From Actinotalea sp. JY-7876 (GTDB lineage: Bacteria; Actinomycetota; Actinomycetes; Actinomycetales; Cellulomonadaceae), in contig NZ_CP059493.1 in NCBI RefSeq assembly GCF_014042015.1, positions 1,488,001 to 1,552,000 of the forward strand: a DNA stretch of 64,000 bases, in the 5' to 3' direction. Of this stretch, positions 1 to 64,000 are shown piece by piece. The position numbers and the translations under genes are program-made. Numbering within the stretch: position 1 is the first letter of the stretch; each line of letters begins with the position of its first letter. The notes beneath the pieces were generated by a model. The model did no database searches, had not been told where the DNA came from, and saw nothing but the letters and a program-made list of their open reading frames with translations.

Positions 1-406
1 AGGCCTGCGGCAGGCCGATGGGCGTGATGCCGCCGTACTCCATGCCGGACTCCTCGACGGCGCGGTCCATCGCCATGAACGACGCCTTGCGGACGTCGAG
101 CAGGCGCTTGACCGCGTTGTTCACGTCGGCGCGGGTGCTCGCGAGCACGACGGCGGCCGCGACGCGCTCCTCGCCCGCGCGCCGGCCCGCGACCAGCACG
201 CAGTTCGCCGACGCGTCGAGGGGCAGCCCGTAGGCGGCGGTGAGCGCGACGGTGTCGGCGAGGTCGGGGTCGATCTCGGCGACCCGGACCGCTGCGGCGA
301 CGGCCGGGTCGGCGTCGGCCCACCGCGTCAGGGCGGCCGTGGTGCCGGGAGCGAGGAGGTCGGGTCGGTCGAGGGCTGGCGTCCAGTCCAGGGCGGCGAT
401 CGGCAT
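1..406 (-). CDS. YbaK/EbsC-family aminoacyl-tRNA deacylase-like protein (partial, N-terminal part)
   Basis: The reverse strand is open from an ATG at 406 to the left edge of the window, so about 135 N-terminal residues are present and the C-terminus is missing. The protein starts MPIAALDWTP and contains a VRKASFMAMDRAVEESG stretch followed by a GGITPIGLP motif. That pattern is typical of the YbaK/ProRS-INS editing-domain family, which hydrolyses mischarged aminoacyl-tRNAs (Cys-tRNA-Pro, Ala-tRNA-Pro) in the cytoplasm. Family membership rests on the motif. The exact substrate cannot be told, and many actinobacterial members are uncharacterised. It is transcribed away from the small membrane protein that starts at 532. 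Confidence 0.75.
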   Translation of the reverse strand, partial: MPIAALDWTPALDRPDLLAPGTTAALTRWADADPAVAAAVRVAEIDPDLADTVALTAAYGLPLDASANCVLVAGRRAGEERVAAAVVLASTRADVNNAVKRLLDVRKASFMAMDRAVEESGMEYGGITPIGLPQA

Positions 407-531
407 GGTGCCATCCTGACCCGTGCCGCCGGCGGGGTGCACGCGCGCCCGTTGACGCCCCGGCGAGGGCGCGGCCAGCATGGGAGCGCGCCGCCGTGGC
501 GCGGTGGTGCCGGGCGTCACAGGGGGCGACC

Positions 532-1155
532 ATGGCGGGTTCGCGGTTCACGGTGCCGGCGGGGTGGCCGACCCCGCCCGACGGGTGGCGTCCCGGGCCG
601 GGCTGGACCCCGGACCCCGCGTGGGGCCCGGCTCCGCCGGACTGGGACTTCTGGCCGGACGAGCCGGCGGGCGGCGGGGCCGGGCCGGCACCGGCCGTCG
701 GGCGCGCGACCGCCTACCGGGTCCGGTGGCTCGTGGCGTACTGGTGCGCCGTGCTGCTGAGCAGCATCGCCCTCGTGCTCGCCCTCACGGGCGAGGACGT
801 CCCGCCGGCGTCCCAGCTCGCCGTCGCGCTGGGCTGGGTGGCGGCGCTGGCCGGCACGCTCATGGCGACGGACCTCGTGCGGCGCGGCGTCGGGGACGTC
901 GCGTTCGACGAGGCCACGTCCAGGACGCGCGTCGTCTCGCTCGCGTGGCTGCTGGTCGTCTCGATCCTGGTGGTCGCCACGGTCGTGATGACAGGCGGCG
1001 GCGAGACAGAGCTGACCGACCCCAGCATCGGCGTCGAGCTCACGGGCGGTCTCGTCGAGACGATCGCCGGCGGCGTCGCGTTCCTCGCCGTCGCCGGCGA
1101 GGGCTTCTCGGCCTACCGGGCGTGCCGGGAGCGGCTCCTGCTCACCGCGCGCTGA
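532..1155 (+). CDS. Small four-helix membrane protein with Pro/Trp-rich N-terminus, function unknown
   Basis: This 207-residue protein has an N-terminal, probably cytoplasmic, segment of about 45 residues dominated by Trp-Pro-Gly repeats (GWPTPPDGW, GWTPDPAW, APPDWDFW). Such leaders are common in uncharacterised actinobacterial membrane proteins. Four hydrophobic segments follow at about 66-85, 95-113, 134-153 and 174-189. The ATG at 532 is preferred over an in-frame upstream ATG at 496 because AGGGGGCG lies just ahead of it and the residues between the two look non-coding. It converges with the PEBP gene, leaving only 9 bp between the stop codons. No catalytic motif is visible and no function is proposed. 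Confidence 0.75.
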   Translation: MAGSRFTVPAGWPTPPDGWRPGPGWTPDPAWGPAPPDWDFWPDEPAGGGAGPAPAVGRATAYRVRWLVAYWCAVLLSSIALVLALTGEDVPPASQLAVALGWVAALAGTLMATDLVRRGVGDVAFDEATSRTRVVSLAWLLVVSILVVATVVMTGGGETELTDPSIGVELTGGLVETIAGGVAFLAVAGEGFSAYRACRERLLLTAR

Positions 1156-1164
1156 CCGGCGTCG

Positions 1165-1695
1165 TCAGGCCTGGAACGTCGGCGTGATCGTGCCGCGCGC
1201 GAGCGTGTGGAACAGCGCCGTGAAGGCGACCTTGGTGGGGGTCGCGTCGTCGTCGAGCTCGAGGGAGTCGACGTCGAGCGCGTGCACCGCGAACACGTAG
1301 CGGTGGGGGCGGTCGCCGGCCGGCGGAGCGGCGCCCGTGTAGCCGACGCCGCCGCCGTCGTTCCGCGCCTGCCGGGCGCCCGCGGGCAGCGCGGCGCCGT
1401 CGGGCGCACCGGCGCCGGTGGGGAGGCTGGACGTGCTCGCGGGCAAGTCCCACACGGTCCAGTGCCAGAAGCCGGCGGGCGTGGGGGCGTCCGGGTCGAA
1501 GCACGAGACGACGAAGCTGCGCGTCCCGTCCGGCGCGCCCTGCCAGGCCAGGTGCGGGGACGTGCTCCCGCCGGCGGCGGTGAAGCGCTCGGGCAGCGGT
1601 GCGCCGTCGACGACGTCGTCGCTGGTCACGGCGAGGTCCGGGGCCTCGGGGAGCAGCGAGTACGGGTCCGGTGCGGTCGGTCGGGCGAGGTCCAC
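1165..1695 (-). CDS. PEBP-family (YbhB/YbcL, Raf-kinase-inhibitor-like) protein
   Basis: A 176-residue protein of the phosphatidylethanolamine-binding-protein fold. Family marks are [28 protein letters not shown], the ligand-pocket sequence [20 protein letters not shown] and a [19 protein letters not shown] block, in the usual order. Bacterial YbhB-like proteins are small soluble proteins of unclear role, some proposed to bind anions or phospholipid head groups. The GTG at 1695 is chosen because GGAGG lies 4 nt upstream and homologues begin at MDLxRP. Longer starts at 1722 or 1725 (two consecutive ATGs) are possible but lack a ribosome-binding site. Homologues sit near M20 peptidase and uppP genes in mycobacteria (from memory). 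Here it lies upstream of and divergent from imuA'. Confidence 0.85.
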
Positions 1696-1850
1696 GGTTC
1701 CTCCAGGGGTCGGCACCTCCATCATCGCGATCACGGCGCGCGGCGCACGGCGAGCGCGGCGGTGCGGCCGTCCCGGGTGAGCGTCGCCGCCCCGTCCGGG
1801 CGCACCCGCACGGGCTCGGTGGCGACGCGCCGGGGCGACGCGCGGGCCGA

Positions 1851-1882
1851 TTGACACCTCCGGGGTGGCGGCGTGTACTGAT
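1851..1882 (+). promoter_or_regulatory. Promoter of the imuA'-imuB-dnaE2 operon
   Basis: A perfect -35 hexamer TTGACA lies at 1851-1856. About 17 nt further is TGTACTGAT at 1874-1882, which can supply the -10 element. The SOS palindrome begins 3 nt later, so repressor binding would cover the -10 and start-site region. Promoter assignment is inferred from the sequence. Confidence 0.65.
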
Positions 1883-1884
1883 AG

Positions 1885-1902
1885 TTCGAACGTGCGTTCG
1901 AA
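1885..1902. promoter_or_regulatory. LexA/SOS box upstream of imuA'
   Basis: TTCGAACGTGCGTTCGAA is an 18-bp palindrome with perfect 7-nt arms around a GTGC spacer. It contains the actinobacterial LexA consensus CGAAC-N4-GTTCG. It sits 26 bp before the imuA' start codon and directly after the -10 region, the classical geometry for LexA repression. In mycobacteria the same gene set is DNA-damage induced through such a box. No other box of this quality was noticed in the window. Confidence 0.93.
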
Positions 1903-1928
1903 CGTCGTGCAGCGAGGAGGAGGTGCCC

Positions 1929-2816
1929 ATGACCGCGGTCGTCGAGCGATCTGGCCCTCCCGTGGCGCCCGCGGAGGGGGTCGGGCTCTCGCGCGCCGCC
2001 CTGGCCCGCGCCGCCCTGGCCCGCGCCGAGGAGCGCACCGGGGCGCGGGGCTGGGTCCGGCCCGTCCGGGGACCGCGGCCCGCCGAGACGCTCGTGGCCG
2101 CCGCGTCCCCGGACGCGCCCCTCACCGTCCCGGGCCACGCGCCCGAGCCCGCCGACGACGACTCCGAGGCGGCCGAGCGACTGCTGCCGGTCCGTCCCGA
2201 GCTGGCGCCGCTGCTCCCGCTGGGCGCCCTGGGGCGGGGGAGCACCGTGGTGGTCACGGGGTCGACGTCGCTCGTGCTCGGGCTCGTCGCCGAGGCCTCG
2301 CGCGCCGGCGGCTGGGTCGCCGTCGTGGGCCTGCCCGGCATGGGCGTGCTGGCTGCCCACGAGCTCGGGGTCGCGCTGGACCGCGTCGTCCTGGTCCCCG
2401 ACCCGGGCGCTGACGGGCCCACGGTCGTGGCAGCGCTGCTGGACGGCGTCGACGTCGTCGTGGTCGGCCCGCAGACCGCCCTGTCCGACGGCGACCGCCG
2501 CCGGCTCACCGCCCGCGCGCGCGAGCGCTCGGCGGTGCTGCTGCCGACGACGCCGTGGCCGGGTGCGCACGTGGTCCTCACCGCCCGTACCGCCGCGTGG
2601 GAGGGCCTCGGGCACGGTCACGGCCGGTTGCGCTCGCGGCAGCTCGTCGTCGAGCGGCAGGGCCGCGGCAGCGCGGCCCGCCCCGTGCGCGCGCAGGTCA
2701 GCCTGCCCGCGGGTGCCCGCCCGTGGGAGCCGGCGGCCGAGCCCGCCGGTGCCCAGGTTGCCGGCCAGGGCGTGGTGCACGCCGTCCCCGCCCCGCCCGT
2801 CCGGAGGGCCGGATGA
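1929..2816 (+). CDS. imuA': ImuA' - accessory protein of the translesion mutasome
   Basis: A 295-residue protein in the first position of the SOS cassette, with weak resemblance to RecA/SulA-like folds: a hydrophobic beta-rich core around [19 protein letters not shown] at about residues 105-125 and VDVVVVGP further on. No intact Walker A is visible, as expected for ImuA'. In mycobacteria ImuA' has no known catalytic activity but is needed with ImuB and DnaE2 for damage-induced mutagenesis. AGGAGGAGG precedes the ATG. A 15-bp tandem duplication near the N-terminus encodes repeated ALARA. The stop codon overlaps the imuB start (ATGA), so the two are probably translationally coupled. Identification rests mainly on operon context plus length. 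Confidence 0.85.
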
Positions 2817-4469
2817 GCGTGACCGACGTCCTCGTGCCGGCCGGTGCGTCCCGCCCGGTCCTGCCCGTGCGCACCGCCGCCGTGTGGGTGCCGGACTGGC
2901 CGGTGCTCGCCGCCATGACCGCCGAGGGCGTGGACGCGCACCTGCCCGCCGCGGTCCACGACGGGCGGCGCGTCGTCGCCGTCTCGGCCACCGCGCGGCG
3001 TGCGGGCGTGCGTCGCGGCATGCGGCGCCGCCACGCACAGGAGTGCTGCCCCGAGATCGCCCTGCTGGCCGCCGACGCGGGGCGCGACGTCCGGCTCTTC
3101 GAGCCCGTCGCGACGGCGGCCGAGGCCGTGGTCGCGGGCATCGAGGTCGCCCGCCCGGGGCTGCTCCTGCTCCCCGCCGAGGGGGCCGGGCGGTACCACG
3201 GGTCGGAGGAGGTGCTGGCGGAGCGGCTCGTCGACGGGGTGGCCGAGCGCACCGGCTACGAGGCGCAGGTCGGGGTGGCCGACGGCGCCGGGGCGGCGGT
3301 TCTCGCCGCGCGGGCCGGGCGCCTCGTGCCGCCCGGGGGAGCGGCCCGGTTCCTGGCCCCGCTCGCCGTCGGTGAGCTGCTGCACGTCGCGACGGGGGAG
3401 ACGGCCGCGCGCGTGCCCGAGCTGGTCGACCTGCTGCGCCGGCTCGGCCTGCGCACCCTGGCCGACCTGGCGCGCCTGCCGGCCGCCGACGTGCAGACCC
3501 GGTTCGGCGCGCTCGGCGCCTGGGCCCACGCGGTCGCCTCGGGCCGCGACGACCGCCCGGCGGCGCTGCGACGGCTCGAGCCCGACGTCGCCGTCGAGCA
3601 GGAGATGGACCCGCCGATCGAGCGGGTCGAGGCCGCCGCGTTCGCGGCGCGGCGGCTCGCCGAGGAGCTCCACGCCCAGCTCCAGGCGCGCGGCGCCGGC
3701 TGCGGGCGGCTGCAGATCACGGCCCGGACGGAGGACGGCCACGAGCTGATCCGCACGTGGCGCACGGACACGGCGCTGGGCGGCATGTCCGTGGCGCGGA
3801 TGACCGACCGCGTGCGCTGGCAGCTCGAGGGCTGGCTCACCCGGCAGGGGACGCGTCGCCCGTCCGCCGACCCGGCGCTGAGCGACCCCGAGCCCGGGCG
3901 GCTGGTCCGGCTCGGGCTGCGGGCCGAGGAGGTCGTCGCCGTCGGCGCCGAGCAGGGCAGGCTCTGGGGCAACCCGAGCGGGTCCGACCTGCGCGCCCAG
4001 CGCGCGCTGCACCGCGTCCAGGGCCTGATCGGCGCGGAGAGGGTGCTCACGCCCGCGCTGCAGGGCGGGCGCGAGGTGCGGGACCAGGTCGCGCTCGTCC
4101 CGTGGGGCGAGGAGCCGCCGCCGACGCGTCCCACCGGTGCGCCGTGGCCGGGCAGCCTGCCCCGGCCCGCGCCGGCGACCGTGCTCACCGAGCCGCAGGT
4201 GGTCCAGCTGGTCGGCGCGGACGGGCGCCGCGTCCAGGTCGACGCGCGGCTGCAGGTCAGCGCCGACCCGGCCGTGGTGTGGTGGCCCGCGCAGGGGGAC
4301 CTGCCCGAGCGCGAGACGCCGGTGACCGGTTGGGCCGGGCCGTGGCCCGTGGTCCAGCGCTGGTGGGGGGCCGACCCGTGCCGCGCGGTGTACCTCCAGG
4401 CCACCCTCGCGGACGGCCACGCGGTGCTGCTCGCGCTGCGCGACGGCGTGTGGGCCGTGGAGGCCCGGT

Positions 4470-4477
<8 letters not shown>
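2813..4477 (+). CDS. imuB: ImuB - catalytically inactive Y-family polymerase homologue
   Basis: A 554-residue Y-family (DinB/UmuC-like) protein. The palm motif that normally reads DxDxFFA is here VWVPDWPVLAAM (about residues 24-35), and the later SDE-type motif is RYHGSEEV. The metal-binding carboxylates are therefore replaced or displaced, which is the hallmark of ImuB as opposed to active Pol IV. It retains a helix-hairpin-like segment (LLRRLGLRTLADLARLPAADV) and a little-finger-like region. In mycobacteria ImuB is the hub that binds the beta clamp, ImuA' and DnaE2. The C-terminal extension after about residue 400 is Pro-rich. It overlaps imuA' by 4 nt and dnaE2 by 8 nt. Confidence 0.92.
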
Positions 4478-7853
<3,376 letters not shown>

Positions 7854-7901
7854 CCGGACGTGCGCCCGTGGGCTCGCCGACGACGGGCGGGGACGCGGCG
7901 G

Positions 7902-9170
7902 TCAGCGCTCGGCGCTGCCCACCGGCTCACCGTCGGCGATGCGTTCGTTCTCCGGTGGCGGACCCTGGTCGTGGTCCACCTCCGAGAAGTCCGTCGGTGG
8001 GTCGAGGTGCCGCAGGCGGGCGAACACCGCCCACGCCACCGCGATGAGCGGCACCGAGATCACGGCTCCGAGGATGCCCGCGACGAGCGTGCCCGCGGTG
8101 ACGCCGAGGGCGACCGCCACCGGGTGCAGCGAGACCTGCTTGCCCATGACCAGCGGGGTGAGGATGTGCCCCTCGAACTGGCCGATGAGCGCGATGCCGA
8201 TGCCCACGAGGATCGCGTTGACGATGCCGTTGGCGGCCAGGGCCACGACCATCGCGACCACCATCGCGAGCGGCGCACCGATGAGCGGGATGAAGGCACC
8301 GATGAACACCAGGACCGCGAGCGGCGCCGCGAGCGGGACGCCGAGCGCCAGCAGGATGATCACGGCCAGGATGCCGTCCGCCGCGGCGACGATGAACGTC
8401 CCGCGGGTGTAGCCCGAGAACGTGTACCAGGCGACCCCGCCGCCGGTGTGCCACGCCTCGCGGTTGCGCGCCGGCAGCTGGTTGAGGAACCACGTCCACA
8501 TCTCCGTGCCGCGCGTGACGAAGAAGACCGTGCAGAACGTCGCCAGGGCCAGCGCGGTGAGCACCTGCGCCGCCGATCCCGCGCTCGTCAGGGCCTGGCT
8601 CAGGATCGTGCTGCTGTTCTGCTGCAGCCACTCCTGGCCGGACGCGATCCAGTCCTGGACGTCCTCGCTCGTCACCGTGAGGTGCAGTGGGCTGTCCTCG
8701 AGGAACGACAGGATGGTGCCGATGCCCGTGTTGAACTGCTCACCGAGCGACGCCCACTGGCCGGCGACCGAGAGCCCGATGTACGTGAACAGCCCGACGA
8801 TCACGAGCAGCGACGCGAGGATCGACAGCGCGGTCGCGATCCCCCGCGGCATGAAGCGGTCCAGGACGTTGACGATCGGGCGCAGCACCGCGGTGAAGAC
8901 GAGCGCGAGGAACACCGCGATGAACAGGAGCAGCACGCGCGACGTCGCGTAGAAGACCAGGGCGACGGCAGCGACGACGACCAGCACGCGCCACGACCAG
9001 CCCGCGACGACGCGCAGCCACTGCGGCGCCGTCTCCTCGTAGCCGACCACCGACGGGTTCCGCCGGGCACCGGCGACCTTCTTCGCCGCCGGGCTCGCCG
9101 CGGCGAGGTGCCGCATGGAGATCTTGGAACGCTCCGGCTCGACGGTCGTCGACTCGTCCTGGTCGGTCAT
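7902..9170 (-). CDS. AI-2E-family (TqsA/YdiK/PerM) membrane transporter
   Basis: A 422-residue polytopic protein with about eight predicted membrane segments. Its arrangement is that of the AI-2E transporter family: an N-terminal pair (LRVVAGWSWRVLVVVAAVAL; LLLFIAVFLALVFTAVLRPI), the family phrase RGIATALSILASLL, a soluble amphipathic middle region at about residues 150-215, and a C-terminal block with GVPLAAPLAVLVFIGAFIPLIG and LIGQFEGHILTPLVMGKQVSLHP. The family includes TqsA (autoinducer-2 export in E. coli) and Na+/H+ antiporters, so the substrate is not decidable. GGAGGTGCG precedes the ATG. The gene is convergent with dnaE2, with 48 bp between stops. Confidence 0.92.
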   Translation of the reverse strand: MTDQDESTTVEPERSKISMRHLAAASPAAKKVAGARRNPSVVGYEETAPQWLRVVAGWSWRVLVVVAAVALVFYATSRVLLLFIAVFLALVFTAVLRPIVNVLDRFMPRGIATALSILASLLVIVGLFTYIGLSVAGQWASLGEQFNTGIGTILSFLEDSPLHLTVTSEDVQDWIASGQEWLQQNSSTILSQALTSAGSAAQVLTALALATFCTVFFVTRGTEMWTWFLNQLPARNREAWHTGGGVAWYTFSGYTRGTFIVAAADGILAVIILLALGVPLAAPLAVLVFIGAFIPLIGAPLAMVVAMVVALAANGIVNAILVGIGIALIGQFEGHILTPLVMGKQVSLHPVAVALGVTAGTLVAGILGAVISVPLIAVAWAVFARLRHLDPPTDFSEVDHDQGPPPENERIADGEPVGSAER

Positions 9171-9316
9171 CGCACCTCCTTGTGGCGGACGCGAGGCGCG
9201 TCGTCGGCCTCAGTCTGCCGCAGGGGTGGCCCATCGGCCGCGTCAGACGGGCCCACCACGCCGTGCTATCTTTACTGCCGCACTCGAGGGGCCGTCAGGG
9301 TCCTGAGAGTCCACCC

Positions 9317-9400
9317 GTCCGGGTGGCGGAATGGCAGACGCGCTAGCTTGAGGTGCTAGTGCCCGTATAGGGCGTGGGGGTTCAAGTCCCCCTCCGGACA
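9317..9400 (+). tRNA. tRNA-Leu (anticodon GAG)
   Basis: The 84-nt sequence folds as a class II tRNA. The acceptor stem is GTCCGGG paired with TCCGGAC (one G-T pair) plus discriminator A. The D-arm contains GGCGGAATGGCAGACGC, and the anticodon stem CTAGC/GCTAG has loop TTGAGGT (anticodon GAG). A long variable arm spans TGCCCGTATAGGGCG, and the T-arm is GGGGGTTCAAGTCCCCC. The 3' CCA is not encoded. It decodes CUC and CUU. Confidence 0.97.
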
Positions 9401-9420
9401 CTCGTTGAGACAGCGACCAG

Positions 9421-9460
9421 AGGCCCCTGATCTGCGGAGACGCAGAGCGGGGGCCTTCTT
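9421..9460 (+). terminator. Intrinsic-type terminator after tRNA-Leu
   Basis: An outer stem AGGCCCC (9421-9427) pairs with GGGGCCT (9450-9456). An inner stem TCTGCG-GAGA-CGCAGA at 9431-9446 extends the hairpin, and TTCTT follows. Its position 20 nt after the tRNA fits tRNA transcript termination. Confidence 0.75.
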
Positions 9461-9705
9461 GGTGTGGCTGCGTGCACACCCGTGGGTCCACGCACACGGT
9501 GACGGCGCTGGACCGCAGCTCCCCGCCACGGCAGCCTGGGGCCGTGGACGTGCAGGGTCGGCAGGAGTCGGGTGCGACGCCGTCCGCGCACGGCACCACG
9601 GACTCGGTCGTCATCGACAACACCGATCCCGGCTGCCCCAAGGTCATCGACCCCACCACCGCTCACGCGTCACGCTGAACGCCGAGCAGAGGGCGCACGC
9701 TCGCC
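9461..9705. other. Non-coding stretch between the tRNA-Leu terminator and the Ntn-hydrolase promoter
   Basis: About 245 bp without a convincing gene. A short open frame at 9472-9678 has no ribosome-binding site and no recognisable motif, so I do not call it. I looked for a repeat of the tRNA 3' end that would mark an integrated element and saw none. Confidence 0.5.
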
Positions 9706-9734
9706 TTGTCGCCCTCCGGGGCCGGGCGTACCTT
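9706..9734 (+). promoter_or_regulatory. Promoter of the choloylglycine-hydrolase-family gene
   Basis: TTGTCG at 9706-9711 and TACCTT at 9729-9734 are separated by exactly 17 nt, a good sigma-70-type spacing. The predicted start site near 9741 leaves a leader of about 30 nt containing GGGGGGCGG ahead of the ATG at 9773. Confidence 0.6.
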
Positions 9735-9772
9735 GGCGGCACAGCAACATCAGCGCACCGGGGGGCGGTCGC

Positions 9773-10744
9773 ATGTGCACAGCAACGAACTACACGACCA
9801 AGAATCACTACTTCGGTCGGAATCTCGACCTGGAGCTCTCGTACAACGAGACGGTGACGGTCACGCCGAGGAACTTCGTCTTCGAGTTCCGCCGGGTGCC
9901 GGCGCTCGAGAGCCATCACGCGATCATCGGCATCGCGACGGTCGCCGAGGGGTATCCGCTCTACTACGACGCGACCAACGAGGCGGGCCTGAGCATGGCG
10001 GGCCTGAACTTCCCGGGGAACGCGGACTACAAGCCCGAGGCGGACGGCCGCACGAACATCACGCCGTTCGAGTTCATCCCGTGGATCCTCGGGCAGTGCG
10101 CGACGGTCGCCGACGCGCGGGCGCTCCTCGCGGACCTCAACCTCGTCGACATCCCGTTCAGCGCGCAGTTCCCGCTGTCGCCGCTGCACTGGATCATCTC
10201 CGACCGCGACTCCTCGGTCACCGTGGAGTCCGTCAAGGAGGGCCTGAAGGTCTACGACAACCCCACGGGCGTCCTGACCAACAACCCCACCTTCGACATC
10301 CAGCTGTTCAACCTCAACAACTTCATGAGCCTGTCGACCGAGCCGCCGAAGAACACGTTCTCCGACGCCCTGGACCTCGACACCTACAGCCGCGGCATGG
10401 GCGGCATCGGGCTGCCCGGTGACCTGTCCTCGGCGTCGCGCTTCGTCAAGGCGGTGTTCACGAAGATGAACTCCGTCTCGGGGGACTCCGAGTCGGAGTC
10501 GATCAGCCAGTTCTTCCAGATCCTCGGGTCCGTCGCGCAGCAGCGCGGCTGCGTGCAGGTGGGGGACGGGTACGAGATCACGATCTACTCGTCGTGCTGC
10601 AACACCGACACGGGCGTCTACTACTACACGACCTACGAGAACAGCCAGGTCACGGGCGTCGACATGCACAAGGAGGACCTCGACGGCAAGGAGCTGGCGA
10701 GCTACCCCCTGGTGAAGGGGCAGCAGGTCTCCGTGCAGAACTGA
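9773..10744 (+). CDS. Choloylglycine hydrolase / linear amide C-N hydrolase family protein (Ntn hydrolase)
   Basis: A 323-residue Ntn hydrolase of the bile-salt-hydrolase/penicillin-V-acylase family. Cys2 directly follows the initiator Met (MCTATNY) and becomes the N-terminal nucleophile. Arg16 and Asp19 (FGRNLD), Asn69 and Asn79 (ATNEAGLSMAGLNFPG), Asn170-171 (GVLTNNPTFDIQLFNLNNF) and an Arg in SSASRFVKAVF match the catalytic residues of the family. No signal peptide is seen, so it is probably cytoplasmic. The substrate may be a bile salt, a penicillin, an N-acyl-homoserine lactone or another amide and cannot be chosen from sequence. GC is lower than in neighbours (about 58% in 10261-10320), but third codon positions are almost all G/C. 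The dip reflects Asn/Tyr/Phe/Thr-rich protein composition, not recent transfer. Confidence 0.92.
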   Translation: MCTATNYTTKNHYFGRNLDLELSYNETVTVTPRNFVFEFRRVPALESHHAIIGIATVAEGYPLYYDATNEAGLSMAGLNFPGNADYKPEADGRTNITPFEFIPWILGQCATVADARALLADLNLVDIPFSAQFPLSPLHWIISDRDSSVTVESVKEGLKVYDNPTGVLTNNPTFDIQLFNLNNFMSLSTEPPKNTFSDALDLDTYSRGMGGIGLPGDLSSASRFVKAVFTKMNSVSGDSESESISQFFQILGSVAQQRGCVQVGDGYEITIYSSCCNTDTGVYYYTTYENSQVTGVDMHKEDLDGKELASYPLVKGQQVSVQN

Positions 10745-10770
10745 GTGCAGGACTGACGCCCCGCCCGCGC

Positions 10771-10795
10771 AGGGCCGCCCGGCGCGGGCGGCCCT
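10771..10795 (+). terminator. GC-rich hairpin after the Ntn hydrolase gene
   Basis: AGGGCCGCCC and GGGCGGCCCT form a perfect 10-bp stem around a GGCGC loop, 27 nt after the stop codon. There is no T-run, as is usual for high-GC actinobacterial terminators. It separates this gene from the jetA promoter. Confidence 0.6.
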
Positions 10796-10805
10796 CCGCG
10801 GCGCC

Positions 10806-10811
10806 TACGCT
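10806..10811 (+). promoter_or_regulatory. -10 element of jetA (leaderless type)
   Basis: TACGCT lies 8 nt before the first jetA ATG, so transcription would begin at or within a base or two of the start codon. No Shine-Dalgarno sequence is present. No convincing -35 is seen; that position falls inside the upstream hairpin. Confidence 0.45.
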
Positions 10812-10819
10812 GTGCGGCG

Positions 10820-12298
10820 ATGATGACGCGAGCGGAGGGGGCCTACCTGGGTGCGGTCCGGGCCTTCCAGAACCCGATGCTGGACCTGCTCCACAAGCGT
10901 CACGCACCCCTGGTGGTGTCCCTGCTGTCCGTCGTGTTCACACCCGAGCGCCCGGCCGTGCCGGTGGCCGATGCCCACACCGAGGTGGGCGAGGCCCTCG
11001 AGCAGCTGCGCGCCGCGGGCCACCAGGACGACCTGCCCACCGCCACCGCGCGCGAGCTGTGCCGGCAGTGGGCCGACGCCGGCTGGCTCGTGCGCCACGT
11101 CCTGGACGACGACGTCGAGGTCTACCGGCTCTCGGCCCACGCCGTCGGCGCGCTCGAGGTCGCCGGACGCGCCGGCGGCGCGCGGGCGCGCGTGTCGCGG
11201 TCGCGCATCCGGACCCTGCTGGACGCCGTCGAGCGACTCGCCCAGGACGCCGACCCCGACGTCCTGGTGCGCATGGCGCGCCTGGACGCCGAGATGGCGC
11301 GGATCCGCGCCGAGCTCGACCGCCTGCAGCGGACCGGCACGGTCGAGGAGGTCGACGAGGAGCAGCTGCTCGAGGAGGCGGAGAACGTCCTGCACCTCGT
11401 GCGCGAGCTGCCGGCCGACTTCGCGCGCGTCGCCGAGTCGATCAAGGCGATGCAGCGGGACGTCGTCACGGCCCTGCGCCAGGACGTGCGCCCGACCGGC
11501 GACGTGCTGCGCGAGTACCTCGAGCGCGGCGAGCACGTCATGGAGTCGACCGCCGAGGGCCGGGCGTTCGCCGGGGCGCTGCGCCTCATCGGCGACCCGC
11601 AGCGCCTGGACGAGCTCGCCGCCCAGCTCGACGTCGTGCTGCGGCACCGGTTCGCCCACCGCCTGCCGGCCCAGCAGCGCGCGGAGCTGCGCGACCTCGG
11701 CCGCCGCATCGAGCAGGGCCTGGACCAGGTCTTCACCGCGCAGCGCGAGGCCTCGTACGTGATCACGACCCAGGTGCGCAACCACGACCCGCTGCGCGAC
11801 CGCCAGGTCGACGACCTGCTGCGCGAGGTGATGACGGGTCTGCAGGCGTGGACGCCGGACGCGCGCCGCGGCCAGCAGGTCGAGCCGCTGCGGCGCCTGC
11901 CCGTCGCCGAGGTCGACCACCTGCGCCAGACCGCCGGGGACCTGCGCCCGCCGCAGCCGCCCGCCGCGCTGGGCGTGGACGACGACGACGCCGACACCGA
12001 CGTCTCGCACCTGGAGGCCCGCGCCTGGGGCGGCCCGCAGTACACGGCGCTGCACGAGCAGCTGACGCGTCTGGCCGACCCCTCCGGGCAGGTCGACGTC
12101 GCCGCGGCCTTCGCGGCCGCCCCGAGCGCCCTCCGGCGACCGGTCGACCTGCTGGGCCTCCTGGAGATCGCGCACGACCTGGGCATGACCGAGACCGGCG
12201 ACCTCGCGTTCGTCGAGGCGCTGCGACCCGACGGGACGCGGCGCCGGTTCGCGTTCGGTGCGGTGACGACACGGATGAGGGACGAGACCGATGAGTGA
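10820..12298 (+). CDS. jetA: JetA / MksF-like kleisin (DUF3375) of a Wadjet-type SMC complex
   Basis: A 492-residue DUF3375 protein, starting [19 protein letters not shown] followed by [18 protein letters not shown]. Typical features are an N-terminal helical/winged-helix part, a long charged helical middle ([20 protein letters not shown]) and repeated acidic stretches. In Wadjet and MksBEF complexes this subunit is the kleisin linking the SMC heads. It is first in a tight three-gene operon; jetB starts 8 nt before its stop. Two ATGs (10820, 10823) are adjacent. The set resembles Wadjet type I, which recognises and cleaves small circular plasmid DNA, but the nuclease subunit is missing here (see jetC). 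Confidence 0.9.
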
Positions 12299-12944
12299 GA
12301 CCACCGAGACGGCGTTCATCGCGCCCGTGCCGATGGAGGAGGACCCGACCGAGCTGTTCGCCGGCGACTCGGGCACCCTCGACGCCGACGTGCGGCGTCT
12401 CCTCGTGCGCCTCCTGCAGCGGCGGTTCCTCCTCGCGGACCGCAACCGCGCGCAGTGGCGCACCCTCGTGGAGAACCAGCAGGTCGTCGAGTCGCGCCTG
12501 CACGACCTGTTCGTGCACCTCGTCGTCGACCACGAGCGCGGCGTGGCGTACAAGAAGCAGGTCCGCTCGGCCGAGCTCGACGTGCCGGTGCTGCTGCGCG
12601 ACGAGGCGTACACGCGGGCCGAGACGCTCGTCCTGGTGCACCTGCGCACGGTCTTCCAGCGGGAGCGGGGCGCCGGCCAGGCGTCGGTCCGCGTCGACGT
12701 GGAGGAGATCGAGCAGACCGCGCTGACGTACTTCGACCCCGACGACTCGAACGTCGCCTCGCGCCAGCGCGAGATCCGCGCCGCCGTCGCGCGGCTCGCG
12801 AAGGACGGGCTGATCGAGGAGGAGTCGGAGGGGCGCTACCGCGTCACGCCGCTCGTCGAGATCGTGCTGAGCAACGCGCGGCTCGCCGAGCTGCGCGACT
12901 GGCTCCGCGAGCAGGGACGCACGAACGCGGAGGACGCGCGATGA
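12291..12944 (+). CDS. jetB: JetB / MksE-like subunit (DUF4194)
   Basis: A 217-residue DUF4194 protein made of tandem winged-helix-like segments. [15 protein letters not shown] and [19 protein letters not shown] come early, then a C-terminal [32 protein letters not shown]. In SMC-like Wadjet/Mks complexes this KITE-type protein (MksE) binds the kleisin as a dimer. The start overlaps the end of jetA by 8 nt, and its stop overlaps the jetC start (ATGA). Stoichiometric co-translation is therefore likely. It has no enzymatic motif of its own. Confidence 0.9.
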
Positions 12945-15900
12945 CCATGGTGGACACCCTCTTCGGCCTGGTGCCGGCGGCCTCGACGGGCCAGCAGTGG
13001 GTCGCGCGCGAGCTGCAGCTCGTCAACTGGGGCGGCTACGACGGCCACCACGCGGTGCGGCTGGCCTCGACCGCGACGCTGCTCTCCGGGGCCTCCGGCT
13101 CGGGCAAGTCGACGCTCATGGACGCGTACATCGCGCTGCTGATGCCGCACACGACGCCGTTCAACGGCGCCTCGAACGGCGGCGTCGTCGGCCGCCCGCG
13201 CGGCAAGGACCAGCGCAACATCGTGTCCTACGCGCGCGGCAAGCTCGACGAGTCGCGCACCGAGGACGGCACGCGCGAGCGCGTGCTGCGCGGCGACGGC
13301 CGGGACACGTGGTCCGCGATCGCGGTGACGTGGGCGGACCAGTCCGAGCGCCTCTTCACGGCCGTGCGCGCGTGGTACGTCCCCTCCGCGGCGCGCACGC
13401 TCGACGACGTCGTCGCGGTGCGGGCGACGTGCGACGGCGCCTTCGACCTGCGCGACCTCGAGCCCGCCGCGGCCCAGCGGCTCTCCCGCCCGGCCGTCAC
13501 CGCCGCCGGGCTGAGCCCGTTCGACACGGACCGTGAGTACACGGCGCGCCTGCACCTGACGCTGGGGATCGGCGCGACGGGCGACGGCGCCAAGGCCGTG
13601 GCCCTGCTCGGGCGCATCCAGGCGGGCCAGCAGATCGCCACCGTGGACGCCCTCTACAAGGCGATGGTGCTCGAGGAGCCCGTCACCTTCGCGACCGCCG
13701 ACGCCGTCGTCGAGCAGTTCGACAAGCTCAGCGGGACGCGCGCCCAGATGGTCACCGCGCGCCAGCAGGTCACGGCGCTCGAGCCGATCCGCGAGCACCG
13801 CGAGCGCATCGAGGAGGCCGGCGAGCGGCTCCGGCTGATCGACGCCCTCGGGACCGTCGACGACAGCGCGTCGCCCATCGCGCTGTGGCGCGACGAGCGA
13901 CGGCTCGGTCTGCTGCGGGCGGTGGAGGACGAGCTCCAGGGCGCGCACCAGGACGCCCGTCGCGTGGTCCGCGAGACGACGGCCCGGGTCGACGCCGCGC
14001 GCTCGGAGCTCGACGGCGTCCGGCAGACGCTGTGGGCGTCCGGGGGCGACCGGCTGGCCACCGCCCAGCGCGAGCTGCGCGGCGCGCAGGAGCGGCGCGA
14101 CCGCGCCGCCGGCGCCCGGCGGCGGGTCGACGAGGTGGTCGAGGCGGCCTTCGGGCGACCGCTCACGTCCGCGGCGGAGTTCGACGCGCTCGTCGCGCAG
14201 GCGGGCGCCGCGCTGCGCGACGACGACGCCAAGACCGCGACCCGCCGGGCCTTCGCCGAGGCGATGGCCGAGCGCAAGGAGGCGCGCGCCGAGCTGGCGG
14301 CGCTGCGCGAGGAGCGGGCCGAGGTCGCGCGCCGTACCGACAACATCCCGGGCGACCTGCACGCGGCGCGCGAGGCCCTGGCGCGCGCCGCGGGCCTGGA
14401 GCCGCAGGACCTGCCCTTCGTGGCCGAGCTCGTCGAGGTCCGTACCGAGCACGAGCCCTGGCGGGACGCGTTCAACCTCGCCCTCGGTGGCTTCGCCACG
14501 CTGCTGCTCATCGACGTGGCGCACCTGCGCGCGTTCCGCGCCGCGGTCGACGCCGTGCCCGTCGCGCGGCGCGTGCGCTTCGAGGGCGTCCCGACGGGGA
14601 TGGGTGACGACGTCGCGCTGGACCCGCGCACGCTGCCCGGGCGGCTCGACGTGCGCCCCGGCCCGTTCAGCGGGTGGCTCCGGGGGGAGCTCGCGAGCAG
14701 GTTCGCGTACGTCTGCGTCGACACCCCCGGGGAGCTCGCGCAGCACGCCAAGGCGCTGACGCGCGCCGGCCAGGTCTCCGAGGGGCGGCGGGGCGCGCAC
14801 GGCGGCCGCGGCCGCACCAACGTGCTGGGCTTCACGAACACCCGCCGGCTCGAGCACCTCGACCGGCAGGACGCGCACGCGCAGGAGCGCCTCCGGCTCG
14901 CCGACGCCGAGGTCGTCGCCGCCGAGCAGCGGCTCGACCGGCTCGAGGTCCAGCGCGACGCCTACGTGCAGCTCGGCGAGCTCACCTGGGAGCAGGTCGA
15001 CGTCGTCGGGGCCGAGGCCGAGGTGGTGCGGTGGCAGCGGGTCATCGACGACGTCACGTCGGGCAGCCCCGAGGTGGCCCGCCTCCAGCGGCGGGTGGCG
15101 GAGCTCGAGACGCGCATCCGCGCCCTCACCGAGGAGCTCGGCCGGGTCAAGGGCGCCGCCGACGAGCTCGAGGGGCGCTGGACCGCGACGACCGACGAGG
15201 TCGACGTCGCGCAGCGTGCGCTCGACGCGGCGCGCTCGGCCGGGACGACCGTCGACGAGGAGCAGGGCGCCTACCTCGAGCGGCTGCTCGGCGCGACGGG
15301 GGAGCCGGCCGGTGCCGCGGCGCGACCGGCCGGACCCGTCGAGGCGCTGCGGCGGTTCGACGAGACGCTCGCCCGCGCGGCGGGCCTGCTCCGCGGGGAC
15401 CGCGAGGCGGCCCAGCAGATGCTGGTCGCGGCCCGCGACGCCCTGCGGCGGACGTTCGAGACGTTCGTCGAGCGGTGGCCCGACCCGAACCTGGGCACCG
15501 ACCCCGAGGACTCGTACGGCGACTTCGCGCGGCTCCTCGCCGACCTCGAGGCCGACGGCCTGCACGGGCTCGAGGCCGAGTGGCGTCGGAGCCTGCTGCG
15601 GCTGTCCGGCAACGACCTGGCGGACCTGCACAACGGGCTCGCCCGCTCCGTGCGCGAGATCAAGGAGCGCATCCGGCCGGTCAACGACATCCTCGCGAAC
15701 CTGCCCTTCGCGGACGACGACCACCGGCTGCGGATCGACGCGCGCGACGTCCAGTCCACCGTGGTGGCGCGCTTCCGCGCGGAGCTGCGGGACCTGCGCG
15801 AGGTCCTCGCGACCGACGCGACCGACGCCGAGCGCGAGCGGCGGTACCTCCGGATGGCCAAGGTGGTCGACCGCATCCGGCGGACGGCGCCCGACTTCGC

Positions 15901-16321
15901 CGAGCTCGTCGACGTCCGGCGGCACGTGCGCCTCAGCGCGGAGAAGGTGGACCTCGAGGGCCGCCACGTGGCGCTGTACGACCACATCGGCGAGAAGTCC
16001 GGCGGGGAGTCCCAGGAGCTCGTCGCGTTCATCGTCGGCGCGGCCCTGCGCTACCAGCTCGGCGACGCCGGCGCGGACCGCCCGCGCTACGCCCCGGTGT
16101 TCCTCGACGAGGCGCTGATCAAGGCGGACGCACGGTTCACCGGCCGGGCCATCGGTGCGTGGCGCGGCCTGGGCTTCCAGCTCGTGATCGGGGCGCCGAA
16201 CGACAAGTTCGGTGCGCTCGAGCCGCACGTCGACCTCAAGTACGTGGTGCTCAAGGACGCGTCCGGCCGGTCGCGGACGAAGCCGATCGCCGGGGTCCCG
16301 GATGGTGCCGCGCCGGCCTGA
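12941..16321 (+). CDS. jetC: JetC / MksB-like SMC ATPase
   Basis: A 1,126-residue SMC-like ATPase. Walker A is [14 protein letters not shown] at about residues 50-60. Long charged coiled-coil arms run from about residue 230 to 480 and 640 to 960, flanking a hinge-like hydrophobic domain ([20 protein letters not shown]). At the C-terminus the ABC signature is [11 protein letters not shown] near residue 1020 and Walker B is [12 protein letters not shown] near 1052. This is the motor that extrudes DNA loops in Wadjet/MksBEF. The operon ends here: the next gene, 93 bp on, is a PadR regulator, and no TOPRIM-type JetD (DUF3322/DUF2220) lies on either strand nearby. The complex may work as a nuclease-free condensin or use a JetD encoded elsewhere. 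Confidence 0.94.
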
Positions 16322-16373
16322 CGCCGGTGTGACGACCGCGACCGACGACCGGGCGGCGGGTCCGGGCGCGGCG

Positions 16374-16406
16374 CTATATACGGCGGGTATACATCGTGCG
16401 TATAGT
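16374..16406 (+). promoter_or_regulatory. PadR promoter with candidate operator
   Basis: An AT-rich island in a very GC-rich region: CTATATACG (16374-16382) and CGTATAG (16399-16405) form an imperfect inverted repeat around a central palindrome GTATAC (16387-16392). TATAGT at 16401-16406 is a good -10 element 7 nt before the padR ATG. PadR-family repressors usually bind such symmetric AT-rich sites over their own promoter, so autoregulation of the whole operon is inferred. Confidence 0.6.
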
Positions 16407-16413
16407 CGTCGGC

Positions 16414-16947
16414 ATGTCCGTCGGCCACACCCTGCTCGGGTTGCTCCAGTCCGGTCCCTGTCACGGTTACGACCTCAAGCGCTCGTACGACGAGCGCTTC
16501 GGGCACGGCCGGCCCCTCGCGTACGGGCAGGTGTACTCCACGCTCGCGCGCCTGCTGAAGCACGGCCTCGTGGAGGTCGAGCCCGAGCCGGGGGAAGGGC
16601 CGGACCGCAAGCGGTACGCGATCACCGACGCGGGCGTCAGCGACGTGGGGGCGTGGCTCGCGGAGCCGGAGAAGCCGGAGCCGTACCTGCAGAGCACCCT
16701 GTACACGAAGGTGGTCCTCGCCCTCCTGACCGGACGCGACGCGACGGAGGTGCTCGACACCCAGCGCGCCGAGCACCTGCGGCTCATGCGCGAGCTCACG
16801 CGCCGCAAGACCGACGGCGACCTCGCCGACCAGCTGGTCTGCGACCACGCCCTGTTCCACCTCGAGGCCGACCTGCGGTGGCTCGAGCTCACCGCGGCCC
16901 GGCTCGACCAGCTCGCCGGCACCGTCCGGCCGAGGCGGACCCCGTGA
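16414..16947 (+). CDS. PadR-family transcriptional regulator
   Basis: A 177-residue repressor. The N-terminal winged helix begins MSVGHTLLGLLQSGPCHGYDLKRS and continues AYGQVYSTLARLLKHGLVEVE with a wing PDRKRYAITDAG. A C-terminal PadR_C-type helical dimerisation domain follows (EVLDTQRAEHLRLMRELTRR). The ATG at 16414 is preferred over an in-frame GTG at 16396, because homologues begin at MSV and the TATAGT box overlaps the longer form. It overlaps the ABC ATPase gene by 4 nt (GTGA), so it very likely controls that exporter; PadR regulators of this type commonly sense the drug or peptide handled by the linked ABC system. Confidence 0.92.
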   Translation: MSVGHTLLGLLQSGPCHGYDLKRSYDERFGHGRPLAYGQVYSTLARLLKHGLVEVEPEPGEGPDRKRYAITDAGVSDVGAWLAEPEKPEPYLQSTLYTKVVLALLTGRDATEVLDTQRAEHLRLMRELTRRKTDGDLADQLVCDHALFHLEADLRWLELTAARLDQLAGTVRPRRTP

Positions 16948-17633
16948 CCGCCGACCGCGCCCCGCTCCTGGTCGCCGAGGAGCTGCGCCTGGCCTACGGG
17001 CCCACCGAGGCGCTGTCCTCGGCCTCCGTCCGCCTCCACGCGGGAGAGGTCCTCGCGCTGATGGGGCCGTCGGGGTCGGGCAAGTCGACGCTGCTGCACT
17101 GCCTCGCCGGCATCCTGCGGCCGGACTCTGGCCGGGTGTCCTACGACGGCCGCGACCTGGCCGCGATGTCCGACGCGGAGCGCAGCGCCCTGCGCCGCTC
17201 GGAGTTCGGGTTCGTGTTCCAGTTCGGCCAGCTCGTGCCCGAGCTCAGCTGCCTGGAGAACGTCGCCCTGCCTCTGCGCCTCGCCGGTGCGAGCCGCCGC
17301 GACGCGCACCGGACCGCCCTGGAGTGGCTGGTCCGCCTGGAGGTCGCCGACGTCGCCGCCAAGCGACCGGGGCAGGCGTCCGGCGGCCAGGGCCAGCGGG
17401 TCGCCGTGGCGCGCGCGCTCGTCACCCGGCCCCGCGTGGTCTTCGCCGACGAGCCGACGGGCGCGCTCGACTCGCTCAACGGCGAACGCGTCATGCAGCT
17501 CCTCGTCGCGGCGGCCCGGGACACGGGCGCCGCCGTCGTCCTGGTCACGCACGAGGCGCGGGTCGCGGCGTACTCCGACCGCGAGGCCGTCGTCCGCGAC
17601 GGACGAGTGCGCGAGCAGGAGTACGCGCGGTGA
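16944..17633 (+). CDS. ABC transporter ATP-binding protein (MacB/LolD-like)
   Basis: A 229-residue ATPase with Walker A GPSGSGKST (about residues 45-53), Q-loop FVFQFGQLVPELS, signature ASGGQGQRVAVARAL, Walker B VVFADEPTGALDS and switch His in LVTHEARVA. The EPTGALDS and FQFGQLVPELS motifs place it with ATPases that drive FtsX-fold permeases (MacB, LolD, BceA types). The signature reads ASGGQ instead of LSGGQ, a minor change. It starts with GTG overlapping the padR stop and ends overlapping the first permease start (GTGA). It is the only ATPase in the padR operon and may serve all three permeases downstream. Confidence 0.95.
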   Translation: MTADRAPLLVAEELRLAYGPTEALSSASVRLHAGEVLALMGPSGSGKSTLLHCLAGILRPDSGRVSYDGRDLAAMSDAERSALRRSEFGFVFQFGQLVPELSCLENVALPLRLAGASRRDAHRTALEWLVRLEVADVAAKRPGQASGGQGQRVAVARALVTRPRVVFADEPTGALDSLNGERVMQLLVAAARDTGAAVVLVTHEARVAAYSDREAVVRDGRVREQEYAR

Positions 17634-19975
17634 CGACGACGGCGCCGCCGCCGACCACGACGGGGTCGCGTCCCGCGAGGCGCCGGCCCGCCCCGGTCCG
17701 GTGGGCGCAGGAGCTCGGCCTCGGGCTGCGGCTGAGCACGGGCGGCGACCGCTCGGGCTGGGCACGCCTCGCGCTCATCGCGGGCGGCATCGGCCTGGGG
17801 GTGCTGGCGCTGCTCCTGGCTGCGTCGGTGCCGTCCGTCCTGGCGGCGAGGGACGCGCGCTTCGACGCCCGAGCCATCGACTGGACCGGCGACCAGGGCC
17901 CGGCACGGGACGACACGCTCCTCGTGGCAGCGGCGTTCTCCGACTTCCGCGACGACATGATCATGGTCGTCCTGGTGCAGGCGGAGGGCCCGGCGGCGCC
18001 GGCGCCGCCGGGCGTGGAGCGGCTGCCCGGGCCGGGCGAGATCGTGGTCTCGCCCGCGCTCGCGCGCCTGCTCGGGTCGCCGGACGGTGCGCTGCTCGAG
18101 GGCCGCTGGGGCGAGGAGGTCGTGGGCACCATCGGGCCCGCGGGGCTCGCGGGCCCGGACGAGTACCTCGCCTACGCCGGGACGGACGTCCTCGAGCCCG
18201 CCCTGAGCTCACGCATCGACACCTGGGGGAGCACCTCCCGCGGCGCCGGCACCCGCGACGTCCTGCTCGTGCTGCTGGGCGCGGTCCTGCTCGCCGTCCT
18301 GCTCGTCCCGGTCCTGATCTTCGTGGCGACCGCCGTCCGGTTCGGCGGCGAGGCCCGCGACCGCAGGCTCGCGGCGCTGCGGCTCGTCGGCGCGGACGCC
18401 GCCATGACGCGCCGAGTCGCCGCCGGCGAGACGCTGGGCGGCGCGCTCGCCGGCCTGGTGGTCGGCGGCGCCCTGTACGCCCTCGTGCGCGGCGCCGTGC
18501 CGGGCCTCGTGCCGCGCTCCCTCGGCTTCTTCCCCGGTGACCTGCGGCCGGACGTCGGCCTGGCGACGCTCGTCGTCGTGCTCGTCCCGGTCCTCGCCGT
18601 CGTGGCCACCCAGGCGGCGCTCCGGCGGGTCGTGGTCGAGCCGCTCGGCGTCGTGCGCCACGCCGCCGAGCGGCGGCGCCGCCTGTGGTGGCGGCCCGTG
18701 CTGCCGCTGGTGGGCCTGGTGCTGCTGCAGCCCCTGAGGTCCGGCCCTCCCGTCACGTCCGCAGCCCAGGTCTCGGTCGCCGCCGGCCTCGTCGTGCTGC
18801 TGCTCGGCGTGGCCTTCCTGCTGCCGTGGCTGGTCGAGGCGACCGTGCGCCGGTCGGGCGCCGGTCCCGTCGCCTGGGAGCTCGCGATGCGGCGCCTCCA
18901 GCTCGAGAGCGGCACGGCCGTGCGCGCCGTCTCGGGCGTCGTCGTCGCGGTCACCGGGCTCATCGCGCTGCAGGGCATGACCGCCGCGATCGAGCACGAG
19001 TACGCGGCGGACACCGCTCGGGTCGACAGGCACTTCGACGCCCGGGTCACCGACTACCTCGTGGCCGGCGAGGACGACCCGGCCGCGCGGTGGCGGGACG
19101 TCCTCGCCGGCTCGCCGGGCGTGGCGGAGGTCGACGTCGTGAGCACCGTGGCGGTGGTGGCCGGCGGGTCGGCCGGCACCGCGCACGTGGGCTCCTGCGC
19201 GACGCTCGCCGTGCAGGCGTCGCTCGGCTCCTGCCGCGACGGCGACGTCTTCGTCGTCCCGGCCGCCGGTGGCGCGCGGCCCGCGGCGGGCGCGACCCTC
19301 GTCGCCGAGGACGCGCCGGGTGCGACGTGGACCGTGCCCGACGGCGTGCAGGTCGTCGAGCCCTCGGAGGAGCTTCGAGCGTTCGGGCCCCTGCCCCAGT
19401 TCGAGCTGTTCGTGACCCCCGCCGCTGCGGCCGGGTTCGCTCCGCCGCCCAGCTGGGTGACCGCGCTGGTCGTCCTGGACCCGACCGACGCCGACGCGCT
19501 CGAGCGCTTGCGGACGACCGTGGGCCGGGCCGATGTCCGTACCGACCTGGCCTCGTTCGAGCCGGAGGACGTCACCCCGACGCTCCGGGCCGTCCGCGAG
19601 GTGCTCCTGGTGGGGACGGTCGGCCTGCTGGTCGTCATCGGCGCGAGCATGCTGGTGAACGTCGTGGAGCAGCTCCGCGAGCGCCGACACCTGCTCGCGG
19701 CCCTCTCGGCGCTCGGCACGCGGCGGCGGACGCTCGGCGCCTCCGTCATGCTCCAGGTCGCCGTGCCCATGGTGCTGGGTCTCGTCCTCGCCGCGGCGAC
19801 CGGCACCGCCCTCGCCACGGCGCTCCAGGCGAGCGCCGAGGCGCCGCTGGTCGTCGACTGGCGCGGGATCGGGCTCACGACGGGCGTCGCGGCGCTCGTC
19901 GTGGTCGCCACCACGGCGGCGAGCCTGCCGCTGCTGTGGCGGCTCACGTCCCCGGGTGGCCTGCGGCGGGAGTGA
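17630..19975 (+). CDS. FtsX-like ABC transporter permease 1
   Basis: A 781-residue permease with an N-terminal membrane segment (ALIAGGIGLGVLALLLAAS) and a first FtsX block around residues 205-330 (LLVLLGAVLLAVLLVPVLIF; GALAGLVVGGALYAL). Further membrane helices follow at about 360-470, then an extracytoplasmic region of roughly 170 residues. The C-terminal FtsX block contains LVGTVGLLVVIGASMLVNVV and LAALSALGTRRRTLGASVML. The RLAALRLVGADAAMTRRV and RRHLLAALSALGTRRR phrases are coupling-helix-like and typical of the family. The GTG start overlaps the ATPase stop. Exported or sensed substrate is unknown. Such systems act mechanically on periplasmic partners or in peptide-antibiotic resistance. 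Confidence 0.9.
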   Translation: MTTTAPPPTTTGSRPARRRPAPVRWAQELGLGLRLSTGGDRSGWARLALIAGGIGLGVLALLLAASVPSVLAARDARFDARAIDWTGDQGPARDDTLLVAAAFSDFRDDMIMVVLVQAEGPAAPAPPGVERLPGPGEIVVSPALARLLGSPDGALLEGRWGEEVVGTIGPAGLAGPDEYLAYAGTDVLEPALSSRIDTWGSTSRGAGTRDVLLVLLGAVLLAVLLVPVLIFVATAVRFGGEARDRRLAALRLVGADAAMTRRVAAGETLGGALAGLVVGGALYALVRGAVPGLVPRSLGFFPGDLRPDVGLATLVVVLVPVLAVVATQAALRRVVVEPLGVVRHAAERRRRLWWRPVLPLVGLVLLQPLRSGPPVTSAAQVSVAAGLVVLLLGVAFLLPWLVEATVRRSGAGPVAWELAMRRLQLESGTAVRAVSGVVVAVTGLIALQGMTAAIEHEYAADTARVDRHFDARVTDYLVAGEDDPAARWRDVLAGSPGVAEVDVVSTVAVVAGGSAGTAHVGSCATLAVQASLGSCRDGDVFVVPAAGGARPAAGATLVAEDAPGATWTVPDGVQVVEPSEELRAFGPLPQFELFVTPAAAAGFAPPPSWVTALVVLDPTDADALERLRTTVGRADVRTDLASFEPEDVTPTLRAVREVLLVGTVGLLVVIGASMLVNVVEQLRERRHLLAALSALGTRRRTLGASVMLQVAVPMVLGLVLAAATGTALATALQASAEAPLVVDWRGIGLTTGVAALVVVATTAASLPLLWRLTSPGGLRRE

Positions 19976-20037
19976 TGTGAGCGGCAGGTGGCGCCGCCTC
20001 CGCCCTGGGGACGATGGCCACGCTCTCACCCCGCCCC

Positions 20038-20043
20038 TACGAT
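20038..20043 (+). promoter_or_regulatory. Possible internal -10 element before FtsX-like permease 2
   Basis: TACGAT lies in the 95-bp gap between the first and second permease genes, with a start site predicted near 20050 and GGGGGAGG downstream at 20055-20062. It suggests a second promoter inside the padR-controlled block. No convincing -35 was found. Confidence 0.4.
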
Positions 20044-20070
20044 CGGCCGGGGCCGGGGGAGGTGGGCGTG

Positions 20071-23000
20071 GTGCAGGAGCCGCGGGCGAGCGCACGCGCG
20101 AGGCCGGCGCGCCCGCGGGTGCCCTGGGGCTGGCTCGCCGCCACGGTCCTGCGTCGCGCCCGCGCCCAGTGGCGCGTGCTCGCGGTGGTCGGGCTGGTGG
20201 CGCTGCTCGTGACGACGTCGCTCGGCACCCTGACGCTGCTCGTCACCCGGTCGGAGGGCGAGGCGGTGCGGGCGGCGCTCGCGACGACGCCGGCCTCGGA
20301 GCTCGAGGTGCGCGTCGTCGCCCAGGACGTCGAGGGCGGCACGGCGGCGGCGCAGGAGCGCGCGGCGCTCGCGGTCTCCGCCGCGATCGGCGTGCCGGTG
20401 ACGGCGCGGGCGCTCGACGCCGAGTCCGGGCTCGCCGAGGTCCCGCGGGAGGGCAGGCGGTCCGCGCTCACGTGGGTCGCCGTGCGCCAGGGCGTCGAGG
20501 ACCACGCCGTCCTGGTCGACGGCCGCTGGCCGGACCCGGCGGCCACGGGCGCAGTCCTGGAGGTGGCGGTGCCCGAGGCCGGTGCCGCCGCCCTCGGCGT
20601 CGTCACGGGGGACACCATCCCGCTCGTCGACCCGCGGGAGGGGGAGCCGGCCGTCGGGGCCCTCGTGGTCGGCCTCTTCCGTGCCGGTGACCTCGACGAC
20701 CCGTGGTGGCAGCAGGACCGCCTGCGCGGCGTGGGGCACGACCCCGTCTTCCCGGTGCCCTTCGCGGGAGGCACGGTCGTGACGGACGGCGTCGGGCCCC
20801 TGGTCGTCGCCCAGGCCGGGTTCGACGCGTCGCCCCTGACCGTCGCGGAGCTGACCGTGCACTACACGCCCGACGTCGACGGGGTCGGGCCGGGTGACCT
20901 CGCGCGGCTCGGCGTCGACCGCGAGACCGCACGCGACGGGGTGGCCGACGCGCTCCGGGGCACGGTCTCGGGGGTCAGGTACTCCAGCGACCTGGAGACC
21001 GTCGCGGGCAGGGCGGCCGGGGCGCTCGTCGTGACCCGCAGCGGGGTCGTCGTCGTGGCGCTGCTGCTGGTCGTGGTGGCCGTGGCGACGCTGACGCAGA
21101 GCGCCCGTCTGCTCGCCGAGGACCGCAGGACCGAGCACGAGCTCATGCGGGCCCGGGGCTCCTCGCGGGCCCAGCTCGTCGCCGCGGGCGCGCTCGAGTC
21201 GTTCGCGCTGGGGGGCGGCGCGGCGGTCGCGGGCACGCTGCTCGCGACGCGGGTCCACGCGGCGCTCGTGCAGGGCACCACGCTGGCAGGCACGGCCGGG
21301 GCCGACGTCGGCCTCCTGCCGTGGCTCGTGGCGGCGGGCGCGGCGCTGCTCGTCACCGCGGTCGGTGTGACGCCGCTGCTCGGCCCCGGCGACACGTTCG
21401 TCGAGAGCGAGCAGGCCAGGGCCCGGCCGGAGCGGCAGGCGGCGCTCGCCCGCGCCGGTCTCGACGTCGTGCTCGTGGTGCTGGGCGGCGTGGCGCTGTG
21501 GCAGCTGCAGACCTACGGCAGCCCGGTGCGCCGCTCCGACGGCGGGGTCGCGATCGACCCCGTCCTGGTCGTGGGGCCGGCCGTGGTGCTCACGGCCGCG
21601 ACGCTGCTCGCGCTGCGCCTGCTGCCCGCCGCCTCGGCGCTCCTGGAGCGACTGGCCGCGCGGGGCCGCGGCATCGTGCCGCAGCTGGCGGGGTGGGAGA
21701 TCGGCCGGCGCTCGGGACGCGCCGCCACGGCCGTCCTCCTGGTGGCCGTGACGGTCGCCGTCGCCACGTTCACGCGCTCGTACCTCAGCACCTGGTCCAC
21801 GTCGCAGGCGGAGCAGGCCGCCTTCTCCGTCGGGGCACCCGTCGTGGTGGAGTCGGCGGCCTCCCAGACGCCGGCGGTGCTCGCGGAGGGGGCGCGGGCG
21901 GTGGGTGGCGGCGAGCCCCAGCCGGCGCTGGTCGCGAGCGCCCGGCTCCGGCAGCCGACCCAGGCCGGGACGGGCGCGCGGACGGGGCACCCGGTCGCGG
22001 TGCTCGCCGCGACGGCGTCCGCCCGCCAGCACCTCGCCGAGGGCCGCGTCGGCCGTGAGGGCGGCGCCGCCGTCGCGGCGCTGCCGGGCGCGGCGCCGTC
22101 CGGCGAGGGGATCGTCCTGCCGGACGACGCCGTCGGCCTCGCGGGCACGATCGACCTCAGCGCGGGAGACCCGCCGCCCGGGGTGGTGCTCGCCTCGCGG
22201 CTGCTGCTCGAGGACGCGGCCGGGCTCGTCAGCGCCGTGCGCCTCCCGTTGGCCTTCTCCGGCGAGGCGGCGGGCTTCGCGGTGCTGCTCGACGGCGTCC
22301 GCGCCCCCGCCGCGACGATCGCGGCGACGGCCACCGAGGCGGACTGGCAGGGCGGTGCCCACCGGACGCCGCTGCGCGTCGTCGGCCTGGAGGTCCAGCT
22401 CGTGGTCGGCGCCCCGGAGCTGCTGGCCTCGTCCGGCGGCTATCGGACGACCGTGGAGGTGCGGGACCTCGCAGCCGTCGTCGCGGGCGTCGGGCCGGTC
22501 TCGGCGACCGAGCCGGGCCCCGCCGCGAATCCGCTCCCGTGGCCCTCGGCGCACGCGGTGCCCCTCGCCGGGCTCGCCGCGCCGCTCCCCGCCGAGCCGG
22601 GGCCCACGAGCGCCGTGGTCGAGGAGCTCCCGGCGCCGGCCGCCGGGACGCGCGCCTGGCCGGGCGTCGTCGTCGCGGGGGACCTGCGCGACCTGCGGCA
22701 GACCGGGGCCCGGGCGGCGGCGACCACCTGGCCGGAGGCGGCCGCGCGCCCCGGGGCCGTCGTCGTCCCCGCGGTGATCAGCGAGAGCGCGGCCGCGCGC
22801 TGGGGCAGCGGGCCGGGTGGCCGCCTCGTCCTGGGTGTCGGCGACGTGTCCGTCGACCTGGTGGTGACCGACGTCGTGCCGCGCGTGCCGACGTCGCGGT
22901 CCGGCGACCAGGTGGCGGTGGACCACACGTCCCTGGTACGCCGTCTCGCGGTGCTGGGGCGCGAGGACCTGGACCCGACGCACTGGTGGGTGGACGTCCC

Positions 23001-23550
23001 GGCCGCGCAGGTGGACCACTACCTCGCCGGCCTGCCCGACGACGCGGCCGGCGTCCCGCTCGGCGAGAGCGGGCGGAGCGTCGCAGGGCTGACGCGCGAC
23101 CTGCGGGAGGGACCGCTGCACGTCACGCTGCCCCTCGCGCTGCGGCTCGTCACGCTCGCGGCGGCCCTGGTGGCCCTCCTCGGCTACGCGGTGCACACGA
23201 CGATGACGCTCCGCTCGCGCGACGTCGAGCTGGCCCAGCTGCGCGCGGTCGGGCTGCAGCGCTCGCGCCTGGTCGGCGTCGTGACCGTGGAGGCGCTGGT
23301 GGTGTGCGGCCTCGGCGGGGTGGTGGGCGTCGCGGTCGGGCTCCTCGTCGCCCGCGTGGTCGGACCGCTGGTCGCCGTCGCGCCCGACGGGAGCGCGCCG
23401 GTGCCGTCCGTGGTCGTCGACGTGCCGTGGGGGGACGTCGGGCTCGTGCTCGCCCTCGTGGCGGCGGCCGCCGCGGTGACGGCCGTGGGTGCGGCGACCC
23501 GGCAGCGGACCGCCGACCCGGGCGCCATCCTGCGATCGGCGTCGCGGTGA
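20071..23550 (+). CDS. FtsX-like ABC transporter permease 2 (very large)
   Basis: About 1,159 residues. The N-terminal membrane anchor is WRVLAVVGLVALLVTTSLGTL. A large extracytoplasmic domain of about 250 residues precedes an FtsX block (VVVVALLLVVVAVATLTQSARLL; RTEHELMRARGSSRAQLVAAG). More helices near residues 450-560, a second extracytoplasmic domain of over 400 residues, and a final FtsX block (LVTLAAALVALLGYAVHTTM; VELAQLRAVGLQRSRLVGVV) follow. The GTG at 20071 is chosen because GGGGGAGG sits 8 nt upstream. An ATG at 20014 would lie before the likely promoter; GTGs at 20062 and 20068 are also possible. It overlaps permease 3 by 4 nt (GTGA). Substrate unknown. Confidence 0.85.
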   Translation: MQEPRASARARPARPRVPWGWLAATVLRRARAQWRVLAVVGLVALLVTTSLGTLTLLVTRSEGEAVRAALATTPASELEVRVVAQDVEGGTAAAQERAALAVSAAIGVPVTARALDAESGLAEVPREGRRSALTWVAVRQGVEDHAVLVDGRWPDPAATGAVLEVAVPEAGAAALGVVTGDTIPLVDPREGEPAVGALVVGLFRAGDLDDPWWQQDRLRGVGHDPVFPVPFAGGTVVTDGVGPLVVAQAGFDASPLTVAELTVHYTPDVDGVGPGDLARLGVDRETARDGVADALRGTVSGVRYSSDLETVAGRAAGALVVTRSGVVVVALLLVVVAVATLTQSARLLAEDRRTEHELMRARGSSRAQLVAAGALESFALGGGAAVAGTLLATRVHAALVQGTTLAGTAGADVGLLPWLVAAGAALLVTAVGVTPLLGPGDTFVESEQARARPERQAALARAGLDVVLVVLGGVALWQLQTYGSPVRRSDGGVAIDPVLVVGPAVVLTAATLLALRLLPAASALLERLAARGRGIVPQLAGWEIGRRSGRAATAVLLVAVTVAVATFTRSYLSTWSTSQAEQAAFSVGAPVVVESAASQTPAVLAEGARAVGGGEPQPALVASARLRQPTQAGTGARTGHPVAVLAATASARQHLAEGRVGREGGAAVAALPGAAPSGEGIVLPDDAVGLAGTIDLSAGDPPPGVVLASRLLLEDAAGLVSAVRLPLAFSGEAAGFAVLLDGVRAPAATIAATATEADWQGGAHRTPLRVVGLEVQLVVGAPELLASSGGYRTTVEVRDLAAVVAGVGPVSATEPGPAANPLPWPSAHAVPLAGLAAPLPAEPGPTSAVVEELPAPAAGTRAWPGVVVAGDLRDLRQTGARAAATTWPEAAARPGAVVVPAVISESAAARWGSGPGGRLVLGVGDVSVDLVVTDVVPRVPTSRSGDQVAVDHTSLVRRLAVLGREDLDPTHWWVDVPAAQVDHYLAGLPDDAAGVPLGESGRSVAGLTRDLREGPLHVTLPLALRLVTLAAALVALLGYAVHTTMTLRSRDVELAQLRAVGLQRSRLVGVVTVEALVVCGLGGVVGVAVGLLVARVVGPLVAVAPDGSAPVPSVVVDVPWGDVGLVLALVAAAAAVTAVGAATRQRTADPGAILRSASR

Positions 23551-26423
23551 TCGGGCGCCGTCGGCCGCGCCGGCCGGTCCTCACCTCGACGCCCGGGAGG
23601 GCGGGCGAGGCGTCGCGCCACCGCCCGCGCTCGCCGCGCCGCCTGACGGCGCTGCTGGGCGGGGGACCGCGCCTGGTGGCGCTGCGGTGCCGCGCCGACG
23701 CAGGGCTGCTCGCCGTCTGCTGGCTGCTGGTGGCGCTGGCCGCGCTGCTCGCCGTCCTGGCGCCGCGCGGGGTGCTCCGGGCGCTGGACGACGGCGCGCG
23801 CGCCGCGGTCCGGGACGCCGGCGCCTCGGCGGACCTCGTCCTCGAGTCCGCGCCGGCCTACTACGGGCCCTACAGCATCGGGGCCGTCCAGGACTTCGTC
23901 GACGACACGGAGTTCCTCGAGCGGCGGCTCGTCGCGCCGCTCGCCGCCACGACCGGTCCCGGGGTCGCGCACCTCGTCGTGGAGCCCGTGGACGTGCTGC
24001 TGCGGGACCCGGGCGTCGGCAGCGCGGTCGGCGAGGATGCGGTCGGGGACGACGCGGTCGAGGGCGACGTGGTCGAGGCGGGCGGCCTGGCCGAGGACGC
24101 CGTGTTCCGGACGCGCCTGACCATGCTGCCCACGGCGACCCTGGCCGCGCTGCGGGTGGTGCAGGGGGAACCCGTGACGGACGCGCTGCCCCCGGAGGGC
24201 GAGCCGCGCCCCGTCGCGCTGCCGGTGGCGTGGGCGCAGGCGTCTGACGTCGCGGTCGGGGACGTGCTCTGGCTGCGTCACTTCTCCGACCTCGGCGTGA
24301 CCGCCACGACCGTCGAGGTCACCACCCTGGTCGAGCCCGCGGACCCGTCGGCCGCGGTGTGGCAGGCCCTGGGCTGGGTGTGGGAGGAGCCGTCCGCGAG
24401 CGCCGACGCGCCGCTGCTCGCCGGCCCGGCAGTCGTGACCCAGGCCGCGTCGGCCCTCGGGGCGGAGGCCATGGGGACCGTCGTGCTCCCGACGGACGCG
24501 GACGCCTACACCGCCGCCGTGGCCGCCGACGTCGCCCTCCAGCTCGACCGCATCACCCGGAGCGACGTGCCCTTCCCCGGGACGATGACCAACCTGGTCC
24601 TCGCGCGGTCGGCGCTGGACGAGACCCTGGACGCCTACCACGACCAGGCCCGCGCGGCCCGTGCGCAGATGGACCTGGCCGTCGCCGGGGCGGTCGGGGT
24701 GGCCGTGCTCGTCCTCGTGCTCGCCGCGCGGCTCCTGGTGGCCCGGCGCGCCGCCGCCACGGCGCTCGAACGGGCACGCGGCGCGTCCGTCGCGAGCGTC
24801 GCGCTGCGCGCTGCCGCCGAGTCGGTCCCGCTGACGCTGGCCGCCGTCGTCCCGGTGCTCGTGCTGGGTCACCTGCTCGGCGGCGTCCCGCCGGGTGCCG
24901 CGGCGCCGGTGCTCGCCGTGGTCGCCGTCGCAGTCCTGGCGGCTCCCGCGCAGACGGCCGTGCTGGCGCGCCGGCAGTGGGGGGCGACGCGCGTGCCGGC
25001 CAACCCGCGCGACCGCGTGCGGCTCGCGCGGCGCCGCGCGGTCCGGCGCGCCGTGCTCGAGGGCGGCCTGCTCGTCCTGGCGGCGGCGGCCGTCACGGCC
25101 CTGCGCGACCGCGGGCTGCTCCAGACGAGGACCGCCGGGACCGACCCGTTCCTGGCCGCCGCGCCCCTCCTGCTGGTGGCCGCGGTGACGCTCGTCGTCG
25201 TCCGCCTGCACCCCGGCCCCGTGCGGGCGGCCGCGGCGCTCGCGCGCCGGACCCGCGGCCCGCTCGGGGTGGTCGGGGCAAGCCGCGCGCAGCGCGCCGT
25301 CGCCGCGCTGCCCGTGCTGACCCTCGCCCTGGGCACGGGCGTGGCCGTGTCGAGCATGCTGCTGCTGAGCACCGTCGCCGAGGGCCAGGTGGACGCCTCG
25401 TGGTCCCGGGTCGGCGCGGACGCCCGTGTCGACGTCACGCGGATGCGGGGGACCGACGGTGAGGCGCTGGCGCGTGACCTGGCCGACGAGCCCGGCGTGA
25501 CGGCGGTGTCGGCGGCGGCCGTGACGGCGGGGACCGCGCTGGACCTCGGGCCGCGGAACGTCAACGTGTCGGTGCTGGCGGTCGACGGGGCGTTCGCCGA
25601 CCTGGTCCGGGGCGTGCCGGGCGCCGGCACCGACGTCGCCGCCCTCGCCGGCCTGGCGGGAACCGCGGCGGGTGACGCGGTGCCTGCGGTGGTGGACGCG
25701 GCGCTGGCGCGCGACCTGGGCGACGCCGTCGAGGACCCCCTCACGGTGACGTTCCGCGGGACGCGCCTGACCGTGCGCGTGGTGGGCACCACGGACGTCG
25801 CCCCGGACGGCCAGCTCCCGGGGCCGTTCCTCTACCTGTCGCCCGAGCACGTCGTCCCGCTCATGGACGAGCCCCTCGCGCGTGACGTCGTGTGGGTGTC
25901 CGGCCCGGGGGCGTCCGACGCCGTCGCGGGGCTGCCGGCCGACGCGGTGACGACCCGCGTCGGGTGGCTCGCCGAGCGCCGCGGCCCCGGGCTGGTGGGC
26001 GGCGTCCAGGGCCTCATGGCGCTCACACTGTCGATGACCGGCGTGCTGGCCGCGGCGGCGCTCGTCCTCACGGTCGTGTCGGGGGCCCGCGAGCGCGGCC
26101 GGACGCTGGCCCTGCTGCGCACGCTCGGCATGCGCCCGGGAGCGGGGTGGTGGCTCGCGCTCGCGGAGGTCGGCCCGGCGGTGCTGGCGGCCGTCCTGGC
26201 CGGCGCCGCGTCGGGCGTGCTGGTCGTGCTCGCGCTGGGCCCCGCGCTCGGGCTCGAGGTCATGACCGGGGGCGTCGGCATGCCCGACCTGGTCGTCGAC
26301 CCGGGCGCGGTGGTGGGGCTGCTCGCCGCCGTCGCAGCGCTCGCCGGCCTGGCCGTGGTCGTCGAGGTCCTGGTGCACCGGCGCGACGGCCTGCACGAGG
26401 TGCTGCGCGTCGGGGGCGACTGA
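23547..26423 (+). CDS. FtsX-like ABC transporter permease 3
   Basis: A 958-residue permease starting with GTG inside the stop of permease 2. An Arg-rich cytoplasmic leader of about 40 residues is followed by the helix GLLAVCWLLVALAALLAVLA. A long extracytoplasmic domain comes next, then an FtsX-type block near residues 370-480 (MDLAVAGAVGVAVLVLVLAARLL; ALERARGASVASVALRAAAE). A second extracytoplasmic part and a C-terminal FtsX block (GLMALTLSMTGVLAAAALVL; RERGRTLALLRTLGMRPG) complete it. It is paired with permease 2 and likely forms a heterodimer with it. No ATPase gene of its own is present, so it probably uses the ATPase at 16944 or one encoded elsewhere. It converges with the amidotransferase gene, 13 bp between stops. 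Confidence 0.85.
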   Translation: MIGRRRPRRPVLTSTPGRAGEASRHRPRSPRRLTALLGGGPRLVALRCRADAGLLAVCWLLVALAALLAVLAPRGVLRALDDGARAAVRDAGASADLVLESAPAYYGPYSIGAVQDFVDDTEFLERRLVAPLAATTGPGVAHLVVEPVDVLLRDPGVGSAVGEDAVGDDAVEGDVVEAGGLAEDAVFRTRLTMLPTATLAALRVVQGEPVTDALPPEGEPRPVALPVAWAQASDVAVGDVLWLRHFSDLGVTATTVEVTTLVEPADPSAAVWQALGWVWEEPSASADAPLLAGPAVVTQAASALGAEAMGTVVLPTDADAYTAAVAADVALQLDRITRSDVPFPGTMTNLVLARSALDETLDAYHDQARAARAQMDLAVAGAVGVAVLVLVLAARLLVARRAAATALERARGASVASVALRAAAESVPLTLAAVVPVLVLGHLLGGVPPGAAAPVLAVVAVAVLAAPAQTAVLARRQWGATRVPANPRDRVRLARRRAVRRAVLEGGLLVLAAAAVTALRDRGLLQTRTAGTDPFLAAAPLLLVAAVTLVVVRLHPGPVRAAAALARRTRGPLGVVGASRAQRAVAALPVLTLALGTGVAVSSMLLLSTVAEGQVDASWSRVGADARVDVTRMRGTDGEALARDLADEPGVTAVSAAAVTAGTALDLGPRNVNVSVLAVDGAFADLVRGVPGAGTDVAALAGLAGTAAGDAVPAVVDAALARDLGDAVEDPLTVTFRGTRLTVRVVGTTDVAPDGQLPGPFLYLSPEHVVPLMDEPLARDVVWVSGPGASDAVAGLPADAVTTRVGWLAERRGPGLVGGVQGLMALTLSMTGVLAAAALVLTVVSGARERGRTLALLRTLGMRPGAGWWLALAEVGPAVLAAVLAGAASGVLVVLALGPALGLEVMTGGVGMPDLVVDPGAVVGLLAAVAALAGLAVVVEVLVHRRDGLHEVLRVGGD

Positions 26424-26436
26424 CGGACGCGCGCGG

Positions 26437-27276
26437 TCAGGCGGCAGGGGCGCGCGGGACGAACGGGCGCACCTCCTCGTCGCGCCCGTCGACCACCAGG
26501 CAGGTCGCCTCGGGCACCTCGAGCCAGGCGCCGCGCAGGTCGCCCAGCGGTTCGGAGACGACGAGCCGGGCGTCGTCGGGCACCCCCCGCAGCGCGCGGC
26601 TGTGCGGGTAGTGCTGCCGGAGCGCGGAGATGTCGGCGTTGCGGAACAGCGTGCGCGACCGGCCCTCCGAGGAGTAGCGCACCGCCCACATCCGTCGGCC
26701 GTCCGTCGCGGCGAGGGTCCCCTGGAACGGGAACTCCACGCCGTGTCGCCGGCCGGTCTCCTCGACCAGGCCGACGGCGGCCGCCATCGCCGCGGGCGGG
26801 TCGTCGGCCAGGCCGTACGTCAGCGCGAGGTGGAAGACCGTCTCGGAGTCGGTGGTGCCCTCGATGAGGGGGAACAGGCTCGGGTCGACGGCGAGCTGCA
26901 GGTCGCGCCGGAGCTCGGGGAACCGGTCGACGCTGCCGTTGTGCATGAAGAGCCAGTCGTCGTGCCGGAACGGGTGGCAGTTGGTCTGCTGCACGGCGCT
27001 GCCGCTCGTGGCACGCACGTGCGCGAAGACGTGCCCGGAGCGGACGTGCCGCGCGAGCTCACGCAGGTTGCGGTCGCTCCAGGCGGGGTCGGTGGACCGG
27101 AACAGCCCGGGCTCGGGGGTGTGGCCGTCGTACCAGCCGACCCCGAAGCCGTCACCGTTCGTCGCCTCCGCGCCCAGGTGGCTGTGCTGGCTCTGCAGCA
27201 CGAGCGAGTTCGCCTGCTTGTACAACAGGTCCTCGAGCGCCACGGGCGCCCCCGAGTACGCCAGCCATCGGCACAT
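26437..27276 (-). CDS. Class II glutamine amidotransferase (YafJ/EgtC-like)
   Basis: A 279-residue Ntn-type glutaminase domain. Cys2 follows the initiator Met (MCRWLAYSG), with conserved NGDGFGVGWY, FAHVRATSG (substrate Arg), QQTNCHPF, FMHNGSVDRF and GTTDSETVFHL in family order. These stand-alone class II amidotransferases release ammonia from an amide. The ergothioneine enzyme EgtC hydrolyses a gamma-glutamyl amide. No egtB/egtD genes lie beside it, so the generic name is safer. It is cytoplasmic, with no extra domain. The start is the first ATG that leaves the catalytic Cys at position 2. Confidence 0.92.
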   Translation of the reverse strand: MCRWLAYSGAPVALEDLLYKQANSLVLQSQHSHLGAEATNGDGFGVGWYDGHTPEPGLFRSTDPAWSDRNLRELARHVRSGHVFAHVRATSGSAVQQTNCHPFRHDDWLFMHNGSVDRFPELRRDLQLAVDPSLFPLIEGTTDSETVFHLALTYGLADDPPAAMAAAVGLVEETGRRHGVEFPFQGTLAATDGRRMWAVRYSSEGRSRTLFRNADISALRQHYPHSRALRGVPDDARLVVSEPLGDLRGAWLEVPEATCLVVDGRDEEVRPFVPRAPAA

Positions 27277-27361
27277 GTCGCCCCCTCGCGCGGGCCGCCG
27301 GTGGCGGTCCTTCGCCCACCCTGCGCCGGGCGCGCGCCCCGCGCCAGGGGAGACGCCGCGC

Positions 27362-29020
27362 TCAGTCCGGCGTGATCTCCGTGACGGCGCCGCCCTCCAC
27401 GTGCAGGCGGCGGGTCAGACGCACGGTCTCGAGCATCCGCCGGTCGTGGGTCACGAGCAGGATCGTGCCGTCGAACGCGTCGAGCGCCGCCTCGAGCTGC
27501 TCGATCGCGGGCAGGTCGAGGTGGTTCGTCGGCTCGTCGAGCACGAGCAGGTTGACGCCCCGGGCCTGCAGCAGCGCGAGCGCCGCCCGCGTGCGCTCGC
27601 CGGGGGACTGGGACGCCGCCGGGCGGTGGATGTGGTGCCCGCCGAGGCCGAACTTCGCCAGCAGCGTGCGCACGTCGGCGGTCGTCCACTCGGGGACCTC
27701 GCGCGCGAACGCGGTGACGAGCGGCTCGTCGCCCTCGAAGGCGCGCCGCGCCTGGTCGACCTCGCCCACGAGCACGCCTGAGCCCAGGTCGACGGCGCCC
27801 GACGTCGGCTCGAGCCGGCCGAGCAGGAGCGCGAGCAGCGTCGACTTGCCCGCGCCGTTCGGCCCCGTCACCGCGACCCGGTCCTGCCAGTCGACCTGGA
27901 GGTCGACGGGTCCCAGCGTGAAGTCGCCGCGCCGCACCGTGGCCGCGCGGGCGACGGCGACCACGGCGCCGGAGCGCGGGCCGCTCGCGATGCTCAGCTG
28001 CAGCTGCCACTCCTTGCGGGGCTCCTCGACCGTCTCGAGCCGCTCGATCAGCCGCTCGGTCTGCCGGGCCTTGGCCGCCTGCTTCTCCGAGGTCTGGCCC
28101 CGGAAGCTCTTGATGTACTTGTCGTTGTCGGACGCCTTGCGCCGGGCGTTGCGCACCCCCTTCTCCATCCACGCCCGCTGCGTGCGGGCGCGAGCCTGGA
28201 GCGCGTCCAGGCGTGACGCGTAGCCCTCGTACGCCTCGCGCGCGCGGCGCCGCGCGACCGAGCGCTCCTCGAGGTAGGCGTCATAGCTGCCGCCGTAGAG
28301 CTGCACCCGCTGCAGGCTGCGGTCGATCTCCACGACGGCGGTCACGGTGCGGCTGAGGAACTCGCGGTCGTGGCTCACCACGACGATCGGCGCCTCGGAG
28401 CGGTGCACGAAGTCCTCGAGGAGGTCGAGCCCCGCCGCGTCGAGGTCGTTCGTCGGCTCGTCCAGCAGGTACAGGTCGTAGCGCGAGAGCAGCAGCGCGG
28501 CGAGGCCGACGCGTGCGGCCTGCCCGCCGGACAGCGCCGTCATGGGGTGGTCGAGGTCGACGTCGAGCCCGATCTCGTCGGTGACGCTCGCGCAGCGGGA
28601 GTCGAGGTCGGCGCCGCCCAGGCGCAGCCACGCGTCCAGCGCGTCGGAGTACGCGTCCCCGGCGGCGCCGGACGCGTCGACGGCGAGCGCGTCGGCCGCC
28701 GCGTCCATGGCCGCCTGCGCCGCCGCGACCCCGGTGCGGCGCTCGAGGTGCTGCCGGACCGTCTCGCCCGGTACCCGCTCGCCCTCCTGGGCGAGGAACC
28801 CGAGCTGCGCGTCGGGCGGTGAGACCGCGACGCTGCCCTCGTCCGGCACGCGCGTGCCCCGCAGGATCGCCAGGAGCGTGGACTTGCCGGCCCCGTTGGG
28901 CCCGACGAGCCCGACGACGTCGCCGGGCGCGACGACGAGGTCGACCCCCCGGAACAGGAGGCGGTCCCCGAACGCCGCGGCCACGCCGCGGGCCTGCACT
29001 GTTGCTGACACGGGCGCCAT
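27362..29020 (-). CDS. ABC-F family ATPase (ribosome-associated type)
   Basis: A 552-residue protein with two ABC domains and no membrane part. Domain 1 has Walker A GPNGAGKST near residue 40, signature ALSGGQAARVGLAAL and Walker B LYLLDEPTNDLD. The charged interdomain linker at about residues 240-320 (RRAREAYEGYASRLDALQAR) includes the EKGVRNARRKASDNDKYIKS stretch. Domain 2 has GPNGAGKST, a drifted signature SQSPGERTRAAL and LLVLDEPTNHLD. ABC-F proteins bind the ribosomal E site and act in translation rescue or antibiotic protection. The type cannot be decided. The second signature has S-P in place of the usual S-G-G core. Confidence 0.92.
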   Translation of the reverse strand: MAPVSATVQARGVAAAFGDRLLFRGVDLVVAPGDVVGLVGPNGAGKSTLLAILRGTRVPDEGSVAVSPPDAQLGFLAQEGERVPGETVRQHLERRTGVAAAQAAMDAAADALAVDASGAAGDAYSDALDAWLRLGGADLDSRCASVTDEIGLDVDLDHPMTALSGGQAARVGLAALLLSRYDLYLLDEPTNDLDAAGLDLLEDFVHRSEAPIVVVSHDREFLSRTVTAVVEIDRSLQRVQLYGGSYDAYLEERSVARRRAREAYEGYASRLDALQARARTQRAWMEKGVRNARRKASDNDKYIKSFRGQTSEKQAAKARQTERLIERLETVEEPRKEWQLQLSIASGPRSGAVVAVARAATVRRGDFTLGPVDLQVDWQDRVAVTGPNGAGKSTLLALLLGRLEPTSGAVDLGSGVLVGEVDQARRAFEGDEPLVTAFAREVPEWTTADVRTLLAKFGLGGHHIHRPAASQSPGERTRAALALLQARGVNLLVLDEPTNHLDLPAIEQLEAALDAFDGTILLVTHDRRMLETVRLTRRLHVEGGAVTEITPD

Positions 29021-29060
29021 TGTCCCGTGCCGCGCGCGGGTCCGGCGACGGCGGGCGCGC

Positions 29061-29837
29061 TCACCCGCCCGCGTAGTGCGTCGCCAGCCGCTCCAGCTGC
29101 CCGACGTACCCGCCGCCGAAGAGCACCGCGTGGACGGCGACCGGGAAGAGCTGGTGCAGGCCGAGCAGGTCCCGCCAGCCGGTCGGCAGGGGGTGCTGCT
29201 CCTGGTATCCCGCCAGGACGACGTCCAGGTGCGGCAGGCCGAACAGGGCCAGCATCGCGAGGTCGCTCACGCGGTGCCCGCCGTGGGCGGCGGGGTCGAT
29301 GAGCACGGCCCCCGCGGCGGTCCAGACGACGTTGCCCGACCACAGGTCGCCGTGCACGCGGGCCGGCCCGTCGCCGTCGTCCCATGCGCCGTCGCGCAGG
29401 CGGCGTCCGACAACGTCGAGCGCTGCCGCGAGGCCGGGGGACAGGCGCCCGGTCGCCCGCAGCGGCTCGCGCACCGGCTCCAGCCGGAGGTCCGCGAGGG
29501 CCGGGCCCCACCGCTCGTACGCCCCGGAACGCAGCGGCAGCGGCGCGTCGAGCGGACCGAAGAAGCCGTCGCCCGTCCACCCGTCGGGCGGGCAGCCGAA
29601 CGCCGGCGCGCCCCTGTCGTGCAGCCGCGCCAGCCCGCGGCCGAGCTCGCGCGCCGCGTCCGGCGTGGGCGGGGCGGCTTCGAGGTGCTCGAGGAGGAGC
29701 GCGTCGTCGCGGACCTCCAGCACGCGCACCACCGGGACCGCGCGGGCCGCCGCGAGCCAGCGCAGGCCGGCCGCCTCGCACGCGAAGAAGCCCGGCGGCG
29801 CGTCCGCTCGCGCCTTGCGGTGGACCCTCGCCGTCAT
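29061..29837 (-). CDS. Fructosamine kinase-family / aminoglycoside phosphotransferase-like kinase
   Basis: A 258-residue protein-kinase-like phosphotransferase. It has a short N-lobe (VVRVLEVRDDALLLEHLEA), a catalytic loop HGDLWSGNVVW and a metal-binding motif LIDPAAHGGHRVSDLAML, with a C-terminal GYQEQHPLPTGWRDLLGLHQLFPVAVHAVLFGG block typical of fructosamine-3-kinase relatives. The family phosphorylates ketosamines on proteins or small molecules, triggering deglycation. Bacterial members are otherwise little known. The ATG at 29837 is used; no strong ribosome-binding site is seen. It is divergent from ald, with 97 bp between the starts. Confidence 0.85.
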   Translation of the reverse strand: MTARVHRKARADAPPGFFACEAAGLRWLAAARAVPVVRVLEVRDDALLLEHLEAAPPTPDAARELGRGLARLHDRGAPAFGCPPDGWTGDGFFGPLDAPLPLRSGAYERWGPALADLRLEPVREPLRATGRLSPGLAAALDVVGRRLRDGAWDDGDGPARVHGDLWSGNVVWTAAGAVLIDPAAHGGHRVSDLAMLALFGLPHLDVVLAGYQEQHPLPTGWRDLLGLHQLFPVAVHAVLFGGGYVGQLERLATHYAGG

Positions 29838-29934
29838 GGCCCCAGTCGACCACGACCGGCCCGCAGCGGGCCCAGGGCTGTCGCGTCCGGCTCCCGCGTG
29901 CGACGCTCGCAGGAGCCCCGGACGGAGGAGCACG

Positions 29935-31032
29935 ATGAGGATCGGCGTACCGGCAGAGGTCAAGAACCACGAGTACCGCGTCGCGCTCACGCCGGCCGGC
30001 GTGCACGCGCTCGAGGGCGACGGGCACGAAGTGCTCGTGCAGCGCGGCGCGGGCCTGGGGTCCGGCATCGCGGACGACGCGTACGTCGCGGCCGGCGCAC
30101 GCATGGTCCCCGAGGCCGCCGACGCCTGGGCCGCGGAGCTCGTCTGCAAGGTCAAGGAGCCGGTCGAGCAGGAGTACCCGCTGCTGCGCCGCGACCAGGT
30201 CCTCTTCACCTACCTGCACCTCGCCGCGAGCCGCGCCTGCACGCTCGCGCTGCTCGAGGCCGGCACCACGGCGATCGCGTACGAGACCGTGCAGCTGGCC
30301 GACGGGTCCTTGCCGCTGCTCGCGCCGATGAGCGAGGTCGCCGGGCGCCTCGCCCCGCAGGTCGGCGCGTACCACCTCATGCGCAGCCAGGGCGGTCGCG
30401 GCCTGCTGCCGGGCGGCGTCCCCGGGGTCGCGCCGGCCTCGGTCGTCGTCATCGGCGGCGGCGTCGCCGGACGCCACGCGGCCCAGATCGCCGTCGGGCT
30501 GCGGGCGGAGGTCACGATCCTCGACGTGAACGTCGCCAAGCTCCGGGCGCTCGACGCGGCGTACGGCGGGCGCGTGCGCACGCTCGCGTCGAGCCCGCTC
30601 GCGGTCGAGGAGGCCGTCGTGGCGGCCGACGTCGTCATCGGCGCGGTCCTCGTCCCGGGGCGGCGGGCGCCGACGCTCGTCAGCAACGCGACGGTCGCCC
30701 GCATGCGGGAGGGGTCCGTGCTGGTCGACATCGCCGTCGACCAGGGCGGCTGCTTCGAGGACACGCGTCCCACCACGCACGCCGAGCCCACCTTCCGGGT
30801 GCACGGGTCCACGTTCTACTGCGTCGCGAACATGCCCGGCGCGGTGCCGGACACGTCCACGCACGCGCTGACCGCCGCCACGCTGCCGTACGTGCGCTCG
30901 CTGGCGGCGCTCGGCTGGCGCGAGGCGGTGGCCCGCGACGCGGCGCTGGCGGCCGGCCTGTCCACGCACGACGGCGCGCTCGTGCAGCCCGGGGTCGCCG
31001 AGGCGCACGGGCTGCCCGTCACCGCCGCCTGA
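29935..31032 (+). CDS. ald: Alanine dehydrogenase
   Basis: A 365-residue NAD-dependent L-alanine dehydrogenase (alanine + NAD+ + water to pyruvate + ammonia + NADH). It starts MRIGVPAEVKNHEYRVALTP, the family's first motif. Substrate-site residues lie in VKEPVEQEY and FTYLHLAAS, the Rossmann motif is VVVIGGGVAGRHAAQ at about residues 168-182, and the C-terminal YCVANMPGAVPDTSTHALT is highly conserved. A strong GGAGGAG precedes the ATG. It serves nitrogen and alanine catabolism and NAD recycling under low oxygen in mycobacteria. It stands alone, without an adjacent AsnC/Lrp-type regulator. Confidence 0.96.
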   Translation: MRIGVPAEVKNHEYRVALTPAGVHALEGDGHEVLVQRGAGLGSGIADDAYVAAGARMVPEAADAWAAELVCKVKEPVEQEYPLLRRDQVLFTYLHLAASRACTLALLEAGTTAIAYETVQLADGSLPLLAPMSEVAGRLAPQVGAYHLMRSQGGRGLLPGGVPGVAPASVVVIGGGVAGRHAAQIAVGLRAEVTILDVNVAKLRALDAAYGGRVRTLASSPLAVEEAVVAADVVIGAVLVPGRRAPTLVSNATVARMREGSVLVDIAVDQGGCFEDTRPTTHAEPTFRVHGSTFYCVANMPGAVPDTSTHALTAATLPYVRSLAALGWREAVARDAALAAGLSTHDGALVQPGVAEAHGLPVTAA

Positions 31033-31094
31033 CCGGCCGCGCGCGACCCGGCGCGCCGAGGGGAAAGCGGTGGGTCCGCCGTCGCGCGGTGCCC

Positions 31095-31100
31095 TACCGT
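31095..31100 (+). promoter_or_regulatory. -10 element, leaderless type, for the GNAT gene
   Basis: TACCGT ends 6 nt before the ATG at 31107. No ribosome-binding site lies between. Confidence 0.4.
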
Positions 31101-31106
31101 GCGCCG

Positions 31107-31697
31107 ATGGAACCGATCATGCTGCGGGACGAGCACCTGCTGCTCACCCCGCCCACCGACCGCGACGTGGACGACATCACCGCCGCGTGCCAGGACCCCG
31201 AGATCGCCGCCTGGGTCACCGTGCCCTCGCCGTACGGGCGGTCCGACGCCGAGTTCTTCGTCGCCCACGTCGTCGGACCGGGGTGGGAGAGCGGCACGGA
31301 TCTCGTGTGGGCGGTGCGGGACGCCACGGGCACCTCCGACCGCCTGCTCGGCATGATCGGGCTGCACGGCCTCGCCGACGGCTCGGCGGAGATCGGGTTC
31401 TGGATCGCGCCGTGGGCGCGCGGCCGCGGAGTCGTGGGCCGGGCCGTCGACCTCGTGCTGGACCACGCGTTCGCCCCCGACGGGCTCGACCTGGTCCGGG
31501 TGCTCTGGACCGCCTTCGTCGGCAACTGGCCCTCGCGTCGCATCGCCTGGCGTGCCGGCTTCCGGGTCGAGGGCGCGGTGCGGCTGCACGGCGTGCAGCG
31601 CGACGTGCGGCGCGACGCGTGGCTCGCCACCCTGCTGCGCGACGACCCGCGCACGCCGGCCGAGCCGTGGCCCGCGGAGGCGCCCGCCGCGCCGTGA
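31107..31697 (+). CDS. GNAT-family N-acetyltransferase (RimJ/RimL-like)
   Basis: A 196-residue acetyltransferase. The N-terminus LLLTPPTDRDVDDITAACQDPEIAAW is typical of RimJ/RimL relatives. The acetyl-CoA loop appears as APWARGRGVVGRAVDLVLDHAF at about residues 107-128, preceded by GSAEIGFWI, and FVGNWPSRRIAWRAGFRVEG matches the usual N-x-xS-xx-x-xxxGF block. RimJ/L-like enzymes acetylate protein N-termini or small amines. The substrate is unknown. The M3 peptidase gene begins 15 nt downstream, so the two may be co-transcribed. Confidence 0.88.
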   Translation: MEPIMLRDEHLLLTPPTDRDVDDITAACQDPEIAAWVTVPSPYGRSDAEFFVAHVVGPGWESGTDLVWAVRDATGTSDRLLGMIGLHGLADGSAEIGFWIAPWARGRGVVGRAVDLVLDHAFAPDGLDLVRVLWTAFVGNWPSRRIAWRAGFRVEGAVRLHGVQRDVRRDAWLATLLRDDPRTPAEPWPAEAPAAP

Positions 31698-31711
31698 GAG
31701 AGGATGGCCGG

Positions 31712-33787
31712 ATGATCGACACGACACCCGCGCTGGACCCCGCCAACCCGTTCGCGCACGACTCGGCGCTGCCGTACGCGCTCCCCGACTTCACCCGGAT
31801 CCGCGACGAGCACTACCTGCCCGCGTTCGAGGCGGGCATGGCCGCCGAGCGGGCCGAGGTCGAGGCGCTCCTCGCGGACCCCGAACCGCCCACCGAGGAG
31901 CTGCTGCTCGGGCTCGAGCGGTCCGGGTCCCTGCTGCACCGGGTCGCCACGGTCTTCTTCAACCGGACGAGCGCCGACACCTCGCCCGCGCTCGACGACC
32001 TCGAGGAGCAGGTCGCCCCGCTGCTCTCCGAGCACCACGACGCGATCTACCTCGACCGCCGCCTGTACGAGCGCCTCGAGGCGCTCCAGGCGCGCGTCGA
32101 CGCCGGCGAGGTGACGCTCGAGCCCGACGCCGCGTGGCTGCTCACCGAGCTGCGGCGCGACGTCGTGCGGGCGGGTGCCGCGCAGCCCGAGGAGGTCCAG
32201 CAGCGCCTGCGCGAGCTGAACTCCCGGATCTCGACGCTCGAGACCGCGTTCGGGCGGGAGCTGCTCGCCGAGACCAACGCCAGCGCCGTGCTCGTCGAGG
32301 ACGCCGAGGACCTCGAGGGCATGCCGCAGGACGCCATCGCCGCCGCGCGCCAGGCCGCCGCCGACCGCGGCCACGAGAGCGGCTACCTCGTCGAGCTCAT
32401 GCTCTACAGCCAGCAGCCCGTCCTGGCGACGCTGCGCCGGCGCGACGTGCGGCGCCGCATCCACGAGGCGTCGATCGCCCGCGGCGGGCGCGGCGGCGAG
32501 CACGACACGCGCGCCGTCCTGCTCGAGCTCGCGCGCCTGCGCGCCGAGCGCGCCCGGCTCCTCGGCTACGAGCACCACGCGGCGTACGTCGCCGAGGACG
32601 GCACCGCACGCACGACGTCGGCCGTGTCCTCGATCCTGGGCCGGCTCGCGCCGGCCGCCGCCGCGAACGCGCGCCGCGAGGCCGCCGACCTCGAAGCGGC
32701 CCTGCAGGCCGACGAGCCCGGCGCGACCCTCGAGGCGTGGGACTGGCCCTACTACGCCGAGCGCGTCCGCCAGGAGCGGTACGCGCTGGACGACGCCGTC
32801 CTGCGCCCCTACCTCGAGCTCGAGCGCGTGGTCCACGACGGGGTCTTCTTCGCCGCCGGCGAGCTCTACGGCCTGCAGTTCGCCGAGCGCACCGACCTCG
32901 TCGGCTACCACCCGGACGTGCGCGTCTTCGAGGTGCGCGACGCCGACGGCGCCGAGCTGGGGCTCTTCCTGGCCGACTGGTACACCCGCGAGTCCAAGCG
33001 CGGCGGCGCCTGGATGAACAACCTCGTGGACCAGAGCCACCTGCTGGGTCACCGGCCCGTGGTGGTCAACAACCTCAACATCCCCAAGCCGCCCGCGGGC
33101 GAGCCGACGCTGCTCACCTGGGACGAGGTCATCACGCTCTTCCACGAGTTCGGGCACGCGCTGCACGGGCTCTTCTCGGACGTGCGGCTGCCGTCGCAGT
33201 CGGGCACCGAGGTGCCGCGGGACTTCGTGGAGTACCCGTCGCAGGTCAACGAGATGTGGGCGTGGGAGCCGCGCGTGCTGAGCCGCTACGCGGTGCACCA
33301 CGTCACGGGGGAGCCGCTGCCGCAGGAGTGGGTCGAGACGATGATCGCCTCGCGGCAGTACAACGAGGGCTTCTCCACGACGGAGTACCTCGCGGCCGCG
33401 CTGCTGGACCAGGCGTGGCACACGCTCACCCCCGAGCAGGTGCCGACCGACGTCGACGAGGTCGAGGCGTTCGAGGCGCGCGCGCTGGAGGCCGCCGGGA
33501 TCGCGGTGCCGGCCGTGCCGCCGCGGTACCGCACGACGTACTTCAACCACGTCTTCGGCGGTGGGTACGCCGCGGCGTACTACTCCTACATCTGGTCCGA
33601 GGTGCTGGACGCGGACACGGTGACGTGGTTCGAGGAGAACGGCGGGCTGCGGCGCGAGAACGGCGACCGCTTCCGCCGGGTGCTCCTCTCGCGCGGCGGC
33701 TCGCTCGACGTCATGGACACCTTCCGCGAGCTGCGCGGACGCGACCCGGAGATCGCGCCCCTGCTGGCTCGCCGCGGGCTGTCCTGA
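31712..33787 (+). CDS. M3-family zinc metallopeptidase (Dcp/oligopeptidase A type)
   Basis: A 691-residue peptidase. The zinc motif HEFGHALH lies near residue 478, with the third ligand Glu in DFVEYPSQVNEMWAWEP about 30 residues later. Downstream SRQYNEGFSTTEYLAAALLDQAWH and FGGGYAAAYYSYIWSEVLDAD are the conserved substrate-site segments of Dcp/OpdA-type enzymes. There is no signal peptide, so it is cytoplasmic and degrades short peptides. Length fits the family (about 680). An upstream ATG at 31704 runs into a stop after three codons, so 31712 is the start. It may take up peptides released by the proteasome encoded further on (inference). Confidence 0.95.
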   Translation: MIDTTPALDPANPFAHDSALPYALPDFTRIRDEHYLPAFEAGMAAERAEVEALLADPEPPTEELLLGLERSGSLLHRVATVFFNRTSADTSPALDDLEEQVAPLLSEHHDAIYLDRRLYERLEALQARVDAGEVTLEPDAAWLLTELRRDVVRAGAAQPEEVQQRLRELNSRISTLETAFGRELLAETNASAVLVEDAEDLEGMPQDAIAAARQAAADRGHESGYLVELMLYSQQPVLATLRRRDVRRRIHEASIARGGRGGEHDTRAVLLELARLRAERARLLGYEHHAAYVAEDGTARTTSAVSSILGRLAPAAAANARREAADLEAALQADEPGATLEAWDWPYYAERVRQERYALDDAVLRPYLELERVVHDGVFFAAGELYGLQFAERTDLVGYHPDVRVFEVRDADGAELGLFLADWYTRESKRGGAWMNNLVDQSHLLGHRPVVVNNLNIPKPPAGEPTLLTWDEVITLFHEFGHALHGLFSDVRLPSQSGTEVPRDFVEYPSQVNEMWAWEPRVLSRYAVHHVTGEPLPQEWVETMIASRQYNEGFSTTEYLAAALLDQAWHTLTPEQVPTDVDEVEAFEARALEAAGIAVPAVPPRYRTTYFNHVFGGGYAAAYYSYIWSEVLDADTVTWFEENGGLRRENGDRFRRVLLSRGGSLDVMDTFRELRGRDPEIAPLLARRGLS

Positions 33788-33832
33788 CGGTGCGGGGCGC
33801 CGCTGACGCGCGGTGACCTCCCGGCGCGCGGG

Positions 33833-33838
33833 TACGGT
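33833..33838 (+). promoter_or_regulatory. -10 element, leaderless type, for the M20 peptidase gene
   Basis: TACGGT ends 6 nt before the ATG at 33845, with no Shine-Dalgarno between. Confidence 0.4.
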
Positions 33839-33844
33839 GGCGCC

Positions 33845-35179
33845 ATGTCGACCCAGCCGACCGGCGCCACCGTGACCACCGCGCAGGACGAGGTCACGCG
33901 CCTCTGCCAGGACCTGCTCCGCATCGACACGTCGAACTACGGCGACGGCAGCGGCCCGGGCGAGCGGGTCGCCGCCGAGTACGTCGCCGCCGCGCTGGCC
34001 GAGGTCGGCCTCGAGCCCGAGCTGTTCGAGTCGGCGCCCGGGCGGGCGAACGTGGTGGTGCGGCTCGAGGGCAGCGACGCCTCGCGTCCCGCCCTGGTGC
34101 TGCACGGCCACACCGACGTCGTGCCCGCCGCGGCCGACGACTGGTCCGTCGACCCGTTCGGCGGCGAGGAGCGCGACGGGCTCCTGTGGGGCCGCGGCGC
34201 CGTCGACATGAAGGACATGGACGCGATGATCCTCGCGGTCGTGCGCCAGATGGTGCGCGAGGGCCGTCGCCCGGCGCGCGACGTCGTCGTCGCCTTCTTC
34301 GCGGACGAGGAGGCGGGCGGGCGCTACGGCGCGAGCTACGCCGTCGACCACCGGCCGGAGCTGTTCGAGGGCGCGACCGAGGCGATCAGCGAGGTCGGCG
34401 GGTTCTCGGTGGAGGTCGGGGGGCGGCGCGCGTACCTGCTCCAGACGGCGGAGAAGGGGATCGGCTGGCTGCGCCTGGTCGCCGACGGGCGCGCGGGCCA
34501 CGGCTCGCAGGTCAACACCGAGAACGCCGTGACGCACCTCGCGGCCGCCGTGGCGCGCATCGGCGCCTACGCCTGGCCCCTGGAGATCACGCCGACCGTC
34601 AGGGCGCTGCTCGAGGGCGTCGCGCAGCTCACCGGGCTGCCGCTCGACCTGGAGGACCCGGCCGCCGTCGACCGGCTGGTCCAGGCGCTCGGGCCGGCGT
34701 CGCGCTTCGTCGGCGCGACCGTGCGCAACACCGCCAACCCGACCCAGCTCGACGCCGGCTACAAGGCCAACGTCATCCCGGGGTCGGCGTCGGCCGTGCT
34801 CGACACGCGCTTCCTGCCCGGGCACGAGGACGCCGCCCGGGCGACGCTGGCCGAGCTCGCGGGTCCGGGTGTGCGGATCGAGGACATCCACCGCGACATC
34901 GCGCTCGAGTTCCCCTTCGAGGGCGACCTGGTCGACGCGATGGTCGCCGCGCTGCACGCCGAGGACCCGGGCGCCGCGGTGCTGCCCTACACGCTCTCCG
35001 GCGGCACGGACAACAAGTCGCTCGCCCGCCTGGGCATCACGGGCTACGGGTTCGCGCCGCTGCGGCTGCCGACGTCGCTCGACTTCTCGGCGATGTTCCA
35101 CGGCGTCGACGAGCGCGTGCCGGTGGATGCGCTGCGGTTCGGCACGCGGGTCCTGGACCGGCTGCTCGCCACCTGCTGA
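33845..35179 (+). CDS. M20-family peptidase (DapE/ArgE-like dipeptidase)
   Basis: A 444-residue dizinc peptidase. Zinc and catalytic motifs are LHGHTDVVPA, GRGAVDMKDMDAM, VVAFFADEEAGG (catalytic and bridging carboxylates) and a late GGTDNKSLARLG. The dimerisation lid lies in the middle, with RAGHGSQVNTENAVTHL. The family covers succinyl-diaminopimelate desuccinylase, acetylornithine deacetylase and dipeptidases. Its neighbourhood resembles that of the mycobacterial DapE2-like gene, which is not the lysine-pathway enzyme, so a general peptidase name is used. It is cytoplasmic. Convergent with the DUF5703 gene. Confidence 0.93.
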   Translation: MSTQPTGATVTTAQDEVTRLCQDLLRIDTSNYGDGSGPGERVAAEYVAAALAEVGLEPELFESAPGRANVVVRLEGSDASRPALVLHGHTDVVPAAADDWSVDPFGGEERDGLLWGRGAVDMKDMDAMILAVVRQMVREGRRPARDVVVAFFADEEAGGRYGASYAVDHRPELFEGATEAISEVGGFSVEVGGRRAYLLQTAEKGIGWLRLVADGRAGHGSQVNTENAVTHLAAAVARIGAYAWPLEITPTVRALLEGVAQLTGLPLDLEDPAAVDRLVQALGPASRFVGATVRNTANPTQLDAGYKANVIPGSASAVLDTRFLPGHEDAARATLAELAGPGVRIEDIHRDIALEFPFEGDLVDAMVAALHAEDPGAAVLPYTLSGGTDNKSLARLGITGYGFAPLRLPTSLDFSAMFHGVDERVPVDALRFGTRVLDRLLATC

Positions 35180-35197
35180 GGCCGGCCGCGGCGGGCG

Positions 35198-35428
35198 TCA
35201 GAGCGTGCTGCGGACGCGGATGATCTTGCGGCGCAGCCAGACCTTGCGTTCGCCGCCCGCGTACAGGCTCGTGCGGGCCAGCTCCCACCGGCCGTACTCG
35301 GCCTCGTCGGTGAGCAGGCGGCGGGCGTCGCCGTTGCTCGTGGAGCGCGGGATGGTCAGGACGCGGTACTCCCACTGACCGCCCTGGTTGCGCCAGCCGT
35401 CGCGGACCGACGTCGTGATGGGACTCAA
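35198..35428 (-). CDS. DUF5703-family small conserved actinobacterial protein
   Basis: A 76-residue basic protein with WEYRVLTIPRSTSNGDARRLL, EYGRWELARTSLYAGG and VWLRRKIIRVRST, the conserved core of DUF5703. Function is unknown. The start is TTG at 35428: GGGAGG lies 8 nt upstream, no ATG or GTG in frame fits, and the conserved core begins soon after. Homologues occupy the same position near uppP/mshC in other actinobacteria (from memory). It is divergent from the acidic protein gene, with 68 bp of shared upstream DNA. Confidence 0.85.
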   Translation of the reverse strand: MSPITTSVRDGWRNQGGQWEYRVLTIPRSTSNGDARRLLTDEAEYGRWELARTSLYAGGERKVWLRRKIIRVRSTL

Positions 35429-35496
35429 CGCACATACCTCCCGGTGGTCGCACCGCCGTTGTCCATTGTGCCTGGTCGAGCGCTACCGTCGACCCC

Positions 35497-35835
35497 ATGA
35501 CCGACGACCCCCGTGCCGCGCTCGACCGCCTGCTCGCCGCACTCGAGGCCCACTTCCACGCGGTCAGCACCGGCCGCGGGGACGAGGACCCGGCCGTCGA
35601 CGACGCGTACGACGTCCTCGCTGACGCCTTCGACGCCTACGACACCGCGCTGCTGCGCGTCCACGGCGAGACGCTGCCCTTCTACCTCGGTGACGAGGTC
35701 GACGACGCAGACGACGAGGACGACGACGAGGACGACGACGAGGACGACGAGGACGACGACGTCGACGAGGACGACCTCGACGACCTGGAGGACGACCAGC
35801 TCGACGGCACGGAGCTCGACGAGCCCGGCCGCTGA
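35497..35835 (+). CDS. Small protein with long Asp/Glu tail (often mis-named primosomal protein)
   Basis: A 112-residue protein: an N-terminal helical part of about 65 residues (DDPRAALDRLLAALEAHFHAV; DDAYDVLADAFDAYDTALL) followed by an almost pure Asp/Glu tail from about residue 67 to 105. The tail is coded by runs of GACGAC/GAGGAC, a low-complexity DNA repeat at about 35697-35775. Similar actinobacterial proteins carry the name primosomal protein, for which I see no basis. A role in binding basic partners is only a guess. No motif or signal peptide is visible. Confidence 0.75.
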   Translation: MTDDPRAALDRLLAALEAHFHAVSTGRGDEDPAVDDAYDVLADAFDAYDTALLRVHGETLPFYLGDEVDDADDEDDDEDDDEDDEDDDVDEDDLDDLEDDQLDGTELDEPGR

Positions 35836-35855
35836 CCCCGCCCGGCGCGCTCCCC

Positions 35856-35890
35856 GGAGGCTTCTGCCCGCATCCCGGCCACAAGCCTCC
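35856..35890. repeat. Palindromic hairpin repeat, copy 1
   Basis: The arms GGAGGCTTCTGCCCG and CGGCCACAAGCCTCC pair at 13 of 15 positions around a CATCC loop. It is the first of two related 35-nt hairpins between convergent genes. Similarity continues about 30 nt past the hairpin (GTGCGGA and CGCGGCACC). Confidence 0.85.
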
Positions 35891-35948
35891 GCGGGATCGG
35901 TGCGGACGAGCCGCGGCACCCCGGTCGCCGGGGGCGGGTCGGGGCACC

Positions 35949-35983
35949 GGAGGGTTGTGCCCGCATACCGGTCACAAGCCTCC
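35949..35983. repeat. Palindromic hairpin repeat, copy 2
   Basis: The arms GGAGGGTTGTGCCCG and CGGTCACAAGCCTCC pair at 13 of 15 positions around a CATAC loop. The centre lies 93 bp from copy 1, followed by GTGCGGA and CGCCGCACC as in copy 1. Both could also act as bidirectional terminators between the acidic protein gene and the convergent aldo/keto reductase. Confidence 0.85.
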
Positions 35984-36044
35984 GCCGGAGGGTGCGGATG
36001 GGGCGCCGCACCGGGGCGCGGCGGCTACGCGCCGCTGAGGTGGG

Positions 36045-37004
36045 TCAGCGGGCTTCGGGGTAGCCGGTTGCCGGCGCGCTGACCTCGTCCAGGGCCTGAG
36101 CGATGGCCTCGGGGAGCGCGGTGTCGGCGTCGAGCGCGGTCCGGAGCTGGGCCGCGGTGCGCGCGCCCACGAGCGCGGACGCCACCCCCGGGCGTGAGAG
36201 CACCCAGCCCAGCGCGAGCTCGAGCGGCGTGCGCTCCAGCCCGTCCGCGGCCGTGTGCAGCGCCTCGGTCACCCGGACCGACGACGCCCCGAGGTAGGGC
36301 GTGACGAAGCCGGCGAGGTGCGCCGAGGCCGCGCGGGAGTCGGCGGGCACCGTGCGCCGGTACTTGCCGGTCAGCACGCCCCGGCCGAGCGGCGACCAGG
36401 CGAGCACGCCCGCGCCGAGCGCCGCGGCGGCGGGCACGACCTCACGCTCGATGCCGCGCTCGAGCAGCGAGTACTCGACCTCGACGGCCGCGAGCGGCGC
36501 CGTGGCCTCGAGCAGCGTGCCCAGGCGGGCCGTCTGCCAGCCCGGGTGGTTGGACAGGCCCACGTAGCGGGCGCGGCCCGTGTCGATGACGTGCCGCAGG
36601 GCCGCCGCGACCTCGGCGAGCGGGGTCCGCGGGTCCGGCTGCTGCACGAGGAAGAGGTCGACGTGGTCCGTGCCGAGGCGGGCCAGCGACGCGTCGAGGG
36701 ACGAGAGCAGGGCGCCGCGCGACGCGTCCACGACGGCGCCGCGCGCCGTGCGCCGCACGCCGCCCTTGGTGCACAGCACGACGTCGTCCCGCGCCACGAC
36801 CCGCCCGAGCAGCGAGCCGATGAGCTCCTCGGCCGCGCCGTCCGCGTACGACGCCGCGGTGTCCACGAGGGTCCCGCCGGCGTCCACGAAGTCGCGCAGC
36901 TGCTCCGCGGCCTCCTGCTCGTCCGTGTCCCGCGCCCACGTGAGCGTGCCGAGCCCGAGCGCGGAGACCCGCAGTCCGGTCCTGCCCAGCTGTCGCTCCT
37001 CCAT
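36045..37004 (-). CDS. Aldo/keto reductase family oxidoreductase
   Basis: A 319-residue TIM-barrel NADPH-dependent reductase. Evidence includes [20 protein letters not shown], the catalytic Asp/Tyr in [10 protein letters not shown], the Lys in [17 protein letters not shown] and the cofactor-binding C-terminal [14 protein letters not shown]. The position of the tetrad His (usually IHxPDP) reads LVQQPDP, so His appears replaced by Gln; activity may be altered or shifted to another reaction. Homologues with a similar neighbourhood (uppP) exist in actinobacteria. Substrate unknown. ATG at 37004 is used. Divergent from uppP. Confidence 0.9.
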
Positions 37005-37066
37005 GGTCACCACGCTACCGGGCGGCGTCGGGTGGGCCGGGACGTCGTCCCGGCCCCGAGCCCCGG

Positions 37067-37072
37067 TAACCT
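37067..37072 (+). promoter_or_regulatory. -10 element, leaderless type, for uppP
   Basis: TAACCT ends 7 nt before the uppP ATG at 37080, with no ribosome-binding site in between. Confidence 0.45.
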
Positions 37073-37079
37073 TCGCGCC

Positions 37080-37955
37080 ATGACGTGGTGGGAAGCGGTC
37101 GTCCTCGGCCTGGTCCAAGGGCTCACCGAGTTCCTCCCGGTCTCCTCCAGCGCGCACCTGCGCATCGTGGGGGAGCTGCTGCCCGGCGGGGGTGACCCGG
37201 GCGCGGCGTTCACGGCGATCACGCAGATCGGCACCGAGAGCGCCGTGCTCCTCTACTTCCGCCGCGACATCGCGCGAATCTGCCGCGCGTGGTGGCGCGC
37301 GCTGAGCGGGCGCGACGGCGCGGACCTGCGCTCGCGCCTCGGGTCGGCCGACCCGGACGCGCGGATGGCGTGGTGGATCGCCCTGGGCTCGGTGCCGATC
37401 GTCGTGCTCGGGCTCGCCTTCGAGGACTCGATCAAGGGACCGTTCCGCAACCTCTACCTCGTCGCCGCGACGCTCGCCATCTTCGCCCTCGCCCTGGGCT
37501 GGGCCGACAAGGTCGGCGCCAAGACACGCACGCTCGACCAGCTCACGGGCAAGCACGCGATCCTCTTCGGCTTCGCGCAGGCCATGGCGCTGATCCCGGG
37601 CGTCTCGCGCTCGGGCGGCACCATCACCGCCGGGCTCCTCATGGGCTACACCCGGGAGGCCGCCGCGCGGTACTCCTTCCTCCTCGCGATCCCCGCGGTC
37701 CTGGGCTCCGGGTTCCAGCAGCTCGTCACGAGCCTCGACGACTTCGGTGACCCGGGCACGCCGGGGCTCGGCGTCACGGCGCTGGCGACGGCGATCGCCT
37801 TCGCGGTCGGGTACCTGGTGATCATCGGGTTCCTCAAGCTCGTCTCCACCCGCAGCTACCAGCCCTTCGTGGTCTACCGGATCGCGCTCGCCGCGGTCGT
37901 CGTGGTGCTCATCTGGGCCGGTGCGCTGCAGCCGGTGAGCGCCGCGGTCGGCTGA
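37080..37955 (+). CDS. uppP: Undecaprenyl-diphosphatase UppP (BacA)
   Basis: A 291-residue polytopic membrane enzyme that dephosphorylates undecaprenyl diphosphate, recycling the lipid carrier for peptidoglycan and giving bacitracin resistance. Both catalytic motifs are present: [14 protein letters not shown] at about residues 14-27 and [17 protein letters not shown] near 175-190. [21 protein letters not shown] and C-terminal helices match the family fold. The length is slightly above the usual 270. mshC follows 46 bp downstream with its own likely promoter. Confidence 0.97.
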
Positions 37956-37989
37956 GGACGGCCGGTCGGCGGTCGTCCCACCTCTGGCT

Positions 37990-37995
37990 TAGGCT
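37990..37995 (+). promoter_or_regulatory. -10 element, leaderless type, for mshC
   Basis: TAGGCT ends 6 nt before the GTG start at 38002. Confidence 0.45.
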
Positions 37996-38001
37996 GCGTC
38001 G

Positions 38002-39261
38002 GTGCGTACCTGGCCCTCCCCGCATGTCCCCTCGATCCCCGGTAGCGGCGGGGAGGTGACCGTGCTCGACACCGTCACCGGCACGCTGGTGACCGCGGCC
38101 ACCGGCCCGCGGGCCACGATGTACGTGTGCGGCATCACGCCGTACGACGCGACCCACCTCGGCCACGCCGCCACCTACATCGCCTTCGACCTGCTGCACC
38201 GGGCCTGGCTCGACGCCGGCCTCGAGGTCACCTACGCCTCCAACGTCACCGACGTCGACGACCCCCTGCTCGAGCGGGCCACCGCCACGGGGGTCGACTG
38301 GCAGAAGCTCGCCGAGGAGCAGACGGCGCTCTTCGCCGAGGACATGACGGCGCTGGGCGTGCTCGCGCCCCACGTCTACCTGGGCGCTGTCGAGACCATC
38401 CCGACCGTCGCCACGACGGTGCGGCGGCTGCTGGACCAGGGGCTCGCGTACCGGGTTCCGCTCGAGGAGGGCGCCGGCGGCGACCGGCCCGACCTCGGGG
38501 ACGTCTACGCGGACATCTCCGCCGACGAGCAGCTCACCGCCGTCGCCGGCCTGGACCACGACGAGACGGTCGCGCTCTTCGCGGAGCGGGGCGGGGACCC
38601 CGGGCGGCCCGGCAAGCGCGACCCGCTCGACCCCGCGCTGTGGCGCCGCGTGCGGCCGGGGGAGCCGTCCTGGGACGGCGGCGAGCTCGGCGAGGGACGC
38701 CCCGGCTGGCACATCGAGTGCACGGTGATCGCCGAGCAGGCGCTCGGTTCCTCGTTCGACGTGCAGGGCGGCGGCCGCGACCTCGTCTTCCCCCACCACG
38801 CCATGAGCACCGCCCACGCGCGAGCGCTCGGCGGGCAGGGCGCGCGCGCCCACGTCCACACGGGGATGGTGGGCCTCGACGGCGAGAAGATGAGCAAGTC
38901 GCGCGGCAACCTCGTGCTGGTCTCGGAGCTGCGCCGCCAGGGTGTCGACCCGATGGCCGTGCGCCTCGCCGTGCTGGCGCACCACTACCGCGAGGACTGG
39001 CAGTGGGACGACGCCGTGCTGGCGGACGCCCGGACCCGCCTCGAGCGCTGGCGCGCCGCGGTCTCCGGCAACGGCGGTCCCGACCCGGACACCACCGTCG
39101 CCGCGATCCGCTCGGCCCTGGCCGCCGACCTCGACGCCCCCGGCGCGCTGCGCGCCGTGGACACGTGGGCCGACGCGGCCCTCAGCGTCGGTGGTGACGT
39201 CGAGGGTGCCCCCGGCGTGATCGCGCGCGCGCTCGACGCGCTGCTCGGCGTCCGCCTCTGA
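38002..39261 (+). CDS. mshC: Mycothiol ligase MshC (cysteine:GlcN-Ins ligase)
   Basis: A 419-residue class I cysteinyl-tRNA-synthetase-like enzyme that joins cysteine to 1D-myo-inosityl 2-amino-2-deoxy-alpha-D-glucopyranoside, the third step of mycothiol synthesis. It has the zinc-site start [21 protein letters not shown] (HIGH-like THLGHA near residue 52), [38 protein letters not shown] and [12 protein letters not shown] near 295. It lacks the tRNA-binding C-terminal domain of CysS, which distinguishes it. It uses a GTG start. Its presence shows that the host is an actinobacterium making mycothiol. Confidence 0.96.
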
Positions 39262-39266
39262 GGCGC

Positions 39267-39290
39267 GGGCGCCCCGGCCTCGGGGCGCCC
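39267..39290. terminator. Hairpin between convergent mshC and the PAC2 gene
   Basis: GGGCGCCCCG and CGGGGCGCCC form a perfect 10-bp stem with a GCCT loop, 5 nt after the mshC stop. No T-run follows. It can serve both convergent genes. Confidence 0.6.
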
Positions 39291-39300
39291 GGCCGGTGGC

Positions 39301-40158
39301 TCAGGCGCCGCCCGGACCGCCGTCGCGGCGCCGCAGGTAGCGCTCGAACTCGCGCGCGATCGCCTCACCGGTCGCCTCGGGGAGCTCGGCCGTGTCCTTG
39401 GCCTCCTCGAGCTGCGCGACGTACTCGGCGATCTCCGGGTCCTCCGCCGCGAGCTCGTCGACGCCGTTCTGCCACGCCTCGGCGTCCTCCGCGAGGTCGC
39501 GCAGCGGCACCGCCTCGCCCAGCAGCCCTTCGAGGCGCACGAGCAGGGCCTGCGTCGCCTTGGGCGAGGGCGGGTGGGCGACGTAGTGCGGCACGGCGCC
39601 CCACACCGACAGCGCACGCAGGCCCCGTCGCTGCGCCTCGTGCTGGAGGACGCCCACGATCCCCGTCGGCCCCTCGTAGGTGTTGGCGTCCAGGCCGAGG
39701 GTCGCCTGGAGCACCGTGTCGTCCGACGTCGCCGTGACCGGGATGGGCCGCGTGTGCGGCACGTCGGCGAGCAGGGCGCCCAGCGTCACGACGGTCGTCA
39801 CACCCAGCCGCTCGGCCAGGTCGAGCAGCTCGGTGCTGTAGCGCCGCCACCGCATGGACGGCTCGATGCCGTGGACGAGGACGATGTGGCGGCCGTCGGG
39901 CCGCTGCGCGAGGGCGATCGTCGTCGTCGGCCAGGTGATCTCCCGGCGGCCGTCCTCCGTCAGCGCGACGGTCGGCCGGTTGACCTGGAAGTCGTGGTAC
40001 TCCTCGGGGTCGAGCTCGTCGACCTCCTCCGCACCCCACACGTCGTGCAGGTGCACGAGCGCCTGCGTCGCGGCGGCCCCGGCGTCGTTCCAGCCCTCGA
40101 ACGCCGCGAGCATCACCGCGCCGCGCAGCGGTCCGCCGGGGGGGAGTGCATCGCTCAT
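39301..40158 (-). CDS. PAC2-family protein (proteasome assembly chaperone-like, DUF75)
   Basis: A 285-residue PAC2 protein: VMLAAFEGWNDAGAAATQALVHL, REITWPTTTIALAQ, IVLVHGIEPSMRWRRYS, VVTLGALLADVPHTRPIPVTAT and YEGPTGIVGVL are the family blocks. PAC2 was named after a eukaryotic proteasome-assembly chaperone. Actinobacterial homologues often lie near proteasome genes, as here about 5 kb upstream, but a direct role in assembly is not proven. The C-terminal 60 residues are acidic and helical. Cytoplasmic. Confidence 0.9.
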   Translation of the reverse strand: MSDALPPGGPLRGAVMLAAFEGWNDAGAAATQALVHLHDVWGAEEVDELDPEEYHDFQVNRPTVALTEDGRREITWPTTTIALAQRPDGRHIVLVHGIEPSMRWRRYSTELLDLAERLGVTTVVTLGALLADVPHTRPIPVTATSDDTVLQATLGLDANTYEGPTGIVGVLQHEAQRRGLRALSVWGAVPHYVAHPPSPKATQALLVRLEGLLGEAVPLRDLAEDAEAWQNGVDELAAEDPEIAEYVAQLEEAKDTAELPEATGEAIAREFERYLRRRDGGPGGA

Positions 40159-40165
40159 GGGGGCA

Positions 40166-40171
40166 AGCCTA
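40166..40171 (-). promoter_or_regulatory. -10 element, leaderless type, for the PAC2 gene
   Basis: Read on the reverse strand, TAGGCT ends 7 nt before the ATG at 40158, with only TGCCCCC between. Confidence 0.45.
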
Positions 40172-40197
40172 GGCCCGTGGTCCCGGGTGCCGGCGGT

Positions 40198-40710
40198 CTA
40201 CTCGACGACGGGGATCTCCGGCCACCAGCCACCGACGGTCGCCACCAGCTCGTTCGCGCCCTCCGGCTGCGTGACCACTGCCACGCGGGCCGGTCGGGCC
40301 TGGGCGAACTGCAGGAAGAGGTCCTCGCGCACGGTGCCGTCGGGCATCGTGACGGGGCCGAGCTCGTGCTGGTTCACGACGCCGCTCGAGTAGCCCCGGG
40401 GCGGACGGGGCAGCGTCGTCGTCGCCTTGTCCTCCTCGGAGAGCCGGACCCCGTAGTGGGCTTCCACGCGCGCCCACGTCGCGTCGTAGTCCCAGGTGCG
40501 CTGCCAGGTCTCGTAGCGGGGCGCGACGTACAGCGCGCAGAGGCCGACGACCACAGCCGTCGCAGCCGCCCACGCCGCGGCGCGGCGCCACGCGCGCTCG
40601 ATCGCCGCGCGGCCCAGGAGCACGAGCGGGCAGGTCGCCGCGATCAGGAGGACCGCCAGCACGGTGGTCATCCCCGGTACCGCCTCGACGGCGTCGACCC
40701 CTGGTTGCAC
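40198..40710 (-). CDS. Small membrane-anchored protein, function unknown
   Basis: About 170 residues with two hydrophobic segments near the N-terminus (TTVLAVLLIAATCPLVLLG and AAAWAAATAVVVGLCALYVAP). A hydrophilic domain of about 110 residues follows, containing ETWQRTWDYDATWARVEAHYG and a C-terminal beta-rich PARVAVVTQPEGANELVATVGG. The GTG at 40710 is chosen because AGGAGG lies just upstream; an ATG at 40671 is an alternative. No family recognised. It lies 39 bp upstream of the PAC2 gene on the same strand. Confidence 0.7.
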   Translation of the reverse strand: MQPGVDAVEAVPGMTTVLAVLLIAATCPLVLLGRAAIERAWRRAAAWAAATAVVVGLCALYVAPRYETWQRTWDYDATWARVEAHYGVRLSEEDKATTTLPRPPRGYSSGVVNQHELGPVTMPDGTVREDLFLQFAQARPARVAVVTQPEGANELVATVGGWWPEIPVVE

Positions 40711-40829
40711 GGCTCCTCCTCGGTGGCAGCCGGACCCTACCCGTCCTCCCGGTGGGAGCCGCGTCGCGTCCGCGCCGCCGCTGCGCGCCGGTACTGTCGG
40801 GGGCCCAGCCCGCCGACCAGAGAGTTTCC

Positions 40830-41555
40830 GTGTCAGTGACGCCTCACCGCACGCCCGACGACCTGCCAGCACGTGACCTGCCCGCCGCGGTCCTGTGGGA
40901 CATGGACGGCACCCTCGTGGACACCGAGCCTGCCTGGCTCGCCGCGGAGATCGCCCTGGTGGAGGAGTCCGGGGGCACCTGGACCGAGGCGGACTCCCTC
41001 CAGATGATCGGCCTGCCGCTCATGTCCGCGGCCGCGGTGCTGCAGCGGCACGGCGTGGACCTCGGAGCCGAGGCGATCGTCGCGCGCCTCCTCGGCGCCG
41101 TGGTGGAGTCCGTGGGGCGCGAGCTGCCGTGGCAGCCCGGGGCGCGCGAGCTGCTGGTCGGCCTCGCCGAGGCCGGCGTGCCGTGCGCACTGGTGACCAT
41201 GTCCTACCGCGCCCTCGCGGACGCGGTGCTCGCGCAGGGTCCAGCGGGCGTGTTCTCGGTCGTCGTCACGGGCGACGAGGTCACGCGCGGCAAGCCGCAC
41301 CCCGAGCCCTACCTGCGCGCGGCCGAGCTGCTGGGCGTGGACATCACCGCGTGCGTCGCGGTCGAGGACTCGCCGCCCGGGATCGCGTCGGCGCTCGCCT
41401 CGGGCGCGCGGACACTGGGCGTCCAGCACATCGCCCCCGTCGAGGCGCGCCCCGGCCTGAGCCGCACCGACTCGCTCGCCCGGTTCACGGTGGCGGACCT
41501 GCGCGCCCTCGCGCGCGGCGAGGTCGTCGACCACCTCGCCGAGCCGGCGGCCTGA
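40830..41555 (+). CDS. HAD-superfamily hydrolase (beta-phosphoglucomutase/phosphatase type)
   Basis: A 241-residue HAD phosphatase, subfamily IA. Motif I is WDMDGTLVDTEPAW with both catalytic Asp residues, motif II Thr in CALVTMSYRALAD, motif III Lys in TRGKPHPEPYLRAAELLG and motif IV VAVEDSPPGIASALASG. A helical cap lies between motifs I and II. Substrate unknown. The same gene order beside RecB-like and proteasome genes occurs in other actinobacteria (from memory). Start: GTG at 40830 or the in-frame GTG at 40836; neither has a clear ribosome-binding site. Confidence 0.9.
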   Translation: MSVTPHRTPDDLPARDLPAAVLWDMDGTLVDTEPAWLAAEIALVEESGGTWTEADSLQMIGLPLMSAAAVLQRHGVDLGAEAIVARLLGAVVESVGRELPWQPGARELLVGLAEAGVPCALVTMSYRALADAVLAQGPAGVFSVVVTGDEVTRGKPHPEPYLRAAELLGVDITACVAVEDSPPGIASALASGARTLGVQHIAPVEARPGLSRTDSLARFTVADLRALARGEVVDHLAEPAA

Positions 41556-41566
41556 CCCGCGCGGCC

Positions 41567-41598
41567 CGTCCGCCCGGCCTCAGGCGGTCGGGCGGACG
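41567..41598. terminator. Hairpin at the convergent ends of the HAD and RecB-like genes
   Basis: CGTCCGCCCG (41567-41576) and CGGGCGGACG (41589-41598) are a perfect 10-bp inverted repeat around a 12-nt loop. The loop contains the stop codon of the RecB-like gene. Confidence 0.5.
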
Positions 41599-42452
41599 CC
41601 GAGCGCGAGCTCGACGGTCTCGGCGCTGACGTCCGGCGGTGTGCCTCCGAACGCCGGGCACAGCGCCTGGTGGCTGCACCAGCCGCACAGCGGGCCCTTC
41701 TTGGGCAGCCACCGGCCGCTCTCGGCGGACGTGCGGATGCCGGCCCAGATCGCGCGGATGCGGCGCTCGGTGGTCTCGAGCTCCGCGGCGTCGGGCACGT
41801 GCCGCAGCAGCGTGCCGTCGCCGAGGTAGACGAGCTGCAGCATCGCCGGCACCTGGCCGCGCAGGCGGGACAGCACGAGCGCGTAGAAGCGCATCTGGAA
41901 CAGCGCGCCGCCCTCGTACCCCTGGCGCGGCGAGCGCCCCGTCTTGTAGTCGACCACCCGGATGGCGCCGTTCGGCGCCACGTCGATCCGGTCGATGATG
42001 CCGCGCAGCTCGAAGCCGTCGTCGAGGTCCGTCGAGACCCGCAGCTCGCGCTCCGCCGGCTGCAGCCGGTTCGGGTCCTCCAGCGTGAAGTAGCGGTCGA
42101 GCAGCGCGCCGGCCTCGGCGAACCAGGCCGTCGTGTCGGCCGCGTCGGGCAGGACCTCGGCGCACTCCGGCGCGTCCGCGACCATCCGGTCCCACTCTCC
42201 GGGGACGAGCGCCTTCGCGGCCTCGACGGTCCGGCGCCCGGCGGGGGCGTCGAAGAGCCGCTCGAGGACCGCGTGCACGAGCGTGCCGCGCACCGCCGCC
42301 GCGCTCGGCGGCTCGGGCAGGCGGTCGACGACCCGGAACCGGAAGAGCAGGGGGCACTGCATGAAGTCGTTCGCCCGCGACGGCGACAGGCCCGGCCGGC
42401 GCACGGGCGGGGCGGCGTCGGCGGGGAGGGTCGGGGCGGTTCCGGTCGGCAC
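41580..42452 (-). CDS. RecB-family PD-(D/E)XK exonuclease with putative Fe-S cluster
   Basis: A 290-residue single-domain nuclease. Nuclease motifs are RGTLVHAVLERLF (conserved His), FELRGIIDRIDVA, the D-x-K motif in IRVVDYKTGRSPRQG and the QxxxY helix in FQMRFYALVL. Cys in FMQCPLLFRF and three Cys in CGWCSHQALCPAF have the spacing of the Cas4/AddB-type iron-sulphur nuclease fold. No helicase is fused. It occurs next to TrmI and the proteasome cluster in mycobacteria as well; its partner and role are unknown. The GTG at 42452 fits a leaderless promoter and leaves about 20 residues before the first conserved block. Confidence 0.9.
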   Translation of the reverse strand: MPTGTAPTLPADAAPPVRRPGLSPSRANDFMQCPLLFRFRVVDRLPEPPSAAAVRGTLVHAVLERLFDAPAGRRTVEAAKALVPGEWDRMVADAPECAEVLPDAADTTAWFAEAGALLDRYFTLEDPNRLQPAERELRVSTDLDDGFELRGIIDRIDVAPNGAIRVVDYKTGRSPRQGYEGGALFQMRFYALVLSRLRGQVPAMLQLVYLGDGTLLRHVPDAAELETTERRIRAIWAGIRTSAESGRWLPKKGPLCGWCSHQALCPAFGGTPPDVSAETVELALGVRPTA

Positions 42453-42458
42453 GCGTGC

Positions 42459-42464
42459 AGGGTA
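42459..42464 (-). promoter_or_regulatory. -10 element, leaderless type, for the RecB-like gene
   Basis: On the reverse strand TACCCT ends 6 nt before the GTG at 42452. Confidence 0.4.
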
Positions 42465-42509
42465 CGTCGCGGCACCGACACCTCCGGCACAGCCTCGCGG
42501 GACAGCGCT

Positions 42510-42515
42510 TAGGGT
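42510..42515 (+). promoter_or_regulatory. -10 element, leaderless type, for the M50 protease gene
   Basis: TAGGGT ends 6 nt before the GTG at 42522. Confidence 0.45.
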
Positions 42516-42521
42516 CGGGAC

Positions 42522-43685
42522 GTGGACGGCACCCGGACGGCGGCGCGACCGCGCACGTGGGTCGCCGGCCGGATCGCGGGCGCGCCCCTGGAGGTCAGCC
42601 CCGGGAGCCTGGTCACCCTCGCCGTCCTCGTGCTGGCGCTCTGGCGCGTGCTGGACGCCGGCGCCGGGCCCGGGGGGCCGGTCCTGCTCGCCGCGCTGCT
42701 CGCGGCCGCCCTCGTCGGCGCGTCGGTCGTCGCGCACGAGCTCGCGCACGCCGTGGTCGCGCGGCGGTACGGCCTGGCCGTGGAGCGCGTGGTGGTCACG
42801 GCGTGGGGCGCGCGCGTCTCGTTCGACGCGCAGCGCCTCGACGCGCGCACGACGGCGGTCGTCGCCGCGGCCGGTCCGCTCACCAGCCTGCTCCTCGCGC
42901 TGCCGGGCCTGCTCGCGCTCACGGGCGCCGTCGACGGGCTCGCCGGGGCGGCGCTCCTCGCGGTCGCGGCGGTCAACGCCGCCACCGGCGCGCTCAACCT
43001 GCTGCCCGCGCTGCCGTTCGACGGCGGCAAGATCCTGGCCGCGGGGCTGTGGGCGGCGACCGGCGACCGCGAGCGCGGCACGGTCGTCGCCGCCCACGCC
43101 GGCAGGGTCCTGGCCGTCCTGGTGGTGGTCGCGGTCGCGCTGCGGGGGCTCGCGAGCGGCGCCGCGCCCGAGCCGTTCACCGTGGTCCTCACCGTGCTCG
43201 CGGCGGCGTTCCTGTGGGCCGGCGCGGGCGCCGCCCTGCGGTCGGCCCGGTCCGCGGCCGCCGTCGCGCGCCTCGACCTGCGGCGGCTGCTCGTGCCCGC
43301 CGTCGCGCTGCCCGCGCAGGACACCGTGGCCGACGCCGCGGCCCTCGCGACCGGCGGGTCGGGCGTCGTGGTGCTCGATGCCCACGGGCGCGTGGCCGGC
43401 TGGGCGGACCCGGCCGCGCTCGCGGCCGTGCCCGCGGCGGCGTGGTCCACGACGTCGCTGGCCGCCGTGCTGCGACCGCTCGGCCCGGCCGCCGTCGTGC
43501 GGGCCGACGTCGGCGGCGCGGACGCCGTGCGCGCCGTGGCGGCCGGGGCGAGCGTCTCCCCGGTGCTGGTCGTGGTGGACGCGGCGGGGGAGGTGCTCGG
43601 GCTGCTGCGGGCGCAGGACGTCGTCGCCGCCCTGCGGCCCGGCCCGCGCCAGGGCCGAGCCGGACGGCCCGACGCCGCCGCCTAG
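42522..43685 (+). CDS. Site-2-protease-like M50 metallopeptidase with CBS-like C-terminus
   Basis: A 387-residue membrane protease. The zinc motif HELAH lies in VVAHELAHAVVARRYG near residue 75, and the third ligand is in NLLPALPFDGGKILAAGL near 165. There are five to six membrane helices. The last 140 residues resemble a degenerate CBS pair (GSGVVVLDAHGRVAGWADP and VSPVLVVVDAAGEVLGLLRAQDVV). M50/CBS proteins (SpoIVFB-like group) cleave substrates within the membrane, and the CBS part may sense nucleotides. The target is unknown. trmI starts 11 bp downstream. Confidence 0.92.
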   Translation: MDGTRTAARPRTWVAGRIAGAPLEVSPGSLVTLAVLVLALWRVLDAGAGPGGPVLLAALLAAALVGASVVAHELAHAVVARRYGLAVERVVVTAWGARVSFDAQRLDARTTAVVAAAGPLTSLLLALPGLLALTGAVDGLAGAALLAVAAVNAATGALNLLPALPFDGGKILAAGLWAATGDRERGTVVAAHAGRVLAVLVVVAVALRGLASGAAPEPFTVVLTVLAAAFLWAGAGAALRSARSAAAVARLDLRRLLVPAVALPAQDTVADAAALATGGSGVVVLDAHGRVAGWADPAALAAVPAAAWSTTSLAAVLRPLGPAAVVRADVGGADAVRAVAAGASVSPVLVVVDAAGEVLGLLRAQDVVAALRPGPRQGRAGRPDAAA

Positions 43686-43688
43686 ACT
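43683..43688 (+). promoter_or_regulatory. -10 element for trmI
   Basis: TAGACT spans the M50 stop codon and ends 8 nt before the trmI GTG at 43697; a leaderless transcript is likely. Confidence 0.4.
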
Positions 43689-43696
43689 CGTCCACC

Positions 43697-44755
43697 GTGA
43701 CGTCACCCGAACCGGCCGCCAGCCCCACCCCCGACGCGAGCGGGCCGACCGTGGCCGACACGCCCGACGTGCCCCGCGGTGCCGTCGCCCGGCCGACCGG
43801 CGCGGACGTCCGCCGGGGCCCGTTCCGCGTGGGTGACCGCGTCCAGCTGACCGACCCGCGCGGGCGCCTGCACACCATCACCCTGGCGCCCGACGCGACG
43901 TTCCACACGCACAAGGGCTACTTCCGGCACGACGAGCTCATCGGCGCGCCCGAGGGGTCGGTGGTCACGTCGACCGGCGGCATCGAGTACCTCGCCCTGC
44001 GCCCGCTGCTCTCGGACTACGTCCTGTCGATGCCGCGCGGCGCCGCCGTCGTCTACCCCAAGGACGCGGGCCAGATCGTCGCGATGGCGGACATCTACCC
44101 CGGCGCGACCGTCGTCGAGGCCGGCGTGGGATCCGGCGCCCTGACGATGTCGCTGCTGCGGGCCGTGACCGACGGCGGCCGCCTGGTCTCCATCGAGCGC
44201 CGCGAGGACTTCGCGGCGATCGCGCGGGCCAACGTCGAGGGCTTCTTCGGTGCACCGCACCCGGCGTGGACGCTCGAGGTCGGGGACCTCAGCGACGTGC
44301 TGCCGCAGGTCGCGCCCGCGGGGACGGTCGACCGCGTCGTGCTCGACATGCTCGCCCCCTGGGAGAACCTCGTGGCGGTCGCCGACGCGCTCGCGCCCGG
44401 CGGGGTGCTCGTGGCGTACGTCGCGACCACCACCCAGCTGTCGCGCCTCGCGGAGGACCTGCGCGACGACGGCCGGTTCACCGAGCCGCAGGCGTGGGAG
44501 TCGATGGTGCGCGGCTGGCACCTCGAGGGCCTGGCGGTCCGCCCCGAGCACCGCATGGTGGGCCACACCGGCTTCCTGCTCACGACGCGGCGGATGGCCG
44601 ACGGCATCGCGGCGCCCGTCCGGCGCCGTCGGCCCTCGAAGGGGTACTCGGCGCAGGAGGAGGAGTGGACGCCCGAGGACCTGGGCGAGCGCGCGATCTC
44701 CGACAAGAAGGTCCGCCGCGTGCGCCGCGACCTCGGGGCGGCACCCGAGCAGTGA
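43697..44755 (+). CDS. trmI: tRNA (adenine-58-N1)-methyltransferase TrmI
   Basis: A 352-residue SAM-dependent methyltransferase forming m1A58 (and possibly m1A57) in tRNA. Evidence: an N-terminal beta domain (FRVGDRVQLTDPRGRLHTITL), HKGYFRHDELIGAPEGSVV, VYPKDAGQIV, SAM motif I in TVVEAGVGSGALTMSLLRAV near residue 139, LVSIERREDFA and VVLDMLAPWE. Both ends are longer than in mycobacterial TrmI; the first 35 residues look disordered and the tail is basic. It directly precedes the proteasome ATPase gene, an arrangement shared with mycobacteria (from memory). Confidence 0.95.
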   Translation: MTSPEPAASPTPDASGPTVADTPDVPRGAVARPTGADVRRGPFRVGDRVQLTDPRGRLHTITLAPDATFHTHKGYFRHDELIGAPEGSVVTSTGGIEYLALRPLLSDYVLSMPRGAAVVYPKDAGQIVAMADIYPGATVVEAGVGSGALTMSLLRAVTDGGRLVSIERREDFAAIARANVEGFFGAPHPAWTLEVGDLSDVLPQVAPAGTVDRVVLDMLAPWENLVAVADALAPGGVLVAYVATTTQLSRLAEDLRDDGRFTEPQAWESMVRGWHLEGLAVRPEHRMVGHTGFLLTTRRMADGIAAPVRRRRPSKGYSAQEEEWTPEDLGERAISDKKVRRVRRDLGAAPEQ

Positions 44756-44819
44756 GACGGGCGTGTTCGCCCTGAGCGACACCTGCCGGACGCACCTGCC
44801 CCCGCGCGCCCGGGCCGCC

Positions 44820-44825
44820 TAGGGT
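44820..44825 (+). promoter_or_regulatory. -10 element upstream of arc
   Basis: TAGGGT lies 39 nt before the arc ATG. Unlike several neighbours, this gene has a normal leader with GGCGGAGG 6 nt ahead of the ATG at 44865. Confidence 0.4.
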
Positions 44826-44864
44826 CGGAGACGACCGGCGAGCCGGAACCAGGCGGAGGCCACC

Positions 44865-46514
44865 ATGACCGACGGACCCGACCGCGCACCCACGCGGCCC
44901 AGCGACCCCGCCGACGCGCGCCAGCTGGCGCTGCTCGCGGCCAAGAACGAGCGGCTCGCGGACGCCCTGCGCCAGTCGCGCGACCGCATCGTGGAGCTCC
45001 AGCAGCAGCTCGAGGACCTCGGCAAGCCGCCCGCCACGTTCGCCACGTTCCTCGAGGCGCGCGACGACGGGTCGGTCGAGATCATCTCGTCGGGCCGCAA
45101 GATGCAGGTCCAGGCGGCGGCGACCGTCGACCTGGGCGCCCTGCGCCCCGGCCAGGAGGTCAAGCTCAACGAGGCGCTCACGGTCGTCGAGGCCGGGCGC
45201 TACGAGGCCGTCGGCGAGATCGTCACGGTCAAGGAGCTGCTCGGTGCGGACCGGGCGCTCGTCGTCGGCCGCTCGGACGAGGAGCGCGTCGTGCGCCTCG
45301 CCGGGCCGCTCCTGGCCGGGAACGTGCGGGTCGGCGACGCCCTGACGGTCGAGACCCGGACGGGCTTCGTCTTCGAGCGGATCCCGCGGTCGGAGGTCGA
45401 GGAGCTCGTCCTGGAGGAGGTCCCGGACATCGACTACGCGGACATCGGCGGCCTCGGGCCCCAGATCGAGCAGATCCGCGACGCCGTCGAGCTCCCGTTC
45501 CTGCACCCCGAGCTCTTCCGCGAGCACGGGCTGCGGCCCCCCAAGGGCGTCCTCCTGTACGGACCTCCCGGGTGCGGCAAGACGCTCATCGCCAAGGCCG
45601 TCGCGGCCTCCCTGGCCCAGACGCGCGGTCGTGCCCTGCCCGGCGGCGAGCCGGCCACGAGCTACTTCCTCAACGTCAAGGGCCCCGAGCTGCTCAACAA
45701 GTACGTGGGGGAGACGGAGCGGCACATCCGGCTGATCTTCGCCCGCGCGCGGGAGAAGGCCTCGCAGGGCAACCCGGTGGTCGTGTTCTTCGACGAGATG
45801 GAGTCGCTGTTCCGCACGCGCGGCACCGGCATCTCGAGCGACGTCGAGACCACGATCGTGCCGCAGCTGCTGAGCGAGATCGACGGCGTCGAGCGCCTGG
45901 ACAACGTCATCGTCATCGGCGCCTCGAACCGCGAGGACATGATCGACCCGGCGATCCTGCGGCCCGGCCGCCTCGACGTGAAGATCAAGATCGAGCGGCC
46001 CGACGCCGAGGCGGCGCGCGAGATCTTCGCGAAGTACCTCACGCCGGACCTGCCGCTGCACGCCGACGACGTCGCCGAGCACGGCGGGGACGCGGCAGCG
46101 GCGGTGGACGCGATGATCCAGTCCGTCGTCGAGCGGATGTACGCGGAGACCCCGGAGAACCAGTTCCTCGAGGTCACCTACGCGTCGGGGGACAAGGAGG
46201 TCCTGTTCTTCAAGGACTTCAGCTCCGGGGCGATGATCCAGAACGTCGTCGACCGCGCGAAGAAGTCCGCGATCAAGGACCTCCTCGCGAGCGGGCAGCG
46301 GGGCATCCGCGTGGAGCACCTGCTGGCGGCGTGCGTCGACGAGTTCAAGGAGAACGAGGACCTGCCGAACACCACCAACCCGGACGACTGGGCCCGCATC
46401 TCCGGCAAGAAGGGCGAGCGCATCGTCTTCATCCGCACGATCGTCCAGGGCAAGACCGGCAAGGAGAGCGGCCGGACGATCGAGACCCTCACGCCCACCG
46501 GCCAGTACCTCTGA
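44865..46514 (+). CDS. arc: ARC/Mpa - proteasome-activating AAA+ ATPase
   Basis: A 549-residue ring ATPase that binds pupylated proteins, unfolds them and feeds them to the 20S core. Features in order: an N-terminal coiled coil at about residues 20-52 that captures Pup, OB-fold domains at about 60-190, Walker [14 protein letters not shown] near 233, Walker [12 protein letters not shown] near 306, the second region of homology [17 protein letters not shown], and the C-terminal GQYL motif that docks into the proteasome. A 14-bp exact tandem duplication spans the stop codon (46507-46534). It is the first gene of the pupylation-proteasome cluster; dop follows. Confidence 0.97.
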
Positions 46515-46556
46515 GCCGGCACCTCTGAGCCGGCCCCGCGCCCCGGGCCGCCCCGA

Positions 46557-46562
46557 TAGCCT
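46557..46562 (+). promoter_or_regulatory. -10 element, leaderless type, for dop
   Basis: TAGCCT ends 7 nt before the dop GTG at 46570. Confidence 0.4.
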
Positions 46563-46569
46563 GACGGGC

Positions 46570-48177
46570 GTGACCGTGCGCCGGGTGATGGGGATCGAGA
46601 CCGAGTACGGCATCGTGCAGCCGGGCCGGCCGCAGGCCAACCCGATGCTGCTGTCCAGCCACGTCGTGGCGGCGTACGCGGCGTCCGTCGGGCACGGGCC
46701 ACGGGCCCGGTGGGACTACGCCGACGAGGACCCCCTGGCCGACGCGCGCGGGTTCCGGCTCGAGCGCTCCGCGGCGGACCCGTCGCTGCTGACCGACGAC
46801 CCGCAGCGGCCGGCGCCCCCAGGGCCGAGGGCGGACGGCGGGCTCGACGCCGACGCGGTGGACCGTCCCACGGTCGAGGAGTACGAGGACCCCGGCGCCG
46901 CGACGACGATCCTGACCAACGGCGCGCGCCTCTACGTCGACCACGCGCACCCCGAGTACTCCTCGCCCGAGGTCACCACCCCGCTCGACGCGGTGCGCTG
47001 GGACAAGGCGGGGGAGCAGGTCGCGCTGCGCGCGGTGCGGCTGCTCATCGCCAACCCGGCGATGCCCGACGTCGTGCTGTACAAGAACAACGTCGACGGC
47101 AAGGGCGCGTCCTACGGCACGCACGAGAACTACCTCGTCGACCGCGCCGTGCCGTTCGAGGACCTCGTCGCGCTCCTGACGCCCTTCCTCGTGACCCGCC
47201 AGGTGCACGCGGGTGCCGGGCGCGTGGGCCTGGGCCAGGCCGGCCAGGGCGCGGGGTTCCAGCTCTCCCAGCGGGCCGACTACATCGAGGCCGAGGTGGG
47301 CCTGGAGACCACGCTGCGCCGCCCCATCGTCAACACGCGCGACGAGCCGCACGCCGACCGGACGCGCTGGCGCCGGCTGCACCTCATCCTCGGCGACGCG
47401 ACCCTGCTGGAGGTGGCCACCTACCTGCGGCTCGGCACGACGTCGCTCGTGCTGTGGCTCGCCGAGCACGCGGGCGAGCACGGCGCGCTGGTCGAGCGCC
47501 TCCTCGGCCTGCGCCTGGCCGACCCCGTGCGCGCCGTGCGCGAGGTGAGCCGGGACCTGACGCTGCGGCGGCCGCTCGACCTGGCCGACGGGCGCCGGAT
47601 GACCGCGCTCGAGATCCAGGGCGAGTACCTCGCCGCGCTGCGCGAGGCGGTGGGCCCGGACCTCGACCCGGCCACGGCCGACGTCCTGGCGCGCTGGGCC
47701 TCGGTGCTCGAGCGCCTGGGCCAGGACCCCATGACGTGCGCCCGCGAGGTCGAGTGGGTGGCCAAGCTCCGGCTGCTGGAGGCGATGCGCTCGCGCGACC
47801 GGCTCGCGTGGGACAACCCGCGCCTCGCGGCGATGGACATCCAGTGGTCCGACGTGCGGCCCGAGCGCGGCCTGTACCACCGCCTGCTCGCGTCGGGCGC
47901 GGTCGAGCGCCTCGTCACCGACGACGACGTCGCGCGGGCCGTCACCGAGCCGCCGGCGGACACGCGCGCGTACTTCCGCGGCACGGTCGTGCGGCGCTTC
48001 GGCGCGCAGGTCCGGGCCGCCTCGTGGGACTCGGTGGTGCTCGACGTCCCGACGCTGCCGAGCCTGCGCCGGATCCCGCTGCTCGACCCGTGGCGGGGCA
48101 CGGCCGCCCACGTGGGCGAGCTGCTCGACACCTGCGCGGACGCCGCGGAGCTCGTCGACCGCCTCGGCGGCCGCTGA
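46570..48177 (+). CDS. dop: Dop - deamidase/depupylase of Pup
   Basis: A 535-residue member of the glutamine-synthetase-like Pup ligase family. [10 protein letters not shown] near the N-terminus, [46 protein letters not shown] and [23 protein letters not shown] are shared with PafA. It is distinguished from PafA by its greater length and the region at about residues 40-90, where the Dop loop lies ([15 protein letters not shown] and following). Dop converts the C-terminal Gln of Pup to Glu and removes Pup from substrates. It acts with the Pup encoded 144 bp downstream, which ends in Gln. Confidence 0.96.
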
Positions 48178-48253
48178 CCGCCCGAGGGACGTGCCCGCGC
48201 GGCCGCTGCCGAACACGCACGCACCGCCCCGCCCGCGGCGCACCGTGGGCACC

Positions 48254-48259
48254 TAGGAT
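48254..48259 (+). promoter_or_regulatory. -10 element upstream of pup
   Basis: TAGGAT lies 62 nt before the pup ATG. The leader carries a small hairpin GCGCGG-TGAC-CCGCGC and GGGAGG just ahead of the ATG at 48322. It suggests separate expression of pup-prcB-prcA-pafA. Confidence 0.45.
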
Positions 48260-48321
48260 CGAAGCAGCGCGGTGACCCGCGCGGACCGCACCACCACGCA
48301 GCCAGGCACCGGGAGGTCACC

Positions 48322-48513
48322 ATGGCCGGTCAGGACCAGCGACGCCACGAGCGCCACGACGAGGATCCGGCCGATGCCCCGGAGCCGGTCGCGGCCCCCG
48401 CCGCCCAGACGCGCGACACCGAGGTCGACGCGCTCCTCGAGGAGATCGACGAGGTGCTGGAGTCGAACGCCGAGTCCTTCGTGCGCGGGTTCGTGCAGAA
48501 GGGCGGTCAGTGA
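48322..48513 (+). CDS. pup: Pup - prokaryotic ubiquitin-like protein
   Basis: A 63-residue, mostly disordered protein with the conserved C-terminal helix region VDALLEEIDEVLESNAESFV and the terminal sequence FVQKGGQ. The Gln ending means it needs Dop for conversion to Glu before PafA can attach it to lysines. GGGAGGTCACC precedes the ATG. prcB starts 6 nt after the stop, so pup, prcB and prcA are one translation unit. Confidence 0.98.
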   Translation: MAGQDQRRHERHDEDPADAPEPVAAPAAQTRDTEVDALLEEIDEVLESNAESFVRGFVQKGGQ

Positions 48514-48519
48514 GCCTCG

Positions 48520-49344
48520 ATGACCCATGACCTCGACGGCCGTCTCCCGCGGTCCTTCACCACGCCCGGCACGTCCTCCTTCCTCGACTTCCTCGCGGCG
48601 CACGACCCCTCGCTGCTGCCGACCGGCCGCACGCTCCCGCCCGGCGAGGCGCCGTCCGCGCCCCACGGCACGACGATCGTCGCGCTGACCTTCGACGGCG
48701 GCGTGGTCATGGCGGGGGACCGCCGCGCCACCGCGGGGTCCATGATCGCGAGCCGGCAGATCGAGAAGGTCTTCCCCGCCGACGAGTTCTCCGCCATCGG
48801 CATCGCCGGCACCGCGGGCCTCGCGCTCGAGCTGGTCCGGCTCTTCCAGCTCGAGCTCGAGCACTACGAGAAGATCGAGGGCGCGCTGCTCTCGCTGGAC
48901 GGCAAGGCGAACCGGCTGGCCACGATGGTGCGGGGCAGCCTGGGTCTGGCGATGCAGGGCCTGGCCGTCGTGCCGCTCTTCGGCGGCTACGACCTGCAGC
49001 GGGAGGTCGGGCGGATCTTCTCCTACGACGTCACGGGCGGGCGCTACGAGGAGACGGAGTTCCACGCGGTGGGCTCGGGCTCGACGTTCGCGCGCGGCTC
49101 GCTGAAGAAGCTGTGGTCGCCCGGCATGAGCGCCGGGGACGCCGTGCGGACCGCGGTGAACGCGCTCGTGGACGCGGCCGACGACGACTCCGCGACCGGT
49201 GGTCCGGACGCGACCCGTCGCATCTGGCCCGTCGTCGCCGTCGTCACGGCGTCGGGCTACCTGCGGGTCGACGATGCCGCGCTGGCCGACGTCGTCACCG
49301 AGATCGAGGGCGTGCGTCGCGCGCGCGGGGGAGACGTCCGATGA
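48520..49344 (+). CDS. prcB: 20S proteasome beta subunit PrcB
   Basis: A 274-residue Ntn protease with a 50-residue propeptide; cleavage between Gly50 and Thr51 ([14 protein letters not shown]) exposes the catalytic threonine. [32 protein letters not shown], the catalytic Lys in the loop before VFPAD and the late GSGSTFARG match the family. It forms the two inner rings of the core particle. Its stop overlaps the prcA start by 4 nt (ATGA), ensuring matched synthesis. Confidence 0.97.
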
Positions 49345-50102
49345 GCATGCCGTTCTACGTCTCGCCCGAGCAGCTGATGCGCGACCGCGCGGACTACGCG
49401 CGCAAGGGCATCGCGCGGGGCCGCTCCGTCGTCGTGCTCCAGTACGACGACGGGATCGCGTTCGCGACCGAGAACCCGTCCCGTGCCCTGCACAAGATCT
49501 CCGAGATCTACGACCGCATCGCGTTCGCCGCGGTGGGCAAGTACAACGAGTTCGAGAACCTGCGCGTCGCCGGCGTCCGCTACGCCGACCTGCGCGGCTA
49601 CTCCTACGACCGCACGGACGTCAACGCGCGCGGCCTGGCCAACGCGTACGCGCAGACGCTGGGCACGGTGTTCACCACCGAGTCCAAGCCGCTCGAGGTG
49701 GAGCTGTGCGTGGCCGAGGTCGGGGTCACCGCCGACGAGGACCAGATCTACCGCCTCAGCTACGACGGGTCCGTCGCGGACGAGCACGGGTACGTCGTCA
49801 TGGGCGGCCAGGCCGAGCAGCTCGGCCACGTGCTGGCGGCCGGGTGGCGCCCCGCGCTGGACCTGGCGGCCGTCGTGCAGCTCGCGGTCCAGGTGCTCGG
49901 GACGGTGCCCGAGGGGGAGCCCCGCACGCTGGAGGCGCAGCAGCTCGAGGTCGCGGTGCTCGACCGCACGCGTGCCCGGCGCGCCTTCCGGCGCCTGCCG
50001 GCGCCGCTGCTCGCGGGCCTGCTGGCACGCGAGCGGCCGGGCCCGGACCCGATGGACCCTGAGGCCGACCGGCCGGCGCCGGGCCCGGACGGGCCGGCCT
50101 GA
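49341..50102 (+). CDS. prcA: 20S proteasome alpha subunit PrcA
   Basis: A 253-residue alpha subunit forming the outer gating rings. The start [21 protein letters not shown] is the conserved gating and N-terminal helix (two Met codons, MSM). [36 protein letters not shown] and [21 protein letters not shown] match the family. No catalytic Thr is expected. The C-terminal 25 residues are Pro/Asp-rich and probably disordered. pafA starts one base after its stop. Confidence 0.97.
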
Positions 50103-50103
50103 C

Positions 50104-51465
50104 ATGGACCGGCGGATCTTCGGCCTGGAGACCGAGTACGGCGTCACGTGCGCGGTGGACCAGGGCCGAGGGCTGTCGGCGGACGAGGTCGCGCGGTACC
50201 TCTTCCGCAAGGTCGTGGCGTGGGGGCGCTCGTCCAACGTCTTCCTGCGCAACGGCTCGCGCCTGTACCTCGACGTCGGCTCGCACCCGGAGTACGCGAC
50301 GGCGGAGTGCGACGACGTCCGCCAGCTCGTCGCGCACGACCGGGGTGGTGAGCGGATCCTCGAAGGGCTGGTCGCCGACGCGCAGCAGCGGCTCGTCCAC
50401 GAGGGCGTGCCGGGCACCATCCACCTGTTCAAGAACAACACCGACTCGGCCGGCAACTCCTACGGGTGCCACGAGAACTACCTCGTGCGCCGCCAGGGCG
50501 ACTTCGGCCGCCTGGCGGACGTGCTCGTGCCGTTCCTCATCACGCGCCAGGTCCTCACGGGGGCGGGCAAGGTGCTGCCGACCGCGCGCGGCGCGCAGTA
50601 CACGCTCTCCCAGCGCGCGGACCACATCTGGGAGTCGGTCTCGAGCGCGACGACGCGGTCGCGCCCGATCATCAACACGCGCGACGAGCCGCACGCCGAC
50701 GCGGAGGCCTACCGCCGCCTGCACGTCATCGTCGGCGACTCCTCGATGGCCGAGCCGACCACGCTGCTCAAGGTCGCCGCGACCGACCTCGTCCTGCGGC
50801 TGGTCGAGGCAGGCCTGCCGATGCGCGAGATCGCGCTCGAGAACCCCATGCGCGCGATCCGTGAGATCAGTCACGACGTGACGGGCACCAAGCCGGTCCA
50901 GCTCGCCAACGGCCGCACGGCCTCGGCCGTGGAGATCCAGGAGGAGTTCCTCGCGCGCGTGCAGGACCACGTGGCCGACGGCGTCGAGCTCACGCCGGTG
51001 ATCAAGCAGACCCTCGAGCTGTGGGAGCGCGGGCTGCACGCGCTGCGCTCGGGGGACCTGTCCCTGGTCGACCGCGAGCTCGACTGGGTCATCAAGCTGC
51101 GGCTCATCGAGCGCTACCAGGCCAAGCACGGGCTCAGCCTCGACGACCCGCGCATCGCGCGCCTCGACCTCGCGTACCACGACATCTCTCGCACGCACGG
51201 CCTGTACAACCTCCTGGCGGCGCGGGGTCTGGTCGAGCGCGTCGTGACCGACCTGGACGTCTTCGAGGCGACGGCCGTGCCGCCCCAGACGACCCGCGCC
51301 AAGCTCCGCGGCGACTTCGTGCGCCGCGCGCAGGAGGCCCGCCGCGACTACACGGTGGACTGGGTCCACCTCAAGCTCAACGACCAGGCGCAGCGCACCG
51401 TGCTGTGCAAGGACCCGTTCCGCAGCGTCGACGAGCGGGTGGACCGGCTGCTCGAGTCCCTCTGA
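50104..51465 (+). CDS. pafA: PafA - Pup-protein ligase
   Basis: A 453-residue glutamine-synthetase-like ligase that activates the C-terminal Glu of Pup with ATP and joins it to substrate lysines. [16 protein letters not shown] holds the catalytic Glu/Asp region; [54 protein letters not shown] and [17 protein letters not shown] follow. It is shorter than Dop and lacks the Dop loop. In many actinobacteria pafB and pafC follow, but here a small KTSC-like gene and an FKBP gene do. Confidence 0.97.
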
Positions 51466-51514
51466 GCGACGGGTCGCGGGCGGCCAGAGGTCCCACGACC
51501 AGGCAGGAGGTCCC

Positions 51515-51553
51515 ATGATCCGGTGTGCGGACGACCGCATGCTGGAGGGGTGA
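51515..51553 (+). CDS. Putative 12-codon leader ORF coupled to the KTSC-like gene
   Basis: ATG at 51515 with AGGAGG 4 nt upstream opens a frame encoding MIRCADDRMLEG. Its TGA overlaps the GTG of the next gene (GTGA). The main gene has no correctly spaced ribosome-binding site of its own, so translation may depend on reading this leader. It sits in a partial duplication: GAGGTCCCACGACC at about 51487 and GAGGTCCCATGATCC at 51507. Whether the peptide matters is unknown. Confidence 0.4.
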   Translation: MIRCADDRMLEG

Positions 51554-51849
51554 TCCTCGTCGACTCCCTCACCTACGACCGCAGCACCACCGTCCTCACC
51601 GCCCGCTTCCGTGCGCCGAGCGCGCCCCGCTGGGCCACCTACGAGTACCGCGGCGTCTCGCCGGAGCTCTACGAGAAGATCCGGGCCGCCGGCCCGCAGC
51701 GTGCCCTGACGATCACCCGGGAGGTCGCGCCCGACCACGAGTGGCGCCGCGTGGGGTCCGACTCCTGGTGCGTACCCGGCGTCCCCTCCCAGCCCGGGCC
51801 CGACGCCGTCCTGGACGCGGTGACGCGTTACTCGCGGGGCGCCGGCTGA
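51550..51849 (+). CDS. KTSC-domain-like small protein
   Basis: About 99 residues. VDSLTYDRSTTVLTARF, RWATYEYRGVSPELYEKI and the following helix resemble the KTSC fold, a small domain of unknown function with the pattern YD-x-L-x-V-x-F then Y-x-Y-x-x-V-P-x-x-x-Y. The resemblance is by pattern only. The GTG start overlaps the leader stop; an alternative GTG at 51523 would add nine residues. It lies between pafA and the FKBP lipoprotein gene. Confidence 0.65.
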   Translation: MILVDSLTYDRSTTVLTARFRAPSAPRWATYEYRGVSPELYEKIRAAGPQRALTITREVAPDHEWRRVGSDSWCVPGVPSQPGPDAVLDAVTRYSRGAG

Positions 51850-51887
51850 GCCCTCGTGCGGCGGCCGGTCGTCCCGGCCGCGGCCGT

Positions 51888-51893
51888 TACAGT
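51888..51893 (+). promoter_or_regulatory. -10 element for the FKBP lipoprotein gene
   Basis: TACAGT, within GTTACAGTGG, lies 42 nt before the GTG at 51936. The leader contains GGGAGG at 51925-51930. Confidence 0.45.
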
Positions 51894-51935
51894 GGTCCGC
51901 CGTGGGCGAGCGCCCGCGGACCTGGGAGGAGCGCT

Positions 51936-52817
51936 GTGCGTCGACGTCTGCTGGCCGGTGCGGTCGCGACCGCCGTCGCGGTCGCCGCGCTCGCCGGGTG
52001 CGGCCCGGACGAGGTGCCGGCACCGCAGGTCACGGTCACGGGTGAGTCGGGCGCGGTGCCCGACCTCGCCTACGAGATGCCGCTGTCCGTGACCGAGCCG
52101 GTCGTCGAGGTCGTCTGGGAGGGCACCGGGCCCGAGGTCGTCGACGGCCAGCCCGTGCTCGTCGACTACTACGCGGAGGCCGGCAGCGACGGCACGGTCG
52201 TCGGGGAGACCTTCAGCGGCGAGCCCAAGGCCTTCGCGCTGACGGCCGAGGCGCTGGGCGTGGACATCTACGAGGCGCTCCGGGGCCAGCACGTCGGGAC
52301 CCGGGTGCTGCACGTCGTGCCGCCGGAGGACGGTCAGTCGAGCGCGACGGTGGCGGTCTTCGACCTGCTGCCCACGCGTGCCTCGGGCGACCCGGTCGAG
52401 CCGCGGGAGGGCCTGCCCACGGTGACCCTCGGTGAGCACGGCGAGCCGACGATCACGGTGCCCGCGGCCGACCCGCCGCTCGAGCTCGTGGTGCAGCCGC
52501 TCGTGCGGGGGCACGGGCCGCAGGTCGAGCCGGGCCAGGTCATCACGGTCCAGTACACGGGCGTGCGGTGGTCGACGGGCGAGGTGTTCGACTCGAGCTG
52601 GGGTCCCGGCGAGCTGCCGGCGTCCTTCCCCATCGGTGTCGGCTCCGTCGTCGAGGGCTGGGACGAGGCCCTGGTCGAGCAGACCGTCGGCAGCCAGGTC
52701 CTCATCGTGGTGCCGCCGGCGCTCGGGTACGGCGGCTCGGACCACGAGCTCGCCGAGGAGACGCTGGTCTTCGTCGTCGACATCCTCGCCGCCCGCGGCG
52801 GCCCGACAGGAAGCTGA
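51936..52817 (+). CDS. FKBP-type peptidyl-prolyl isomerase, predicted lipoprotein
   Basis: A 293-residue secreted protein. The signal peptide [21 protein letters not shown] ends in lipobox LAGC, so Cys at about position 22 is likely lipidated and the protein is anchored outside the membrane. The C-terminal domain is a canonical FKBP ([52 protein letters not shown]). The middle region ([20 protein letters not shown] to [12 protein letters not shown]) looks like a second, degenerate FKBP domain lacking most active-site aromatics. It probably assists folding of exported proteins. Homologues lie downstream of pafA in other actinobacteria (from memory). Confidence 0.93.
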
Positions 52818-52819
52818 CC

Positions 52820-53590
52820 ATGGCTCCCGCCGTGCGCGTCATCCCGTGCCTCGACGTCGACGCCGGCCGCGTCGTCAAGGGCGTCAACTTCGCCGACCTG
52901 CGTGACGCGGGCGACCCCGTCGAGCTGGCCCGGCGCTACGACGCCGAGGGCGCGGACGAGATCACCTTCCTCGACGTGTCGGCGTCGTCCGGCGACCGCG
53001 AGACGACGTACGACGTCGTCCGGCGCACCGCGTCCGAGGTCTTCGTCCCGCTGACCGTCGGCGGCGGCGTCCGCTCGACCGACGACGTCGACCGGCTGCT
53101 GCGTGCGGGCGCCGACAAGGTCGGGGTCAACACGGCGGCGATCGCACGCCCGGAGCTGATCTCCGAGATCGCCGGCCGGTTCGGGAGCCAGGTGCTCGTG
53201 CTGTCGGTCGACGCGCGGCGGGTGGTCGACGGTCCGCCGACGCCGTCCGGCTACGAGGTCACCACGCACGGCGGGCGGCGGGGCACCGGCATCGACGCCG
53301 TCGAGTGGGCCGTCCGCGCGGTCGAGCTGGGCGCCGGGGAGGTGCTCCTCAACTCGATGGACGCGGACGGCACCGTCGCGGGCTTCGACCTGGAGATGTT
53401 CGCCGACGTGCGCTCGAAGGTCGCCGTGCCGCTCATCGCCAGCGGGGGCGCCGGGACGCCGGAGCACTTCGTGGCCGCCGCGCGGGCGGGCGCCGACGCG
53501 CTGCTCGCCGCGAGCGTGTTCCACTTCGGCGCGCTGACGATCGGTCAGGTCAAGGACGAGCTGCGCCGGGCGGGCGTCGCGGTCCGCTGA
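52820..53590 (+). CDS. hisF: Imidazole glycerol phosphate synthase cyclase subunit HisF
   Basis: A 256-residue TIM-barrel cyclase. With HisH it converts PRFAR and ammonia to imidazole glycerol phosphate and AICAR, a late-middle step of histidine synthesis. Catalytic Asp in [18 protein letters not shown] (about residue 11) and Asp in [11 protein letters not shown] (about 131) are present, with phosphate-binding [11 protein letters not shown] and [12 protein letters not shown]. The ATG follows the FKBP stop by 2 nt, so it may be read through from that gene. hisH is not adjacent. Confidence 0.97.
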
Positions 53591-53600
53591 GCACGCCCGC

Positions 53601-54245
53601 TCAGGGCCGGGCGGCCGCGCCGCTCACGGCCGCCACGGCGTCCGGGTCGCCCGTCAGCTCGACGTCGGCCGCGGAGCGCCGGCCGAAGGCGTGCAGGACG
53701 ACGTCGTCCAGGGCGCCGCGGATCGTGACGTCGCCGCGGGGCGTGGTCCTGGCGACGCGTGCGTCGCCCTGCGGCGTCGAGAGCACGACGCCGACGCCTG
53801 CCCGCCCGTACGCGAGCCGGGCCATGAGGCGCAGCTGGCGCCAGAGGGCCTCCGCGTGCGCGTCGGTGCGCGCGCGGGGCGGCGTGGCCCGCCCGGTGGT
53901 GCCGCGGCGGACGTCCTCGGTGTGCACGAAGAGCTCGAGCAGGTTGACCGGGTCGCCGGCGAGCCGCATCGGGTGGTGCCGGGGCGGGCCGCCGGCGACG
54001 CGGTCGACCAGCGCCGCGTAGTTCGCGGGCGACGAGGACCGGTCGCCGAGCGCGCGGATCGCGGCCTCGGCACGCTCGGCCAGCGGGGGCACCACGGCGC
54101 CGGCGGCGACGAGCGACGACTCGCGTAGCGCGACGTGCGCCGCGAGGTGCTCGGTCAGCCAGCCCTCGCAGAGGGTCGGCTGCCGCGGACCCGCCTCGCG
54201 GAGGGCGTCGACCAGGGCGGAACGTTCGACGGTGTGCCAGGGCAT
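53601..54245 (-). CDS. TIGR03085-family protein (DinB/maleylpyruvate-isomerase-like metal-binding fold)
   Basis: A 214-residue protein. The start MPWHTVERSALVDALREAGP then TLCEGWLTEHLAAHVALRE fits the actinobacterial TIGR03085 group, related to mycothiol-dependent DinB-like enzymes. The LxxHLxxRE-type metal residues are seen as EHLAAHVALRE, with a later ELFVHTEDVRRG. Function unproven; a thiol-linked detoxification role is plausible in a mycothiol producer. The ATG at 54245 is preferred to 54260, because the likely -10 box overlaps the longer start. Convergent with hisF, 10 bp apart. Confidence 0.85.
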   Translation of the reverse strand: MPWHTVERSALVDALREAGPRQPTLCEGWLTEHLAAHVALRESSLVAAGAVVPPLAERAEAAIRALGDRSSSPANYAALVDRVAGGPPRHHPMRLAGDPVNLLELFVHTEDVRRGTTGRATPPRARTDAHAEALWRQLRLMARLAYGRAGVGVVLSTPQGDARVARTTPRGDVTIRGALDDVVLHAFGRRSAADVELTGDPDAVAAVSGAAARP

Positions 54246-54261
54246 GGCCGATGGTCGCATG

Positions 54262-54269
54262 CCTAGGAT
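54262..54269. promoter_or_regulatory. Overlapping divergent -10 elements at a CCTAGG palindrome
   Basis: CCTAGG at 54262-54267 supplies TAGGAT (54264-54269) on the forward strand for the ABC exporter genes, with GGAAGGA at 54294-54300. On the reverse strand it supplies TAGGCA for the TIGR03085 gene. The two promoters would exclude each other. Confidence 0.5.
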
Positions 54270-54310
54270 GGGCCCACCCCCTGACGACTGCCGGGAAGGA
54301 CTGTGCCCCC

Positions 54311-56284
54311 GTGGGCTCGAATCGATTCACGCCCGGTGGTCCGCCTGCCGGACCCGGCACCCGCACGCGTCGTGCCGCCCTCACGGGCGGCCCCGTGCGG
54401 CGGTCGCTGCAGCTCATCGGGCGCGGCCTGGCGAGCCAGCCGCGCACGTACGTGCTCGCGATCGTCACGTCAGCGGTGTTCGGCGCGGCGATGGTGGGCG
54501 TCAGCGAGGCGCTCGGGACGGTGACGGACCGTGTCGTCGTGCCCGCGCTCGAGGGCGACGACGCGGCGCGCGGGCAGATCTGGCTCGCCGGGCTCGTGCT
54601 CGTCGGCGTCGCGCTCGGGCTCGCGACGGCCGTCGCCGGGCGGCGGATCTTCGCCGGCATCGGCTACGCCGACATCCAGGCGGAGCACCGCCGTGCCGTC
54701 ACCCGGCAGTACCTGCGCCTGCCGATGTCCTGGCACCGCGCGCACCCCACGGGCCAGCTGCTGTCGAACGCGAGCTCCGACGTCGAGGCGGCGACCGGCG
54801 TGTTCAACCCGCTGCCCTTCGCGCTCGGCGTCGTCGTGATGATCGGCGTCGCGGCCGTCGCCCTGCTGAGCACCGATGTGTGGCTCGCCCTGACCGCGCT
54901 CGGCATCCTCCCGCTGGCCGTCGTGGCGAACGTGGTCTTCCAGCGGCGCATGTCGCCGGCCGCGACGCGCGCGCAGCAGCTGCGGGCCGAGGTTGCCGAC
55001 GTCGCGCACGAGAGCTTCGAGGCGGCGCTGCTGGTCAAGTCCCTCGGCACCGAGGACCGTGAGGAGCGTCGGTTCGCGCAGCGCACCGACGAGCTGCGGC
55101 GGGCCAACGTGCGCGTGGGCCGGATCCGGGCCGTCTTCGACCCGGTGATCGAGCTGCTCCCGAGCCTCGGGACGCTCCTGGTGCTGCTCGTGGGGACCTA
55201 CCGCGTCGCCGCCGGCGCGGTCGGCACGGGAGACGTCGTCTCGGCGGCCTACCTGCTGACCATCATGGCCGTCCCCGTGCGCGCGTTCGGCTGGGTGCTG
55301 GGGGAGCTGCCGCGCGGCCTGGTCGGCTACGACCGCATCGCCCGCGTCCTGGACGCGCCGGGCGCGCTGTCGGTGGGCACGACGCCGCTCGAGCCGGTCG
55401 CCCGGGGCGCGGCCGTCCGCCTGCGCGGGGTCGGCGTGCGCGTCAGCGGGGACAGCGCCACGCAGCCGCTGCTGCACGACGTGGACCTGGACCTCCCACC
55501 CGGGCGCACCGTCGCGCTCGTGGGCGTGACGGGCGCGGGCAAGACCACGCTCGTGTCGCTGCTCGCGCGGCTGCGGGACCCGGACGAGGGCACGGTCGAG
55601 CTCGACGGCGTGGACCTGCGCGACGTCGCACCGGACGACCTCGCGCGCCAGGTGGCGCTCGTGCCGCAGCACGCGTTCGTGTTCGAGGACAGCGTCCGGT
55701 CGAACGTCACGCTGGCCGACGACGGGGACCCGGGCGCCCCCGGAGACGACGCGGTCTGGGAGGCGCTGCGCCTCGCGCGCGTCGACGGCGTCGTCCGTGC
55801 GCTGCCCGGCGGGCTCGACGCGCCGCTCGGCGAGCGCGGCGCGAACCTCTCGGGCGGGCAGCGTCAGCGCCTGGTCATCGCCCGCGCGCTGGTCCGGCGC
55901 CCGCGGCTCCTGGTCCTCGACGACGCGACCTCGGCGGTGGACCCGCGCGTCGAGCAGGAGATCCTCACGGGCCTGCGGCGCTCCGCGGAGGCCGGTGCCG
56001 GCGCCGGGCCGACCGTGCTCATGGTCGCCTACCGGATGTCGTCGGTGCTGCTCGCCGACGAGGTCGTCCACCTCGAGGGCGGCCGCATCGCCGACCGCGG
56101 CACGCACGAGGAGCTGCTCGCGCGCGACCCGGGCTACCGGGAGCTGGCGACCGCGTACCTGCAGGAGTCGGAGCGCCGCACCGCGGCCCGGGCGGCGGCG
56201 CCCGGTGACGAGGACGCGGTCGAGGGCCCCGACGAGGACGCGGTCGAGGGCCGCCGCGTCACGGGCCGGAGGAGCGGGCGATGA
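54311..56284 (+). CDS. Heterodimeric ABC exporter, subunit with degenerate Walker B
   Basis: A 657-residue half-transporter: about six membrane helices (residues 45-320) and a C-terminal ATPase. Walker A is GVTGAGKTT near residue 404, signature LSGGQRQRLVIARAL near 513 and Walker B LLVLDDATSAVD near 533, in which the catalytic Glu is Asp. In heterodimeric exporters (TM287/288 type) this combination marks the non-catalytic site partner that lends a good signature to the other subunit. The C-terminus carries a small duplication, DEDAVEG twice. The GTG start has GGAAGGA 10 nt upstream. It overlaps the second subunit by 4 nt. Substrate unknown (lipid, drug or peptide). Confidence 0.92.
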   Translation: MGSNRFTPGGPPAGPGTRTRRAALTGGPVRRSLQLIGRGLASQPRTYVLAIVTSAVFGAAMVGVSEALGTVTDRVVVPALEGDDAARGQIWLAGLVLVGVALGLATAVAGRRIFAGIGYADIQAEHRRAVTRQYLRLPMSWHRAHPTGQLLSNASSDVEAATGVFNPLPFALGVVVMIGVAAVALLSTDVWLALTALGILPLAVVANVVFQRRMSPAATRAQQLRAEVADVAHESFEAALLVKSLGTEDREERRFAQRTDELRRANVRVGRIRAVFDPVIELLPSLGTLLVLLVGTYRVAAGAVGTGDVVSAAYLLTIMAVPVRAFGWVLGELPRGLVGYDRIARVLDAPGALSVGTTPLEPVARGAAVRLRGVGVRVSGDSATQPLLHDVDLDLPPGRTVALVGVTGAGKTTLVSLLARLRDPDEGTVELDGVDLRDVAPDDLARQVALVPQHAFVFEDSVRSNVTLADDGDPGAPGDDAVWEALRLARVDGVVRALPGGLDAPLGERGANLSGGQRQRLVIARALVRRPRLLVLDDATSAVDPRVEQEILTGLRRSAEAGAGAGPTVLMVAYRMSSVLLADEVVHLEGGRIADRGTHEELLARDPGYRELATAYLQESERRTAARAAAPGDEDAVEGPDEDAVEGRRVTGRRSGR

Positions 56285-58107
56285 GCACGACGACGGCGCC
56301 GGACGGGCGCGGGCGCGCCGGGGTGCGCCTCGCGCGCACGAGCAGCCTCGGGCCGATGGCCACGCTGCGCCGCGGCCTGGAGATCTCGCCCCAGATCGTG
56401 CAGGGCCTGTGGCTCACGGTGCTGCTGGCGGTGGCGGCGGCTGCCGGTCGCATCGTCGTACCCGTCACGGTGCAGCAGACGATGGACACCGCGATCCTCG
56501 CCCCGGGCGGCCCGGAGACCGGTCGCGTGGTGGAGCTCGTCGGGCTGGCCGCCCTCGCCCTCGTCCTGGCGGGGGTCTGCTCGGCGCTCGTGAACGTCCG
56601 GCTCTTCCGCAGCAGCGAGGCCGGCCTGGCGACGCTGCGCGTGCGGGCCTTCCGCCACGTGCACGACCTGTCGGCCCTCACGCAGGGGACCGAGCGCCGC
56701 GGCAGCCTCGTCTCCCGCGTGACCTCCGACGTCGACACGATCTCGCTGTTCGTGCAGTGGGGCGGGATCCAGCTCCTCGTGTCCGTGCTGCAGATCCTCG
56801 TGGCGACGGCGCTCATGCTCGTCTACTCCTGGCAGCTGACGATCGTCGTGTGGCTGTGCTTCGTGCCGCTCTTCCTCGTGCTGCGCCCCGCCCAGAAGCG
56901 CGTGAGCGCCGCGTACGGGCTCGTGCGCGAGCGCATGGGCGCCATGCTCGGCGCGATCTCCGAGGCGGTCGTGGGCGCCGAGACGATCCGCGCCTACGGC
57001 GTGGCCCCGCGGACGCAGCGGCGCATCGACGCGGCGGTGAGCCGGACGCGCGAGGCGATGGTCCGCGCGCAGGTGCGGGTCGCGCTCGTGTTCTCGAGCG
57101 GCTCGTTCGTCGCCAACGCCGTGCTCGCGGCCGTCGTCGTCGTGGGCACCTTCCTCGGCGTCGCGGGCGAGATCACCGTCGGGCGGCTGCTCGCCTTCCT
57201 CTTCCTCGTCCAGCTCTTCACGGGCCCGGTCCAGATGGCGACCGAGATCCTCAACGAGCTCCAGAACGCGCTGGCGGGCTGGCGGCGCGTCCTCGGCGTC
57301 ATCGACACCGAGGTCGAGGTCGCCGACCCGGCCGACGGTGGCCGCACGACGCCGCGCGGGGCCGCCGGCGTGGAGCTGCGCGGCGTCTCGTTCGCCTACC
57401 CGGACGGCCCGCCCGTGCTGCGCGACGTGGACCTGGTCCTGCCCGCGACGGCGAAGGTCGCCGTGGTCGGCGCAACCGGGTCGGGCAAGACGACCCTCGC
57501 GAAGCTGGTCACGCGCCTGGTGGACCCGGCGCAGGGCGCCGTCCTGCTCGACGGCGTCGACCTGCGCGAGCTCCCGCTCGACCACCTGCGCCGGCGCGTG
57601 GTGCTCGTGCCGCAGGAGGGGTTCCTGTTCGAGGGGACGGTGGCCGACAACGTCGCCTACGGCGCGCGCGAGGACGACCTCCCGGACCGCGAGGCCGCCG
57701 TCACGCGCGCGTTCGAGGACCTCGGCCTGGCGGACTGGCTCGCCGACCTCCCGGACGGCCTGCACACCGACGTCGGCCAGCGCGGCGAGCGCATGTCGGC
57801 GGGGGAGCGCCAGCTCGTCGCCCTCGCCCGCGCCCACCTCGCGGCGGCGGACTTCCTCGTGCTGGACGAGGCGACCTCGGCCGTCGACCCGGCGACCGAG
57901 GTGCGGATCGCGCGCGCGCTCGACCAGCTCACGGCCGGGCGCAGCACGCTGACGATCGCCCACCGGCTCTCCACCGCGGAGGCGGCCGACCTGGTCGTGG
58001 TGGTCGAGGCGGGACGGGTGGTCCAGGTCGGCCCCCACGAGGAGCTGGTCCGGCAGGACGGCCCCTACGCCGCGATGCACGCGGCCTGGCTCGCGCAGAC
58101 GCGCTGA
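56281..58107 (+). CDS. Heterodimeric ABC exporter, subunit with canonical Walker B
   Basis: A 608-residue half-transporter with about six membrane helices (residues 40-330) and a C-terminal ATPase. Walker A is GATGSGKTT near residue 396, Walker B FLVLDEATSAVD near 524 with the catalytic Glu, and switch His in TIAHRLSTAEA. Its signature is MSAGERQLVALARA, a drifted form of LSGGQ. Together with the previous gene this gives one good and one degenerate nucleotide site, as expected of an asymmetric exporter. The ATG overlaps the upstream stop. hisI follows after 51 bp under its own promoter. Confidence 0.94.
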   Translation: MSTTTAPDGRGRAGVRLARTSSLGPMATLRRGLEISPQIVQGLWLTVLLAVAAAAGRIVVPVTVQQTMDTAILAPGGPETGRVVELVGLAALALVLAGVCSALVNVRLFRSSEAGLATLRVRAFRHVHDLSALTQGTERRGSLVSRVTSDVDTISLFVQWGGIQLLVSVLQILVATALMLVYSWQLTIVVWLCFVPLFLVLRPAQKRVSAAYGLVRERMGAMLGAISEAVVGAETIRAYGVAPRTQRRIDAAVSRTREAMVRAQVRVALVFSSGSFVANAVLAAVVVVGTFLGVAGEITVGRLLAFLFLVQLFTGPVQMATEILNELQNALAGWRRVLGVIDTEVEVADPADGGRTTPRGAAGVELRGVSFAYPDGPPVLRDVDLVLPATAKVAVVGATGSGKTTLAKLVTRLVDPAQGAVLLDGVDLRELPLDHLRRRVVLVPQEGFLFEGTVADNVAYGAREDDLPDREAAVTRAFEDLGLADWLADLPDGLHTDVGQRGERMSAGERQLVALARAHLAAADFLVLDEATSAVDPATEVRIARALDQLTAGRSTLTIAHRLSTAEAADLVVVVEAGRVVQVGPHEELVRQDGPYAAMHAAWLAQTR

Positions 58108-58146
58108 CCCGTCCGGACGCGACGACGCGGTGCCCCGCGCCCGTGG

Positions 58147-58152
58147 CAGGAT
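58147..58152 (+). promoter_or_regulatory. -10 element, leaderless type, for hisI
   Basis: CAGGAT ends 6 nt before the GTG at 58159. The first base departs from the TAnnnT pattern. Confidence 0.3.
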
Positions 58153-58158
58153 CGGCTG

Positions 58159-58557
58159 GTGCCCGACCTTCCTGCCTCCCCCCTCGACCCCGCCCTCGCC
58201 GCACGTCTGCGGCGGGACGACGCCGGCCTCGTGTGCGCCGTCGTCCAGCAGCACGACACGCGTGAGGTGCTCATGGTCGGCTGGATGGACGACGAGGCCC
58301 TGCACCGCACCCTGACCAGCGGACGCGTGACCTTCTGGAGCCGCTCGCGCCAGGAGTACTGGCGCAAGGGCGACACCTCCGGCCACGTCCAGCACGTGCG
58401 TTCCGTCGCGCTCGACTGCGACGGCGACGCGGTGCTCGTGCGGGTGGACCAGGTGGGCGCCGCGTGCCACACCGGCACGCGCACGTGCTTCGAGGCCGGG
58501 GGCGACCTCGGTGCGGTCGTCGGGTCCGGCGCCGCGGCACCGCGGGGTGAGGTGTGA
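58159..58557 (+). CDS. hisI: Phosphoribosyl-AMP cyclohydrolase HisI
   Basis: A 132-residue zinc enzyme for the third step of histidine synthesis (PR-AMP ring opening). It has [48 protein letters not shown] and the metal-site [26 protein letters not shown]. There is no fused HisE domain, as is usual in actinobacteria. It overlaps trpE by 4 nt (GTGA), linking histidine and tryptophan genes in one transcript. Confidence 0.96.
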
Positions 58558-60122
58558 GCGCCGCGCTCGACCAGCAGGCGCGCGAGGTCGCGGAGCTGAC
58601 CTGGGGCGCGACCTGGCCGGCCCTGCCGACGTTCCGGGAGCTCGCCCGCGACCGGCGCGTCATCCCGGTCGTGCGCCGCCTCCTCGCCGACGAGGTGACC
58701 CCGGTGGGCCTGTACCGCACCCTCGCCGGCGGGCGTCCGGGGACCTTCATCCTCGAGTCCGCCGAGGTCGACGGCACCTGGTCGCGCTGGTCCTTCGTCG
58801 GCGTGGCGTCGCGCGCGACCCTCACCGTCACGGACGGCCGCGCCGCCTGGCTCGGTGACGTGCCGGTGGGTGTGCCGCGCGAGGGTGACGTGCTCGACGT
58901 CCTCGCCGAGACCCTCGAGGTGCTGCGCACGCCCGCCGTGCCCGGGCTGCCGCCGCTGACCGGCGGCCTCGTGGGTGCGCTCGGCTGGGACGTGGTCCGG
59001 CACTGGGAGCCGACGCTGCCGGCCAAGGCCCCCGAGGAGCTCGACGTCCCGGAGCTCACGCTGTGCCTCGCGACCGACCTTGCCGTGGTCGACCACGTCG
59101 ACGGCTCGGTGTGGCTGGTGGCGAACGCCATCAACTTCGACGACACGGACGCGCGCGTCGACGAGGCCCATGCCGACGCCGTCGCGCGCCTCGACCGGAT
59201 GCAGGCCGGCCTCGCGACGGCGCTTCCCGCCGCACCCGCCGTGCTCGCGGACGACGTCCCCGAGCCCGAGCTCGAGTTCCGCAGCCCGCGGCACGAGTTC
59301 ACCGAGGCGGTGCGCGCCGGCAAGGAGGCGATCCGCGAGGGCGAGGTGTTCCAGGTCGTCATCTCGCAGCGGCTGGACCTCGACTGCCCGGCGGACCCGC
59401 TGGACGTGTACCGCGTGCTGCGGACCATCAACCCGAGCCCGTACATGTACTGCTTCGCGCTGCAGGACGCCGCGGGACGCGAGTTCGCCGTGGTGGGCTC
59501 GAGCCCGGAGACGCTGGTCAAGGTGACCGACCGCCAGGTCGTGACGTTCCCCATCGCCGGCTCGCGGCCGCGCGGCGCCACGCCGGCGCAGGACGCCGAG
59601 CTGGGTGAGGAGCTGCTCGCCGACCCCAAGGAGCGCGCCGAGCACATCATGCTCGTCGACCTCTCGCGCAACGACCTCGTCAAGGTCTGCGAGCCGACGA
59701 GCGTCGAGGTGGTCGAGCTCATGGCCGTGCGCCGGTTCAGCCACATCATGCACATCTGCTCGACGGTGGTCGGGACGCTGCGCGCGGGCGCCACCGCGCT
59801 GCAGACGCTCACGGCCACGTTCCCCGCCGGCACGCTGTCGGGGGCGCCCAAGCCCCGGGCGATCGCCCTGATCGACGAGCTGGAGCCGGCCCGGCGCGGC
59901 ATCTACGGGGGCACGGTCGGGTACTTCGACTTCGCGGGCAACATGGACATGGCGATCGCGATCCGCACCGCGCTCATCCGCGACGGGCGCGCGAGCGTCC
60001 AGGCCGGGGGCGGGATCGTCGCGGACTCGGTGGAGGAGCTCGAGTACGCCGAGTCGCGCAACAAGGCCGCCGCCGCGGTCCGCGCGGTCCAGCTCGCCGC
60101 ACGCCTGCGCGCCGCCCGATGA
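58554..60122 (+). CDS. trpE: Anthranilate synthase component I TrpE
   Basis: A 522-residue chorismate-utilising enzyme. With glutaminase TrpG it makes anthranilate from chorismate. The N-terminal regulatory part shows [20 protein letters not shown], a region involved in tryptophan feedback. The catalytic part includes [67 protein letters not shown] and [21 protein letters not shown]. trpG is not adjacent. GTG start inside the hisI stop. The C-terminus overlaps the next gene by 4 nt. Confidence 0.97.
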
Positions 60123-60784
60123 CGGACGCGGTGCCGCGGGACCAGGCCGGCGGACCCGCGCCGGACGAGAACCGCGCGGCGCGGCCGCGCTCCGGGCGCG
60201 CCCGGACCGTCTGGGCCGCGCTCGTGCTCGGCGCGGCGGCCCTGCTCGCCGGCACGGGCGTCTGGGTCCGGGGCACGACGACGAGCCCCGTGGCCGGCGC
60301 GGTGCCCGTCGCCGCCGTCGGCTCCGTGGTCGCGCCCGGCGTCAACGCGGGCGGCCTGCTCGTGCTCGCCGCGGCGGGCGCGCTGGCCCTCGGCGGGCGC
60401 TGGGGCGCCCGGCTCGCCGGCGCGGGGATCGCGCTCGGCGGGGTGCTGGTCGCCGCGTCCGCCGCCGGCGGGCTCGCGGACCCGGAGCGGGCGGCCGGCT
60501 CGGCGGCCTCGGCGGAGGTCGGCGTCTCCGCGCTCACCGGGCCCGTGGTCGTCACGCCCCTGCCATGGGTCGCCGTGGCGCTCGGCGCGGCCCTGGTGCT
60601 GCTGGGCGTCGTCGCGGTCGTGCGCGCCGGCCGCTGGCCGGCGCGCCGGAGCGACCGGCACGAGGTGCCCGCACCCGCACCCGGTGAGCCGTCCCGCCCG
60701 ACGACGGCGCAGCCCGCCCCGGAGCGCGCGGCCGACGACCTCGACGCGTGGGACGCGCTCTCGCGCGGCGAGGACCCCACCTGA
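60119..60784 (+). CDS. Trp-operon-associated membrane protein (Trp_oprn_chp family)
   Basis: A 221-residue protein with about four membrane helices (VWAALVLGAAALLAGTGVWV; GGLLVLAAAGALALGG; LAGAGIALGGVLVAASAAGG; WVAVALGAALVLLGVVAVV) and a charged C-terminal tail ending DDLDAWDALSRGEDPT. It belongs to the small family found beside trpE in actinobacteria. Function is unknown; a tie to tryptophan supply or export is only suggested by position. The ATG overlaps the trpE stop. Confidence 0.88.
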   Translation: MTDAVPRDQAGGPAPDENRAARPRSGRARTVWAALVLGAAALLAGTGVWVRGTTTSPVAGAVPVAAVGSVVAPGVNAGGLLVLAAAGALALGGRWGARLAGAGIALGGVLVAASAAGGLADPERAAGSAASAEVGVSALTGPVVVTPLPWVAVALGAALVLLGVVAVVRAGRWPARRSDRHEVPAPAPGEPSRPTTAQPAPERAADDLDAWDALSRGEDPT

Positions 60785-60891
60785 CCCGACCGTCCCCTTC
60801 CCGGGCGACGAGTCCGGGTCCACCGACCTCACTTCGAGAAACTCACCCGACACGGGCTCCCGCTCGGTGCGACGCGCACGGGCACTTTGGA

Positions 60892-60897
60892 TAGGCT
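60892..60897 (+). promoter_or_regulatory. -10 element before the HGxxPAAW-type gene
   Basis: TAGGCT, preceded by TTTGGA, lies 32 nt before the ATG at 60930 in a 145-bp gap. It suggests a separate promoter for the small membrane protein block. No clear -35 is seen. Confidence 0.35.
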
Positions 60898-60929
60898 CGC
60901 GTCCACTTCCACGAAAGGCACTGAACGCA

Positions 60930-61214
60930 ATGCGAGAGACCAACGAGGCGACCGGCGAGGTCAGCTACCTGCCGCCGGCCGCTCCGCCACGCAACCACGG
61001 TCACACGACCGCCGCCTGGGTCACCGTGATCCTGGTGCTGGCCGGTGCCGTGGTGTCGTCGATCGCCATGATCATGGCCGAGTCGTGGTTGTTCTGGGCC
61101 GGGCTCGTCGTCATCCTTCTCGGCCTCGTCCTCGGACGGGTCCTGAAGATGCTCGGGTTCGGCCAGCCCGGCCAGAAGGCCGGTCACCACGACGCGGGCG
61201 AAGCCGCGTCGTGA
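60930..61214 (+). CDS. HGxxPAAW-type small membrane protein
   Basis: A 94-residue protein with the motif NHGHTTAAWVTVILVLAG (family pattern HGxxPAAW; here Thr replaces Pro) followed by two membrane helices and LKMLGFGQPGQKAGHH. Widespread in actinobacterial trp operons; function unknown. GAAAGG lies upstream of the ATG. Confidence 0.85.
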   Translation: MRETNEATGEVSYLPPAAPPRNHGHTTAAWVTVILVLAGAVVSSIAMIMAESWLFWAGLVVILLGLVLGRVLKMLGFGQPGQKAGHHDAGEAAS

Positions 61215-61239
61215 ATCCCCAGAGACCAGGAGTGAGTGC

Positions 61240-61617
61240 ATGAGCACACCGCCCGGACCCCAGGAGCCCACCGGATCGGACCCGTACGGCTCGACGCCGT
61301 CGTACGGTTCCACGCCGCCGCCCCCCTCGTACGGTGGCGGGGGCTACCAGCCCGCCGGCAGCCCGCCCTCGAACTACCTCGTGTGGGCGATCATCTCCGT
61401 GTTCCTGTGCTGGCCGCTGGCCATCCCGGCGATCATCTTCTCGACCCAGGTGAACACCAAGTGGGCGCAGGGTGACGCCGCGGGCGCGCAGGAGTCGTCC
61501 CGCAAGGCCAAGCAGTTCTCGCTGTGGGCGACGATCCTCGGCGGCGTCGGCCTCCTGCTGTACATCATCCTCGTCGCCGCAGGGGTCATGGCGGGCATGA
61601 ACGACCCGACGTACTGA
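61240..61617 (+). CDS. CD225/dispanin-like membrane protein
   Basis: A 125-residue protein with a Pro/Gly/Ser/Tyr-rich N-terminus of about 45 residues (PYGSTPSYGS, GGGGYQPAGS). It is followed by the two-helix CD225 pattern: NYLVWAIISVFLCWPLAIPA, STQVNTKWAQGDAAGAQESSRKAK and FSLWATILGGVGLLLYIILV. Bacterial dispanins are relatives of interferon-induced membrane proteins; their role is unknown. The Pro-rich leader resembles those of other actinobacterial small membrane proteins. It lies between the HGxxPAAW-type and DUF2752 genes in the trp cluster. Confidence 0.88.
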   Translation: MSTPPGPQEPTGSDPYGSTPSYGSTPPPPSYGGGGYQPAGSPPSNYLVWAIISVFLCWPLAIPAIIFSTQVNTKWAQGDAAGAQESSRKAKQFSLWATILGGVGLLLYIILVAAGVMAGMNDPTY

Positions 61618-61631
61618 TCCCGGGCCCGCGG

Positions 61632-62087
61632 ATGGTTGCACCACCTGCGGGAGCACCCGGCGGACACACCAGGACGCATGGGCGCCGCGCTCGACGCGCC
61701 GCCCTCCTGGCTCCACTGACGATGGCCGCGGCGGCCTCCGCCGCGGCCATCGTCGTCGGTGCTTCCGACCCGTACGAGCCCGGGCACTTCCCGACCTGCC
61801 CGGTGCTGACGCTGACGGGGTTCTTCTGCACCGGCTGCGGCACGCTGCGCGCCACGCACAGCCTCATGCACCTCGACATCGCGGCGGCGTGGGACATGAA
61901 CCCGCTCCTGCTGCTGCTCGCGCCGTTCGCCGTCGCCTCGTGGCTGGCCTGGACGGTGCGCGCCTGGACCGGGCGGCCGCGCAGCTGGGCCGCCCCACCC
62001 TGGGCGCTCTGGACCGTCGTGGTGGCGATGGTCGTGTTCACCGTGGGCCGGAATGTGCCCGCGCTCGCCCCGTGGCTGGCGCCCTGA
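61632..62087 (+). CDS. DUF2752-family membrane protein
   Basis: A 151-residue protein with the DUF2752 signature PTCPVLTLTGFFCTGCGTLRATHSLMHLD (Cys residues at CPxxxxTG-FxCxGCGxxR), here ending at about residue 85, and three to four membrane helices. Function unknown. The ATG at 61632 follows the CD225 gene by 14 nt, so it is in the same transcript. Confidence 0.88.
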   Translation: MVAPPAGAPGGHTRTHGRRARRAALLAPLTMAAAASAAAIVVGASDPYEPGHFPTCPVLTLTGFFCTGCGTLRATHSLMHLDIAAAWDMNPLLLLLAPFAVASWLAWTVRAWTGRPRSWAAPPWALWTVVVAMVVFTVGRNVPALAPWLAP

Positions 62088-62164
62088 CGCGCCGGTGACC
62101 GCCGCTCGCCCGGTCGTCGCGGTCCCAGCAGATGGGCGTGACGGGGCCGGTCCCCGGTCGGCCC

Positions 62165-62170
62165 TACGAT
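62165..62170 (+). promoter_or_regulatory. -10 element upstream of trpC
   Basis: TACGAT lies 45 nt before the trpC ATG in a 128-bp gap, with GGGGGAGGTGGG ahead of the start. It indicates an internal promoter for trpC-trpB. Confidence 0.5.
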
Positions 62171-62215
62171 GACCCGGACGGGTTCGCGGGGTTGGACCCA
62201 CGGGGGAGGTGGGAC

Positions 62216-63022
62216 ATGACGGTCCTCGAGGACATCATCGCTGGGGTACGGATCGACCTCGCCGCGCGCGAGGAGCAGACGCCGCTGGCGCTCGTGAAGG
62301 AGCGCGCCGCGCGGCAGCCGGCGGCCAAGGAGTGCCACCTGCACGACGAGGAGGCGGTCGCGGTCATCGCGGAGGTCAAGCGCTCGAGCCCGAGCAAGGG
62401 CTCGCTGGCGTCGATCGACGACCCGGCCGCGCTCGCGTCCGAGTACGAGGCCGGCGGCGCCACGGCGATCTCGGTGCTCACCGAGGAGCGGCGCTTCGGC
62501 GGCAGCCTCGCCGACCTCACGGCGGTGCGCGCGGCGGTCGACGTGCCGGTGCTGCGCAAGGACTTCGTCGTCACGCCGTACCAGGTGTGGGAGGCGCGCG
62601 CCCACGGGGCGGACCTGTGCCTGCTCATCGTGGCCGCGCTCTCGCAGACGGTGCTGACGTCGCTGGTGGAGCGCGTGCACTCGCTCGGCATGACCGCGCT
62701 GGTCGAGGTGCACGACGTCGACGAGGTCGGGCGCGCGCTCGACGCCGGCGCGCGCTGCATCGGCGTCAACGCCCGCAACCTCAAGACGCTCGAGGTGGAC
62801 CGCACGACCTTCGCGCGGCTCGCCCCGATGATCCCCGACGGCGTGGTCCGCGTCGCCGAGTCCGGTGTGCGCGGTCCGCACGACGTCATGGACTACGCGC
62901 GCTCCGGCGCCGACGCCGTCCTGGTCGGCGAGACCCTGGTCACCGGGCGCGACCCGCGGGCCGCGGTCGCCGACCTCGTGGCCGCCGGCGCCCACCCCTC
63001 GCTGCGGGCGGTGCGCCAGTGA
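62216..63022 (+). CDS. trpC: Indole-3-glycerol-phosphate synthase TrpC
   Basis: A 268-residue TIM-barrel enzyme that closes the indole ring from CdRP, the fourth tryptophan step. Catalytic Lys in [68 protein letters not shown] and VAESGVRG are all in place. The ATG at 62216 with a strong ribosome-binding site is preferred over an ATG at 62132 that lies before the promoter. No fused PRAI domain. It overlaps trpB by 4 nt (GTGA). Confidence 0.97.
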
Positions 63023-64000
63023 CCGCGACGCCCGGCCAAGAGCAGGCCGGCACGGCCGTGCCCGAGGCGCCCGGGGTGGGCGTGACGGGCGACCAGCCGT
63101 CGGCCCCGGACTTCCACGACCAGCCCGAGACGCACGGCCCGGTGACCGCCGAGGCGGGCTCCGGCCCGTACTTCGGGGACTTCGGCGGGCGCTTCGTGCC
63201 GGAGGCCCTCATCGAGGCGCTCGACGAGCTCGACGCCGAGTACGCGAAGGCCAAGGCCGACCCGACGTTCGGCGAGGAGCTGGCGCGCCTGCACCGCACC
63301 TACACGGGCCGGCCGAGCATCATCACCGAGGTGCCACGCTTCGCCCGGCACTGCGGCGGCGTGCGCGTGATCCTCAAGCGCGAGGACCTCAACCACACGG
63401 GCTCACACAAGATCAACAACGTGCTGGGCCAGGCGCTGCTCACCAAGCGCCTGGGCAAGAAGCGCGTGATCGCCGAGACGGGCGCCGGCCAGCACGGCGT
63501 CGCCACCGCGACGGCTGCCGCGCTCTTCGACCTCGACTGCGTCATCTACATGGGCGAGGAGGACACGCGGCGCCAGGCGCTCAACGTCGCGCGCATGCGG
63601 CTCCTCGGCGCCGAGGTCGTCCCGGTCACGACGGGGTCGCGCACCCTCAAGGACGCCATCAACGAGGCCCTGCGCGACTGGGTCACCAACGTCGGGACGA
63701 CCAACTACGTCTTCGGCACGGTCGCCGGACCGCACCCGTTCCCGGCCATGGTCCGCGACCTCCAGCGGATCATCGGCGTGGAGGCGAGGCAGCAGGTGCT
63801 CGAGCTCGCCGGCCGGCTGCCCGACGTCGTCGCCGCGTGCGTCGGCGGCGGGTCCAACGCCATCGGGATCTTCCACGCGTTCCTCGACGACCCCTCCGTG
63901 CGCCTCGTCGGCCTGGAGGCCGGCGGCGACGGGGTCGACACCGGCCGCCACGCCGCGACGCTGACCGGCGGCGCCCCCGGGGTCCTGCACGGCGCGCGCT
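63019..64000 (+). CDS. trpB: Tryptophan synthase beta chain TrpB (partial, 3' end beyond the window)
   Basis: About 327 of some 430 residues are present; the frame runs off the right edge. It is PLP-dependent: indole and serine give tryptophan. The PLP lysine is in HTGSHKINN near residue 131, with [19 protein letters not shown]-type block and phosphate-binding [15 protein letters not shown]. An N-terminal extension of about 45 residues (Pro/Gly/Ala/Asp-rich) precedes the usual start [16 protein letters not shown]. The GTG start overlaps the trpC stop, so the extension depends on that start being used. trpA is expected next. Confidence 0.97.

Follow-up and report, generated by a model that had tools for sequence, protein, structure and literature searches.

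We identified a jetABC operon that lacks its nuclease gene, and the best explanation of this locus, which we hold at a probability of about one half, is that it encodes a nuclease-free SMC motor of the JetABC/MksBEF type, derived from Wadjet type I by loss of jetD and probably acting as an auxiliary condensin. The operon lies within a stretch of 64,000 nucleotides (hereafter the window; bases 1488001-1552000) of the complete, one-contig genome of Actinotalea sp. JY-7876 (3,546,809 bp). In the proposed scheme, a JetABCD operon of Wadjet type I would have lost jetD with JetA, JetB and JetC left intact. Like other JetABC complexes, the remaining subunits would assemble as a dimer-of-dimers, load on DNA and extrude loops with ATP; without JetD, extrusion would presumably end without a cut. 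The complex may then serve as an auxiliary condensin of the MksBEF type beside the canonical SMC complex and aid chromosome folding or segregation.

The jetABC operon and the search for JetD

The three genes form a single same-strand cluster (Table 1) with overlaps of 8 nt (jetA/jetB) and 4 nt (jetB/jetC). All ATPase motifs of JetC were intact, including Walker A (nt 13088), the signature KSGGESQ (nt 15995) and Walker B, VFLDEA (nt 16097). As in Wadjet type I (JetABCD; 8dk1-8dk3, 8as8, 8q72), the three SMC-core subunits are encoded in one operon in the order jetA-jetB-jetC, with overlaps and with intact SMC ATPase motifs in JetC, and the best PADLOC models for the window were JetA1, JetB1 and JetC1. 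Likeness to MukBEF was distant: the Pfam MukB N-terminus matched with 27 bits, and the NCBIfam MukB equivalog model gave 20 bits, far under its cut-off of 699. The original prediction, made from the DNA letters, had described three overlapping genes with DUF3375, DUF4194 and SMC-ATPase features and intact motifs, with which both the profile matches and the motif scan agreed. It had also placed padR next to jetC at a gap of 93 bp; the padR start codon (16414) in fact follows the end of jetC after 92 nt.

Table 1. Features in and upstream of the jetABC operon, in window coordinates.
Feature	Position	Strand	Remarks
DNA polymerase III alpha-type gene	4470..7853	+	PF07733 261 bits; landmark and dN/dS yardstick
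AI-2E family transporter gene	7902..9170	-	PF01594 175 bits; landmark, match in 19/19 Actinotalea genomes
tRNA-Leu(GAG)	9317..9401	+	belongs, with the dnaE2-like and AI-2E transporter genes, to the shared landmark that precedes the operon in Actinotalea
jetA / mksF (kleisin, DUF3375)	10820..12298	+	492 aa; PF11855 414 bits; PADLOC PDLC00464 JetA1 695 bits; PDB JetA 8q72 E 4e-13
jetB / mksE (KITE subunit, DUF4194)	12291..12944	+	217 aa; PF13835 145 bits; PF21980 MksE 32.1 bits (cut-off 27); PDLC00473 JetB1 365 bits; PDB JetB 8dk1 E 2e-4
jetC / mksB (SMC-like ATPase)	12941..16321	+	1126 aa; PDLC00517 JetC1 1638 bits; AAA_29 + SbcC_Walker_B; PDB JetC 8dk2 E 2e-52
jetD slot of jetD-containing relatives	16322..16413		92 nt in the window; no jetD remnant found

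Several searches for the nuclease gave the same answer. When the six-frame translation of the entire window was searched with a JetD profile made from relatives, only a chance-level match (E 2.5) came up, in line with the prediction that no JetD gene adjoins the operon. JetD_C (PF09983) had no match in the whole genome, in a search that matched the positive control C. glutamicum and also picked up the JetD of a congener (G012). The JetD protein of a relative found no match in the genome at E<=10 (a search without a control of its own), and DUF3322 (PF11795) gave two sub-cutoff matches (14.7 and 13.2 bits; cut-off 22), both far from the operon. The JetD Toprim nuclease of Wadjet type I was found neither in the operon nor in the genome, and no JetD-type match rose above cut-off in the genome-wide search for JetD/MksG homologues. 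The JetD_C, JetD-protein and DUF3322 searches of this complete genome rule out a JetD elsewhere in it, so the suggestion that the nuclease sits at another locus was refuted for JetD-type nucleases within the reach of these searches. An assembly artefact as the cause of the missing gene was likewise rejected, because the genome is complete on one contig and the same state occurs in many other assemblies. Canonical SMC (931 bits) and ScpB were also detected in the genome. It has the composition of an MksBEF-type system, with homologues of MksF, MksE and MksB without MksG as a putative second condensin beside the canonical SMC complex.

The neighbourhood of the operon in the window had several features of its own. 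A gene of the choloylglycine-hydrolase family (PF02275, 343 bits; 9572-10744) lies between tRNA-Leu and jetA, and the region 3' of jetC (16414-23550) contains padR, a gene for the ATPase of an ABC transporter and two long frames of the FtsX permease type. Within 5 kb of the other operons that we compared, nothing corresponded to the choloylglycine-hydrolase gene or, among frames of at least 90 aa, to padR and the FtsX-type permease frames.

Distribution of jetD among related operons

We searched 200 genomes of the family Cellulomonadaceae and found JetC-like matches in at least 154 and JetD_C in 31. The JetC clade of the window, defined by at least 46% identity to the window JetC, was present in at least 106 family genomes, a count that includes split or partial JetC matches (G012, G053, G067, G093) and leaves out fragmentary ones (G045, G118, G123, G139). 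Unlike Wadjet type I, 82 of these genomes had no JetD_C match anywhere, as was the case for the window genome; many of the clade genomes are drafts, in which a gene can fall into an assembly gap and be missed. Reading of 186 loci gave 148 distinct operons after identical JetC proteins were collapsed (the named relatives are the best 80 of 230 loci and are biased to close relatives). There was no jetD after jetC in 115 operons, a full jetD in 18 and a remnant in four; the other 11 ended at a contig edge. The remnants were in L058 (Cellulomonas sp. URHE0023), L080 (Nocardia carnea), L111 (Microbacterium helvum) and L127, that of L080 being weak (E 0.13) and counted for its start exactly at the expected jetD position. 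JetD_C was present in 24 clade genomes, 11 of which had the match beside the clade's own jetC. G176 had a remnant there; in G012 and G128 JetD_C was on other short contigs, with linkage argued for G012 only, and in nine genomes (G032, G042, G079, G097, G114, G148, G150, G153, G197) it was, by coordinates, beside a second, distant JetC. G192 possessed a lone partial JetD_C with an internal stop (L226, G192:C15), away from its jetABC. JetC types further removed from that of the window (33-36% identity) also seemed to be jetD-less, for example L224 (G164), L225 (G184) and L228 (G063), in which the clade-built JetD profile had no match, and seven genomes with distant types (G020, G031, G044, G063, G069, G082, G184) had no JetD_C match.

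The occurrence of the operon differed among genera. It is accessory in Cellulomonas (g20), where the JetC clade was found in 52 of 81 genomes by hand count, and in Actinotalea (6/19). In the genus designated g21, JetC was present in 18/18 genomes, 17 of them jetD-less and all of these in a deep clade; the sole jetD-containing member (G145) was more divergent. A second JetC with JetD_C beside it was detected in three of the 18 (G097, G114, G148), and its JetB was identified for G097. In 35 loci (32 jetD-less, two jetD-containing and one at an edge) jetA is preceded by the leucyl-tRNA synthetase gene (leuS), the two lying 10-812 bp apart (median 36). This was the case for 16 of the 18 g21 loci, the remaining two being on short contigs. 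Given the linkage to leuS and the presence in every g21 genome, the operon resembles a set of housekeeping genes in this genus.

The JetC tree (FastTree), from which the 11 contig-edge loci, including L012 of G012, were excluded for gain and loss counts, had jetD-containing tips scattered among jetD-less ones, and needed a minimum of 14 changes, each of which is made necessary by starred branches. Shuffled labels gave 17.1 changes, and 6 of 500 shuffles were as low for jetD-containing tips; the jetD label is thus only loosely tied to the JetC tree. Under a model in which jetD never returns, 32-39 losses were needed, the range being set by the treatment of weak branches. Pairwise distances of JetD and JetC were correlated (r 0.675 with G012 and 0.684 without it; 0/5000 permutations as high in each case). 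The JetD tree agreed broadly with the JetC tree, with many weak inner JetD branches and a conflict in Nocardia, where L079/L083 were joined by L086 in the JetD tree and by L082 in the JetC tree. The metal-binding motifs ENR and GDxD, in our reading of part of PMC10123090, were retained in all 18 full JetDs and in that of G012. The correlated distances and the retained motifs together favour loss over repeated gain, and jetD was probably lost repeatedly within the JetC clade.

In some cases the loss could be followed in place. Sister pairs with common flanks in which jetD is missing from one member included L055/L159 (4/4 downstream genes), L052/L075, L045/L051 and L065/L066, and L084/L175 had one gene in common on each flank. 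No common flank genes were found within 5 kb for L068/L072, L053/L058, L082/L088 and L100/L112, and L054/L155 were not comparable, so that the evidence for in-place loss comes from the flank-sharing pairs. Transfer of the whole operon between lineages is an alternative that may apply at every site. The JetDs of L045, L052, L084 and L159 had tip branches 4-5 times longer than those of their JetCs (median ratio over 18 tips, 1.59) with the catalytic motifs kept, a pattern that could stem from an arms race or from constraint having relaxed ahead of loss.

The site of the window itself is recognizable throughout Actinotalea. The loci read at the AI-2E gene had an adjoining DNA polymerase III alpha-type gene, presumably dnaE2, and tRNA-Leu(GAG), and in all six operon-bearing genomes of the genus the operon was placed after this landmark. 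Over the 148 operons, the AI-2E family occurred in the flanks of 27, 26 of which had it upstream on the minus strand. In the 13 other Actinotalea genomes no jet gene was detected at E<=1e-4 in the stretch by the landmark (L262 stops ~0.5 kb past it), and even G005 and G008, with the AI-2E genes closest to that of the window (89%), had no operon; jetABC is dispensable in this genus. JetD_C was found in one of the 19 genomes. Five of the six operon-bearing genomes, including that of the window, had no JetD_C match and the sixth, G012, had JetD on a separate contig, so the possibility that close relatives always carry jetD here did not hold. In G012 the operon runs off its contig within jetC and another contig begins with jetD. 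Behind this jetD are genes with matches close to the landmark in G017 and G004, whose sites lack the operon, and the two contigs therefore probably belong to a single site. G012, the window, L041 and L009 formed a clade of four, with an SH-aLRT value of 100 for the group as a whole, and in the JetC-only tree, built without G012, the window fell in a clade of 19 without jetD (16 jetD-less, 3 edge). With the jetD-containing G012 inside the clade of four, the loss of jetD probably occurred within Actinotalea and looks recent for the window lineage.

Conservation of JetABC without JetD

Pairwise dN/dS values (Nei-Gojobori, own script) for JetC were 0.057-0.23 in 17 pairs without jetD, 0.13-0.21 in seven mixed pairs and 0.21-0.23 in two pairs with jetD; the highest value among the first group was that of the window and L041 (0.23). 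Values for JetB were noisier, up to 0.46 in one pair. When window jetA and jetB and the initial 1430 nt of jetC were compared with Actinotalea loci L008, L009, L011 and L012, dN/dS was 0.11-0.28, similar to the polymerase gene of the same loci (0.20-0.22) and mostly below their AI-2E gene (0.27-0.39). Since dS was similar across the jet, polymerase and AI-2E genes, the data fit vertical descent at the site. Conserved columns were compared in 11 close pairs with and without jetD (9 for JetB; one partner was the remnant-bearing L058), which replaced an earlier set of 18 pairs (15 for JetB) whose later pairs were poorly matched. Columns invariant only without jetD versus only with it numbered 24 versus 10 in JetA (p 0.024), 11 versus 6 in JetB (p 0.33) and 38 versus 22 in JetC (p 0.052). 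Within these pairs there was no notable set of columns invariant in the presence of JetD alone, and the tilt was toward jetD-less members, which argues against relaxation. As judged from the sequences, JetABC without JetD is under purifying selection and appears to be conserved no less than with JetD.

The reading frames were also largely intact. Split jetA or jetB was seen in six of 148 operons, four without jetD (L059, whose locus is cut by a contig end, L099, L112 and L220) and two with it (L082, L083), and a jetC frame break in one (L220). A scan for the three ATPase patterns was passed by 105 of 115 jetD-less JetCs and by 18/18 JetCs with jetD; nine of the ten failures were due solely to Walker A GTGK in place of GSGK, the tenth being the broken frame of L220. 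Single stops flagged inside several JetC matches were taken to be natural stops, as JetC in the fetched loci, except L220, is uninterrupted up to its C-terminal end.

These data bear on a reading in which jetD was discarded as a costly stray nuclease and jetABC is a fading remnant. The four jetD remnants (with that of L080 weak), the absence of the whole operon from 13 of 19 Actinotalea genomes and the apparently recent loss in the window would all fit such decay. However, breaks were few, dN/dS was far under 1, jetD-less sisters had more rather than fewer invariant columns, and 30 operons make up a persisting clade without jetD whose JetCs are 46-55% identical to that of the window; this explanation is already disfavoured and we regard it as improbable. 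A JetD-less Wadjet I was described in Stenotrophomonas maltophilia, where it is the commoner of two Wadjet I variants and conserved in one defence island, and was called probably inactive (part of PMC11680222), whereas the evidence for selection argues against inactivity in the clade of the window. Conservation without JetD implies that JetABC still does something useful, and the apparent loss of the cutter many times with the motor kept suggests that the motor has its own job.

Possible roles of the motor without its cutter

JetABC is a dimer-of-dimers SMC motor, and JetD is a cutter thought to be triggered once a small circle has been fully extruded (part of PMC10586767). Among the three options of the original prediction, a condensin-like MksBEF without nuclease fits best, with no JetD found, motifs intact and purifying selection; its chromosomal part is what we infer. 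A role in chromosome organisation or segregation is the most likely one in our analysis, on the basis of conservation, the 18/18 g21 genomes and precedent. It is preferred by analogy to MksBEF of Pseudomonas aeruginosa PAO1, which is also a MukB-like condensin beside canonical SMC. The chromosome role was shown there (part of PMC7485682), whereas for the window it is a proposal. Against the condensin reading, the patchy occurrence in Actinotalea (with G005 and G008 among the genomes without the operon) and Cellulomonas is more like defence than housekeeping, the JetC dN/dS of the window and L041 is the highest of the 17 jetD-less pairs, and the loss in the window looks recent, so that long JetD-free service lies outside the record of this lineage. 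In addition, MksBEFG of C. glutamicum, the best-studied actinobacterial relative, does not fold the chromosome (part of PMC7083940). The MksBEFG/EptABCD systems of C. glutamicum and Mycobacterium smegmatis are actinobacterial JetABC relatives as well, but they carry MksG/JetD and act on plasmids.

The same patchiness would fit a different function, in which JetABC extrudes small circles fully and compacts or holds them, lowering copy number, expression or partition without cutting, similar to what was proposed for Smc5/6 on viral circles. Such nuclease-free restriction of plasmids is also consistent with chromosomal sites that contain jetD in one species and lack it in another, with reports that shape and size sensing come from JetABC (part of PMC10586767), and with mks deletions that alter the copy number of some plasmids in C. 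glutamicum (parts of PMC7083940 and PMC10123090). However, deletion of mksG in C. glutamicum affected plasmids in a similar way to deletion of mksB or mksF (part of PMC10123090), and B. subtilis needed all four subunits (part of PMC10586767). Moreover, JetC is present in every g21 genome and pairs of other-type JetC with JetD in only 3/18, which argues for a non-defence job, at least in g21. Plasmid silencing, although rather unlikely overall, ranks second to the condensin reading because the system is patchy in Actinotalea.

A third possibility, that another effector acts in trans and is recruited by JetABC in place of JetD, appears very improbable. The N-terminus of JetB (window 12315-12380) contains two motifs, FIxPVxMEEDP and LFxGDxGxL, present with or without JetD; the former was looser in the deep jetD-less clade and was not seen in outgroup JetBs, which have a looser form of the latter. 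LFxGDxGxL was kept in 112 of 113 jetD-less and 15 of 16 jetD-containing readable JetBs, and in another system an IFDR motif at the N-terminus of JetB is reported as a contact point for JetD (part of PMC10586767), so that a partner surface may remain in use. However, LFxGDxGxL could not be tied to the IFDR site and is carried by outgroup JetBs too, and as a read-out of JetD docking the N-terminus was equally conserved with and without JetD. A same-strand frame (>=90 aa, GC-filtered) started within 200 bp of jetC in 39 of 115 jetD-less loci, with no common downstream gene; the largest downstream family (13 members) was a carbohydrate phosphorylase, a conserved chromosomal neighbour. A new neighbouring effector was rejected, as no downstream family (frames of at least 90 aa, within 5 kb) recurred at jetD-less operons except conserved chromosomal neighbours. 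The option of another effector thus gained no support from the operon neighbourhoods, padR and the FtsX-type frame after jetC in the window likewise having no equivalent at the compared operons.

Returning to the condensin reading, JetD-less MksBEF is already known, and its repeated origin by loss of jetD under selection seems to be the new part. A search of the literature, mostly at the level of titles and abstract openings, found no published account of repeated jetD loss in Cellulomonadaceae; Paenarthrobacter lasiusi has a table entry with JetA-JetB-JetC only (part of PMC11719660). The origin of condensins such as MksBEF from plasmid-defence systems is an open question in a review (part of PMC10586767). 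We tentatively propose, at somewhat lower confidence than for the locus itself, that JetABC is a dual-use motor switched by one gene, which would be a plasmid nuclease system with jetD and a chromosome-serving condensin without it. The nuclease-free state would then have arisen dozens of times independently in Cellulomonadaceae and other actinobacteria, and would have reached core-gene status at least once. Closely related sisters that have the same motor but differ in the presence of the nuclease, in some cases at one and the same site, make a direct test of what JetABC does by itself possible. The labels "Wadjet defence" for jetABC and "inactive" for jetD-less operons may both be wrong, and if JetABC is indeed such a switchable motor, the steps from immunity to housekeeping could be followed tip by tip.
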